64,000 nt of DNA from the NCBI RefSeq assembly GCF_032362555.1, contig NC_083532.1:4105001-4169000 (forward strand), read 5' to 3'. The stretch comes from Amyelois transitella (taxonomy: Eukaryota > Arthropoda > Insecta > Lepidoptera > Pyralidae). The notes under the pieces were generated by a model that made no database searches, was not told the DNA's origin, and was given only the letters and a program-made list of their open reading frames with translations. The translations under genes were made by a program, and so were the position numbers. Positions within the stretch are counted from its first letter, which is position 1. Each line of letters begins with the position of its first letter. Shown piece after piece: positions 1-64,000 of this stretch.

Positions 1-1499
1 GGTGACGTGCCTATAGTTCTACAGTATTAACTAAATATTTTCAAGAATATGTAAAAAAATTATGAAATAGTCTTTTCTCTTCATTATCTTTTAATGCCTC
101 TTATGATATTTGCCTGTGTTCTTCTCAAAAACTTAGCCTGCCAAAATGAGTAGTAGCCTACTTAATCCAAGAAAGTACCTACGTTTAATAAATTCTGAGT
201 AATCTGTCTTTGCTTATCGATTGTAATTTTACGTTAACAGCTGGGAACAATGAGTGTTGTTGTATTCCAAATCACGGTTGAGTTCATTATAAGTAAGTAC
301 TTAGCTTGACATTGTGCAGAATTCCTACGCTTAACCAATTTTCACGTTTAAAATCGCTACAACTTCCCATGGATTTCGGATCATTTAAATATTTTCGCTA
401 CTTCTTTTTTAGTACTGACAAAAGCATATGACACATCTTTCAGATGGCCAAGAATAGTTGAAGAAATGTATTTAGGTACTTACTAAGCTTAAACAAATTG
501 AATAAAAAAACTTGTAGTACTTACTTACATTCAACAGATATATTTATCAATTATGGATTAACATACGTTGACTGAAACAAGCAGTCCAATATGTAATTAC
601 CTTAATCCATAAGATGACTCATATACTTACGTATTTTGTATAAAAATCTTAAAATCAAAATCTCTGAGCATGACACTCCCAAAGCTAGCTGGATTTTGCC
701 TCAATATTCGGTTCAGCTAAAGGGTAGATTATATTTACCTTAGGTATTTACACGTTTTCATTAGTGGAGCTAAGATAATTTGTTTGAAAAAAGGAGTAAA
801 TTTAGGATTCACATGAAAACAATATTAAACAAAACGATGTTCTAAGTAGTTTTATTGTTCCGACGGAACAATAAAATAGACTTCTCGTAGCAATTACTTT
901 AGCCAATACTAAAAATAACAAGTTCTACAAACTTGTCTCGCATTTTAATTGACTGCCCAAACAATAAAGTATATGGACATACATTTATTTATAATGCAAT
1001 TATTGTAACATAGGCCCAAATGAATTTTATATCAGTCGGCCATTCTCAGTGGGTGACATCACTATTTATCATAATTTGCAAATAAATTATTTTCAACTTT
1101 ATGAACTATAGTTCTGAGTCTATAATAAATTGCACAAATTATTAAACGAGTCTTTGGTTTAACCTTTCTAATTGAAGCAGAAAAAAATGTAAAAACTTTA
1201 CTGTTCTTGCGAAGGGGAATAAATCATTAGTAAGAGAGGGACAGAAGGATATTTCTCGCGTACGAACGACACGGCGAGAGGATATCGGGGTCATGGAACG
1301 TGTTTGAATTTCGAAACACGTTCTGTCCAATACGGTGCGTTCATGTTCACTCTTTTATCATTGGTTAGGGTGGCCCTGTACCAAAATTCCTCACCCGCCA
1401 TAAAATCGATACTTTCTTGGTTGAATTTGTTCACAAGGGGCGATAGTGTCGTTATTTTGTTATCTCTCAAGCGTTTTATGGTACACGGGTTGTTGTAGA
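1..1499. other. Upstream region, no gene seen
   Basis: AT-rich sequence with only short open frames. No domain or splice-consistent exon was found. A short perfect palindrome sits at 850-876. The region probably lies upstream of the SAM-domain gene whose first exon is proposed to end at 1634. Confidence 0.5.
850..876. repeat. Perfect 13-bp palindrome with 1-nt centre
   Basis: TTTTATTGTTCCG is followed by A and its exact reverse complement. It could fold as a tight hairpin or be a remnant of a transposon end. No flanking duplication was found. Confidence 0.7.
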
Positions 1500-1634
1500 G
1501 AGAGGTTCTTTGACGTTATTCGTTCAGCCATTCTGTGTGGTAAAATGTCCGGAGCTGGCGTGTTGGTGCCTTTTTAATTCATTATCTATAGTATAAATAC
1601 AGTTTTAGTGGTAAAATAGCAGGACATCAAAATG
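1500..1634 (+). other. Candidate 5' exon of the SAM-domain gene
   Basis: The segment ends in ATG followed at once by a strong donor, GTAAGTGA, at 1635. The next coding exon at 6158 also begins with ATG directly after its acceptor. Joining them would give two consecutive AUGs in one frame, or one may simply be leader. The start of this exon (promoter and cap site) cannot be fixed from sequence. CRE-like TGACGTCA lies shortly downstream near 1788. Confidence 0.4.
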
Positions 1635-2283
1635 GTAAGTGAATATGTGATGATATAACTGTATTTTATAGCTGAATATGTTTTGCTAAGCAATGTTTAG
1701 TGTGATAATACTCGTATTATGACTTACTGCTCAGTGTATGTTTACAGTGGTCTTTATTTTCTGTGATAGGATTGGTTTTCAAATGTGACGTCACGTCCCG
1801 TTTGTGATTAGAACGTATTATGTTTACGTCGCCATCTTTTATTTTGATAACCATTAGTGTATCACTTAAGTAACTTAGAAACAATTTAAATGTCCCTTTT
1901 TCTTAATGAGAATTTAATTACTGGCTCAAATAGAAAAAAAATGGTTCTTTAGTATTATTTTAAGATGGAATCATAAACTATGTTAGTGAAAGACTTTGGT
2001 TTTTGTTATTTTATTCTACATAATTACTTTCGTTTTTGTTCCAAAAATTTTTACCATCTTAATACAAAAATCCCTATCGAGCTGTCCCAAAAGCGAGGAC
2101 TACCTTAATCGGGTTTGCCTTCCATCTCTTTCTATTTACGTTCAAATAAATAGCCTTGTCTCTTTCTCGCTCACTGATTATTTATAGAGGAGTCGGAGAG
2201 ATTTGTTCGCCCCTGGAGCGCTCTATATTTACATTAGTGACGTGCATTTTTCAAATCGGTTGCAGAACATCGATAATTTTTTA

Positions 2284-2546
2284 TACATACATACATACAT
2301 ATAATCACGTCTATATCCCTTGCGGGGTAGACAGAGCCAACAGTCCTGAGCGGACTGATAGGCCACGTTCAGCTATTTGGCTTTAAGATAGAATTGAGAT
2401 TCGAATAGTGACAAGTTGCTAGCCTATCGCCTAAAAAAAGAATCTCAAGTTTGTAAGCCTATCCCTTAGTCGCCTTTTACGACATCCATGGGAAAGAGAT
2501 GGAGTGGTCCTATTCTTTTTGAATTGGTGCCGGGAACCACACGGCA
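2284..2546 (+). repeat. Family A dispersed repeat, complete copy
   Basis: Family A is a ~260-bp element, the commonest repeat here (over 35 copies or pieces). On this strand it opens with (CATA)n, then TCACGTCTATATCCCTTGCG and GGGGTAGACAGAGCC. It ends GGTGCCGGGAACCACACGGC. Its last part can fold as a GTGCCG/CGGCAC hairpin. It has no convincing pol III boxes and no coding frame that persists between copies; its transposon class is not clear to me. Confidence 0.85.
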
Positions 2547-2584
2547 CATTATATAATTTTTTATATATATTCAAATTTAATTTT

Positions 2585-2790
2585 TTTATTAATTATATAT
2601 ATACTTCACAACATTGGTTGACGTCAAATAAATTACTTAAAACTAAGTTTACTGCCGCTTCCAACACGTCAGCAGAAGAAGCGGTAACAAACTGCACTGC
2701 AGCATTTTCTTCAACAACGTCAACTTCACAACTATCCAAACTTAGAATAGAAATGTGGACGAGAAAATACATTGTTCAGATTAATTTATT
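2585..2790 (-). mobile_element. LINE 3' tail fragment (family C)
   Basis: Family C is recognised by a segment with GACGTCAAATAAATTACTTA, then GTTTACTGCCGCTTC and AGAAGAAGCGGTAACA. Further copies lie near 24060, 34367 and 49100. Elsewhere this tail joins a LINE C-terminal coding fragment, so I read it as a 5'-truncated LINE 3' region. Confidence 0.55.
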
Positions 2791-4184
2791 TATATGAGAT
2801 TTTAATAATAAATATAAGAAATGGGTTGTTAAAGATTTTAACTTTATAATAACATAATCTATGAAATTTCCATTCTTGAAATAGACAGAGAGCGGACAGC
2901 ACATACCAATTAAAGTCTTAGTTTTGCATTTTTACACTGTTTATGTATGAGGTTCTTAACGTATTCTTCTCCATTGCCACGAGATTTTTTTCTAAGTTTT
3001 TGCTATCAATTACATGAATACATCAAATTATATTAACTCAATTTATTTATTATGGTAGTTCATCTTTATATAATATTATTATATAATCAATGCAATATGT
3101 AATTTTAGGCGACGAATAATTATTACAAACTAATAAAAATAAACTTACACTAAATAAAATTAATTCTTATCTAAAAAAAGGAAAATGATATGAATAATAG
3201 CTATAATTGATTAAAATCACCAACATATTTTAATATTGTGACCGGGCAAACGAGCCTTTCTAGTTGTTAATGTAATTTTTTTATTATGACTACTATGTGA
3301 AGGCAATATGGCTTAAATTCCAATAATGTAAATTACAATTATATCAGTTATCTTGAAATAATAATAATAACATCGCTATCGATAAAAAATCATTCATTAT
3401 TGGTAACATCACTATTATAAAAGAAAAAAAAACAAATATGTCCGCCGCCATATCTGACAGGCAGAAATTATTATTCCGTATCAAGACATTGCAAATAATA
3501 CCTTATCTATTTACATTTAGGTCGAAAATCGTCAGCAAGTTATAAAATTAGGGACCAATATACATTGAACCCTTAGATAAACTATTATGTACTCTATTCC
3601 AATAGCCATTAAGTTCAAGCTATGTATCTTGTTAAAAGCGATGAATACCTTTTGGAGCAAAAAAGATAATGTATTTCTTGTGATATATTTTTTGGCCGAA
3701 TGATTTATTAGGGTGAGGGTAGACATATTGGTAAGATGGGTGGCGATCGAAAATGTTTTAATTTTGGTTCCCTTTCAACTAATCCGTAATAATAATACGG
3801 CAAACGCCATTGTTAAAAGTTGGCATTGAATTCATAAGGCGACTTGACAGGCAGAACACAGCCACAGATAATGAATAATGTTAACGATTTTATTAGAACA
3901 TTCAACTGACAACAAGCATGCTGTAATGTATTATTACATTAATAAATGACAGTCGATGTGGTGTGACCGTGTGACGTAAGCAAGTGGAAAAGCAGCATGG
4001 GTTGTCCTATCACTTTATATGCCAGACTAGAGCGGGTGTGTGCCCTAAGACAAGTTGTTGTAAATTTCAACGAATCTTATTGTACGACAGTACACATGCA
4101 AGCTAGGTCAGACGGGAGGTGATTCGTGACCATACTAAATAGTTAGCAGACCCTGGGTTCCTATAGTAAAGCTCGAGTACGTAC

Positions 4185-4363
4185 GTTCAGCTGTTTGGCT
4201 TAGTGATAGAATTGAGATTCAAATAGTGACAGGTTGCTAGCCCATCGCCTAAATGAGGAATACCAAGTTCATAAGCCTATCCCAAGTCGCCGTAACGACA
4301 ACCATGGGAAAGAGACAATTTGGTCTTATTATTTTTTACATTTGTGCCGGGAACCACACGGCA
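4185..4363 (+). repeat. Family A, partial copy
   Basis: Lacks the (CATA)n end; begins in the TTCAGCTGTTTGGCTTA part and keeps the CCGGGAACCACACGGCA end. Confidence 0.75.
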
Positions 4364-4552
4364 TTGAAAATGCGGCGCGGAACAAATTATATTTCTTAAC
4401 TAACTAACTAACTAACTACAATGGACAATTTTTCGCAAAAGCTTTATTCGTACATCTGTTTGTCAAAGTCGTAGTACACTTGCAAATAAAGAACATGACA
4501 AAAGCTATACAAATCTGAATAATAAGACATACCATTGTTTGTACCGAGTGGT

Positions 4553-4788
4553 ACCCGGCACCAATACAAAAAAGAATAGGACCACTCCATCTCTTTCCCA
4601 TGGATGTCGTAAAAGGCGACTAAGGGATAGGCTTACAAACTTGGGATTCTTTTTTAGGCGATGGGCGAGCAACCTATCGCTATTTGAATCTCGATTCTGT
4701 CATTAAGCCAAATAGCTGAACGTGGCCATTCAGTCGTATGTATATATGAGAGAGAGAGCAGAGGGATATAGACGTGACCATACGTAGG

Positions 4789-4792
<4 letters not shown>
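4553..4792 (-). repeat. Family A, complete copy
   Basis: Reverse orientation; its (GTAT)n end has grown into the long (TA)n run that follows. Confidence 0.8.

Positions 4793-4841
<49 letters not shown>
4793..4841. repeat. (TA)n microsatellite
   Basis: About 24 uninterrupted TA units directly after a family A copy. Confidence 0.9.
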
Positions 4842-4843
<2 letters not shown>

Positions 4844-4978
4844 TGGTATACTACCATTGTTTACTTGTCTGTCTTGGACATCCAGCAGTTTATGCTAGCT
4901 GTTACCCGCGGTTTGGTCCGCATATGAACAAAGAAACAACGCAACCGAGTTAGCTCCCAAAAGGAAGTTTTACCGACT

Positions 4979-5244
4979 TACATACATATAAATATAATCA
5001 CGTCTATATCCCTTGCAGGGTAGACAGAGCCAACAGTCTTGAAAAGACCGAAAGGCCACGCTCAGCTATTTGGCTTAATGATAGAATTGAGATTCAAATA
5101 GTGATAGGTTGCTAGCCCATCGCCTAAAAGAAGAATCCCAAGTTTATAAGTCTATCCCTTAGTCGCCTTGTACGACATCCATGGGAAAGAGAAGGACTGG
5201 TCCTATTCTTTTCTTTTTTATTGGTGCCGGGAACCACACGGCAT
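4979..5244 (+). repeat. Family A, complete copy
   Basis: Both ends present, opening with a (CATA)n-like run. Confidence 0.85.
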
Positions 5245-5279
5245 TTATTCAGATTAATATGTACCTAAGTAAGTAACTA

Positions 5280-5500
5280 TTAGAGAGCGCCCGCAGCTTC
5301 GGTCGTGTAAAACGAAAAATCTCCCTTTCCCGCGGGAATTTTTAAAAATCCTTTTTTAGCAGATGCCTACATCTTAACAACTATCTGCATGCGAAATTTC
5401 AGCTCGATCGGTCTAGTGGTTTGGGCTGTGGGGTGGTGGATCAGTCAGTCAATAACTCACCTTTGCGTTTATCACATTCACACTATTAATAAAGAGAAAA
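5280..5500 (+). mobile_element. RTE-type LINE 3' tail (family E)
   Basis: Family E has a GC-rich start (CGACTTCGTCCGC or variants), AAAAGTAGCCTATG, then TTTCA..AAATCGGTTCAG, ending near a short ATA/GTAGGA repeat. This resembles the widespread 3' tails of RTE-like LINEs in moths. The copy here is divergent. Confidence 0.5.
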
Positions 5501-5769
5501 GATTTTTATTTTTGTTTGTTTGTACCTAAATACTTTATTGGACATACTTAACAAATTTTTGAAGTACATAATAAGACATAAAAAATAACAAAAATGCACG
5601 ACCAGTCAGTCAATTTTGTTTGTTTGTAACGAATAAACTCAAAAACCACTGGACTAATTTTCACAAAATTTGGCATAGATAGGTATAAATAGAATAGACC
5701 TTCGAGAATGACAAAGGGTACTTTTTTTTGTGGAATTTCCCACGGGAGCGAAGCCCGCTCGAAAGCTAG

Positions 5770-6031
5770 TATACATACATACATATGGTCACGTCTATAT
5801 TCCTTGCGGGGTAGACAGAGCCAACAATCTTGAAAAGACTGAATGGCCACGTTCAGCTATTTGGCTTAATAATAGAATTGAGATTCCAATAGTGTCAGGT
5901 TGCTAGCCCATCGCCTAAAAAACGAATCCCAAGTTTGTAAGCCTATCCCTTAGTCGCCTTTTACGACATCAATGGGAAAGAGATGGAGTGGTTCTATTCT
6001 TTTTTGTATTGGTGCTGGGAACCACACGGCA
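5770..6031 (+). repeat. Family A, complete copy
   Basis: Upstream of coding exon 6158; both ends present. Confidence 0.85.
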
Positions 6032-6063
6032 CGGCGGCAGCTAGTAGGTATATAATATAGATA

Positions 6064-6120
6064 CATACATACATAAAATCACGCCTCTTTCCCGGAGGGG
6101 TAGGCAGAGACCTCTTTCCA
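6064..6120 (-). mobile_element. Family B LINE 3' end, short copy
   Basis: Contains CTTTCCCGGAGGGGTAGGCA. Family B is the reverse complement of a LINE C-terminal coding tail, best seen at 39484-39862. This copy ends about 38 bp upstream of the exon at 6158. Confidence 0.6.
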
Positions 6121-6157
6121 CTATAATATAGATATTTATTGATATTGTTTGTTACAG

Positions 6158-9100
6158 ATGCAGCATCAAATAGCTGAACAGAATCAGGCAGGGTAAGAGT
6201 CTAATTAACCAATCTCTCATCTATGCGTGACCCCTGTTGCGTCACAGCTTCTGAGCCCTGAGTCCGCTGACCTAATATTGGAACCACATCATCCAATGCC
6301 CATAGTCTATATCCCTTGCGGGGTAGACAGAGCCAACATTCTTGAAGATACTGGAAGGCCACGTTCAGCTATATGGCTTAATCATGGAATTGGGATTCAA
6401 ATAGCGACAGGTTGCTAGCTCATCGCCTACAAGAAGAATCCTAAGTTTATTAGCCTTTCCCTTAGTCGCTTTTTCCCACTTATCTATCCTAGTTGTATGT
6501 GGATAGCATGTTTGTTGGCTATGATTCGTTCTAACTACTTTCTTATACATGGTCTTCATGAAAAATAATATTCTTTTGATAAAGAAATATTAGCTGTTAT
6601 TTGTATAGTAGCGTCATCTATACCACGCTACAGAAACTACTTACACCCAATCTTACTAGTTGACCGGTAGATGTCGCTATTGAGCGCGTTCATATGAAGA
6701 ATGACGGTTTCCAAATTACTGTGAATCGAGACAATAAAACCTCCAAAACGACTCAAATTGCAGAACTATTAAGTCGTTTAGACCTTTATTGCGACAAGCT
6801 TTGAAGAGTCACAAGCACGTCTCACTGAATACAGTTCCAAGACAGAATCGGATTTCAGAAGATCCGCCATTTGCAAACTACCAAAGATAAAGAGTTCTGT
6901 GGTGGCATGCAGACTGTTTTTCTAACTCATTTTCTCCATTTTGTCCGGTCTTTTGCGTCCTTAGATTTGTCCATTGGCTTGCATATCATCTTTCGCGTCA
7001 TCTTGCCAAGATTTTTTCAGCCTGCCCCTTCTACCTGAAGGCGTCATTTGTTCTCCAAATACGCTGCTTTATTTACATCTAACAGCAACTGCTGTGACTG
7101 TTTGATAATTCTATAAATTTTCTTTACAGCTGCCAGCCTTCTGGGCAACAGCAGATGGTTCTGTGTCCAGTCCGAGTGGTGTATGAGACACAAATGCTTG
7201 TACAACCAGGTATGTTGAAACCTACATTTGTGCCGTGTGGTTCCCGGCACCAATAAAAAAAAGAATGGGATCACCCCATCTCGTTCCCATGGATGTCGTA
7301 AAAGGCGACTAAGCTTATAAACTTGGGATTCTTCGTTTAGTTTATGGGCTAGCAACCTGTCATTATTTGAATCGTAATTCTGTCATTAAGCCAAACAGCT
7401 GAACGCGGCCTGTCTGTCTTTCTAAGACTGTGGGATCTGTCTATCCCGTAAGGGATATAGGTGTGATTATATGTATGTATTATTATATATACTTACCTAC
7501 CCGATTGAATTAACCGCGTGTGAACTACCCTGATTTCTTATCTTGATTTCTATAATTAAAATATAAAAATTTATACTTCTTCAGGAGATCAGATACAACC
7601 AAATCAGACAATCTTCATCAACCCACAAAATCCACCGCCATGGGCACAAAACAGACAGCCGCAGAACCAAATGATATACGTCCAGCATGTGCCAAACAAT
7701 TACATGCCGTCAGTCCAAACGCAAATGGATCCGAATCAAATGTACTTTCAACAGGCTTACCAACAAATTGTACCGCAACCGGTGATGGCTCAAGGTCAAG
7801 ATATGCGACAATACCATGTTAATATGCTGCCAGCTAATATGGTTCAAAGTCCCCAAAACATTGGTCAAAATGTACCAGCCCAAGCGGTCACACAAAATGA
7901 TAGGACAAATGAAGCAAGTTATATACAAATGCCAGCCAACATTGGTCCCAATATGCAAATACCGCATGTTAATTCGCCACAAATTGTCAAACAACAAACA
8001 AATACTCCAGTACAAAGCCAACAAATGATTAATCAAAGACACGTCTATCAGCAGCAGATCAATCAACAAGTAAATGTGAATAGGCCACAACTTATAACAG
8101 TTAATCCAATGCAACAAGGTAATCTACAAGCTTATGAGAAGCCACAAAACAATGTCACAGTAAATCAACAAGTAACGCATCAAATGTATGCAAATACTGC
8201 ACCTAATCCGCGGACTGTAAATACAATGGCCCAAACAGAAACAAGAATGAGGAAGATTACACCGAGCGTGAGTCAAATACCTACAAATGTAAGAAGTGTC
8301 GCTCCTAGTTACATGTACAGACCAATTCAGCCTAGACCACCTTATAGACACAACATGCCAAACATAAATGTACAAAACACTACAACACAAATTCCAAATG
8401 TCATGAATTTACAACCAATTCCACAAAACGCAAATCAAGTAGTTAGAAAAATGAATGACGAAATGAAGAGTAGAAAAAGAAAAAGTGAATCTCCTGATAA
8501 ACTTCACAATAAAGTTACGGTTGTCAATATAAATACAGCTGTACCTTCGAATCCTATTAGAATAACACAAGCACCTGCTTTAAATACTGTTAAGTCTGTC
8601 GAAATAGGTGTTAATACAAGTCCAGTACATAGACCGAAGGCAAAGGTCGATGCGAACAAACAAAAAGATCCTAGGACAAATATCATCAAAAATGAAGATG
8701 CGCATTTAAAAGAAACTGTCAAACAAAATGTTCCCGACAAAGAAAAAGAAATAAAGAGTGATGTAGAAACAAATGCAGCTGAAAAAATAAGATATACAGT
8801 ATTTCCGCAAGCCAGAGTGAGGCCTCCACAAGATGAATTTAATAAAGTTAACGTTAATATACTAAAAGACACGAAAAATATTCTATACAGTGATGATAAA
8901 AATGAAATCAAATTAGAAAGCAAGAGTTTACTAAAAGAAAAGATACTCAGTAGGACCGAAATTAAAAAGGAGATCGAAGATAAAAGTGAAATTGATGTTA
9001 AAGCAAATGAAGAAGTTAAAGATACAAAAACTGATATAGCCAAAGACAAAAAAGAATTTGTACTCACACATGTTTTGGATGGTATTGTTATTCAAGAATC

Positions 9101-11316
9101 TAATACAGCATTTCCGGTAAGTCTAATTTATTTTTATCAATTTAGTTAGTGTTAGAGTCAAGTCATGAATGTAAATGATGAATCTAGCTCATAGTCGTAA
9201 AGGCGCACCATAAGGCTCCTCTCCAGAACGTAACCTAGACTACTAAATAACTACTAACGAACCTAAAATAGACTCAAGATAGAAGATGCCAATCGTGTTA
9301 AATCTTCTAAAGATCTTTTAGATTTAGTTTGCAGAAAGCATGTTTTAAATTACTTTTCTGTCGTTAAAATGGATTCGTCTGGTTATTTCAGATTCGCGAG
9401 CCAGTGAAAGTGGTGAACGAGAACGTTGACAAGAAACGGGATGTGGTCAAGGTTGACGGTTTTCTGAAGGGGAACTGCCTGGAATTGCCCATCTCCGATT
9501 TGAAACTCAAGGACAAGACGAAAGAGGATAAAGGTTAGTTTTTTTTTCTTTTGAGACAAATTACACAGATTGTGTTAGCCTCGATGTAAGTTCGACACTT
9601 GTGTTACGAGATACTAACTCAACGATACCGTATTTTATAATAAATACTTATACAGATAAACATACAAGACCCAGGCCAATCAGAAAGTTCTTTTCTCATC
9701 ATGTCCTGGCCGGGATTCGAACCTTCGGTGTCACAGATAAGCGTACTACCGCTGCGCCACAGAGGCCGTCGTAAAGGTAATACCTTACATCCTTATGGAG
9801 TTATAAGTAAGATAGGAACGGACAGAGAGTATGAGATGTGTAACCACGGATCCAATACGGGTTAGGTTAACCTGCAAAGGTTGCTTAGGTCAGATCGTAG
9901 TCGCTTCGTGTAAAAACCTGACTCACCCAATCCAGGATCCATGGTTGAAGGCGTACCCCGGGCTCCTCTCCAGAGTGGTGATCTATTGATAGAATTTAAT
10001 AATATCGATGCCCAGATTTTGTATATTTATATTTATTATATTCATATTTACTATTAAAGGGATTATTTTTTATATATTTTTAATGATTCGTTTGTTTCTT
10101 TCAGATAATCCATTTATCGACTTGAAAACAGCGACTGTTAAATCATGGACGGTAAGTAAATTTACCTCAATATATTTTTTTTTAGTTTCATTTGCTCCGA
10201 TACCCCAATCTTAATATAACTTCGTAGAATGTTCCAAACTTTATTTGTAAGTATATAAATAAATAAATATATACGGGACAAATTACACAGATTGAGTTAG
10301 CCTCGATGTAAGTTCGAAACTTGTGTTGCGAGATACTAACTCAACGATACTATATTTTATAATAAATACGTATATAGATAAACATCCAAGACCCAGGCCA
10401 ATCAGAGAAAGTTCGTTTCTCATCATGCCCTGGCCGGGATTCGAACCCGGGACCTCCGGTGACACAGACAAGCGCACTACCGCTGCGCCACAGAGGCCGT
10501 CAATATGTATGTAGTTACCATATTTTGGTTACTAGATAAGCACTCTGTTGCTTACTTATTAACCGACTTAAAAAAGGAGGAGGTTCTCAATTCGATCGTA
10601 TTTGTTGACTGTACGATCAACGATACATATACTAGATACATAGATGAAGGCAAAATCAAACAAAAAACGTTCTCACTTGTAATTTTGCAGTTTAAGTTTG
10701 CCATTCGAAAACGAATCTTAACATACTGTAATAAAGCACATAATCCTTAATTATAATGTCTCTGCTCATTGTGATATTTCAGGCGCTTTATTTCTAGATG
10801 TATTTATGATCCACATTCGAATGGACGGACGAAAACTTAAAGATATTTCTACGGTGTTGTTACTAATACAGCTTTAAACTGCTTGTTTCACGAAACGAAT
10901 CATTTAATCGATAAATTTAAGTAGGTACCTACCTCAAAACACACATTATTCTTGAAAGTTGCTAAAAGGGGTACTTTTAGGCGATGGGTTAGCAACCTGT
11001 CACTATTTGAATCTCAATTCTATCTTAAAGCCAAATAGCTGAACGAGGCCATTTAGTCTTTTCAAGACTGTTGGCTCTGTCAACCCCGCAAGGCGTGATT
11101 ATATGAATGAATGATGCTAAATGTCATTTTTGTCATTTTCAGGTCGACGAACTCTGTTCACACTTAGCGAAGTACAATTGGAATGAAACAGTTACTCTTT
11201 TACAAGAGCATGAAATAGACGGGGAGTCACTGCTTCTCGTTTCGAAAGCGCAACTCCTACACATCGGAGTGAAGGAGAAGAACGCTGATATCATTTGCGA
11301 ATTTGTCAAAAGTTGA
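6158..11316 (+). CDS. Polyhomeotic-like protein with HD1 motif and C-terminal SAM domain
   Basis: Six coding exons with matching phases: 6158-6192, 7130-7209, 7585-9116, 9392-9533, 10105-10151 and 11143-11316, giving 669 aa. The first ~300 residues are rich in Gln, Asn, Pro and Met; a Lys/Glu-rich stretch follows. Residues ~531-549 read VLTHVLDGIVIQESNTAFP, closely matching the HD1 motif of Polyhomeotic/PHC proteins. Residues ~609-669 (SWTVDELCSHL to the end) are a SAM domain including EHEIDGESLLLV. In Polyhomeotic, HD1 and SAM flank an FCS zinc finger and the protein acts in Polycomb repressive complex 1 in the nucleus, with SAM mediating polymerisation. Here the FCS finger is absent: the linking exon (9392-9533) has one Cys and no CxxC pair. 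It may be a diverged polyhomeotic or another HD1/SAM factor. Introns are full of repeats. An ATG at 1632 could add one residue. Confidence 0.8.
6306..6475 (+). repeat. Family A, partial copy
   Basis: Begins at the TATATCCCTTGCGGGG part and stops within the CTTAGTCGC part; lies in the intron after 6192. Confidence 0.75.
6905..7050 (-). mobile_element. LINE C-terminal coding fragment
   Basis: On the minus strand it reads RRGRLKKSWQDDAKDDMQAN, matching the GRP-K-W-D-I/V pattern near the C-terminus of RTE/CR1-type reverse transcriptases. It is a broken fragment inside an intron of the SAM-domain gene. Confidence 0.5.
7229..7482 (-). repeat. Family A, complete copy
   Basis: Starts 20 bp downstream of the donor of coding exon 7130-7209. 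Confidence 0.8.
9556..9771 (-). mobile_element. tRNA-derived SINE (family S)
   Basis: Family S begins with GGCCTCTGTGGCGCAGCGGT (pol III A-box-like) followed by a GGTTCGAATCC-type B box. It ends in a tail with TCGAGGCTAACTCAATCTGT. The arrangement is that of a tRNA-headed SINE, not a functional tRNA. The copy lies in the intron after 9533. Confidence 0.8.
9833..9985 (+). repeat. Family F dispersed repeat
   Basis: Carries GTCGCTTCGTGTAAAAACCT, then TGACTCACCCAATCCAGGAT and GGGCTCCTCTCCAGAGTGGT. Related copies lie at 14225-14570, 14625-14740 and 44680-44835. Class unknown. Confidence 0.6.
10276..10501 (-). mobile_element. tRNA-derived SINE (family S)
   Basis: The best-preserved copy: B box on the minus strand reads GGTTCGAATCC, and the A-box-like TGGCGCAGCGGTAGTGCGC is intact. 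It is inserted in the intron before the SAM exon. Confidence 0.85.
10975..11110 (-). repeat. Family A, partial copy
   Basis: Ends about 30 bp upstream of the acceptor of the SAM exon at 11143. Confidence 0.7.
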
Positions 11317-11386
11317 TGAAGTATCATCCTGCTAGTGTGTTCCAACCTTTAACTGTGTTGCTTCATGTCAGTGCGCTGACAAGAAT

Positions 11387-11392
11387 AATAAA
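11387..11392 (+). terminator. Polyadenylation signal of the SAM-domain gene
   Basis: AATAAA lies 71 bp after the TGA at 11316, in the expected position for the 3' end of this transcript. Confidence 0.6.
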
Positions 11393-11397
11393 ATACG

Positions 11398-12529
11398 CTG
11401 GATCAAATGTTCTATATATATATATATATATTTTTTAATGCAATTTGTACAGAATTGTTGAATTGTTTATGTACTTATATTGTATAGAATTTGGTAAGTA
11501 CAAAATGATAGTTAGTTTTTTTGGCCAATTAAGCCTCTTGAAGCGCTCCCGGAGTGTGCTGGGTACTACCTAAAAATTACATTTGATCGAAAGGTCGCCA
11601 TGATAATTTTACGCCATTTTTGATAATTGTGAAAAAATACTTCAATCTCCTGTTTGTTTAAGATCATCAGCATTAAATAGACCAGAATACATTATATAGA
11701 GGTATTTGTTTGCCCGGAGTCATTACGTAGGCACCTAACCTAGGTGTTTTGATGATTTCACTTATGTATAGTCAAAATTATTATCTGTTCAAAATATTGA
11801 TTCACGGAATCAATTTTCGACTAAAGAGGTTTGACGAATCTCGTGTAATGTTGTGGTTACGAGGTAATCTAATGACTGATTTATGGTCAAAACTGTGGAT
11901 ACAGCGAAAGAAGTAGGTTCTTTTTCTTTATTTCTTATACATTAACTGCTAGAACCAAGCTTAGTTAAGATAGGTTAATCGTTATGTTTATTTAGCTTAT
12001 TTATCGGATACTACATGGCCCAATTTATTAAAATGACTAATAGAATGAGCTGTACATAGACTTTTTACCATAGTTTAACTCAAAGAGGTAGTCCAATTAG
12101 GAAGAAGATGATTATTATTTAACACATATACAGGTACATTTTTATTTAAGATGTGGTGTATGTATGTAACCTGGAGTTTTTAAGCACGTATTTATAAATG
12201 GCAATATTTTCTTGTAAGTAAAATTATAAAACTTAGTAAATATTTTTACGGAAGCATGCAATTTTGTTTTTTTTTCTTACCTCATACATATTTAATAGGT
12301 ACCTACGTTGAGTTTCTGGTACCAACTGTATGTCAATAAATGGGCACGCGGGAAAACGTCAAGTATGTAGGTACCTACTAACCTTCCTTGTTGGTTTTAA
12401 TTAACAGGTTCAGAACATAAACTCAAACTGATATTTCTATCCATTTATCACAAAACAAACATCGAGACTCAAACAAACAAAAAAAAAAGAATCACCAATC
12501 AAAAAACAATCGATCATTCAAGCACAACA
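11398..12529. other. Intergenic, nothing recognised
   Basis: AT-rich spacer between two convergent genes. It includes a (TA)n run near 11411-11430 and probably the 3' UTR of the galectin gene. No ORF or repeat family was recognised. Confidence 0.5.
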
Positions 12530-15500
12530 CTAATTTCTCCTCCCCGTCTTCCCCATAAAATTTACCACTTGTGCGAACGGCGCGAACTTGCCGCGTCTCC
12601 CTCTTTTTTTCGCGCCCATATCATCCGACTCGACCATAGACGAGTCGACATTTTTTGACGCGTTCTCTTCGCTATACGTTTCGCTGTCATTTTTTTCCGT
12701 GTCTGTCATGTCGCGGTATTTTCTGTAGTCCCTGCGGTATTTCGATGGCTCCTGGAGGAATTGGTGTTCAGGTTGGCACATGAGGGTCTCGTAGAAGTAT
12801 CTGTCGGCTCGGCCTTCTGCTTTGGGTCTGGGTTTCTCGTCGTCCGAACTCTCGTTCGAGGAATTCAGCTGGGGGCTGCCGGGCGTCGATTTCTTTGCGT
12901 GTTGTCGCATGCTAAAAAAAAAGACTATGTTCCCTCTCCCTCTTTCATCATAGGGTTCCCAATTTCTCAGTGGCATTTTCAGGTAGCTTTAATCAGTTTT
13001 GACATATACCATGAAGCATTACTTTGCTGTCAAAATAGCCGTTTAAACTTTAAACTACTGGCTTTTCCACTCTAGGACCATAAACCCAGAAATCTCCCAA
13101 GCGAACGAAACCGGGAGAAATTCCAGGGGAATTACGTAGAGAAAATGACATTTTTAAAGGGATGCAGTTTAAGACAAAAAACTTAATAGCCACTACATAA
13201 CATATCTAGTTCATCAAGAATTTACAAATCCTAAAATAAAGCAAGAAGGCTTAGCAGCTCACAGTAATACGATTTTTACTGTGTCACTTCCATCAGTCTC
13301 CAGCGTAACCTAATTTTTGATTGATAGCAACCTGAGAAATTGGGGATTCAATACAAGAAGAGGGAAAAAGAAAGCATCATACCCACCATCTCTTTCCGTC
13401 ACCCACGACGGCGGATCTCGGGGAGGGGGGAGCGTACGCTGTAGTTCCGATCGCGTCATCACCACTCACAGCCTGGGGGTAAAGAGTCACATCAGTTTCC
13501 AAGCCTGATATACCTACGAGCCTTTTGGTACCTGCCCCTTGAGAAGAGTATGACCTTGTAAGAAGACAAATTTGCTGAATGTGATTCCGTCAATAGTTTT
13601 TCTACATCTGCACCACATCTTTCAGCTATCTCAAGAGTACAGGTGGATATAATGATAGAGGAAAAAGCGGCAATATCAATCTCCTTGAATCTCAATAAGG
13701 CCATTCATCTATCATTAGGCCAAGCAGCTAAGCGTGGCCTTTCGGTCTTATAATGACTGCTGGATCTGTCTACCATGCAGGGGATATAGACGTGATTATA
13801 TGTTTATGTCAATGGAAAAAGCGGCCTGCAACTTGCTGATTTTTATAGAATATATTTATATTTCGAAAGGAAGAGTGGATTGCGCCATATCAAGCCATAC
13901 AGCTGAATGTGGCCTTTCAGTCTTTCAAGACTGCTGGCTCTGTCTACCCCCAAAGGATATAGACGTGATTATATGAATGAATGAATGTCTAGTAAAGATA
14001 CAGTTCTATGGAAGGGATATCTGTTTAATATTACCTTGTTCCCAAAATGGAAGAAGCAATGCGTTATCCTCTCCACATCCGCCCAGGCCACGATGTACCT
14101 CGCCATGGACAGGGGAATTTTCGGCAGGAAGTTGGAGTGGAATTTCCCCTGGCAGTAGATAGTGATCACGTCTGTGTCTTTCACTTCGAATATAATTCGG
14201 AATATTGTACCTGAAATTGACAAGGTACAGTCACCAGCTGTAGTTCTCACTACTCTACTCTTACGGTGAGGGAAAACATCGTGAGGAAACCTGCACATTC
14301 GGGCAACTGGATGTGTAACCATGATCGATACAATACGGTTAGGTTCCCCCCTGCAAAGGTTGAGGATTTCAGACAGGAGACGCTTCGAGTAAAAACCTGA
14401 CTCACCCAATCCAGGATCCATGGTCAAAGGCATACCCCGGGCTCCTCTCCAGAGTGGTGAGGATGCAACCGAAACTAAAGCCAGGAAGAAATCACAGAAA
14501 CACCTTTTACCGTTTGGCATGATTCCCGGATACATCCTCACCTCAGGCCATATGGTTCTCGAACTCCCATGAATGTCGTAAAAGGCGAATAAGGGAAAGG
14601 CTAATAAACCGCTCCACAACCTATGCAGGGGAATCTAACCCGTATTGGATCGCCCATGGACATCCAGTTGCCTGCATTTGCAGGTTTCCTCACGACGTTT
14701 TCCCTCGCCGTAAGAGTATCGGTCAGTATTCAAACTAATGTACATAACTTCGAAAATAGTCATTGGTACATGGCCGGGGTGGGATTGGAACCTGTGCCTT
14801 TTTGCGCCACACGCATTTTAACCGGGCACCTTACCGATTCGAACACCGACGCTCTGTGTTACTGTGATGTCCCTCACTATATATATATATATATATATAC
14901 ACATAGACATCACAGTATATATATATTATATATATATATATATATATTCTTCCCATTCCTGTCTATTCCCGTTCACATACCCGGGACAAACATGTTGTAA
15001 TTGGTGTCGTAGTTTCCGCTGCCGATCCAGATGCCGTTCTTCCTGGACAAGGAGATGATGTTGTCCCGGTGGAAGCGCACGTCGAAATGCAGGACCACGT
15101 CTCGGGGCTCCTCCCCCTCTTGGGCACACAGGTTTACTGACATTCTGAAGAGAAAATATACTTACCAAGTAATAACACAGGCCTACAACGATTTTGGTGC
15201 CGGGGGTTTTGGACCTGATTTTAAATAAGTCTTACATGGTGATATCAAAAATGTTATCAGTTTTTTTCTATCAGCTCTAGTTTTCGATATAAATAAAAAC
15301 ATAAATTTCACAAAAAAAAAACTTTATTGGCATTAGACATCAAGAAATTGCCTTTTGAAAGATTTCCTGGAATGAAATTGACTTGGAAAATCTCGCATGA
15401 TTCCCCAGCAATAATCAGCCATCATATGAACGTCCCATCTTCCTTGATATCTGTTCTCCATCGTTTTTATATCTTGGTGGAAACGTTCTCCTTGTTCTTC

Positions 15501-17646
15501 GCTTAGATCTCCTAAATTGTGTTGGAAATGATCCAGATGGCTATGGAGATAGTGTATTTTTATACTCATATTACACCCTAAATTTTTGAAACAAACTAGC
15601 ATTTCTTCTACTAAGTTAACATAGTTCTCAGCCTTATGATTTCCGAGGAAATTTCGTGTAACTGCTACAAAAGATTTCCACGCAAGTCTTTCCAGTTCGT
15701 TCATATAAGTCTCAAAATTAGCGGTGTCTTTCATTAATTGACGTATTTGAGGTCCATCAAAGATCCCTGCTTTCAGTTTTTCAGTACTTACACAAGGAAA
15801 TTTCCGTGAAATAAACTGAAAACATTGCCCATTTCTGTCGAGAGCCTTAACAAATTGCTTCATTAGCCCTAACTTAATATGCAATGGCGGAAGAATGATT
15901 TTTTCTCTTGAAACTAAGGGTTCATTTATAACGTTTCTTTCCCCAACAACAAGAGCATCTCTCATTGGCCAATTTTTTTGAGTCCAATGATGTGATTTGG
16001 CTCGACTGTCCCAGAGACAAATATAGCATGGGTATTTAGTATAACCACTCTGTTGGCCCAGTAAAAAATTAACCATCTTCAAGTCGACGCAGATCACCCA
16101 GACATGTTCAAAATATTTTATTTTCTGTAACAGAATTGAAATTACCTCATATTCTTCTTTCACACATGTCGAATGAGCAATTGGAACGGGAGCATATTTA
16201 TTTCCATTATGTAGGAGAACTGCTTTGAGACTTCGTTTACTACTGTCAATAAAGAGACGCCATTCATTGGGCTGATAGGTTGGCAAACCCATGAAAGTTA
16301 GCAAACCACTCACATTACAGCAATACACAAAATTTTCATCAGATGAAAAAAACTGCAATAAACTTTGTTCTCTCGTGCGATATATAGACACTCGAACATC
16401 TGCAGTAAGACAGTTTTTTTCTTTTAATCTTGACGCCAGTAATTCAGCACGTTCCTTAGAAAGATCTAAGTCTCTGATAAGGTCATTAAGCTCTTTCTGC
16501 GAAAATGGCTTAGGATTTGATGTTTTTTCGCAGTATTCAAAGTAATCATCTTCAGAAGAAACCGGTTTTTCAACTTGATCCTCGTGAGATTGCTGCACTT
16601 CCTGGTGAAAAGATGGTATTGGAACATTTTCTGAATGAGGAATAGGTCTTTGTGCTGAAGAAATATTAGGGTATTTCCATTTATGGCGATTGTTTTTGTT
16701 GATGCCCACCGTATTAGTCATACAAAAGTAGCAGTCGTCAAAATGATTTTTTTGTTCTCGCCAAATCATAGGTACTCCAAACTTCAAAGACTTGCGTATA
16801 CCTTTCTCCCATTGTCGCAAATGTTCAACACATATTTTACAAACACTATGAGGCACCCACACTTTATCTTGCTGTCGAATTTCAATTCCGAAGTAAGCAA
16901 AATACAAACGATTTACCGTGTTTGTAATTGATTTGCGCTGACCTTTCAGTATGAATTGACCACAAACATAACAAAATTGATCAGGATTGTTAACACAACA
17001 TCTGGACGTACTAGCCATAATGAAATATCAACATAAACTTAATCGATGTTATTGTAATAATGACTTTTTACGACCAAGACAGGCAAAAATTGAAAACGAG
17101 GGTAGAACGAAAACTACAGCTGATGAGTTAAAATGGCGTTAGGCAATATACCCTACATTACCTACTTTATCGAACATAGACACTAACAGGGCTGCACCAA
17201 AAAAAATTTTTTTTTTGCAGGCCTGTGTAATATTACAAATAAAGGTGTGTTACATACTAGCTGTTGTCGACGACTTGATTCGAAGTAAAAAATTAGAAGC
17301 CTATTATATTGCCACCTTAGAGTTCATTAGCCTTTCCCTTAATTGACTTTTACTCATAAGAAATGGTGTGGTCCTATTCTAAAGTACCAAGAACCACAGG
17401 GTAAATAAGAGTAAAAAATACCAGATAAATTTCGGGGTCACCTGTCTTAGTTGGTAAAATCAGTATCGGCCTACAAAATAAAAAATAAATAAAGAATTTA
17501 TAATTTTCGCCCCACTTCGAATATATACATATAAGATATATTACAAATTCAACTCACTTTCTAGCATTTTCCTTTATTTTACCTCCTATTTCTATCCGAT
17601 CCCCAACTTTTAATACGCTGGGTATATTTGCCGTAAACACCGGCAT
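12530..17646 (-). CDS. Galectin-like protein with charged C-terminal extension
   Basis: Five exons in transcription order: 17646-17558, 15144-14981, 14210-14035, 13309-13263 and 12911-12530. The phases fit and give 285 aa. Residues 1-24 (VLKVGDRIEIGGKI) are the usual galectin N-strand. H49-FDVRF-54 matches the first galectin motif (H-NPR region), followed by IISLSRKNGIW. Residues ~84-145 contain FEVKDTDVITIYCQG, corresponding to the FE..I.......V..NG strands. The canonical sugar-contact pattern (HxNPR, WGxExR) is not fully kept, so beta-galactoside binding is uncertain. Galectins lack a signal peptide and none is seen. Residues ~160-285 are an unusual extension, rich in Ser/Asp/Glu/Lys and ending in a basic tail (KKRGRRGKF). 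The 47-bp fourth exon is the least certain, though its phases join exons 3 and 5 exactly. Confidence 0.78.
13700..13806 (-). repeat. Family A, partial copy
   Basis: Only the (GTAT)n-proximal half is left; in intron 3 of the galectin gene. Confidence 0.65.
13890..13984 (-). repeat. Family A, partial copy
   Basis: Second half-copy in the same intron, ending in (GAAT)n instead of (GTAT)n. Confidence 0.65.
14225..14740. repeat. Family F repeats, two facing pieces
   Basis: 14225-14570 is a plus-type copy with TGACTCACCCAATCCAGGAT. From about 14625 a related piece reads in the opposite sense. They fill much of the intron between galectin exons 2 and 3. Confidence 0.5.
14770..14862 (-). mobile_element. 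tRNA-like SINE head
   Basis: On the minus strand it carries GGCACAGGTTCCAATCCCAC, a pol III B box, preceded by a tRNA-like 5' half with GTTCGAATCGGTAAGGTGCC. It is followed by (TA)n runs. Too divergent to be a working tRNA. Confidence 0.5.
14876..14947. repeat. (TA)n / (CA) compound microsatellite
   Basis: Two (TA)n runs separated by a short ACACATAGACATCACAG spacer, next to galectin exon 2. Confidence 0.85.
15176..15200 (+). repeat. Terminal inverted repeat, 3' end of the 561-aa element
   Basis: CACAGGCCTACAACG followed by ATTTTGGTGC; partner of 17190-17227. Confidence 0.7.
15333..17018 (-). CDS. 561-aa DDE transposase-like protein, RAG1/Transib-like signature
   Basis: Intronless 561-aa ORF starting with ATG at 17018. 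I recognise the family as one usually annotated 'uncharacterized protein' in many insects. The N-terminus has zinc-binding-type pairs: CYVCG near residue 16, CKIC near 61 and CYFC near 96. The likely catalytic core is FID258SS, then V-D312-LK with C331-Y-I-C334 nineteen residues later, H489-x4-H494, and S506-E-E-Q-G-E511. RAG1 has the same order and spacing: D600, D708 with C727-x2-C730, H937-x4-H942 and E962 in SEGNE. The Transib transposase further along this window has D, D-x16-C-x2-C, H-x4-H and SEEASE. I therefore infer cut-and-paste transposition activity. No intron and no stop suggest an intact gene. A domesticated role is possible but the flanking inverted ends argue for a mobile copy. 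Confidence 0.8.
   Translation of the reverse strand: MASTSRCCVNNPDQFCYVCGQFILKGQRKSITNTVNRLYFAYFGIEIRQQDKVWVPHSVCKICVEHLRQWEKGIRKSLKFGVPMIWREQKNHFDDCYFCMTNTVGINKNNRHKWKYPNISSAQRPIPHSENVPIPSFHQEVQQSHEDQVEKPVSSEDDYFEYCEKTSNPKPFSQKELNDLIRDLDLSKERAELLASRLKEKNCLTADVRVSIYRTREQSLLQFFSSDENFVYCCNVSGLLTFMGLPTYQPNEWRLFIDSSKRSLKAVLLHNGNKYAPVPIAHSTCVKEEYEVISILLQKIKYFEHVWVICVDLKMVNFLLGQQSGYTKYPCYICLWDSRAKSHHWTQKNWPMRDALVVGERNVINEPLVSREKIILPPLHIKLGLMKQFVKALDRNGQCFQFISRKFPCVSTEKLKAGIFDGPQIRQLMKDTANFETYMNELERLAWKSFVAVTRNFLGNHKAENYVNLVEEMLVCFKNLGCNMSIKIHYLHSHLDHFQHNLGDLSEEQGERFHQDIKTMENRYQGRWDVHMMADYCWGIMRDFPSQFHSRKSFKRQFLDV
17190..17227 (-). repeat. Terminal inverted repeat, 5' end of the 561-aa element
   Basis: Reverse complement starts CACAGGCCTGCAAAA and reaches TTTTGGTGC after an A/T run that is longer than in the partner. 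Confidence 0.7.
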
Positions 17647-18660
17647 TTCGAATATGTTTTTTTATTAATTTTATAAGTAAATACTTCGCCCCAATCTCAA
17701 GCGAAATAGGGCCAGTTGGTATGGGCATCTTGAACGGAAAATTTAAACATTACACCAGTCAAGTCGAGAATTTACTTGCAATTCTAGTCAAAATTGTGAT
17801 GTTTTGACAAGTTAACAGATTGTGCAGGAAAAGGGAAATGGTTTTCTTTTTTATGCTCGATAGAAAGTTTTACGAAACAGGTGGTAACTAAGTATATAAT
17901 ATTATTTAGGAAGGTAAAACTAAGTGACAGTTTTACATATTTACCTAAATAATATTATGAACCTTATGTATGTATAATAGACATTGCCTACTGGATTTCA
18001 TATTATTGAAAGTTGACTTAAAACTTGGGTTGTTTATAACTTAGATCTTAAGTTTTATGGATATCTATTTAAAAGGGGTATGTCTGTTTATGATGATTTG
18101 TGAGTTGATATACGAATTTCGAAAAAAAAAACATTAAACTTGTCACTTTAGACATTGGCTTGACATTGACAGCGGAGGTGACCGACCGCTTATCAACTAG
18201 CGTTGCCGAATTAGCGATAAGTTTACTATCGATAGTTGCTCTTGAAAATCGAAACCACCACCCAATCGATATCTCAGTTATGTACAATAGTATCATAGAC
18301 TACAATACTATTGATAGTATATATAGTATATAGATAATATTCATAGTAATTTCGATCAATACTATCTATAGTTTTTGCCTATCGACTGTAGCAACACTGT
18401 TCAATAAAATTTATATTGTTACTATCGATTGTCTTATCATATATTTTCATCTACATGTGCACACAGTTATGCAATAACTATTTTTGAGTTTGTTTAAATA
18501 CTATTGCTTTGGCTTAACTATCGATAGCCTGTCGATAGACTATCGATAATAGACTATCGATCAGCGACACTATCATCAAATCAACACATTATTTTAAATA
18601 CCTAACCTATTTTGCAATTATTTTGCTTATTATTTGGACTTTTTATCAGTACATATAACT
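17647..18660. promoter_or_regulatory. Divergent promoter region, galectin / AspRS
   Basis: About 1 kb separates the galectin start codon (minus strand) from the first AspRS exon (plus strand). No coding exon was seen. The right half holds the TATCGATA cluster listed separately. An inverted A/T repeat around AATATTATTTAGG and CCTAAATAATATT lies at about 17898-17958. Confidence 0.5.
18227..18562 (+). promoter_or_regulatory. Cluster of TATCGATA (DRE) sites
   Basis: Exact TATCGATA occurs at 18227-18234, 18519-18526 and 18541-18548. Near matches are TATCGATT (about 18424), GTCGATAG (about 18531) and TATCGATC (18555). In insects this is the DREF-bound element common in housekeeping core promoters. 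The position, 150-490 bp upstream of the AspRS leader exon, fits such a promoter. Binding itself is inferred. Confidence 0.6.
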
Positions 18661-18713
18661 TTTATCATTACAGTCTTTAATTTCTAATCATAAAAAACAG
18701 TTCTGTGCACCAG
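18661..18713 (+). other. Probable non-coding first exon of AspRS
   Basis: A leader ending CACCAG is followed by the donor GTGAGTC at 18714. It splices plausibly to the acceptor at 19252, where 12 leader bases precede the ATG at 19265. Its 5' end is approximate. Confidence 0.5.
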
Positions 18714-19264
18714 GTGAGTCTAAAAACAATTTTATTTTGTTTTAAAATGTCTGACGAAACTTGCAAATAAACTGTGACAATAATTCTAATAAGATACCAT
18801 TTATACAATTCATGAGTCATTTGTTTATAGTTATGAGGCTAGAGCTTTTGTTAAGATGTCCAAGTGTTGTTAAATTTGTAATAGTTGTGTATTTATAGGT
18901 AATGTTTAAATTGACCTAAAAGTTGTTCTATTTTTGTGTTGTAATTTCCTGTTATGTTGACTACTTCTTTTAATTTAATATTTTCTTACTGAATATTTAC
19001 TCTAATTATTTCTTTGTGCATTTACAAGTCTTTAAAGCTCTGTGCAAGTCTGTTGAAGAGATGGAAGGATTACCCAAAACTGATAATATTGCATTTAGAG
19101 AATTATGAATATGTAGAAAGCAAAAGAAAATGTAGTCTCTGCCTAACTCTTCCTAGAAAGATGAGTCATTTTATATACTTAAGTAAGAAATGTATTAATT
19201 TTTATCATAAGTATATGATTACAATTTAACAATTTATATCAATTTTTTCCAGCACTTGTCAACA

Positions 19265-22200
19265 ATGGTGGTGTCAGAAGAGTCCAAGCCTGCGATGGAA
19301 GGCGAGACAGCCAGCAAGAAGGCAGCCAAGAAAGCAGCAAAGGCTGCGGAAAAACAGCAGAAGAAGGCTGAACATAAGGTAATTTGATGATCCTTAATTA
19401 AAAACTTGAACAAAGTTTGTCAAAACATTTTTATAATTAAATGGTTTAAAATTATGCTGTGTGTACCACTCCATCTCTTTCTCAGGGATGTCGTAACAGG
19501 CAACTTAGGGATGGGCTTACAAACCTACGATACTCCTCTTAGGCAATGGGACACCATTTAGAATCATAATTATATCTTTGAGCCATCTATACTGCTGAAT
19601 GTGGCTTGTCAGTCTTTGCGAGATTGTTCTGCCTACCCTGTAAGGTGTAAAGACGTTATTATATGTATATATGTGGTATAATTTCAGGCAGCCAACCAAC
19701 AACCCCAATCGGAAGAGCCTGACGTGTCGGAAGGTCTATACGGGGTCCGCAAGCTGATCCAGTCATCAGGGGAGTTCCAGGACAGAGTCTACACTGATGT
19801 TAAGGACCTGACACCTAGTCTGCACGGGAAGGAAGTCTGGGTTAGAGGTATGTCAGGATAACGTACATATTATTTAGTCTGAAATTAAAAGTGTGGTTCC
19901 CGGCTGCAATACAAAAAAAATAGAACCATTCCATTTCTTTCCCATGGATGTAGTAAAAGGCGACTAAGGGATAGGCTCACAAACTTGGGATTCTTTTTTA
20001 GGCGATAGGCTAGCAACCTGTCACTATTTGAATCTCAATTCTATCATTAAGCCAAACAGCTGAATGTGGCCATTCAGTCTTTTCCAGACTGTTGGCTCCG
20101 TCTACCCCGCAAGGGATATAGACGTGACCATATGTATGTATGAAATAAAAACTATTGAGTAAGATCCCAGGACCCTCAGATCTTGCTTATTTTCTCAACG
20201 ATTTTTACGATATAGTCACTCTTATATGTGTACTATTATGAGTGTGTGCCTACTCTTTTAGTTATATATTATTATTATTATACTCTAGTTTGGCTAGGCG
20301 GCCCATTCTCAGATATCAGGTAGAAATGGTATACAATAACATTACTAACTCATCTTAAAATCAAAGTACTAATTTTTATATACATATACTCGTATGTCAC
20401 ACAGAATATATTTAAAAACAGATATGTCCTATTGGCACATGTTTCTGTGGGCCTTAATTCCTCCCAGATGCTTTAAATTTCATAAAAAAAGGAATCAACT
20501 TATATTTTACTATATTATACTTATATTCTCCATCTTTAAATATGATACTCGGGGAACTATTTTAATACCTTTTGTGGACAGTCAGACCAATCCCAAGGGC
20601 GAAACATTCTCCCAGACACAATCAAAATACTATATTGCGATTATATCCCTTGCGGGGTAGACAGAGCCAACAGTCTTGAAAATACTTAATGGCCATGTTC
20701 AGCTATTTACTTTAATGATAGAATTGAGATTCAAATAGTGACAGGTTGCTAATCTATCGTCTAAAAAAGAATCCCAAGTTTGTAAGCCATTTACACCTTT
20801 CATTTGAATGACTATCTTACATGTTTTTTTTTATCAGAATGCCAGTTATCATTATTATGGCCTTCTCTTCCCTTGCATGGGATAGGCAGTCACTTCGTGT
20901 AACAGCCAGACTGACCCAATTCAGAAGGAGAAGTAACTATGCATCATTAACATTTTTAAGGTTTTTTTTATACAATTTTATAATAGGTTGCCGGAGTCTG
21001 TTCTTGACATGCCCAACCGAAAATTCAAAGAGTATGTAAAGAAAGTACTTTGTGAGAAGGCTTATTATAGGACTGATGATTACCTGAATGATAAAAACAT
21101 CTGGCTTGAGCTTGGCACAGGAACAACAGGCGATATGAAGTATCCTATAATAATGAATAAAAATTTTGAATTTGAATTTTTGTCCTTCCCAGCTCGTCTC
21201 CAAACCTCCCGAGCTAAAGGCAAGCAATGCTTCGCGGTCCTCAGACAGGCGTCCAGCACGATTCAGCTGCTCACCACAGTCGACCCTGAGAGGAAGATTA
21301 GCAAGCAGATGGTCAAATTTGTTGGCAAGTAAGTCGGTAGATGGCGCTCTAGAAAAATTTAGAATTGTGTCAATTACTTAGTCACTAGATGGCGTTGTGT
21401 GATGAGTTGATAAAAGGTGAGTTTTGTTGACGCTAGATGGCGTTGTTTGAAAATTTGAACGCGCTACGTTATTATTATTTACTAGAGGCCGCCCGCGACT
21501 TCGTCCGCATGGAAACCCTATCAATCCCGCGGGAACTCTGGGATAAAAAGTAGCCTATGTGTTATTCTGGGTCTTCAGCTACCTACATACCAAATTTCAT
21601 GGTAATCGGTTCAGTAGTTTTTGCGTGAAAGAGTAACAAACATCCATACATCCATACAAACTTTCGCCTTTATAATAGTAGTAGGATTTGATATATGTAT
21701 ATATAGTGTCTTTGTATCTAAATTGTACCATATTTGAAACTGGTTTGTTGAGACTTTTGGCCCTGTCAAATTATATCGTTGTATTAGTTTCTGATTGACC
21801 AAGTTAATCTCCATACGGTGTTGATTGTAAATTGGACCAAATTTTGAAATATTTATAAATGTAACGCGATTTATAAATGTTGTGCGGTGCCGCAGTGTGA
21901 AGGTACAATTATTAAAACACCTGAGAAACTTTATATTCACGTTCCACGTACAAAAACTATGCGGAAAATGTGGTTTCAATTAGCTTCAATTACCATAGTG
22001 GCTGAATTGGTTAACTACGAACTTAATTTTCCGGGCAAAGAACTAAAAAGAAATGAAACAATTTGTAAAAAAGATTAAAAATAATCTCAAAATCTTATTA
22101 TTTTATTTTTACCTTGTGATTTACCTTTTCGAGTTTGACAGCGAAAATTCTTGTTTGGCAACATGTGACGTCACGAATTTTGCTGTTGCTGTTCATTGTC

Positions 22201-25200
22201 ACGTGACTTGAGGGTGAAATATTTAATTACATTTTGTTAATAAAAAAAATATCACCCTTGTTTATTGAGAAAAATATTGTGTTTTTTTTTATTATTTTTT
22301 ACTATAGAAACTACATTTTCGTGGTAATATTTTATACTTATTTGAGTACAGTCCACATCCGAATTAAAAGTGATTCGTTTCTTTTATAACTATTTTTTTA
22401 CTATTTTCTTGTTACTGTGTAAATTACTATGCAATAAACATATTACAAACAAACTAACAAACCTTTTACCTCTCACAGCATAACGAAAGAGTCTATAATC
22501 GACGTACGCGCAACCGTGGTGAGAACCGCGTCACCGATAGAGTCGTGCTCGGTGAAGGGCGCGGAGCTGGCGGGCCGCGAGCTGTGGCTGGTGTCGGCGG
22601 CGCGCGCGCAGCTGCCGCTGCAGCTGGAGGACGCCGCCCGCCCGGAGACCGCCGACGTGAGTGTTGTTTGTTTGTTTGTCACTTATACAGGGTGACATTT
22701 AATTCAACTGCATAAATTTAATTGTTAAGTGTACGTTAAAAGAAAAATATCGGCGGGCACAGCTAGTATTTTAATAATAGAGAAGAAGTTATTGACTGAA
22801 AGAAATCCCGATTGGGATAAGTTTGCCCATTGTACACATTTTTGTTACATTAATTTTTATGTGCAATAAAGAGTTTACAAACAAACAAACAAATAAACCA
22901 TATCCAACTTCAATAATTGCAGCATTTTTTTTGGGTTCCCCAGGACCCCGAGGCGCTGAGGATCCGCGTGAACCAGGACACGCGTTTGGACAATCGAGTT
23001 CTGGACCTGCGCACGCCGGCCAACCAGGCCATCTTCAGGGTCGAGGCGGGGCTGTGTCGGCTGTTCAGGGAGATACTGACCGACAAAGGTGAGTTAATTC
23101 AAAATTATTATTTTTAATTATTAAATAAAATAATTAATAAAAAAAAAATCACTAATTTTTTTTTTTATTAATTTTTCACTGTAGGCAACCTTCTTGGTAC
23201 GCCATAGCAACGGTTGCCATGATGTTGTTTATAAGAGACTAGCGACCCGCCCCGGCTTCGCACGAGTGCAAAATTCGGAAAAAATTATAAGTACATAAAA
23301 ACCTTCCTCTTATCACTCTGTTACCTGTCACCTGTTACAAAAAACCGCATCAAAATCCGTTGCGTAATTTTAAAGATTTAAGCATACAGACAAACAGACT
23401 AAAATAGCGACTTTGTTTTATACTATGTGACATGTCAAAAATAATTTTTATTGTCTAATGTTCTTAATTTTATGTTGAATAATATAGTGATTTTTAAATG
23501 ATTATTTTTCTCCTCTTTTCTCCTTCTATCTTCTGTAGGAATAAATAACTTTAATAACTATACTTCCTGCATTCACTATTCAAATGGTATTTATTTTTTT
23601 AAAACTTTATTTGACGGCCTCTGTGGCGCAGCGGTAGTACGCTAGTCTGTGACACCGGAGGGCCCGGGTTCCAATCCCTGCCAGTGCGTGATGAGAAAAT
23701 AACTTTTTCTGATTGGCCTGGGTCTTGGATGTTTATCTATATAAGTATTTATTATGGAATATAGTATCGTTGAGTTAGTATCTTGTTACACAAGTTTCGA
23801 ACTTACTTCGAGGCTAACTCAATCTGTGTAATTTGTCCCGTATATATTTATTTATTTATTGCACATAACAAAAATATACAAAAGGCGGACTTAATGCCGT
23901 TTGGCATTCTCTACCAGTCAACCAGCTGACCGAACAGAAGAACTTTAAGTTGGTGGTGCGATAAAATGCACATGCATACTAAAAAATACATTCATTACCA
24001 AAAAAAAATGCATAAATACATACAAGAAACATATAATATGTACATTATAAATACATATACATACATAAAATATCAAATTAGGATGACCCATTATATGTGA
24101 AGTTGACGTTGTTAAAGAAAATACTGCAGTGCAGTTTGTTACTGCTTCTTCTGCACGTCGTAGAAGCGGCAGTAAACTTAGTTTTTAAGTAATTTATTTG
24201 ACGTCAACCAATGTTGTGAAACTAAAAATTTTGACAATTATTAAGCGATATGAAGTATCCTATAATAATGAATATTTTTTTTTAATTTTGGTCTGCCGAA
24301 GAAAGAATCCGTTCACAGCATGTTTGAACGCACTTGACTGTATTTTTTACTTTTAAAAGGTAATTTATGTTTTTTTTTTGTCAGGTTTCATTGAAATACA
24401 CACGCCAAAAATCATATCGGCTGCGTCTGAAGGCGGCGCCAACGTATTCACGGTGTCTTATTTCAAGAGTTCAGCGTATTTGGCTCAGAGTCCACAGCTT
24501 TACAAGCAGATGGCCATCGCGGCCGATTTTGATAAGGTTTGTGTGTGTGTGTGTGTGTGTAAAATTATACAGCCTGGTATTTTCTATGTAAGTTAATGAA
24601 GTACATTAAAAATTCTTTAAGGATTTAAGTATTTACACTTACATTACGTATCTTGCTTGAAGTCAAGCAGTCAAGGCATAATATTTTTTTTTTCAAGGAA
24701 CGTACAAAATTTAAATTATTCCTATTTTATTTCTTATCAATTATCCTTAAACAGATCTGGAGAATATAATATAAATAATAGAGGCCGCCCGCGACTTCGT
24801 CCGCATGGAAACCCTATCAATCCCGCGACTCTCTGGGATAAAAAGTAGCCTATGTGTTATTCTGGGTCTTCAGCTACCTACATACCAAATTTCATGGTAA
24901 TCGGTTCAGTAGTTTTTGCGTGAAAGTTATACAAACTTTCGCCTTTATAATAGTAGTAGGATTATAATAGTAGTAGGATGTGTTGAAAACATATTCTCTT
25001 AGCAACTTCCATGCCTATTAAATAGATTCAGTCTGTCAATTATTCACTTCAATTTCATTCATTCATTCATTCATTCAACAGGTGTTCACAGTTGGAGCGG
25101 TTTTCCGCGCTGAAGATTCGAACACGCACCGACATCTAACAGAGTTCGTGGGTTTGGACTTGGAGATGGCCTTCAAGAACCACTACCACGAGGTGGTGAC

Positions 25201-28200
25201 CATCATCGGGCAGACCTTCACTGACATCTTCAGGGGATTGAGAGACCAGTGAGTGGATTATCTTCTATATATATAAAAGCGAAAAACACTCACTTAGGAA
25301 TCACGAAATCTCGAAATCTACTGAGCCAATAAAGATGAAATTTGGCAGGAAGGTAGATTTTAATTAGGAGGGATCCACTAAGAAAGGATTTTTGGAAATT
25401 CAATTCTTAAGAGGGTGAAATAGGGGTTGCAAGTTTGTATGAAACTTCGTCATTTTTAATGTGGGTTACGCGGGCGAAGTCGCGGGCAACAGCTAGTTAA
25501 TATATAAAAATATATGTATTTATCAAAAAAGATGAATGAGTGGTAGGATTTGTCGAAAATTGAACAAATTACAAAGTAGCTTGTTTAATGAACTCACAAA
25601 ATATTCTTGAAATATAAGTAAAGAAAATGATTTCGTCGTAGGCGTCGTGAATAAAATTGCAGAATAAGCTATGGAAATTGCACTGTAATATCGCAACACT
25701 CTTAAGTATATTTATACTTTTACAATATGCACTGATGAACTAACTATTAAAGTTAAAAGGACTTTAAATAATAATAACAATAAGTTGAACTAAACAATAA
25801 ACACGAACTTAAAATATGGTTTTGCGCTAATATTCCATTTTCTGTTCCTTTTTTTTAATTTCATTTGTTTTCCAGCCAGTACTACCTACTTTCCAATGAG
25901 TTTATGTTTCATATTAACTGCCTGTTTGACCATAGCTATTGTGCCTTAATTGGTACCGGTACCTTGTTTTAGGTACCGGTATCTGACTACTGAAATAGTA
26001 ATTTTGGTACCGAAACCAGGCCATAAAGACTTATAAAGACATATTAGACATATTATAAAGCCCTATTTACTCTGTCTGTATGTAAACGCTTATGTCGGTA
26101 ACTTGTGGATTTATTTTGTTCCTGTTTGAAATTTTATATAGAGGATTTTCTGAGTAATATTTACAAATACTACTCGTACGAAGCCGCGGCGGGTCGCTAG
26201 TTAATGTACAATTAATCTATGCTAGTGCCGTGTGGTTCCCGGCACCAATAGATTAAAGAATAAGACCACTCCATCTCTTTCCCACGGATGTCGTAAAAGG
26301 CGACTAAGGGATTGGCTTATAAACTTGGGATTCTTCTTTTAGGCGTTCGGCTAGCAACCTGTCACTATTTTAATTTCAATTCTATCATTAAGCCAAACAG
26401 CTGAACGTGGCCTTTCAGTTTTTTCAAGACTGTTGGCTCTGTCCACCCCGTAAGGGATAAAGACATAAACATATGTATGTATGTATGATTCTTCTTTTAG
26501 GCGTTCGGCTAGCAATCTGTCACCATTTGCATCTCAATTCTATCATTAAGTCAAATAGCTGAACGTGGCCTTTCAGTTTTTTCAAGACTGTTGGCTCTGT
26601 CCACCCCGCAAGGGACATAGACGTGATGATATGCTTTTTTTCTGCTCTGTTCTGTTCAGATACGCAACGGAGATAGCCGTGGTGGGGCAGCAGTACAGAG
26701 TGGAGCCGTTCAAATTCCTCGACCCCCCTCTTAGGCTGGAGTTCCCACAGGCGATACAGATGTTGAAGGAAGCTGGTGAGATATACATACATACATTTAT
26801 TTATTTATTTTATTTATTTATTTATGGAAGTCTTACAGTCTTATTTATATGATATATAAGTAATAGTAATATAATGCGATTGCTAATTACAAGACTTCAC
26901 AAGTAGAATTGCAACTATGGAAAGATTTACACAAAACTGCGTCATGACATATGTACATAGATAACAAAAAAAAAAAAACAGACAAAAGCAATATACTTAT
27001 GAAATATCAATAAAATATATAATACATACATACATAAAATCACGCATCGTTCCCGGAGGGGTAGGCAGAGACTACATCTTTCCACTTGCCACGATCTCTG
27101 CAGTATGCAGACATTCTTCGCTTCATCCACATTCATAACTCTCTTCATGCAAGCTCGGCGGTTTCGGGTACTTTTGACCTGACTCGGGTACTCTTGTGAG
27201 ATATACATATAATATAATAGACGAACGCAGTGCTTTGATGAACGTGGATGAGGCAAAAGTATGCCGGCCTTTAAGTATATTAAGTAGATATATATACATA
27301 CATACATATAATCACGTCTATGTCCCTTGCGGGGTAAACAGAGCCAACAGTCTTGAAAAGACTGATATAGGCCACGTTCAACTATTTGGCTTTAAGATAG
27401 AATTGAGATTCAAATAGTGACGGGTTGCTAGCCCATCGTCTAAAAGAAGAATCCCAAGTTTATAAGCCGATCCCTTAGTCGCTTTTAACAAAATCCATGG
27501 AAGCGAGATGGAGTGGTCCTATTCTTTTTTCTATTGGTGCCGGGAACCACACGGCACAAGTAGATACGAGTATAAGAAGGAAGTATGCAGAGATCGTGGC
27601 AATTGGAGAGATGTAGTCTCGTGTCTACCCCTCCGGGGAATAGGACCACTCCGTCACTCTCCCATGGCTGTCGTAAAAGGCGACTAAGGGGTAGGCTTAT
27701 AAACTTGAAATTCTTTGTTTAGGCGATGGGCTAGCAACCCGTCACTATTAGAATCTCAATTCTATCTTAAAGCCAAACAGATGAACGAGGCCTATCAGTC
27801 TTTACAAGACTTTTAGCTCTGTCTACCCCGCAAGGTACATAGACGTGATGATATGTATGTATGTATTTTATGTATGTATGTATGTACCTACAATGAAAAA
27901 TAAAATGTTCTCCATCAGGCGTGACAATCGGGGAGGAAGATGACCTCTCGACGCCCGATGAGAAACTCCTCGGCAGGCTGGTGAAGGCCAAGTATGACAC
28001 CGACTTCTACATCCTGGACAAGTACCCGCTGGCCGTGAGGCCGTTCTACACGATGCCCGACCCGAATAATCCGGTGAGTATTCCCGCGGGAATTGTGGGA
28101 ATTTTGTGTTTTTTTACTACGCTTTTTTATTAGCTTGGGTTGTATGTATGTATATATGTATGTAACGGAATCTTTGAGCTTAATTTTCACTGGTTTCTAA

Positions 28201-30214
28201 ACGTCTGATCAACTTGGAACTTTGCACACGTATCAAGGACCGATGACAATGCAATATTTTGATAAGAGTTTCTCATTATCCTTATTAAAACTGCCAGGAT
28301 TAATAAATTCATTTTTAGATCTTTCGTAGAAGAGTAAGAGAGACAGAGATAGCACCAGTGCCAGTAATCTCCATACAAAAATATTTTTTAATTTCATTTT
28401 TCATTTTTTCCAGAAATGGTCAAACTCGTACGACATGTTTATGAGAGGCGAAGAGATACTCAGCGGCGCTCAGCGGATACACGACCCGGACTTCCTCACC
28501 GAGAGGGCGAAGCACCATGGGATTGGTGAATACATACATACATACATAAAATACATACATAAAATCACGCCTCTTCCCCGGAGGGGTAGGCAGAGACTAC
28601 CTCTTTCCACTTGCCACGATCTCTGCTATATTATTTAATATTAGAGGCCGCCTGCGACTGCGTCTGCGTGGAATCATTCCCGCGGGGATTTCGGGATAAA
28701 AAGTAGCCTATATGATATTCTGGGTCTTCAGCTACCAAATTACAACGTAATCGGTTCAGAAGTTTTTGCGTGAAAGAGTAACAAACATCCATACTGACAT
28801 ACAAACTTTCGCATCTATAATATTAGTAGGATTATTGACGGCCTCTGTGACGCAGCGGTAGTACGCTTGTCTATGACACCGGAGGTCCCGGGTTCGAATC
28901 CCGGTCACTGCATGATGAGAAAAGAACTCTTTCTGATTGGCCTGGATCTTGCATTTTTATCTATTTAAGTATTTTGTATAAAATATCGTATCGTTGAGTT
29001 TGTATCTCGTAACACAAGTCTCGAACTTATTTCGACGCTAATTTCTGTGTAATTTGTCCCGTATATATACATATATATATATTTTATTTCATTCGGTTGA
29101 ATAACGGCAAATTTTACAATTCATTAGCTTATAAAATCAATATTTTAGAACCAATTATGACTATGCGTGTGTGTGTTTACCGGCACCAAAGAATAGGACC
29201 ACTCCTCATGTCGTAAAAGGCGTCTAAGGGGAAGGCTACTAAACTTAGGATTCTTGTATTCGATGGGATAACAACCTGTCACTATCTTATTTTATTATAT
29301 TTTAATCTTAATACCATCAAAAAAAGTGGCATAAACAAAGTCGATAATATTATATCGTTTTTTTTTTCACAGATATCAGCAAGATAGCTGCATACATAGA
29401 GTCTTTTAGATTAGGTTGCCCCCCTCACGCCGGTAAGTAGTTTGTTTTTTTTTGCTATTGTAGGCAACCTTCTTTGTATACGCCATATAGAAACGGTTGC
29501 CATGGTTTTGTTAGTTACAAAAATGTCAGATATATTTTTTATTGTTAAATATATTTATTATAATTAATTCAAACTTGGGATTCTTTTTTAGGCGACAGGC
29601 TAGCAACCTGTCACTATTTGAATCTCAATTCTATCATTAAGCCAAATAGCTGAACGTGGCCTTTCAGTCTTTTCAAGACTGTTGGCTCTGTCTACCCCGT
29701 AAGGGATATAGACGTGATGATATGTATGTATGTATGTAATTCAGACGCCTTGAGAGGTAGAATATGTTTGCACAAAATCTGTATCTAAATAATTAAGTAC
29801 CATAAATTGTAACCATATTTAAGGAATAAATGATTAGTATGGTTCCCGGTACCAATAGAAAAAGAATAGGACCACTCCATCTCTATCCCATGGATGTCGT
29901 AAAAGGCAACTAAGGGATGGGCTTATAAACTTGGGATTCTTCATTTAGGCGACGGGCTAGCAACCTGTCACTATTTGAGTCTCAATTACATCATTAGCCA
30001 AACAGCTGAACGTGGCGTATCAGTCTTATCAAGAGTGTTGGCTCTGTCTACCCCGCAAGGAATATATACGTGTGATGATATGTATGTATGTTTAGTATTT
30101 TGTTTTGCAGGAGGCGGCATCGGAATGGAGAGAGTAGTGATGCTGTACCTCGGTCTGGACAACATCAGAAAGACCTCGATGTTCCCCCGTGACCCTAAGA
30201 GAGTCACGCCATAG
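19265..30214 (+). CDS. AspRS: Aspartyl-tRNA synthetase, cytoplasmic
   Basis: Twelve coding exons: 19265-19378, 19688-19847, 21193-21328, 22479-22656, 22944-23088, 24385-24536, 25082-25248, 26660-26775, 27919-28073, 28414-28525, 29373-29432 and 30111-30214. All phases fit and give 532 aa. The enzyme charges tRNA-Asp with aspartate and belongs to class II synthetases of the cytosol. Residues 1-50 are a Lys/Ala-rich amphipathic extension typical of animal AspRS. An OB-fold anticodon-binding domain follows (about 60-190). Class II motif 2 is [11 protein letters not shown] and motif 3 is [15 protein letters not shown]. The C-terminus [13 protein letters not shown] is nearly invariant in animals. 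Length agrees with fly and human proteins. The introns hold many repeats, and the acceptor of the third coding exon abuts a LINE tail. The gene appears intact and is probably driven by the upstream DRE-rich promoter. Confidence 0.97.
19466..19675 (-). repeat. Family A, nearly complete copy
   Basis: Occupies most of AspRS intron 2 and ends 12 bp upstream of the exon at 19688, so the repeat borders the acceptor. Confidence 0.75.
19890..20145 (-). repeat. Family A, complete copy
   Basis: In the intron following coding exon 19688-19847. Confidence 0.8.
20639..20790 (+). repeat. Family A, partial copy
   Basis: Truncated after the AATCCCAAGTTTGTAAGCC part; same AspRS intron as the LINE fragment at 20960. 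Confidence 0.75.
20960..21185 (+). mobile_element. 5'-truncated LINE with C-terminal coding fragment
   Basis: Reads [20 protein letters not shown], then [11 protein letters not shown], the typical last residues of a LINE reverse transcriptase ORF. It ends with ATGAATAAAAATTTTGAATT, and its last bases run into the pyrimidine stretch of the AspRS acceptor at 21192. Confidence 0.65.
21483..21690 (+). mobile_element. Family E RTE-type LINE 3' tail
   Basis: Nearly identical over about 190 bp to the copy at 24778, including GGATAAAAAGTAGCCTATGT and ATAGTAGTAGGAT. High similarity suggests recent insertions. Confidence 0.7.
21872..22078 (+). pseudogene. THAP-domain transposon fragment
   Basis: The plus-strand frame reads CCAVPQCEG, then [20 protein letters not shown]. 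This is the start of a THAP zinc finger (C-x-VPxC, then FP-like and R-x-x-W positions). It stops at 22078, soon after the finger's middle, with no in-frame ATG at the beginning. THAP fingers occur in P-element-like transposases. Since it sits in an AspRS intron, I read it as a transposon remnant. TGACGTCACG follows at about 22165, as in the element at 33431. Confidence 0.55.
23235..23430 (+). mobile_element. RTE-like LINE tail, divergent
   Basis: Begins GCGACCCGCCCCGGCTTCGC and continues to CAAAATCCGTTGCGTAATTT, the common moth LINE-tail layout. Confidence 0.5.
23614..23862 (+). mobile_element. tRNA-derived SINE (family S)
   Basis: Sense copy in the AspRS intron after 23088. The B box is mutated to GGTTCCAATCC. 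Confidence 0.8.
23863..24280 (+). mobile_element. LINE 3' tail remnants (family C)
   Basis: Includes GCGGACTTAATGCCGTTTGG and then the family C core, ending GATATGAAGTATCCTATAAT AATGAATA. This links family C to the coding LINE fragment at 20960, which shares the same end. Confidence 0.55.
24540..24560. repeat. (GT)n microsatellite
   Basis: Ten GT units starting directly in the donor region of AspRS exon 24385-24536. Confidence 0.85.
24778..24976 (+). mobile_element. Family E RTE-type LINE 3' tail
   Basis: Close match to 21483-21690 with a small deletion. The terminal ATAATAGTAGTAGGAT is duplicated. Confidence 0.7.
25262..25500 (-). mobile_element. LINE tail, reverse orientation
   Basis: Ends ACGCGGGCGAAGTCGCGGGC AACAGCTAGT, the reverse of the usual GC-rich start of these tails. 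In the AspRS intron after 25248. Confidence 0.5.
26223..26488 (-). repeat. Family A, complete copy
   Basis: Followed at once by a second partial copy in the same orientation. Confidence 0.8.
26489..26636 (-). repeat. Family A, partial tandem copy
   Basis: Repeats the last ~145 bp of the preceding copy, so a small tandem duplication of the element end has occurred. It finishes 23 bp upstream of AspRS exon 26660. Confidence 0.75.
27024..27190 (-). mobile_element. Family B LINE 3' end
   Basis: Contains GAGGGGTAGGCAGAG, CCACGATCTCTGCAGTATGC and CATTCATAACTCTCTTCATG. Confidence 0.65.
27293..27556 (+). repeat. Family A, complete copy
   Basis: Both ends present; in the AspRS intron before 27919. 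Confidence 0.8.
27570..27640 (+). mobile_element. Family B LINE 3' end, short copy
   Basis: Reads GAAGTATGCAGAGATCGTGG and then TACCCCTCCGGGGAA. Confidence 0.55.
27630..27870 (-). repeat. Family A, complete copy
   Basis: Ends in (GTAT)n about 45 bp upstream of the AspRS exon at 27919. Confidence 0.8.
28540..28630 (-). mobile_element. Family B LINE 3' end, short copy
   Basis: Starts with (CATA)n right after the AspRS donor at 28526. Confidence 0.6.
28645..28836 (+). mobile_element. Family E RTE-type LINE 3' tail
   Basis: Contains AAAAAGTAGCCTATATGATA and TTTTTGCGTGAAAGAGTAAC and ends TAATATTAGTAGGATTA. Confidence 0.65.
28846..29062 (+). mobile_element. tRNA-derived SINE (family S)
   Basis: Full head and tail. 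The B box reads GGGTTCGAATCCCGG. It abuts the family E tail. Confidence 0.8.
29178..29290 (-). repeat. Family A, degraded copy
   Basis: Retains CCGGCACCAAAGAATAGGAC and the CCTGTCACTAT part only. Confidence 0.6.
29574..29738 (-). repeat. Family A, partial copy
   Basis: Begins at AACTTGGGATTCTTTTTTAG and runs to the (GTAT)n end. Confidence 0.75.
29840..30093 (-). repeat. Family A, complete copy
   Basis: Ends less than 20 bp from the acceptor of the last AspRS exon at 30111. Confidence 0.8.
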
Positions 30215-30251
30215 AAAGTCTCAAATATAATTTGTTGTATATGGGTTTTGT

Positions 30252-30257
30252 AATAAA
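30252..30257 (+). terminator. Polyadenylation signal of AspRS
   Basis: AATAAA 38 bp after the TAG stop. Confidence 0.7.
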
Positions 30258-30291
30258 TTATTATGTAAATGTATAAAACTTTAATTTTCCT

Positions 30292-30545
30292 ATGATATTG
30301 TAAAAGGCGACTAAGGGAATGATTAATGAACGTGGCATTTGTGAAGTAGTATGAAGGGATTGTGGAATCTAGTGGAATAAAAAGACACATCTCTCTGCCT
30401 AACCCCATTTTGAGAGGTGTGATTTTATTTGTAGGAGATGGGCTAGCAACCTGTCACTATTCGGATCTCAATGCTATCATTAAGCCAAACAGCTGAACAT
30501 GGCCTTTCAGTCTTTTGAAGACGTGATTATATGTTATGTTATTTT
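30292..30545 (-). repeat. Family A, degraded copy
   Basis: Interrupted copy just past the AspRS polyadenylation signal. An unrelated ~80-bp insert carries AACCCCATTTTGAGAGGTGT. Confidence 0.5.
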
Positions 30546-30599
30546 TATAGATTCCGTGTTCCCTCGCCGTAAAAACATCGGTCACCGCTCAAAATGGCC

Positions 30600-33210
30600 G
30601 GTGTGCATGCGTGTTAATAAAAATTCATATAATATATTTACTGGATTTTTATTGTAAATTACCTAAGAATGCTATTAGCACCCAGAATCGAGCTTAAGAA
30701 GGAACCATTTCAAGATTTTCTTGATTTTAAATTGTTCTTTAATTCTAGACACTTTTAAGAGTTCACTAACAATAATTTTAAATAATTAACATCTTAACAT
30801 ACACATTGAAATTAGACACATTTTATGATAAGTATGATGAAAAATAATTTTTAAAAAGTACATTATGATTTAGGCCTCATTTCGTTTATCATAAACTGAT
30901 ATAATTATTTATTGGTGATATTTTCATACTTATATGATTTTACATATTACATTCATCACTTATGTTAATAAAAGTTAACTCTGATATTTTAACAATTACA
31001 TTTTTGAACGTAATAATTTTCGTATGAAGGTTAATATAACAATGCATAACTAAAGGTTAGTGAAAATATTTTCTAAAATGCCTTCTTTATTTTTAAAAAT
31101 CCCCAGAATGCGTTCTGAATAGAGAACACAATCTTAACTTAAAATTAAGGAGGCACAAATGTTTAACGTAGGTACACATTTTTTAATACTCATTTTCTTT
31201 AATAGTATCTAGAATTGAAGAACAGAATTTACATTATATTTACAACTAACTTAATTTATATATTCGAACAAAAAAAAAATGCTTTACATTAAGTATAACT
31301 TGAGCTAAGTACATTGATATTAATTCATTTGGATGTGTTGTTATTTTTAATTCAATAAAAAAAAACTATTTCTTTTACTTATTCCCTTTTTCCGACAAAA
31401 TTTCAGATACGTTATTTGAAATATATTTTTGTTATTATATTAAATATGATCACTCCTCGGAGGGGTAGGCAAAGACTACATCTTTCCACTACCCCTGCAT
31501 ACTTGCTTCAACTATATTCATGATTTTTTATGGAAATTCATTGATTAAGAGTAAACTGTTTCCTTCACCAGACCATCACTCGAACAAAGTATATTAATAA
31601 AATTAAAACATCAAATTTTCACAACAGCAATAAATGGAAACTGAATTAAATTAATTATTATTTTGTTTTGTATTCAAAAAACTGTTTTTATTGAATTAAA
31701 AATGACATACTACGTAATTAAAAAATAAAGCACAATCATTGAATATTTCATTGAAATAATTACAATTTCGAATATTTTGGTCGTGATTTTCCTTATACAT
31801 AGGTACACAAATCATTTTTGAAATCACATCAGTACAAATTTATCTATTAATAATTTAGCGTCCGTTATATTTTACAAATTTTCCATGAAAATGACGCTAT
31901 ATATACGCTGATTACTGCTCAAAAATATTATCAAATTGATATCATAATCACATTGACAAAATCACTGGATTTTTATCATTTAACATAGTTTATGAATTAT
32001 ACATACATATATGAATAAAAAAGACACTTATTTCACTGTTTTGCCGTTGTCACATTATTTTTATTCATTACACTTTTGTTTTTAAAATCACTTCACTTTT
32101 GAAACATAGGAAATCTTTGCGCTGCACTTAAATTGCGCTTGCGCAGTGGGAATCATATTAGATCCTTAATCTAAAAAAAAAAACGATACACGAATAAAAT
32201 TGGCAGCACTGTGCTCGTCGTAGACATCTGTCAGTTATAGCACCTGTGCGAACCGGCGCCATTTTGGTTCAATTTATATTCCGAGTGTTACAATTTCAAT
32301 AGGATAATTCACACTGAACGGTTGAGACGGTGTAATCACATTAGCGATTTGAAGCATTACATTTCAGAGTCTAATCACATACATTTTGTCAGTCCATAAC
32401 ATTTTGTTCCATTTTGACATAAAGTCCACATGATTATAGCGAGGGTGGGTAGATGCGTCCCAATAATAATACTGTATTGTTAATTTGTTTAAAAAAACAG
32501 TAATTTTTTTTTTTATAAGTTTGTCGTCACTTTTTACTTAGTGAATCTCATCTCAAGGAAAGAAATAATAATTCTTAATAAACATATAAATAAGGCGTCC
32601 ATATTGATATTCCAAATGAGAAAATAAGTTTTTTGGTCTTCCACGTTAAAACCACGGAACTTTGAAATTTTACTAACTATAAATAGTTTTCAGTGCACAA
32701 GACATATTTTCATCCCGAAAAAAACAAGAATACTGTTAACATTACATTATTTCAACACAAACCTTTCACTTAAAAGACGCCTACCCCTCCGCCCTCATCA
32801 TTTCACACACTGACAAAAGAGTAGGTCATAATCAGAGATCGGAATAGGTAGATTGATTTTATGTGCTTGCATCATGAATTACCATAGAAAGCATAACATG
32901 GATAAGCCTCTTTTCCGGGATTCCATTTCAGTACTCACACTAACAGTAAACAACATTGTCCGCGGGTAACATAGGACTACAATTTGCGTGAACGAAGTCG
33001 GGGGGGAACAGCTACCACTAACAAATTCTTCATCCCACTTGTGAAAATTCCGGAAAAAATCTTAATAATTTACAAATCCCGCAATCCCGGACGGAGGAAT
33101 GTCCATATTAATATATACGTTTCAGTTCATTGACCCCAATTCAATCTACCTATTCCGCGATCTCTGGTCACAATACCCACCCTATATAAGTACATTCGCT
33201 CGTATAATCA
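30600..33210. other. AT-rich spacer, probable 3' UTR of the zinc transporter
   Basis: No gene was seen between the two convergent genes. TTTATT occurs several times (AATAAA on the minus strand, for example about 31687 and 32060), so a long minus-strand 3' UTR is plausible. A family B scrap lies at about 31445-31505. Confidence 0.45.
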
Positions 33211-33214
33211 CCGA

Positions 33215-36200
33215 TCAACCGAACAGGTTCTTCAGGTCGTGCTCGTACATAGCTATGACCAGCATGACCCCTATACCAGTTGCCAGGCCCATCAGTTGGA
33301 GTATGCACTGGCACAGAGTCCCCTCGTTGCTGTGAGACGTGCTCAGCTCCGGCATCTGAGGAATTCAAAAATCAAATTCAAAATTCAAAATTTTTATTCA
33401 TTACTATAGGATACTATATATCGTTTAATAATAGGGTACCGGACAGTAATCGAAAAAAAATCTAAGTTGTGTTTTAAAATAAAGTTTGTTATACAAGAAC
33501 AGCACATAATAAAGATTTTTAAGAAATAACAATGATTTATAATTTTAAATCAATAAATAAAGTTGCAAAAATCCAATATTTTTTATCTGTGCAGCGTAAG
33601 AACCCAAACACCAATCACAGTGGGTGACGTCATACGTAATGAGTGATAAGTAAACACCACTGCTTTGTATGTTATTTCGAGTTATTCTACGATTTACTTG
33701 CATTTTTCTAAAAATATTTAATTGTAATTAGTTACGAATTGAAGGACTTTACTCATAACAGAAGTTGTCGCAAGTGCTTGAAGCCGCCTCAAACCGAATC
33801 AAGCTTTTATCATGGAACAAGGTTACAAACCGACAATAGAAATCTCCCAAAAGATTGATATTTTCATGGTCGGCAGTTCCTTTGCCACTAATACCGATTT
33901 TTATTTTGCTGAATTTAGCAATGTGAAAACATTTGTGTAAGTAGGTATTTCAACCTCTTTTTGTTATCTTAACAACAGAAATGATTGAAGAAATTACAAA
34001 CGAAAACATAACCTAAAACTAGTTTCATTGTTTACAAAGTTATTTTCACATATGTTTTTTTTCTATGATTTTAAAGGTTAGATATTTATGGGTTTTGCAT
34101 GTTTCAAGATCTGCGAGAAAATACTTAAATTATCCAAGCACTGATCACTTGTAATATGGCTTGTAGTTTGTTTTCCAAACATATGACGTCACGCGATCTG
34201 AATTGACGTAAAGTGCTGTTTTCGCGGCAATTTTAAATAAATTACGTTTTTGACGTTTTTAAATACTCCAAAAGATTTATTTATTTAAAATAATATTTTT
34301 TATGGATATATAAATAAATAAAGATTATTTTTAAACACAATCTGAAAAGTTGTCCGGTACCCTATTGTCAAATAAATTACTTAAAAACTAAGTTTACTGC
34401 CGCTTCCAAGGCGTCAGTGCAGAAGAAGCGGTAACAAACTGCACTGCAGCATTTTCTTCTTCAATGAATGAAAATTTGTTATAGATACATACATTTGGTC
34501 ACGTCTATATCCCTTGCGGGGTAGACAGAGCCAACAGTCTCGAATAGACCGAATGGCCGCGTTCAGCTATATGGCTTAATGATAGAATTGAGATTCTAAT
34601 AGTGACTGATCGCTAGCTCATCGCCTAAAAAAGAATCCCAAGTTTGTAAGCCTATCCCTTAGTCGCCTTTTACGACATCCATGGGAAAGAGATGGAGTGG
34701 TCCTATTCTTTTTTGTATTGGCGCCGGGAACCACACGGAACAAACATACATACATGTTATAGATCTAGACATATTATAAACAAAAGCAATTAAGCACATA
34801 TAGAAAAAAAGAAAAGGACGTCGTAAAAGGCTGTTAAGCTTGGGATTCTTCTTTTAGGCGATGGGCTATCAGTCTTTGGAAGGCTGTTGGCTCTGTCTAC
34901 CACGCAAGGGATAAAACCCATGTCAACCAGCGCGATGTACAGGAAGGTGCCGGCGGCGATGGCGAACAGCGCACTGTACAACACCCTGGGAACTATCCTA
35001 AGACACCAGCCGCCCCCCACTCACCATGTCCACCAGCGCGATGTACAGGAAGGTCCCGAACACCCTGGGAACTATCCTAAGACACCAGCCGCCCCCCACT
35101 CACCACTATACAACACCCTGGGAACTATCCCAAGACACCAGCCGCCCCCCACTCACCACTATACAACACCCTGGGAACTATCCCAAGACACCAGCCGCCC
35201 CCCACTCACCACTATACAACACCCTGGGAACTATCCTAAGACACCAGCCGCCCCCCACTCACCACTATACAACACCCTGGGAACTATCCCAAGACACCAG
35301 CCGCCCCCCACTCACCACTATACAACACCCTGGGAACTATCCTAAGACACCAGCCGCCCCCCACTCACCACTATACAACACCCTGGGAACTATCCCAAGA
35401 CACCAGCCGCCCCCCACTCACCATATCCACCAGCGCGATGTACAGGAAGGTGCCGGCGGCGATGGCGAACAGCGCACTGTTCAAAACCCTGGGAACTATC
35501 CTAAGACACCAGCCGCCCCCCACTCGAGCGCACTATTCAACCCTGGGAACTATCCCAAGACACCAGCCGCCCCCACTCACCATGTCCACCAGCGCGATGT
35601 ACAGGAACGTGCCGGCGGCGATGGCGAACAGCGCACTATTCAACACTGGGAACTATCCCAAGACACCAGCCGCCCCCCACTCAGAGCACACTACCCAAGA
35701 CCCTGGGAACTATCCCAAGACACCAGCCGCCCCCCACTCAGAGCGCACTACCCAAGACCCTGGGAACTATCCCAAGACACCAGCCGCCCCCCACTCAGAG
35801 CACACTACCCAAGACCCTGGGAACTATCCCAAGACACCAGCCGCCCCCCACTCACCATTTCCACCAGCGCGATGTAGAAGAAGGTCCCGAACACCATGCG
35901 AGCTATCCCAAGACACCAGCCGCCCCCCACTCAGAGCACACTACCCAACACCCTAGGAACTATCCCAAGACACCAGCCGCCCCCCCCACTCACCATGTCC
36001 ACCAGCGCGATGTACAGGAAGGTGCCGGCGGCGATGGCGAACAGCCAGCGGGTGGCGGCGGGCGTGTCGCCGACCGCCACCCCGCACACCATGCCCAGCA
36101 GGCACAGCGCTGAAGACAGCACGTTGTAGCAAACGGCGCGTTTCACTGTACAACACCCTGGGAACTGTGCTAAGACACCAGCCGCCCCCCACTCAGAGCG

Positions 36201-39200
36201 CACTGTACAACACCCTGGGAGCTGTGCTAAGACACCAGCCGCCCCCCACTCAGAGCACACTACCCAACACCCTGGGAACTATGCTAAGACACCAGCCGCC
36301 CCCCACTCAGAGCACACTACCCAAGACCCTAGGAACTATGCTAAGACACCAGCCGCCCCCCACTCAGAGCACACTACCCAAGACCCTAGGAACTATGCTA
36401 AGACACCAGCCGCCCCCCACTCAGAGCACACTACCCAAGACCCTAGGAACTATGCTAATACACCAGCCGCCCCCCACTCAGAGCACACTACCCAAGACCC
36501 TAGGAACTATGCTAATACACCAGCCGCCCCCCACTCAGAGCGCACTACCCAACACCCTGGGAACTATCCCAAGACACCAGCGGCCCCCCACTCACCACTA
36601 TTCGACACTCTGGGAACTATCCTTAGACACTAGCCCCCTCCCCCCCCCACTCACCATGTCCACCAGCGCGATGTACAGGAACGTGCCGGCGGCGATGGCG
36701 AACAGCCAGCGGGTGGCGGCGGGCGTGTCGCCGACCGCCACCCCGCACACCATGCCCAGCAGGCACAGCGCTGAAGACAGCACGTTGTAGCAAACGGCGC
36801 GTTTCACTGTACAACACCCTGGGAGCTGTGCTAAGACACCAGCCGCCCCCCACTCAGAGCACACTACCCAAGACCCTAGGAACTATCCCAAGACACCAGC
36901 CGCCCCCCACTCAGAGCACACTACCCAAGACCCTAGGAACTATGCTAATACACCAGCCGCCCCCCCACTCACCACTATTCAACACTCTGGGAACTATAAT
37001 TAGACACTAGTCCCCCCCCCCCACTCACCATATCCACCAGCGCGATGTACAGGAACGTGCCGGCGGCGATGGCGAACAGCCAGCGGGTGGCGGCGGGCGT
37101 GTCGCCGACCGCCACCCCGCACACCATGCCCAGCAGGCACAGCGCTGAAGACAGCACGTTGTAGCAAACGGCGCGTTTCACTGACATGCCCGCTTTTAGT
37201 AGGACAGCGAAGTCGCCTGTCACAGGATGGAGAGATAATGTTTATTAATATATATATATATATATACATATATAAAATCACGCCTCTTTCGCGGAGTGGT
37301 AGGCAGAGACTACCTCTTTCCACTTGCCACGATCTCTTGATGGAGAGATAATGAGATAATTAATAAACTAGCTGTTGCCCGCGAATTCGTCCGCGTAAAT
37401 TTCGAATTTTTCCCGCGTAAACTTATTTGCAGGCAAACTCATGCCTTGAGTTCATTAAAGTGACGATAACTTTTTTTTTAGTAAACCGATTTTGATGAAA
37501 CAAACTTTACTGTTTTTCTGATTTAAAACAAAGCAATTGGTGAAAGTTTGAAGTAAATCGATTCAGTACTTTCGGAGATAAGCGTGATCATACATACAGA
37601 CAGACAGACAAGAAATACATAAAAAATATTTCTGCTTTCTGTTATTCCTTCTAAGTGTCCCTCTATTCATTTCAGTCAAAAATACTAAGTGTACAGACAA
37701 AATATTTTTACTGTTTTATTATGTGTATGTATAGATAAATAATATATACGGGACAAATAACACTGATTGAGTTAGCCTATAGTGCCGTGTGGTTCCCGGC
37801 ACCAATACAAAAAAGATTAGGACCACTCCATCTCTTTTCCATGGATGTCGTAAAAAGCGACTAAGGGATAGACTCACAAACTTGGGATTCTTTTTTAGGC
37901 GATAGGCTAGCGACCTGTCACTATTTGAATCTCAATTCTATCATCAAGCCAAAAAGCTGAACGTGGCCTTACAGTCTTTTCAAAACTATTGGCTCTGTCT
38001 ACCCGGCAAGGGGTATAGACGTGACCATATATACGTATAACATAACATGACATAAAAATCACGCCTCTTTCCCGGAGGGGTAGGCAGAGATCACCTCTTT
38101 CCACTTGCCACGATCTCTGCATACTTCATATATATGTATGTAAGTATTAAAGTCTATATATATATATGTCAGCCGTGATTATATGATGGATGCTTACCCA
38201 ACTCGTGGGGTAGTTCGTGACACAACACCGCTATGGCCGTAGAAAAACCACCAGCTATGTTCGATTGGAAAGCGGCGCCTGAGAACAATTATTAGGCAAA
38301 TTTTTTTTTATAATTTCAATATAAAAAAGGAATAGGACTCTTTCTCAGGGATGTCGTAAAAGGCGACTAAGGGATAGGCTTATAAACGTACCTGTGATTA
38401 CCTATGTTCACAAAATAAACGATTTGATTTGATTAGGATTCTTTTTTAGGCGATGGGCTGGCAACCTGTCACTATTTGAATCTCAGTTCTATCTTATAGC
38501 CAAATATGTAGCTAAACGTGGCCTATCAGTCTTTTCAAGACTGTTGGCTTTGTCTACCCTGCAAGGGTACACGTAAATATATGAATGCATTAATAAATAC
38601 ATATAATACTAGCTGTCCCGGCAAACGTTTTTTGCATTTTGTGGGAATGAAAAATAGATGTTGGTCGATTCTCAGACCAACTCAATATGCCCACAAAATT
38701 TCACGAGAATCGGTCAAGCCGTTTCCGATGAAAACGGGAACGAACATTGTGACAAGAGAATTTTATATACCTAATATATAAGTGAGTGCCGTGTGGTTCC
38801 CGGCACCAATACAAAAAAGAATAGGACCACTCCATCTCTTTCCCATGGAAGTCGTAAAAGGCGACTGTTGTCTCTGTCTACCCCGCAAGGGATATAGACG
38901 TGACCATATGTATGTATGTAATATATAAAATATGTCTCACCAATAGCCATTCCGTCCGTAAAATTATGCAGTCCATCCCCCATGATGACCATCCACGCGA
39001 CCGACGACATGGAGGAGGGGGGCGCGTGCACGTGGCCGTGCGCGTGCGAGTGCCCGTGGTGGGCCCTGGAGTGCTCCCTGTGGGACAAATAAATATAAAT
39101 AAAGTGGGCTCTGGAGTGCTCCCTGTGGGACAAATAAATATAAATAAAGTGGGCTCTGGAGTGCTCCCTTTGGGATAAATAAATATAAATAAAGTGGGCT

Positions 39201-42200
39201 CTGGAGTGCTCCCTGTGGGACAAATAAATATAAATAAAGTGGGCCCTGGAGTGCTCCCTGTGGGACAAATAAATATAAATAAAGTGGGCTCTGGAGTGCT
39301 CCCTGTGGGACAAATAAATAAATATAAATTGTATATACGAGTGTGGAGGGCGGCTTAATCGGCGGCCGTATCCATAGATCGGCTCGTTGTCCAGGGTAAA
39401 GTGGAAGGCTCTCGACCGCGCGGGAGGTCACCCATGCGATGGACCGACCAAATAAAGTCTGTGATTGGCGGTTCACTTAACGAGTGCAGCAGGATGACTT
39501 CCAGCAGGGAGAAATGGCGGGACATCGTAAGGCGCACATTGGCGCCCGCCTCCAACACTACATGAGGACCACGACCACTCTGTCAAGAGTGACACGACTA
39601 AGAAGAAGAAGTGTGGAGGGAAAGTTCGAAGTGGGAAGACCTAGACGAACGTATCTTGATCAAATTAAGGACGTTCTGGTAAAGGGTCAGGTCAAAAGTA
39701 CCCGAAACCGCCGAGCTTGCATGAAGAGTTATGAGAGCTTGCATGAAGAGTTATGAATGTGGATGAAGCGAAGGGAGTATGCAGAGATCGTGGCAAGTGG
39801 AAAGAGGTAGTCTCTGCCAACCCCTCCGGGAAAGAGGCGTGATTTTATGTATGTATGTATCTATCTTAATATATTTACAACGTTTGCGTTCCTAAGTGAC
39901 CGTACATGTAAATCTGAACAAAACACATTTATTACTTGTAACCTTGCCATTATAATAATTCATAATTGACCATGAAAATATTAATCTATTGTTTTTTAAC
40001 CAATAAATAAATAACACGACATTACTCACCTCAATATGACAGTGTAACTATCACCGTCCTTCAAATCTTTAGCACCATCCTCTTTATGTTTGATATTGTT
40101 CATTTCTACAACAGCCGGAGACTCCTTCAGCAGCCAATCTTTAGCGGTAGGCTCTTCTTTGCCCTCCGTGTTCAAAGCATTGGACGACACCACGCTGACA
40201 GAATTGTTATGTTTAGGTTGCGGACTGGGCGGTATCTGACCGTCCCTCAAATGATGGTCATCGTGCGTGTCAGTATCAATTTCATCGTAGCAATAAGGAT
40301 ACTCCGAATACTTGTGCTTACACGTCTTCGTTGTGGGATCACCTTTCTCATCCCGTTTGAATATCTTCATCAGTGACGACGAATTGTTCACTTTGGACGC
40401 GGACACTTCAGTGTTATCATCTTTCAGAACTCTCACTCTGGTCGGCAACTTGCCATCTTCCAATTTCTGCCTGCGTTTCCTCCATTCCACGACTACAGTT
40501 AAACCTTTTTCGGTGAAATAGAAGAATACAACGCCCAACATGGCGGCTAATCCTTTCCACATACCGTCATCGTGCGAATGTGCCGTTTCATCGTCCATTG
40601 GACTCATCGCGTGAGGCATCAAATGTAATAACGCATCACCACACAAAGTGCCCACGGCTAACGCTACTAGAAATTGTAAAAGGTGATTGTAATATGTCTT
40701 ATGCATTATAGGTATAACTGCTACTCCTAATAAACCACAAGCACTAATAGCTGCTATACTTAAAGAAGAATATAACCAAACGGCGTACATATTCTTCCCT
40801 TCTGCTAAATCCAACTGCGTATCGTCTTTTCGCCTATTTCTCTTGTCTAAATTGTTTCTTATAACGCAATTGTTAAGTTCTAGAACATTATCAGCTACTT
40901 TGTGATATAGAAGAATGGGGCAGACGTCTTGTAAGGTATCTTTTGTGATAATCGCGTCAGTTTCATGATCGTCATGATGGCCGTGTGGTTTTAACCGGGT
41001 ATTTACAGTGCTTATTAACTCTTCGCTGCCCACACACTGTAAAAGAAAGGTTTTATTGTAGAAAGAGTAAAAAAAAAAGACACGTCGACGATAAAGCGAG
41101 ATAAATATTTACGAGACAATTCGAAGTTATTGGATTCCATCTTCAAAGATAAAATAATTGATAATAAATACTTCTAAAAATAAACAATGTGCCGTGTGGT
41201 TCCCGGCACCAATACAAAAAAGAATAGGACCACTCCATCTCTTTCCCATGGATGTCGTAAAAGGCGACTAAGGGATAGGCTTACAAACTTGGGATTCCTT
41301 TTTAGGCGATGGGCTAGTAACCTGTCACTATTTGAATCTCAATTCTATCATTAAGCCAAATAGCTGAACGTGGCCATTCAGTCTTTTCAAGACTGTTGGC
41401 TTTGTCTACCCCGCAAGGGATATAGACGTGACCATATGTATGTATGTAAAAATAAACAACAGCTCGTTTCGCATCGTGCCCTGGTCGGGGATCGAACCCT
41501 GTACTTTGTGTCTCACGACGCTGAACTACTACCATTGCATCGAACAAGCTGTCAAAGACACGCCTTTATAATGAAGTACAATTTGGTATAAATTCCCACG
41601 AGAGTGAAGTCAGGGGCACAGTTTCAACTAGAGATCAAAAATAACAGAATCCATCTTGATATGTCAAGGTAGCAGGCATATCAATCAATAGGTCTTTGAA
41701 CTGTTGGATATTTCTTATCACTGACTACGATATTTTTTGATATGAACAATAAAAATCATTGACGAGTCTTCATCCTATATGTATATATGAAAAAGGACTT
41801 GATTGGCTGTACAAATGACTTTTTGGGACATTCTAATTTAAAAAGGCACGCGGCACGGATCATTTTTATCGTGTGGTTATATAGAATAGGACCACTCAAT
41901 CTCTTTCACATGGATGCCGTAAAAGGAGACTAAAGGAAAGGGTAATAAAATTAGCTAGCTACCTATTACTATTCGAATCTCACTTCCATTATTGAGCCAT
42001 ACAGCTGACCGTTGCGTAGTCTTTACGAGACTGCCGGCTCTGTCTGCACCGTAAGCGACAGAGACGTGATCACACGAATGTAGGTACGTATGCAATCTTT
42101 CATTAATATTAAAACACAAATATGAAAGGTGTTACTTACACTAACAATTTCAGTATCAGTCGCCGTCTGCCCAATATGCGTTATCTTCTCATTCTTCTCC

Positions 42201-42562
42201 TCCCTCCCCACCTTCAGCTTCCCCAAATCCAACTTGTCCAGCATCCTGTTGAAACCCGTCAAATTCATGGTCACACCACCATCTTCGCCGTACAGTTTCA
42301 AAATTTGCTCCGAATAATACGAATTCGGATCAACCTTCGCGTCTCTCTTCGTCCTATCTCTCTGTCGGATTTTCTGCAATTTCTGATGATATCTAGCTTT
42401 GGATTCCTCTCTTCTCTTTTCTTCTATCAGATTCGAATGTTCCACGTCGATACTCGGATCGTATGTTAGCACTCCATCTTTTTGTATATCGATGTGTGAA
42501 CCGCAAGTGTGCGCAGCGCATAGCAGGCAGAACATACATACTGTAACTATGTGACGCGCCAT
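33215..42562 (-). CDS. foi: LIV-1 family ZIP zinc transporter (foi/ZIP6/ZIP10-like)
   Basis: Six exons in transcription order: 42562-42140, 41036-40030, 39077-38941, 38278-38198, 37216-37029 and 33355-33215. Phases fit and give 658 aa. Residues 1-20 are a signal peptide, followed by an extracellular region with basic and acidic stretches. The first membrane helices lie at about 215-290 (SSLSIAAISACGLLGVAVIP, then LLQFLVALAVGTLCGDALLH). A long charged and His-rich loop follows, ending HGHSHAHGHVHAP. DGLHNFTDG is the conserved metal-site helix. C542-HELPHEL-G550-D is the LIV-1 signature. Final helices end YEHDLKNLFG. ZIPs of this class import zinc across the plasma membrane. In Drosophila foi also acts in cell migration. 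Exons 3 and 5 adjoin repeat arrays of their own splice sites, described separately. Confidence 0.92.
33361..33430 (-). mobile_element. LINE 3' tail at the acceptor of the last zinc-transporter exon
   Basis: The reverse complement reads ATGAATAAAAATTTTGAATT, as at 21150. It provides the T-rich stretch immediately before the acceptor at 33356. Confidence 0.6.
33431..34365. mobile_element. DNA transposon with 15-bp perfect inverted ends, possibly THAP/P-like
   Basis: Ends are ATAGGGTACCGGACA and its exact inverse. It is inserted inside a family C LINE tail, whose halves lie at 33361-33430 and 34366-34475. Inside, a frame starting at 33812 reads MEQGYKPTIEISQKIDIFMV and stops after about 42 codons. 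TGACGTCACG near 34184 is shared with the THAP fragment at 21872, which suggests but does not prove a common origin. No matching target duplication was seen. Confidence 0.6.
34366..34475 (-). mobile_element. LINE 3' tail (family C), second half
   Basis: Continues the tail broken by the transposon at 33431-34365, with GCAGAAGAAGCGGTAACAAA. Confidence 0.55.
34491..34742 (+). repeat. Family A, complete copy
   Basis: In the last intron of the zinc transporter. Confidence 0.8.
34810..34918 (-). repeat. Family A, partial copy
   Basis: Directly precedes the minisatellite; its end AGGGATAAAACCCATGTC runs into the first exon fragment of the array. Confidence 0.65.
35994..36145 (-). pseudogene. Duplicate of zinc-transporter exon 5 (distal copy)
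   Basis: 152 bp matching the last 152 bp of exon 37216-37029 with one synonymous change (GGC-ACC against GGC-ACG). It is preceded on the minus strand by GGTGTTGTACAG and followed by GTGAGTGG, so both splice signals exist. The first 36 bp of the true exon (DFAVLLKAGMS region) are missing. Confidence 0.75.
36655..36806 (-). pseudogene. Duplicate of zinc-transporter exon 5 (proximal copy)
   Basis: Also 152 bp, with the same truncation and the same flanking TACAG and GTGAGT signals. Joined from the exon at 38278-38198 it would keep the reading frame (G+TG = Val). Joined after the true exon 5 it would begin with TGA. Confidence 0.75.
37240..37345 (-). mobile_element. Family B LINE 3' end after a (TA)n run
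   Basis: TCACGCCTCTTTCGCGGAGT to CCACTTGCCACGATCTC, just upstream of zinc-transporter exon 5 (37216). Confidence 0.6.
37368..37620 (+). mobile_element. RTE-like LINE tail
   Basis: Begins CTAGCTGTTGCCCGCGAATT CGTCCGCG and runs to (CAGA)n-rich CATACAGACAGACAGACAAG. Confidence 0.55.
37743..37780 (-). mobile_element. tRNA-derived SINE tail remnant (family S)
   Basis: Only the ACGGGACAAATAACACTGAT TGAGTTAGCCT tail end is left, cut by the next family A copy. Confidence 0.6.
37780..38036 (-). repeat. Family A, complete copy
   Basis: Inserted into a SINE tail; in the zinc-transporter intron between 38198 and 37216. Confidence 0.8.
38045..38135 (-). mobile_element. Family B LINE 3' end, short copy
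   Basis: CTTTCCCGGAGGGGTAGGCA to CGATCTCTGCATACTTC; ends 63 bp from the donor at 38197. Confidence 0.6.
38328..38585 (-). repeat. Family A, interrupted copy
   Basis: A ~45-bp insert with TGTTCACAAAATAAACGATT splits the copy. Confidence 0.65.
38605..38785 (+). mobile_element. LINE tail, CR1/RTE-like
   Basis: CTAGCTGTCCCGGCAAACGT to AAAATTTCACGAGAATCGGT CAAGCC, ending in a short TATA-rich stretch. Confidence 0.5.
38788..38925 (-). repeat. Family A, internally deleted copy
   Basis: Both ends present but the central ~120 bp is missing; ends 16 bp from the donor of exon 39077-38941. Confidence 0.75.
39068..39317 (-). repeat. Six 45-bp copies of a 3' splice site (zinc transporter exon 3)
   Basis: Units start at 39068, 39113, 39158, 39203, 39248 and 39293. 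On the minus strand each carries a T-rich tract TTTATTTATATTTATTTG, then TCCCACAG and GGAGCACTCC, the real acceptor and first exon bases. One unit (39158) has CCCAAAG instead. Since 45 is a multiple of three and no stop occurs, any of the six acceptors keeps the frame. Each adds the 15-residue unit REHSRAHFIYIYLSH ahead of the His-rich loop. The coordinates of exon 3 above assume the most downstream acceptor. Confidence 0.85.
39484..39862 (+). mobile_element. Family B LINE 3' end, longest copy
   Basis: Reads EGKFEVGRPRRTYLDQIKDV, then [15 protein letters not shown], the GRPR-x3-D-I pattern near the C-terminus of RTE/CR1-like LINE proteins. It ends with CCCTCCGGGAAAGAGGCGTG and (GTAT)n. A ~20-bp duplication with GAGAGCTTGCATGAAGAGTT breaks the frame. 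It explains the many shorter family B pieces. Confidence 0.65.
41190..41447 (-). repeat. Family A, complete copy
   Basis: A near-consensus copy in the first intron of the zinc transporter. Confidence 0.85.
41455..41555 (-). mobile_element. tRNA-like SINE head
   Basis: On the minus strand it carries GTACAGGGTTCGATCCCCGA, a pol III B box. The upstream part is not tRNA-like enough for a gene. Confidence 0.5.
41872..42085 (-). repeat. Family A, divergent copy
   Basis: Many substitutions; ends close to the donor of zinc-transporter exon 1 at 42139. Confidence 0.6.
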
Positions 42563-42700
42563 ATTTACGCTTAAACTATATATATAATATATATATATAT
42601 ATGTGTGTATATATTTTTAGCTTATATTTAGATTATTCCATAGACGCTCGCGGGTCATATGACTGGAAATCTGAAACAAGCGACAGTTGTGTTAAGTCAT
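42563..42700 (-). promoter_or_regulatory. Likely 5' flank of the zinc transporter
   Basis: Upstream of the ATG at 42562 are TTTACGCTTAAAC-type leader sequence and a 24-bp (TA)n run. A GC-richer patch, GACGCTCGCGGGTCATATGA, lies near 42640. No clear core motif; assigned by position only. Confidence 0.3.
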
Positions 42701-42947
42701 ACATATCATAACATTTCTGAGAATTAATATCGTTATATGAATGCTTGGCTTGTTGTAAACTTATAATAAACGTTTGTAACCCAATCTTTGTCTGTACGTT
42801 GGAGATTTATTACTAACGACCGCCCACAAGTCCGCTCATGACTACTGATACACTTATTGTTATTTTTCGTGAGAATACAACAACATACAACTGCCCAAGA
42901 AAATTATGCCGTGCATTTTCCCGCACTTTAGAATAGACCAGGTTTAA

Positions 42948-43018
42948 AAGCCTATCCCTTAGTCGCCTTTTTCGACAGGGAGTGGTTCTATTCTCAAGTG
43001 TCGGTAACCACACGGCAC
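42948..43018 (+). repeat. Family A, partial copy
   Basis: Only the last part, from TAAAAGCCTATCCCTTAGTC to the ACCACACGGCAC end. Confidence 0.65.
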
Positions 43019-43425
43019 ACACAGAGTCATGGACATTATGTATCTTCACAAAATGAAACTTATAACATTGAACACAGAAATTAAAAGAAATGGATTTATC
43101 TAATTTTGGGCTTATTTGCAGTGAACATTTTAAATAAGAATAATGATGCAAAACTAAAGACTTCCGCTTTATAAACGTGTATAAAAAAATAAGAATTCTA
43201 TTCCTCATTGTACCGAGAAATAAATAGATTTCATCTTTTTGTAGTCGCGCGGCGGCGTAGTATTTTTTTTATTTGTTTTTTTTTTTATTTTATTTATTTT
43301 TTTATAATTGGAAGCTTAGACCTTGTGCTAGTTTGTCAGACAGCACGTGCTATGATTGGTTGGATCCTTTTTGACCCAGGTCACTCGACTCGATTATAAA
43401 TTGAATTTTTATATGCTTGAATTTA

Positions 43426-43530
43426 TATGTGGATGAAGCGAAGGAAGTGTGCAGAGATCGTGGCAAGTGGAAAGAGGAAGTCTCTGCCTACCCCTCCGGG
43501 ATAGAGGCGTGATTTTATGTATGTATTGAA
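43426..43530 (+). mobile_element. Family B LINE 3' end
   Basis: GATGAAGCGAAGGAAGTGTG to CTCCGGGATAGAGGCGTGAT with a (GTAT)n tail. Confidence 0.65.
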
Positions 43531-43943
43531 TTTATATTATTTATCATTCTTACATTTATTACAGGCTAGCCCGATGCGATAATATCACTTCACTACATAT
43601 TATAAGAGCCCCGTTTTTCTCTGTTTTTACGTTTTGCGCTAATCTCAGAGAATTGTGATATTTTTTCTTTTTTTTTAACGTTTTCCGAGGACTTTTATAT
43701 CTATAAATGCTACACGTGCGAAGCCGAGCCTGATCGCTAGTTTTTATATAAACAAATAGTTTTTATTTTTATATGGGAACTGGTGATCATTAGTGACATA
43801 GTGTGAATTCGCTCAGGGTGCAATAAAATGTGCATAATATAATATTGAATAAATTAATTAAAGTGTAATATTGAGTGAAAGAATAAGATTCATCTCGCTA
43901 TGTAAATTTTTTAAAGTATCTTTTCTATATTTAGCCTTACATA

Positions 43944-44052
43944 TGTGGATGAAGCGAAGGAAGTATGCAGAGATCGTGGCAAGTGGAAAGAGGTAGTCTC
44001 TGCCTACCCCTCCGGGAAAGAGGCGTGATTTTATGTATGCATGTATGTATTT
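43944..44052 (+). mobile_element. Family B LINE 3' end
   Basis: Flanked on both sides by TTTAGCCTTACAT (43932 and 44051), a 13-bp direct repeat consistent with a target-site duplication of the truncated LINE. Confidence 0.7.
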
Positions 44053-44290
44053 AGCCTTACATTTGTAATGTAAGTTTACAGTGTTATACATCCAGTTGCC
44101 TGAATGTGCAGGTTACGACCGCAAGCATTTTATAAGTTTAATTTTTTTAACCAGGTTAAGAACAATTATTTTAAGTATTTCAGTAATCTTTGTCACAGTA
44201 CTTTTTTAGTAACAAATATAACTAAACTGAAATAAATCACGGGAATTGTCAGCGGTAAGATTAGCCAAATCTGCACATAACGCTTGTTTT

Positions 44291-44329
44291 GTCTAAATTA
44301 TTACAGGCAGCGCCTGTAATAATTTAGAC
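44291..44329. repeat. 39-bp palindrome
   Basis: GTCTAAATTATTACAGGC, a 3-nt spacer AGC, and the perfect reverse complement. A strong hairpin of 18-bp arms, possibly fused transposon ends. Confidence 0.8.
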
Positions 44330-44679
44330 GATTCCTAAATAATAGGAACCCGCATTTCCTAAATAATGGCGTTGCCTATAATAATTTCTAGTAATCGGCA
44401 GGTGCCAAGCGGAACAAGCCGACAATTCGTCACGGCCAATTACGCCGATCCGAATCGTCGATTTTACCAGCGAAGAGCGATTGATTTGTTTCTTTTTGTC
44501 AGACACGTTTCTTGTAGACAGTGAATTTTCTTGTTGCCAGTCTCGTTAATTGATTGTCGTTATCCTCTTAGCGTTTTTGCTGGCGTCAAAGTGGATGACT
44601 CTTTTCTTAGTTATGTACATTAGTTGCGGTGCTAACCGAAGATTTTACAGTTAGGGTATACATCGTGTAAGAAATCTGC

Positions 44680-44835
44680 ATATGTAGGCTTCTGGATTGT
44701 GTTATCATGGATCCGATATGGATCAGGTTCGTCACCGGAGGTTGCGGAGGTCAGACCGGAGTCGCTTCGTGTAAAAACCTAATTTAAATAATTCAGGATC
44801 ATGGTCAAAGACGCATTCTTGGCTCCTCTCCATAT
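44680..44835 (+). repeat. Family F dispersed repeat
   Basis: Contains GTCGCTTCGTGTAAAAACCT and GGCTCCTCTCC, diverged from the copy at 9833. Confidence 0.5.
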
Positions 44836-45279
44836 ATTATTAGTAATTTACAAAGTAACTTAAAAATAGTGTTAGCAACAGAAAACAAGTATTAAAAAAT
44901 ATTCCACAGAGCGACAAGACTGTACGTGCTACCAGCAAGGATCCCACCCTCTGATCACTGGTATTTCTACATCCACCGTGGTGTGAAGATGAATCCAGTG
45001 GTATAGTAATATATACAGTACAGTTATACACGATGCAGTTAGTAAATAAATAATGGGACGAATGTCTCGGTGTAAAGTGGACTACATCGTTTCGATTCGA
45101 AAAAGCCAATAAGTCTAGAAAATCGATTACACTGATTATTACCTAGAAACGACCTGATTTGGGGAAATTTATCACTTCCGTATAGGGTAATTGACTTTTC
45201 AGGGTAAAAAATACGATTCAGTACTTGTGAGAACTATTTCTAGATTGACCAGTGACCAGTTTTTTTTTCTATTTTCAAG

Positions 45280-45368
45280 CCGAAATGCTAAACGTGGCCT
45301 ATCTATCTTTTCAAGACTGTTGGCTCGCTTTATCCCGCAAGGGATATAGACGTGACTATATGTATGAG
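45280..45368 (-). repeat. Family A, partial copy
   Basis: Only the (GTAT)n-proximal third is present. Confidence 0.65.
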
Positions 45369-45874
45369 TATTTTTTTTAATAAAGTAAAATTTATTTGGA
45401 TTTTTTCAATTAAAGTCATTTACCAAGTTAATTTAAAGTGAATGTGTGCCGGCAAGCGGTGTTTTGTATGTATGTATGTTCTGTAAAAAAGGGGTTTGAA
45501 ACGAGGTTTTATTAAATTTTTTTAGAACCAGAACAATTTTAAAAAAATCACCTATTTTCTCTGTCCGTACGTATGTGCTTATCTCGGAAAGTTGTTGACG
45601 GGAAGCTGAAATTGTATATAACCGTTGAAAATAAAAAGAAAATTAAAATATTACATTATTGTAATAATTTATTAAAATATTACAATAAACGTGATTTTTT
45701 CTTCGTATTTTTTTTTTTGTTCAACATTATAAACGGTTACAGATAGACGCTTAAAATTCTCATCAAATATTTACTTGTATGTTACCTTTAAAAAAACATC
45801 ATTAAATAAAATTTAAGTAATTAAGAGGCTACCAAACAACAAACGCAAATTATAATAATATATAAATAAATATT

Positions 45875-45930
45875 AACGAAATCCTTCGTGCGCGAAGCCA
45901 ACTCGCACTTGGCCTGTTTTTAATGTATTT
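45875..45930 (-). repeat. Family H fragment
   Basis: The reverse complement of GGCCAAGTGCGAGT..GGC, also found at 61122; a common moth interspersed repeat. Confidence 0.5.
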
Positions 45931-46033
45931 AAAAAAAAAGACGTACCTATACATATGACCACGAGTTGAATTAACATTAGGGCGAATTGAATAACAAAAT
46001 GGTTTTTAATCCACATATAACGGGGGTGATAAT

Positions 46034-46120
46034 AGCTGAACGTGGCCATTCAGTTTTTTCAAGACTGTTGGCTCTACCCCGCAAGGAATATAGACGTGAC
46101 CATATGTATGTATGTATGTT
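46034..46120 (-). repeat. Family A, partial copy
   Basis: TAGCTGAACGTGGCCATTCA to the (GTAT)n end. Confidence 0.65.
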
Positions 46121-46368
46121 TGCATAACGGGGGTTCAGATTTACTTGTTGTATAGAATTGGCCTTTAGCCTTTAGCCTCGACCTCCACCTTGGACAAGTG
46201 GAGACATCGCCACCACTACGAGACCCAATTTGGAATCGGGGTTAGTATATCAACCGCTGACATAAACTATTTTGATACACGTAGGTTGTATAGGCAAAGA
46301 CGTATTATTATTACCTACTGTCCTGGCAAACGTTTTAGTATAAATAAAATATATAATTTTTAAGTTAT

Positions 46369-46565
46369 ACATACATACATATGCTCACGTCTATGTCCCT
46401 TGCGGGGTAGACAGAGCCAACAGTCTTGAAAAGACTGAATGACCACGTTCAGCTGTTTGGTTTAATGATAGAATTGTGATTCAAATAGTGACAGGTTGCT
46501 AGCCCATCGCCTAAAAAAGAATCCCAAGTTAATAAGCCTATCCCTTAGTCGCCTTTTACGACAAG
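46369..46565 (+). repeat. Family A, partial copy
   Basis: Lacks the CCGGGAACCACACGGCA end; its break at TTTTACGACA is also the start of the 971-bp duplicated unit. Confidence 0.75.
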
Positions 46566-47500
46566 CATTATTAATTAATGATTATTTAAAAACGTTGATT
46601 TCCTGCATGGTTTCTTTTTTGTCGCAATAAAAACTAGTCTCACCCTCAGGGTCAACACTATCTTTGTACAAAAATTTCATCAAAATCGGTTCAGTGATTT
46701 AGGCGTGAAAGCGTAACAGATGGAGAGACAGAGTTACTTTCGCGTTAATAATGTTAGTGGGGACTTGCGACTGTCCGCGGCTTCGCAAACTCTACGGGAA
46801 CAGTGTATTTTCGGGATGTAAAAATATTCATTTCCTTCTCAGTAGGTATTTGTAATGGCTCTGGGCGTGCTTTGTTTAGTTTTTGTCCGCGAATTTGCAC
46901 GCAAAATGACCCGTTTTGCCGTGTGGTTCCCGGCACCAATAAAAAAAATAAAAGAACCACCTCTTTCACATGGATGTAATAAAAGGCGAGTAAGGGACAG
47001 ACTTATAAACTTGAGATTCTTTCTTTAGGCGATGGGCTAGCAACCTGACACTATTTGAATCTCAATTCTATCATTAAGCCTAACAGATGAACGTGGTCTT
47101 TAAGACTTTTGGCTCTGACCACCCCTATAAATATATGTAGGTATGACCCCTACTTCTACTCCCGTGGGAATTTCGGAAAATCCAATAAGTGTTCCCTTTA
47201 CATTTTAAGAACAATCATGCAAAATTAACTATATTCATTGTAAAAAAAATGGAGGTCTGTATTACTAATTATATACTAAAAAAAATGAATTAAATCAATA
47301 TTTTTACATGACAGCGCATAATGTGAGCTCTTTATTCGTAAGTAAGTAAATATTGTTTCAGCACTGTGTTCATTCACGTCTGTGCACCGTACAAGCCTTG
47401 ACAGAGGCTAAGAGCTCACATTATAATTAGTCTCGCGTATTACGTCAGACAAACAAGGCCAAACTCCAATGTAAGGACCGTGAACCGTGAAATTATTTAT
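46530..47500. repeat. 971-bp tandem duplication, first copy
   Basis: CGCCTTTTACGACAAGCATT occurs at 46550 and again at 47521, an exact 971-bp offset, and the sequences stay alike throughout. The unit contains a LINE-tail stretch, a family A copy (46918-47140) and a 15-bp inverted repeat, ATAATGTGAGCTCTT at 47318-47332 and its inverse at 47410-47424. Confidence 0.85.
46918..47140 (-). repeat. Family A copy inside duplication copy 1
   Basis: Slightly degraded, with TGGATGTAATAAAAGGCGAG in place of the usual GATGTCGTAAAAGGCGACT. Confidence 0.75.
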
Positions 47501-48502
47501 AAGCCTATCTATCCCTTAGTCGCCTTTTACGACAAGCATTATTAATTAATGATTATTTAAAAACGTTGATTTTCTGCGTGGTTTCTTTTTTGTCGCAATA
47601 AAAACTAGTCTCACCCTCAGGGTCAACACTATCTTTGTACAAAAATTTCATCAAAATCGGTTCAGTGATTTAGGCGTGAAAGCGTAACAGATGGAGAGAC
47701 AGAGTTACTTTCGCGTTAATAATGTTAGTGGGGACTTGCTGTTGTCCGCGACTTCGCAAATTCTACGGGAACAGTGTATTTTAGGGATGTAAAAAAAATT
47801 CATGTCTTTCTCAGTAGTATTTTTAATGGCTCTGGGCGTGCTTTGTATAGTTTTTGTCCGCGAATTTGCACGCAAAATGACTCGTTTTGCAGTGTGGTTC
47901 CCGGCACCAATAAAAAAAATAATAGGACCACTCCACCTCTTTCCCATGGATTTAATAAAAGGCGCGTAAGGGACAGACTTATAAACTTGAGATTCTTTCT
48001 TTAGGCGATGGGCTAGCAACCTGTCACTATTTGAATCTCAATTCTATCATAAAGCCTAACAGATGAACGTGGCCTTTCAGTCTTTTCAAGACTTTTGGCT
48101 CTGACTACCCCTATAAATATGTGTAGGTATGACTCCTACTTCAGATCCCGTGGGAATTTCGGAAAATCCTATAAGTGTTCCCTTAACATTTTAAGAACAA
48201 TCATGCAAAATTAACTATATTCATTGTAAAAAAAAATGGAGGTCTGTATTTCTAATAATATACTAAAAAAAAATGAGTAAAATTATTATTTTTACATGAC
48301 AGCGCATAATGTGAGCTCTTATTTGTAAGTAAGTATTGTTACTGTTTTAGCACTGTGTTCATTCACGTCTGTGCACCGTACAAGCCTTGACAGAGGCTAA
48401 GAGCTCACATTATAATTAGTCTCGCGTATTACGTCAGACAAACAAGGCCAAACTCCAATGTAAGGACCGTGAACTTGTCTAAACTTGTCTCGGTGAAATT
48501 AT
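47501..48502. repeat. 971-bp tandem duplication, second copy
   Basis: It has the same content, with family A at 47888-48125 and the inverted repeat at 48306-48320 and 48399-48413. Differences are mostly single bases and small indels. TTGTCTAAACTTGTCTCG is present here but missing at the end of copy 1. Confidence 0.85.
47888..48125 (-). repeat. Family A copy inside duplication copy 2
   Basis: Shares the odd AATAAAAGGCG and TAAGGGACAGACTTATAAAC variants with 46918-47140, confirming block duplication. Confidence 0.75.
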
Positions 48503-48714
48503 ATTAAAAATTGTGTTACAACATGCGCAAGTACATACACGCGGCTCCGCCCGCGTGGAAAGAAAAATAATGCGATACATTAAGGAGCCCTACATAATAA
48601 ATAGTTTTTTTTTATCTATACTTATATTATAAAGCTGAAGAGTTTGTTTGTTTGAACGCGCTAATTTCAGAAACTACTGGTTCGAATTGAGTTCTTTTTC
48701 TTCTCATAGCCAAT

Positions 48715-48865
48715 AGGCATCTTTCCAAGACTGTTAGTTCTGTCTACCCCGCAAGGCATAGAGACGTGATTATATTGTGTGTATCTATATTAATAAAAGA
48801 GACACTTCAAGACCGTTGGCTCCGTCTGCCCCGCAAGGGATATAGACGTGATTATATTTATGGTA
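48715..48865 (-). repeat. Family A, two end fragments
   Basis: 48715-48785 and 48800-48865 each keep only the TCAAGACTGTTGGCTC to GACGTGATTATAT end. Confidence 0.6.
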
Positions 48866-49099
48866 CCTATGTACCCGAGCTCTGCCACGTGCGAACGCTA
48901 GTGTACAGATAAGAACCTTCATTTCCACGTCGTGGGTCAAAGTACCGCTGGTTGATCAAAGCGTTCATCTAATCTATAAGTGTTCCCTCGTATAACGATT
49001 CGTTATCAGGCTATCATTGAAAATATAAAAGGCGTTTGCGATAAAACCTAATATAACTCATCAGGGTATTTGTAGTTCATATAATCCATAGAATAGAAT

Positions 49100-49240
49100 A
49101 GATTTATTACAAGGTAGCACTTATTGACGTCACATCAGTTAAATCTAATTATAACTACTTGCGCTTCCAAAGCGCACGTGTAGAAGAAGCGGAGGAACAA
49201 ACAACACTGCAGCATTTTCATCGGACGTCAATTTACAAAT
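49100..49240 (-). mobile_element. LINE 3' tail fragment (family C)
   Basis: Divergent copy with GTAGAAGAAGCGGAGGAACA and ACACTGCAGCATTTTCAT. Confidence 0.5.
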
Positions 49241-49514
49241 ATGGATCTTTTAAATCTAAATCGTGGACGAATGCACATTGTCTACATTAAAAAACATGAA
49301 TGAATATAGAACTGCATACAAATATATAAAAAAATTGTGACTGACTGATTTACTATAACTATGTAGGTAGGTACTATTTCTTGTAATTGTGCAATAAAGA
49401 TATTACCTACATACAAACAAACAAATTTCATCAAAATCCGTCTAGTAGGTATTTTGCATTATTTTCCCCAAAAATTGAGGAAGGGAAGATTAACGCTATT
49501 TCTTTCTAACATAA

Positions 49515-49615
49515 TATGGTAATCACGTGTATATCCCTTGCGGGGTAGACAGAGCCAACAGTCATCAAAAGATTGAAATGCCACGTTCAGTTTTGTGGCT
49601 TAATGATAGAATTTT
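49515..49615 (+). repeat. Family A, partial copy
   Basis: First third only; followed 30 bp later by a fuller copy. Confidence 0.65.
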
Positions 49616-49645
49616 ATTTATTTCTACACAAAGCAAAACACTTCG

Positions 49646-49885
49646 CATACATAAAATCACGTCTATATCCCTTGCGGGGTAGACAGAGCCAACAGTCTTG
49701 AAAAAGCTGAAAGGCTGAAAACACGTTCTGCTGTATTTCATAATGATGGAATTGAGAATCAAATGGTGACAGGTTTCTCTAGCCCATGGCCTTCAAGAGG
49801 GTTCCAAAGTTATCAAATCTATCCTTAGTCGCCTTTTACGACATCCATGGGAAAGATATGGAATAGGCTCTGTTCTAAACAATTG
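49646..49885 (+). repeat. Family A, divergent copy
   Basis: CATAAAATCACGTCTATATC to GACATCCATGGGAAAGATAT; its distal end is lost. Confidence 0.65.
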
Positions 49886-50009
49886 AGTATAATATACTTT
49901 CTATATTAATGCGTATAAGACAGGTCGTAAACAAAAATTGTCCTTGGCCGTAGGAATTAATAGTTTACCTCACATAAAATCAATACATATAGATTGTGTC
50001 CCGACGACG

Positions 50010-50440
50010 CACACTGGTTCGAAAATCGTATATGGTGGACTTAGGGATCAAAGTGCAGCTATCACGCTGATTTTTTTTTTACATACTCCTTTTAACAATA
50101 GCTTTGACTTTTGTTAATAAGGTTTTTGCTAAAAAGTGCATTTTCATATTTAAAAAAAAAATACTGTTTATTTTTTTGTATGGAGAAAAAGTAATAATCA
50201 TAAAAATCTTTGAAATGGTAATACTGTTAGGCAGGGCCTAGTAGGCGTTATAGTCCGCACAATTCTCAACATTTTATACCTTGAAGTCATATTCATATGT
50301 CTGCCGCTTTGGCGTCCACAGCGCTTGGAAATTTTCCTTATTAAATATATAGGCATCATAAACTAAATTACCGTACCCATACTACGTGACCCGTTCAGAG
50401 GCGGATGGGTCAGTCTTTTAAAATACCGCACTTGATCATA
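50010..50440 (+). repeat. Transib left terminal inverted repeat
   Basis: 431 bp, matching the reverse complement of 59395-59823 almost throughout, as far as CTTGATCATA. A 14-G run follows here where the right side has G7. Confidence 0.9.
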
Positions 50441-51000
50441 GGAGGGGGGGGGGGGGGATTTCATCATCACGTACACAATATCGCAGAGAGAATCAGAGGA
50501 TCACAGAAAAGGAGGAGGGGCGGGGATAACAAAATGGATCCTTTTATACGTAGTATGGGTACGTTCCCTTATCTTATTAATATAATATATATATTAAATA
50601 TAAATATTCTAGATCGAGTATAATAAAAATAGTCTAGACAGGAAACATTGTTTTATATTTTGTAGATCAAGTATATTAGTTAAACTGTCTAGATTTCAAA
50701 CAAAAATGGACAAAACAAAAATGTTTGCATGTTTTAATAATATATCGTCACAGAAAAATTATTAAAAATGCAACAGAGAACTTCGGCCACTTTTAATATT
50801 CTTATACGTCTATTATTTAGTACCATACATTAAAAGTGACTGAATGCCAGACAGATTACCAGAGCCCTCCCCTCCACTGAAAATTATACTACTTAGATTC
50901 CATAGCGCTCTTCCATCCCCTCCACTAAAAAAATACTCGACTCTCATTGGTCGAGCCCGTAATCTCGTCCAAAGTGTGATGCATGAACAGGTAGAAATTA

Positions 51001-51008
51001 TATAAAAG
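51001..51008 (+). promoter_or_regulatory. TATA box of the Transib leader
   Basis: TATAAAAG lies 26-30 bp upstream of AATCACTA, the site where the LINE inserted. In the uninterrupted element it would sit close to 100 bp before the transposase ATG (57008). Confidence 0.6.
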
Positions 51009-51328
51009 AGGCGCGTACGATAAAAAAATCACTAGGATTCGCCAGTCGCTTCGAGGAAATTTCTACGAGTACGAGCCGATTCTGTTTCCGCGATTGGGGA
51101 AGACGTAGCCACGCCCCCCCAACACCCCGCAAACAATATTTGCGTAGGAGAGGATAGCTCCCGGCGGAAACCCCTGCCAGGACTTCGGGACTGATTTGCT
51201 CGCATCCCCCTAGTAGCCGGCCTCCCACCAGCGGGTCTCACCGGTGAAAAGGGGTTGGGTAGTCGGCCCCGTTGTTCCTTCGGCTGCTCGGGAGCGACTC
51301 CACTCCCGCGCGTCGTCCGGGCTCCGAA

Positions 51329-52240
51329 ATGGAGCCCCCCCCCCGGGAAGGGGTAGGTGCGGGTCCCCCGCACCTCTCCCCCGACATCGCCCAAACGCAT
51401 ACGCCACCAGCGGCGTATGCTACGCCGACGGGCGTTTTTCACGCGCCCGCCGCCGCCGTCTCCGCCGCTGCTGTCGCCGCGGCGCTCTCTGCCGCCGATG
51501 CCGCCGCCGCGGCTCCCGCCGCCGCAGTTACGATCACCAACACGGCGACGACGACGACCGCAGCAGCACCTATTGTAACTGCCGCCGTCACCGCCGCCGC
51601 CATCACCACCGCTGCCGCCACCGCGGCCAACACCGCTGCCGCCACCGCCGCCGCCACTTCCGCCGCCGCCGCTGCCGCCGCTGCCACCGCCGCCGCCGCC
51701 AGCGCCGTCACCCCGGCCACCGACGCCTCCGCGGCAGTCATGACCGCCTTCGACGCTACCGCCGCCCTCGCCGCCGCACCCACACCCGCGCCCCTCGCGT
51801 CCCTGTCCCCAAAGGGATGGATGAAGAGGGACGCGGAGATTCTCGTTCGGCTAGTCAAGGGGAACTGGCTGTCGCCGGGGTTGGCCCAATGGATGGCCGT
51901 ATACCTGCGCCTCCAAGAAAATGAGGTGCGGGGGGTCGCCCCGTCGGTCGCCGACCTGACGGCGTTGGACGCAGCGAGGCGGGGGGTGATTGCACTGCCC
52001 CCCGTCGATATGGGAACGCCGAGGGGGAGGGTAATTACCTCCCTCCTGAAGAGGCCGGCCAGCCCAGAAGAAGAAGGCCAAAAGAAAAAGCCGCGCGCCA
52101 TCAACATGGGGGAGGAGGAATCCCGCTCCTCCACGCAGGAGCCGTCGTCGTCGGGGTCTATGGCGGACCTGACGATGACGGAAGCAAGCCGCCGCCCCCT
52201 GCAGCGCGCGGCCACAATGGCGTCGGAGCGCGGCTCTGAG

Positions 52241-52274
<34 letters not shown>

Positions 52275-54055
52275 ATGCAATGATGAAGCCTCCGCCGGCC
52301 GGAAGATCAGCGATCCCGAGATGGCAGTCCCGGGACCCGCGCCGTGCCCAAGCGGGGGCGGACTCAAATCGCGCGCCCGCCCACGCGTCCGCCCAGGCGC
52401 CCGCCCAGGCGCCCATGCAAGCGGCCGCCCACGCAGCCGCCCGCCCGCCCGCCCAAGCAGACGTCCGCCCGCCTAACCAGGCGCCCGCCCAACCAGCCGC
52501 CCGCCCGCCCAGCCGGGCCCCCGCCCAACCAGCCGCCCGCCCGCCCAACCAGGCGCCCGCCCAACCAGCTGCCCGCCCGCCCAACCAAGCGGCCGCCCAA
52601 CTAGCCGCCCGCCCGCCCAACCAGGCGCCCGCCCAAGCGGCCGCTCGCCCGCCCGCCCAGACGCCCGCCCAAGCAGCCGCTCGCCCGCCCGCCCAGGCGC
52701 TCGCCCAGGCGCCCGCCCAGGCCCCCGCCCTTGCGCCCGCCCACGCGCCCGCCCAACGCGCGCCGCCCTCGCTGGCCGCTCCCGCGGTATCATTTGCCCG
52801 GGTAGCGGCTAACACCGGAGCCCCGCTTCCCCAAAGGAAAGGGGCACAACGGGGAGCGGTACCTCGCGCCCCGCCCACCACCTCAACACCTGCCGCCTCC
52901 AGTTCGACCACAGCTGTGGCCTCCTCTGGAACCGCAGCCCTCGCAGCCACCGCCACCGCCGCCGCCGCCGCCGCTGCCGCCTCAGCCGCCCCGCCGACGG
53001 CACAAGCGCCCCGGGAGCCGCGCTACCCGCGCATCTGCGTGGACCACCTGCCCAACTGGGTGGTCCATTTCAGGGAAATTAGCCGACTGCTGGGACGCTC
53101 GCCGGCCGCCGTCGCACGCGGAAGAGGCGTGCACTTTACGCCAAAGGACGGCAACGAATATAGGACAGTCCAGAGATATATCAACACTCTGGACGTCCAA
53201 TGGCACTCATATTCGTTGCCGTCGGACCGTCCCTTGAAGGTGGCCATCCGCGGGCTGCCGCCCGACACGGAGGAGGCCGCGCTTAAAGAAGACCTGGAGG
53301 AGAAGGGCTTCACCGTGGAAGCCATCAAAGCCATCCGGGGCAGGGGAGATCGCCCCGGATGTGTCTTCTTCGCCCTCCTGGCCAGAACACAGAACTGCCA
53401 GGAGGTATTCACGGTGAAAGAGATCCTTCACTGGCCGACCCTGAAGGTGGAGGCGTGGAGGGGAAAACAGGGACCCGCCCAGTGCCACAGATGTCAGTTG
53501 TTCCGACACTCGTCGGTCAACTGCCACCGAGCAACCGTCTGCGTGCGCTGCGGAGGGCCCCACAAGGCCACGGACTGCGAGCGGCCATTGGACCAGCCCG
53601 CCACCTGCGCCAACTGCGGTGGACCGCACCCGGCAAACCACTCCTCGTGCCCGGTGCTGCGGCGCGAGGCCAGAAACAGACGGGCTGGCCCGGTCGCTCG
53701 CAGCGGAACCGCCCCCACGCCTCAGAACACCACAACCGAAGCAGCAGAGGCCTCACTAATGGCCCCCGCCAACCCACCGACCGCCAGGGGAGCAGAGCTC
53801 CCGAAAAAGAAAAGGAAGAAGAAGAAGAAGAAGAATGCCGCCGCCGTGAGCTCTGCCCCCGTGGCGGAGGAAGAAGCGGCTGCAACCGTGCCGCCTCCCC
53901 CGGCACCTCAAACCGTTCCCGCGCCTGCCTCGGCTGCGCCGATCCCACCGGAGCACTTCTACGCGCTGGTGCAGTCGGTGCAGCAGATGCAGGCACTGCT
54001 GGCCGCCCTCGTCCCCGCGGCCCCCCTCAGAGGCGTACCCACCCCTAACCTTTAA
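51329..54055 (+). CDS. LINE ORF1: gag-like protein with zinc knuckles
   Basis: The first ATG of the open frame is at 51329, giving 908 aa. Residues ~30-150 and several later stretches are almost pure Ala/Thr, encoded by GCC/ACC. Around nucleotides 52440-52740 a 12-residue unit (RPPNQAPAQPAA) repeats about seven times. From about 53020 a PRE_C2HC-like domain follows (VAIRGLPPDTEEAALKEDLE). Three zinc knuckles come next: C-x2-C-x9-C (CHRCQLFRHSSVNC), CVRCGGPHKATDC and CANCGGPHPANHSSC. A Lys-rich run (KKKRKKKKKK) and Pro/Ala tail close it. Such proteins bind the element RNA and build the ribonucleoprotein. The stop at 54053 is followed 2 bp later by the ORF2 start. Confidence 0.88.
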
Positions 54056-54057
54056 TT

Positions 54058-56796
54058 ATGGATGGTACGCCTCTGAGGATCGTGTACTGGAACGCAGAAT
54101 CGCTCCGGAGGAAGAAATACTTGCTGGCCAACTTCCTCCGGGAGCAGCACATCGATGTTCTCCTCGTCAGCGAGACCCACCTGCGGGAAGACCAAAAGTT
54201 TGGCATCCCAAACTACATCACATACCGGAAGGATGAGAAGAGCCCGGTCAGTGGATACGCCTACCGGGGACTTGCAGTGTTGGTGAAGCGCAACATCATT
54301 CATCAGCCCATCCCCCACGTGGAGTTCCAGACAATGTACGCCCTCGGCGTGCTCATCAGCGTCGCCGGCCGCGAGCTGCGGCTGTTTGCTGCATACATAC
54401 CGCCAGGGGCCAAGCTCGACACCAACGAGCTCTGGTCCCTACTGAACACTACCACGCCAACGCTTGTGGCTGGCGACTTTAACGCCAAGCACACAGCCTG
54501 GAACTCCACGAGGATCAACCGAAGCGGAAGAATCCTTCATCAGGCCGCTGTGGACCACGACTTCGAGCTGTTGGGGCCGGACGAACCCACCCACACCGAC
54601 ACGTTGGGAGGCTCCGACACCATCGACATCGTGGCCCACAGAGGGCTGACAGCGCTGCCAACACTGCACGTCTACCCGGACCTGCCGTCAGATCACCGGC
54701 CGGTTCTTCTCATCCTCCGGGACCTTCCGGCGAGGGTCACGCTGCCGAGGAGAACATCCAAAATAAAATGGGACCATTTCCAAGACGAAATTGTGGGCGA
54801 CAAGGCCAGTGTCGCCTTCAAGCGGGTCTCCACCAGCGAAGAGGTCGAGCTTGCGGCGAGTGCCATCACCCGCAGCATCCAGCACGCGCTCGACGCCGCA
54901 CGGACCCCCGTGCCGGCCACCGCCAAACCCGAGCCGCTCCCGGCGCACCTCACCGCGCTGCTGGAGCGGAAGCGAAGAATGCGGAGGCTGTGGATGAGTA
55001 CTCGCTGCCCAACACTCAAAGCCGACCTGAACAAGCTGGTGGAGACAATCAAGAACAAACTAGAGGAGCACGCAGCCAGATCGTGGGAGAACCACCTCTT
55101 ATCGGTAGGCGGTGATATCCCCTCCGTTCACCGCCTCTGCCGGCAGTTGTCGGGCGTGCCACAACCCGTCCGGCCGCTGCTGGCAGCCGATGGCCTCCCA
55201 CGGTTCAAGGCCGAAGACAGAGCTGAGATCTTCGCCGAGCATCTGGAGCGTCAGTTCACGCCGAACCCGATCGTGGACCAGGCCCACCACGACAGCGTCG
55301 TCGAGCACCTTCGGGAGTACCTTGCGGAGCCAGTGCCGGAGCTTGAGGATGCGGTATTCTTCACTCCCGGCCAGGTCAAGAGGACCATCCTGAAGCTGAA
55401 GCCCAGGAAAGCCCCGGGCGCAGACAACGTCACGAATGAGGCGCTTCGCCACCTACCGCCGGGATTCATCACGGCGGTGACGCGCCTCTTCAACGGCATT
55501 CTGCGCTCGGGCCACTACCCGACCATATGGAAAACCGGAAGGGTGATCCTCTTGCCCAAGCCGGGGAAGGACCTCCGCAAGCCTGAGAGCTACCGGCCCA
55601 TCACGCTTCTCAGCGCCCTCTCGAAGGTGTTCGAAAAACTGCTGCTCGGCCTCATACTGCCGCACATCACGCCGCGCGCCGAGCAGTTCGGGTTCCGGCC
55701 CGAACACTCCACGACGCTCCAGATCGCCAGACTCCTTGGCGAGATCTCAGCTGCTGCCAATCGCAAGGAGACCGTGGCTGTCGTGCTCCTCGACAACGAG
55801 AAGGCCTTCGACAGAGTATGGCACGAGGGGTTGCTGTACAAACTGTCGAAGAGCCAACTTCCCAGAAGACTGACAAGGATTGTGGCCTCCTTCCTGAACG
55901 AGCGGAAGATCAGGGTGGCGGTCGAAGACGCCGTTTCTTCGGAGAAACCCGTCCGGGCTGGCGTTCCTCAGGGCAGCTGCCTGAGCCCGGCCTGCTACGC
56001 TGCGTACACCGACGACATCCCGGTCGCCGATGGAGCCAAGCTGGCTCTATACGCCGACGACGCGGCGTACTTCGCGAAATCCATAAACGCGAAGCACGCC
56101 GCCAAGAAGCTCCAAAAGGCACTCGACGCCCTGCCAGATTGGCTCCAGAAGTGGAGACTGTCGGTGAACGTGGCGAAAACGCAGGCCATTATCTCCGGGA
56201 ACGCCGCCCCACCGCCGCCGCTGAAGCTCTTCGGGAAGGACGTGGCGTGGCAGCCACACGTCACCTACCTCGGGGTCAAGATCGACCGTGGACTTCGCCT
56301 GAAGACCCACGTCGATTCAGTGGTGCAAACTGTGAAGATGGCCAGGGGAAGACTGCGTCCAGTCCTCTCCTCCAGCCTCCCGCTGAAGACGAAGCTCGGG
56401 ATCTACAAAACCTACGTCAGATCCCGCCTCACGTACGCAGCCCAGGCGTGGTACGCCTATGTCGCGGAGACAAACAGGCAACGTCTCCGTGCTCAAGAGA
56501 ACCAATGTCTCCGCGACATCGTCAGGGCCCCACGGTACGTGAGGAACGCGACGATCCAGCGGGACCTCAAATGGGAGGGCCTGGACGCGTTCATCTCGCG
56601 TCTGGCCGGCGATATGTTCGGCAGGGCGGACAGGTCGGCGCACCCGCACCTTGTGGGTATCGCGCCACTCCACGCTCGCCCGCCGGACCGAAGACACTGG
56701 CCATCGCCGAGAGAAGCCATCTTCACAGCGAACACCACTGCAGGCGCTGCACCCGCGGCGCCCGTTGACCCCGCAGGAAGAGGAAGACCTCATTAG
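54058..56796 (+). CDS. LINE ORF2: AP-like endonuclease and reverse transcriptase
   Basis: 912 aa without internal stops. The endonuclease domain (1-230) shows VYWNAESL, SETHL, GDFNAKHTAWNS and SDHRPV, the Mg-binding and catalytic blocks of AP-endonuclease-like nucleases. The reverse transcriptase spans about 440-720. It shows KPRKAPGADNV, YRPITLLSALSKVFEKLLL, LLDNEKAFDRVWH (first catalytic Asp), AGVPQGSCLSP and YADDAAYF (catalytic DD). The C-terminus has no RNase H and ends with Cys/His-poor sequence after RLRAQENQCLRDIV. The protein nicks target DNA and copies the element RNA in place. Translation probably follows ORF1 by reinitiation, given the TAATTATG junction. Confidence 0.95.
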   Translation: MDGTPLRIVYWNAESLRRKKYLLANFLREQHIDVLLVSETHLREDQKFGIPNYITYRKDEKSPVSGYAYRGLAVLVKRNIIHQPIPHVEFQTMYALGVLISVAGRELRLFAAYIPPGAKLDTNELWSLLNTTTPTLVAGDFNAKHTAWNSTRINRSGRILHQAAVDHDFELLGPDEPTHTDTLGGSDTIDIVAHRGLTALPTLHVYPDLPSDHRPVLLILRDLPARVTLPRRTSKIKWDHFQDEIVGDKASVAFKRVSTSEEVELAASAITRSIQHALDAARTPVPATAKPEPLPAHLTALLERKRRMRRLWMSTRCPTLKADLNKLVETIKNKLEEHAARSWENHLLSVGGDIPSVHRLCRQLSGVPQPVRPLLAADGLPRFKAEDRAEIFAEHLERQFTPNPIVDQAHHDSVVEHLREYLAEPVPELEDAVFFTPGQVKRTILKLKPRKAPGADNVTNEALRHLPPGFITAVTRLFNGILRSGHYPTIWKTGRVILLPKPGKDLRKPESYRPITLLSALSKVFEKLLLGLILPHITPRAEQFGFRPEHSTTLQIARLLGEISAAANRKETVAVVLLDNEKAFDRVWHEGLLYKLSKSQLPRRLTRIVASFLNERKIRVAVEDAVSSEKPVRAGVPQGSCLSPACYAAYTDDIPVADGAKLALYADDAAYFAKSINAKHAAKKLQKALDALPDWLQKWRLSVNVAKTQAIISGNAAPPPPLKLFGKDVAWQPHVTYLGVKIDRGLRLKTHVDSVVQTVKMARGRLRPVLSSSLPLKTKLGIYKTYVRSRLTYAAQAWYAYVAETNRQRLRAQENQCLRDIVRAPRYVRNATIQRDLKWEGLDAFISRLAGDMFGRADRSAHPHLVGIAPLHARPPDRRHWPSPREAIFTANTTAGAAPAAPVDPAGRGRPH

Positions 56797-56888
56797 TGGC
56801 CGCCACGGCCACGCTCGTGACCTGCCTGCCGTTGCAGGCAGCGCAGACATCCGCTGAAGAGGGCCACAATCCCTGAACAGCTACCCCA

Positions 56889-56911
56889 CATTTCCGCCTA
56901 CGGCGGAAATG
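56889..56911 (+). other. Hairpin in the LINE 3' UTR
   Basis: CATTTCCGCC, loop TAC, GGCGGAAATG. A short 3' stem-loop of this kind is a possible recognition site for the element's reverse transcriptase; that role is inferred. Confidence 0.5.
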
Positions 56912-57007
56912 CAGGAAGACCCACGACGAAAAAATCACTACCAATTGAACTGTTGAAGAAGATACATCTCCATAAAATCAGTGACGCTCTATTATCATCT
57001 ACATACC

Positions 57008-59114
57008 ATGACTCGATTTGGAACCAACTTGGACTTCTACATATTTCTACGAGAAGGCGACCTCAAGGATTATAAAAGGCTCCATCAAGCGATTTTGGCT
57101 GGTATTCCACTCAGTGTTTGTGACCAAGATTCTGAAGAAATATTAAAGTTTTCAAGATCCATCACTGTCAACTTGAATCGCAGATGGACCGCGGCAAACA
57201 GAACTCAGAAAACATTTATGAATAAACATATGGGCTGGTTAGAGGAAAGAATCAAGTGGCCTGTGTGCAATAACCTGAATCTCGCGAAGATTTTTGAAGA
57301 TACCATAGAGGAAGAAAATCAGCTACCAGAGCCTACAGATTACGTCACTCCATCCACATCTTCTGTTACAAAGGATATGAGCACTTCTACAGAAAGTCCG
57401 GTCAGAAAACCATTTTCTGACCTGGGAAACAAGCAAAAAAAAAAGACGGTCAGGTACATTAACTGACTATACAGCAGATGAGTTGTCTTTTGCTCTCGTC
57501 TCTAACCTGAAATCGGAAGGAAAAATCGACCTTGCCCAAGTGATTGGGCACCTTATGAAAAACCCAGAACGAGCACACGAAGTTCAAACATATTTGTTTC
57601 ACAAGGAGAAGAAGGAAACTCTCGAGGAAGATCAAGCTTTGGCCCTTGCTACTTCACTGGATTTGTCAAAATGGAGATATTTGACGCTAAGGGCTTTCTT
57701 GACAAACTACGAAGGTTCTGCACAGCTTCCTTCGTACCACAAACTGTTGAAAGCTAAGAAGAAATGCTATCCGGATACGTCTGATATTGAAGTAACTGAA
57801 GATGGAGCAAAGGTGAAATTGCAGTCATTACTGAATTTGACTGTACAGAGGATCCTGCAAGTTGTTGGCGAACCTCTAAATCTCCCAGATGGACATCTAA
57901 AAATGACCAGCAAATGGGGATTCGACGGATCTTCAGCACAAAGTAATTACAGACAGAAAAGCGGGCAACCTGACTTCGATGATTCATCAGTATTCATGAC
58001 GAGTCTTGTGCCATTAAAGCTTGAGTCTGACAATGTGCTGATCTGGGAAAATCCAAAACCTTCTTCCACGTTTTACTGTAGACCAGTGAAGTTTCAGTTC
58101 GCAAAGGAAACCAGCGAATTCATCAAACAAGAAGAAGCTGCGATGAAAGAAGAAATCCGAAACCTGACTGTGTCAAGATGCGGGGAAGTCGAGATCAGTC
58201 ATGATCTGCACATGACGATGATTGATGGCAAGATAGCTACAATCATCACCGATACTCCATCTGCAGCGACTTGCAATATATGTCTGGCAAAACCCAGTGA
58301 AATGAATAACTTACCAGAAGTATTCTCAAGACCAGTTCGGGATGAGGTGTACCAGTACGGACTCTCTACACTTCACATGTGGATCAGAAGCATGGAGTGT
58401 CTATTGCACATATCGTACAATATGGACTTCGAGATGTGGTGTGCACGAGGTGAAAATAAAAACCTCAAGAAAGCAAGGAAGGATTTCACGCAACAACAAT
58501 TCAAAGAGCAGATGGGACTCTTGATAGATATTGTTAAACAGGGCTTCGGAACTACGAACGATGGCAACACTGCAAGAAAATTTTTCAGAGAATACCAGAA
58601 GAGTGCACAGATTACGAAGATTGATGAGAATCTCATTAGGCATTTCGCTGTGATCTTGCAGGTCATATCCTCTGGGAATGCCATCAACATCGAGAAATTC
58701 CGGGAATATTGCAGAGAGACAGCTGAACTTTTTGTACACCTCTATCCATGGTACAATATGCCAGCAAGTGTGCACAAGCTGCTCATACATGGGGCTGATA
58801 TTTGCCGACATTTCTCTTGTCTGCCTATTGGAATAATGTCGGAAGAAGCATCCGAAGCAAGAAATAAGGAATTTAGAAATACAAGGGAGCAACACACTCG
58901 GAAAATGGGAAGGATTCAGAATAATGAAGACATTCTTCATAACTTTTTAATAACTTCGGATCCATATATATCACACATCAGGCCAAAGTATGCAAAATTC
59001 AATAAATTAAAATTATTTTCAGAAGCTATTGACTTATTAGAATCAGCGGTAGAGGAAGAAGCAGAAATGGAGATCGACGAAGTTTCAGTGGATAAGACAA
59101 ATCCTTTGGAATAA
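57008..59114 (+). pseudogene. Transib transposase, one frameshift
   Basis: The first part (57008-57466) is open from ATG to a TGA just after a run of ten A at 57435-57444. The frame then shifts and continues open to 59114, together about 700 codons. The RAG1-like core is readable: GFDGSS (Asp 57924-57926) and MIDGK (Asp 58224-58226). C-x2-C follows at 58272, 16 residues on. H-x4-H lies at 58773-58790 and SEEASEARNK has its Glu at 58854-58856. NDGNTARKFF and ENPKPSS-FYCRP also match the family. The enzyme would cut at the CACACTGG ends. The frameshift sits in a homopolymer, so a sequencing error or a recent inactivating slip are both possible. Confidence 0.85.
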
Positions 59115-59148
59115 TCATCTCTTTAGTGTGCACAATATCACAGCTCTT

Positions 59149-59206
59149 TTCAGAGCTTTACAACAGCTCTTTTCAGAGCTCTACAAAAGCTCTTTTCAGG
59201 GCTACC
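59149..59206 (+). repeat. Three copies of a 24-bp unit
   Basis: AGCTCTTTTCAGAGCT, itself nearly palindromic, recurs with TTACAAC/CTACAAA spacers between the transposase stop and the right inverted repeat. Confidence 0.7.
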
Positions 59207-59394
59207 ATCTATATCTTCATATTTCTTGGGCAACATAGTCAATATCTAATGTATAAAATTCTCGCACGGTATAAATTTTGTGTGCTTGTCGCAAAGGTCT
59301 TGCTTTAAAAAGATAATCGTTTCATCATTAATAGTATGAAATTTCATCTCAATCAAAAATTTCATCGTAATCCTGACCTCCCCCCCAGCCTTCG

Positions 59395-59823
59395 TATGAT
59401 CAAGTACGGGTATTTTAAAAGACTCCCCATCCGCCTCTGAACGGGTCACGTAGTATGGGTACGGTAATTTAGTTTATGATGCCTATATATTTAATAAGGA
59501 AAATTTCCAAGCGCTGTGGACGCCAAAGCGGCAGACATATGAATATGACTTCAAGGTATAAAATGTTGAGAATTGTGCGGACTATAACGCCTACTAGGCC
59601 CTGCCTAACAGTATTACCATTTCAAAGATTTTTATGATTATTACTTTTTCTCCATACAAAAAAATAAACAGTATTTTTTTTAAATATGAAAATGCACTTT
59701 TTAGCAAAAACCTTATTAACAAAAGTCAAAGCTATTGTTAAAAGGAGTATGTAAAAAAAAAATCAGCGTGATAGCTGCACTTTGATCCCTAAGTCCACCA
59801 TATACGATTTTCGAACCAGTGTG
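59395..59823 (-). repeat. Transib right terminal inverted repeat
   Basis: Inverse of the left end with small indels (for example CCCGTACTTGATC against CCGCACTTGATC). Confidence 0.9.
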
Positions 59824-59884
59824 CGACGCCTAAAATAAATAGAAACACGCAATAGATGATATGCGAGCCGATGTACCAAATACA

Positions 59885-60190
59885 CACATACATAAAATCA
59901 CGCCTCTTTCCCGGAGGTGTAGGCAGATACTACATCTATCCACTTGCCACGATCTCTGCATACTTCCTTCGCTATCATCATATCATCCACATTCATAACT
60001 CTCTTCATGCAAGTTGGGCGGTACTCTTGACCTGACCCTTTGCCAGGACGGCCTTAATTAGATCAAGATAGTGGTGTGGTAAGACCAAGTAGAGAAAGAA
60101 AAGTGGAAAGGTGGACCCCGGGCCCCGAAACACTCTGTGGAGGGTGCGACCGGAGACACGTAGAGATGAGAGAGAGAGACCTTCAATAAA
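59885..60190 (-). mobile_element. Family B LINE 3' end, long copy
   Basis: CTTTCCCGGAGGTGTAGGCA to GACCTGACCCTTTGCCAGGA, then sequence with ATCAAGATAGTGGTGTGGTA; about 60 bp outside the Transib. Confidence 0.6.
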
Positions 60191-60205
60191 TAGTAAGGTA
60201 CATAC

Positions 60206-60463
60206 ATACATTCATATGGTCACGCCTTTATCCCTTGCGGGGTAGACAGAGCCAACAGTCTCGAATAGACCGAATGGCCACGTTCAGTCTATTTGGCTTA
60301 ATGATAGAATTGAGATTCAAATAGTGACAGGTTGCTAGCCCATCGCCTAAAAGAAGAATCCCAAGTTTATAAGCCTATCCCTTAGTCGCCTTTTACTACA
60401 TCCATGGGAAAGAGATGGAGTGGTCCTATTGTTTTTTGTATTGGTGCCGGGAACCACACGACA
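60206..60463 (+). repeat. Family A, complete copy
   Basis: Ends GGTGCCGGGAACCACACGAC; one base from consensus. Confidence 0.85.
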
Positions 60464-61121
60464 CGGCAATAGGAAGGTGTCTAATTTATTCGTAGTATAC
60501 TATAGTTTGAATTCTACACGACCACGCTAAAAAGAGTGATTTATGCCTCGCATAGCCAATAGTCACAAGTTCAAAATGCTGCACTGGACTGATTTATGAT
60601 GGAACTATCTTGCTTCCGACCTCGCCCGCGTGAAAAGAACCCTATGTTCTCCTTACTCTATACTATGTGTATGCAAAATGTCTATATGTATGCAAAATGA
60701 AAAAGTATATTATATAATTCCGACGCCTTAGAATATGTATTCACAGAAACTGTACTTACATAAATGTACTAAAATAACACCTATTTTGAAACCATATTCA
60801 AGGAATAAATGATTATGATTTTAATTATGAAAATTTGATTCATCGGTTTTGACATGAAAGACGAACAAACCAAACACACTGTCACACATTTATAATACGG
60901 ATGGATTGAAAATTTTAAAGATAGAGATTTAACAGTTCGCTAAAAACCGCTACACATTGAAACGAATCCGCGGGCAAAAAATAGTAAAAATAATTACCCG
61001 ACATGACAGCGTGCGGTCTTCTTACATGGTCAATAACCTTAGGTACTTTTTATGATCGTAGATGGTAAGCAACCTTGACGAGAGTTATTTAACCAAGTCT
61101 ATTAGTATTATTAAAAAAAAA

Positions 61122-61310
61122 AAACGGCCAAGTGCGAGTCGGAATCGCGCATGAAGAGTTCCGTTACCGTATAAAAATCGACCAAATATTGGTTAAAAAT
61201 TACGTTTCTTGTATAAGAATCCCCCTTTAATAATCACCCCTTATTTTTTATTTCGTTAAATTTTATAGAGATTTCAATCGGACGTAGCCGCCGGCAACAG
61301 TTAGTGCCAA
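61122..61310 (+). repeat. Family H dispersed repeat
   Basis: Starts after an A run with CGGCCAAGTGCGAGTCGGAA TCGCGC and GAGTTCCGTTACCGTATAAA. A repeat of this form is widespread in moths; its class is uncertain. Confidence 0.55.
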
Positions 61311-61914
61311 AACTATTATTTGTTTTATTTATATATATATTTATGTACATCAAGGAAAACAGAATAAGAATAGAACTTAAAACAAAGAGAAATTCAGTAC
61401 AAGGGCACTACTTATTTCTAGAGCAATTTCTTCCAGCAGGCCCACGATACCATTAACTATTTGTATACTTCTTTCGCATCATTCACATTCATAACTCTTT
61501 TCATGCAAGATCTAAGGTTTCAGCTGCAATTGACCTAATAATACCATTTGCCAGAACATCTCCGATTTAGCCAATGTATGTAGGTAGGTACATTTAAGTA
61601 AAGGTCAATTTAATGATGATAAAAAATTCATCACGTTGCACAATGATGATGAAAAGGCAAATGGAAAGATTATTTATTCATTTATGTACAACATATTATA
61701 AAAAAGAACTAGATTAAGTAAAGATTTTTTTTTGTATACAAATTCTAGTACACCGCTACAGGAAGTAAATCTTTTGAACAAAGCAAAAGAAATATCAATA
61801 ATCGCTTCACGAACGTACAAATATTAAGAACCTCCATTTTTTGCAGTGGATTGAAAACAAAAAGCACCATAATTATAATATATTTTTTTTATATTTTTTA
61901 TTATAAAAATGAAA

Positions 61915-62150
61915 AGGCACCAATATAAAAAAGAATAGGACCACTCCATCTCATCCCCACGGATGACGTAAAAGGCGACTAAGGAAAGGCTTATAAACTT
62001 GGGATTCTTCTCTTAGGCGATGAACTAGCAACTTGTCACTACTTAAATCTGAATTCAATCATCAAGCCTAACATATGAACGTGGCCTATCAGTCTTTCAA
62101 GCAGCAGTCTTGTCTACCCCGCAAGGGATATAGACGTGATTATATGAATG
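61915..62150 (-). repeat. Family A, nearly complete copy
   Basis: Starts GGCACCAATATAAAAAAGAA and ends in (GAAT)n. Confidence 0.8.
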
Positions 62151-62584
62151 AATGAATGAATATAATATAAATAAAAATAACTCACGTGCGTTTATCATAA
62201 GCTCAAAATCAACACTATACTTGACTATTTTATCTGATAGCGAGCGATACTGTGTAGCGTCAGATGTATAATGCAACGAAATGTAACGAAATATCATCGC
62301 TACAGTGGAGTAAAGTATGTTGTGTAGTGGAAGATATACTATGCAGCGATATAGCGTTGCGGGTAGGACCTAAAAGAGTTAAGGGCTTCACATACGCCAA
62401 CTTTTAATGTATATAACATTCCGGGATGTATAGATTTATATATCTTAAAGAGTATCTCACACATAATAGGTTATGTATTACATATATCTTTCAATCAAAT
62501 CCCAGTAATGAGAAAAAAATCATGACGCTCAGTTGATTTTCCTGTCGTGTAGATTGTAAAAATCAAGGAAAAGAATTGTAAATT

Positions 62585-62730
62585 TGGGATTCTTCTTTTA
62601 GGCGATGGGCTTGTCAATATTCAAATCTCAATTTCGTCAGTGTGCCATACATTAAGTCTTTTAGTATTTTCTAGACTGTTAGCACTAGACCCAGTAATGA
62701 ATTAGGACGTGATTGTATCAATGTTAATCC
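62585..62730 (-). repeat. Family A, degraded copy
   Basis: Only GGGATTCTTCTTTTAGGCGA TGGGCT and scattered later blocks can be matched. Confidence 0.5.
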
Positions 62731-63214
62731 AATCTTACTGTGAAAATAAGAACTCATAATGCAGAGTGTAAAAACTACGCTATGAAAGAGTTGTCGATAT
62801 ATAGCATAGCTTTTGCTGGCCTTCTGCCACAACGCACGCCTGAATTCAGCAAAAAATACAAAACCACAGCGACAATATAATAATGCAACACCAAAATAGA
62901 CTTAACCGCTATTGGAATAAAGCTTTTAACAGGCGCAAATTTAAATTTGCCATTACGTCATGCGTTTTATATTTGGATCTGCCATGAATCATTTTCGTTA
63001 AACGAAATTACGAAGCGCTTGCGTCGTTACGTGGAAAATTCACGAGTGGGAGCGAGAGGGAAGATTGACATCGCACTCACACCTATTATACAGTCTGCAC
63101 GCGAAATGTGTTCACATTTTCAAATTGGTTTATTTCCATTAGTTCCTCGAATGAGTTCGAATATTGCCATTTCACGATTTTTATATAAGGTATTCAGTTT
63201 ATTCTGAACAAGCT

Positions 63215-63430
63215 TTTGCTCGCGACTTCGTCTGCGCGGAATTGAGTTTAAATGTACTCAAAGTAAAAACCGCTTGTATTAAATAGAAGGGGTTGAGGTC
63301 TTTGTATACCTACCATTATTACAAAGATTTCTCCATAACCCAGTTTGAACCAAGCCAAACATCTGAGAAAACCGCATTCGAATCGGTGCAATAGTTATCG
63401 CGTGATGCGAGTACAAACATACAAACAGAC
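63215..63430 (+). mobile_element. LINE tail, RTE-like
   Basis: GCTCGCGACTTCGTCTGCGC to ACATACAAACAGACAGACAG. Confidence 0.5.
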
Positions 63431-64000
63431 AGACAGAAACTCTTAAATCGCATTTTTAGCTTCTAGTGGTCATATTTAGAACCCTCATATCGATTTTTAG
63501 CCAATATATTTCAAGAACAGACATCGATCAAATACAATTTTATTATATGTATGTATGTATGTTATTTCTCGGAACCCTGAACCTGAGTCTTGTCGTCTTT
63601 TTGCTCACGTTTGGCAAGCAACGTTAAAATATGATACGATTGATAATCTGCGCAGGCGCATTGGAATGCTGTCATATATGCAGAAATCTAGCTGCGGGTG
63701 GTCTTCGAAACGGTGGTAGTGGTGTTCGAATCGCTGGTTTGAAATAACTATTCTATACATACATATATACATCTCGTCGTTGTTTCTAACGGGGCAGACA
63801 GGGTCAACAAGTCTCAAAGGTGTATGGATTAATGATGGGGTTGAGATGTTGAGAAACAGCCACAGTGACAATGGCGGCCCATTGCATAAAGAAGGAACCC
63901 TCTTTTTTTGGAGGGGTAAACAGACACAATGTCTTTTATCTGTATTTCTATTAGTATATTATTATATTGTTGCTAAAAACACAGTGACTTGCCGCTTTTT

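Follow-up and report, generated by a model that had tools for sequence, protein, structure and literature searches.

A lepidopteran genome carries a 2,052-bp element (positions 15176 to 17227; transposase on the minus strand) that is very probably an intact, autonomous-looking Chapaev3 cut-and-paste DNA transposon of the CMC (CMCT) clade. The element lies in a 64,000-nucleotide stretch of the genome of Amyelois transitella, the whole of which is referred to here as the window, and has a G+C content of 36%. The first-pass annotation had taken the ORF for a transposase of the RAG1/CMC type within an intact-looking transposon that moves by cut and paste, and this reading is borne out by the DDE and zinc residues, the predicted core, the inverted ends, and the flanking duplication. 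It had also described the lineage as usually left unnamed, which holds for the protein database names shown but not for the literature, in which the lineage is already known and named: it is Chapaev3, within CMC (PMC4079192, PMC4411706, and PMC12730594, all cited here from excerpts). Since every testable Chapaev3 feature described in the excerpts of PMC4079192 is found in the window element, we classify it as a further member of this known lineage.

The left inverted end, on the 3' side of the gene, occupies positions 15176 to 15200 (plus strand) and reads CACAGGCCTAC-9 nt-GGTGC, and the right inverted end, on the 5' side, occupies positions 17194 to 17227 (minus strand) and reads CACAGGCCTGC-18 nt of A/T-GGTGC. 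The CAC..GTG termini are thus in place, with CACAGGCCT at position 15176 and its inverse ending at position 17227. A TAA target site duplication flanks the element (15173 to 15175, preceded by A at 15172, and 17228 to 17230, followed by T at 17231); read with CAC ends, the flanks are A-TAA ... TAA-T, corresponding to one insertion. The arrangement proposed earlier (i.e., a 561-amino-acid ORF between inverted ends with a short flanking duplication) was recovered at exactly the same coordinates. A 4-bp duplication (AATA) with ACAC ends is compatible with the letters, but this reading violates the rule that the termini begin with CAC, so the TAA duplication is preferred. Searching the 64-kb window for CACAGGCCTRC with at most one mismatch returned two sites, both of which are the element ends, and no second copy of the transposase or of the ends was found within the window. 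When the 400 bp flanking the ORF on either side were dinucleotide-shuffled, CAC..GTG ends matching at 10 or more of 11 positions arose together with an identical TWA duplication in 0 of 2,000 cases and without the duplication in 17 of 2,000; the criteria for ends and duplication follow the published description but were set after inspection of the sequence.

Each end combines an outer block, CACAGGCCTRC, with an inner one, GGTGC. The spacer between the two blocks is 9 nt long at the left end, whereas at the right end it is an 18-nt run of pure A/T. This asymmetry may be constant, as in the 12/23 RSS pairs, or may reflect slippage. The right end is also an imperfect palindrome (positions 17186 to 17226), with two 20-nt arms that are 85% complementary and joined at the A/T run.

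The transposase ORF (positions 15333 to 17018, minus strand) encodes 561 amino acids in a single intact exon, with an ATG start and no internal stop. A putative polyadenylation signal, AATAAA (15323 to 15328, minus strand), begins 4 nt past the stop codon. The RAG1/Transib-like catalytic core covers approximately residues 168 to 551 (15366 to 16517, minus strand). The presumed catalytic residues, placed by conservation and by the structural model, are Asp258 (codon 16245 to 16247, in strand 253-260), Asp312 (16083 to 16085, after strand 308-310), and Glu511 (15486 to 15488, in SEEQGE, helix 508-523), all encoded on the minus strand. The same strand encodes the C(2)C motif (Cys331-x2-Cys334; 16017 to 16028), the LH motif (Leu379-His380; 15879 to 15884), which is a Chapaev motif according to the excerpts of PMC4079192, and the H(4)H motif (His489-x4-His494; 15537 to 15554). 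The positions previously given for D258, D312-x18-C331-x2-C334, H489-x4-H494, and SEEQGE511 were all correct.

A protein search in which 7991 candidates were scored yielded at least 2278 homologs at an E value of ≤1e-3. The 120 homologs listed are 56 to 89% identical, and D258, D312, C331, C334, L379, H380, H489, H494, S506, and E508 are invariant in all of them; E511 is kept in 119, the exception being a Lys in one protein (P0015). The ORF had been called an insect one, which proved too narrow: the five listed homologs with named organisms come from Rhineura floridana (lizard), Callosobruchus analis, Hydra vulgaris, Pyrocoelia pectoralis, and Onthophagus taurus, the Hydra protein (P0043) being 60% identical. 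All names shown among the 120 are of the uncharacterized kind, and none carries the label "transposase." Most of these homologs (109 of 120) are on contigs shorter than 4 kb, with 9 on longer contigs and 2 lacking a figure, a distribution that suits collapsed repeats, albeit indirectly.

Profile and structure databases returned little for this protein. Neither Pfam (no family above its cut-off) nor NCBIfam (no family matched) recognized the 561-amino-acid sequence; a match to SQS_PSY (E = 0.00067) in 1 of 28 whole proteins was taken as chance. Among solved structures, the full-length protein had no sequence match, and a profile of the transposase matched unrelated chains only (best E = 0.63). 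Copies of the element were sought in viral contigs (single-protein query, no pattern match; 121-row alignment query, 10 pattern matches, none confirmed), in genome contigs (49 pattern matches, none confirmed), and in a phage collection (none found). BFVD gave no match at an E value of ≤0.001, and the bracovirus copy named in the excerpts of PMC4079192 was not among the 50 BFVD matches listed.

The excerpts of PMC4079192 describe Chapaev3 elements (e.g., Merrow, Garfield, and Conan) as having CAC..GTG termini and a 3-bp TWA duplication that always lies between A and T, and these are the ends and the A-TWA-T duplication of the window element. The DDE, C(2)C, LH, and H(4)H residues are also the same. 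Garfield (Garfield_BM) of the silkworm measures 2,289 bp and encodes a 556-amino-acid transposase with C(2)C, LH, and H(4)H, Merrow_PM measures 2,451 bp and encodes 562 amino acids, and Conan_ET is shorter than the window element (1,865 bp; 461 amino acids); the window element (2,052 bp; 561 amino acids) thus falls within the range of approximately 1.9 to 2.5 kb and 461 to 562 amino acids (PMC4079192). Merrow and Garfield have two exons, unlike the window element, which has the single exon of most other Chapaev3 members (PMC4079192). Chapaev3, like the window element, has animal hosts, with moths and butterflies among them. It is reported to have spread horizontally between insects, jawed fishes, lampreys, reptiles, mammals, and a bracovirus, and empty sites are reported as well (PMC4079192).

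The window element might instead represent a separate, undescribed CMCT lineage that has only the ends, duplication, and motifs in common with Chapaev3. The CMCT clade comprises Chapaev (of which Chapaev3 is a sublineage), EnSpm, Mirage, Transib, and others, and C(2)C and H(3-4)H occur throughout it and in RAG1 (PMC12730594); moreover, Chapaev3 was compared here by its published description rather than by Repbase proteins, and the window protein falls below the Pfam cut-offs and has no NCBIfam match. We nevertheless consider a separate lineage improbable, given that the A-TWA-T duplication, the LH motif, the ORF length, and the animal host range all fit the Chapaev3 of the PMC4079192 excerpts, and that Hydra, whose protein P0043 is 60% identical, is one of the species named in that paper's legend to its Chapaev3 tree. 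Membership in Chapaev3 is therefore the reading that we retain.

Chapaev sensu stricto generates a 4-bp target duplication, which misfits the window flanks (ATAA and TAAT with CAC ends). It belongs to the CMC clade and has CAC ends, as does the window element. According to the excerpts of PMC4411706, it has a Chapa-type N-terminal zinc region, which the window element may share, and the other Chapaevs are only distantly related to Chapaev3.

The AlphaFold2 model of the 561-amino-acid protein has a mean pLDDT of 90.1. The fold prediction that had been proposed as a check places an RNase H-like core at the level of the RAG1/HzTransib fold (reference Transib structures, 6pqn and 6pqx), with an insert that would bear both CxxC and HxxxxH. 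For RAG1, we take the corresponding residues to be D600, D708, C727, C730, H937, H942, and E962. The earlier claim that the motifs match RAG1 in order and spacing holds, with this numbering, for the order and for the D-x18-C spacing but not for how far apart the first and second Asp lie (54 versus 108 in RAG1) or for the gap between the second His and the Glu (16 intervening residues versus 19). The RAG1 core is about 10% identical to the Chapaev3-type transposase, and RAG1 has further domains besides the core (i.e., the nonamer-binding and RING domains).

The window itself contains a Transib protein about 40 kb away, to which the motifs had also been said to correspond. The order of the catalytic and zinc residues is again shared, and the spacing is so only in part: in the Transib protein, the residues of which were assigned by eye, the pattern is D-x15-C rather than D-x18-C, 21 rather than 16 residues lie between the second His and the Glu, and the first and second Asp are 100 rather than 54 residues apart. 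Direct comparison of the two proteins by BLASTP found no significant similarity (E = 0.66). An hhalign comparison of the Chapaev3-side profile with 117 Transib rows (the Transib protein of the window and 116 of 120 listed homologs, retained by length) was not significant either (local probability, 0.4 to 1.1%, with P = 0.047 to 0.16; global P = 0.77), in a test that is weak because the Neff of the Chapaev3 side was 2.5; the third and weakest local alignment, itself not significant, paired CxxC, HxxxxH, and SEEQGE with the corresponding Transib motifs. Kinship with Transib therefore stands on motifs and fold rather than on detectable sequence similarity. Transib elements produce a 5-bp target duplication and have CACWATG ends, whereas the window element has a 3-bp duplication and CACAGGC ends. 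Together with the nonsignificant BLASTP and hhalign results, these differences make it highly improbable that the element is itself a Transib, despite the predicted fold and residue order that the two have in common. The canonical Transib protein consists of the core only, with no other identifiable domain (excerpts of PMC4411706).

Ahead of its core, the Chapaev3-type transposase has an N-terminal zinc-type domain (residues 1 to 140; positions 16599 to 17018, minus strand) with C16/C19, C60/C63, H92, and C96/C99 and a ZAD-like predicted fold. The first-pass suggestion that the N-terminal CxxC pairs form a DNA-binding module stands as far as the zinc-type domain is concerned; the module looks like a ZAD/Chapa-type domain, and it could serve dimerization as well as DNA binding. 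The C2H2 transcription factors headed by ZAD (zf-AD) form one of the largest transcription factor families of insects. The fold predicted for about residues 10 to 76 of the transposase appears similar to that of ZAD, and the C-x2-C ... C-x2-C register is shared at 14 to 22% identity; the transposase differs in continuing with the H92/C96/C99 group and the core.

In profile searches with 16 N-terminal pieces, the window piece was the best of the 16 by E value against zf-AD but scored 22.1 bits, below the curated cut-off of 28, and matched only positions 22 to 59 of the 75-position profile. RAG1_imp_bd was matched by 2 of the 16 pieces (best E = 0.012), Zn_ribbon_12 by 5 (0.0057), FYVE by 4 (0.02), and DZR_2 by 1 (0.0035). 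Shuffled versions of the window piece, the only piece shuffled, drew other families at E values of 0.027 or worse. No ZAD chain among the solved structures was matched at an E value of ≤10 by the N-terminal piece or its profiles, which counts against the ZAD idea; a search with the Grauzone ZAD returned four short proteins. None of the matches listed from the open-licence literature connected ZAD with transposases. The resemblance of the N-terminal domain of this Chapaev3-type transposase to ZAD may be new. That ZAD and the Chapa zinc domain, which Chapaev3 carries and which is also present in RAG1 (excerpts of PMC4411706), have a common origin is conceivable, although we hold it to be somewhat doubtful. 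If true, ZAD would be a transposase domain co-opted by host genes, and the link would tie a major family of insect regulators to the transposon clade ancestral to V(D)J recombination. The relation between THAP and the P element is a parallel for such co-option.

Transposition of the Chapaev3 element might proceed as follows. To recognize the two CACAGGCCT ends, the transposase would use its N-terminal zinc domain together with parts of the core, and its subunits would pair the ends. The RNase H-like D258/D312/E511 site, presumably buttressed by the C331/C334/H489/H494 zinc site, would then cut the DNA, probably by nicking and hairpin formation on the flanking side, by analogy with RAG and Transib. 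The excised element would be joined to an A-TWA-T target cut 3 bp apart, and this stagger would leave the TAA duplication.

Since Chapaev3 is already known, the direct value of the element is modest. It provides a clean copy in which both ends are present, and its confident model would place a CMC transposase at the RAG1/Transib fold level. It also exposes a protein-family gap, in that the relatives number at least 2278, the names shown are uncharacterized, and the window protein has no Pfam or NCBIfam assignment.

A galectin-type exon piece (positions 14979 to 15146, minus strand; Gal-bind_lectin, E = 3.6e-6) adjoins the element, and the insertion therefore appears to lie in an intron or flank of a galectin-type gene. 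An intact ORF within 30 bp of this galectin-like exon could prompt the view that the transposase is a domesticated host gene, but this is scarcely credible, since the ORF is flanked by a target duplication and by inverted ends that match, features whose loss would be expected in a gene domesticated long ago, and many proteins of distant animals among the listed homologs are 56 to 89% identical.

Elsewhere in the window, the Transib transposase (positions 56981 to 59114, plus strand) is split into two ORFs in different frames (56981 to 57466 and 57483 to 59114). The second ORF matches the solved HzTransib structure 6pqn (E = 1.9e-158; residues 49 to 527), and the protein shares 99% identity with LOC106142803 (P0121) from Amyelois transitella; no CACWATG ends were found between positions 55501 and 61000. 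Immediately upstream is a non-LTR retrotransposon (51272 to 56796, plus strand) with a long ORF1 (PRE_C2HC, below the cut-off) and an ORF2 encoding an endonuclease-reverse transcriptase of 912 amino acids. A piece of a ZIP zinc transporter gene lies at positions 40026 to 41033 (minus strand; PF02535, E = 2.3e-26). The long ORFs at positions 34887 to 36790 and 38771 to 39476 resemble tandem repeats on visual inspection and are probably minisatellite-type arrays rather than genes.
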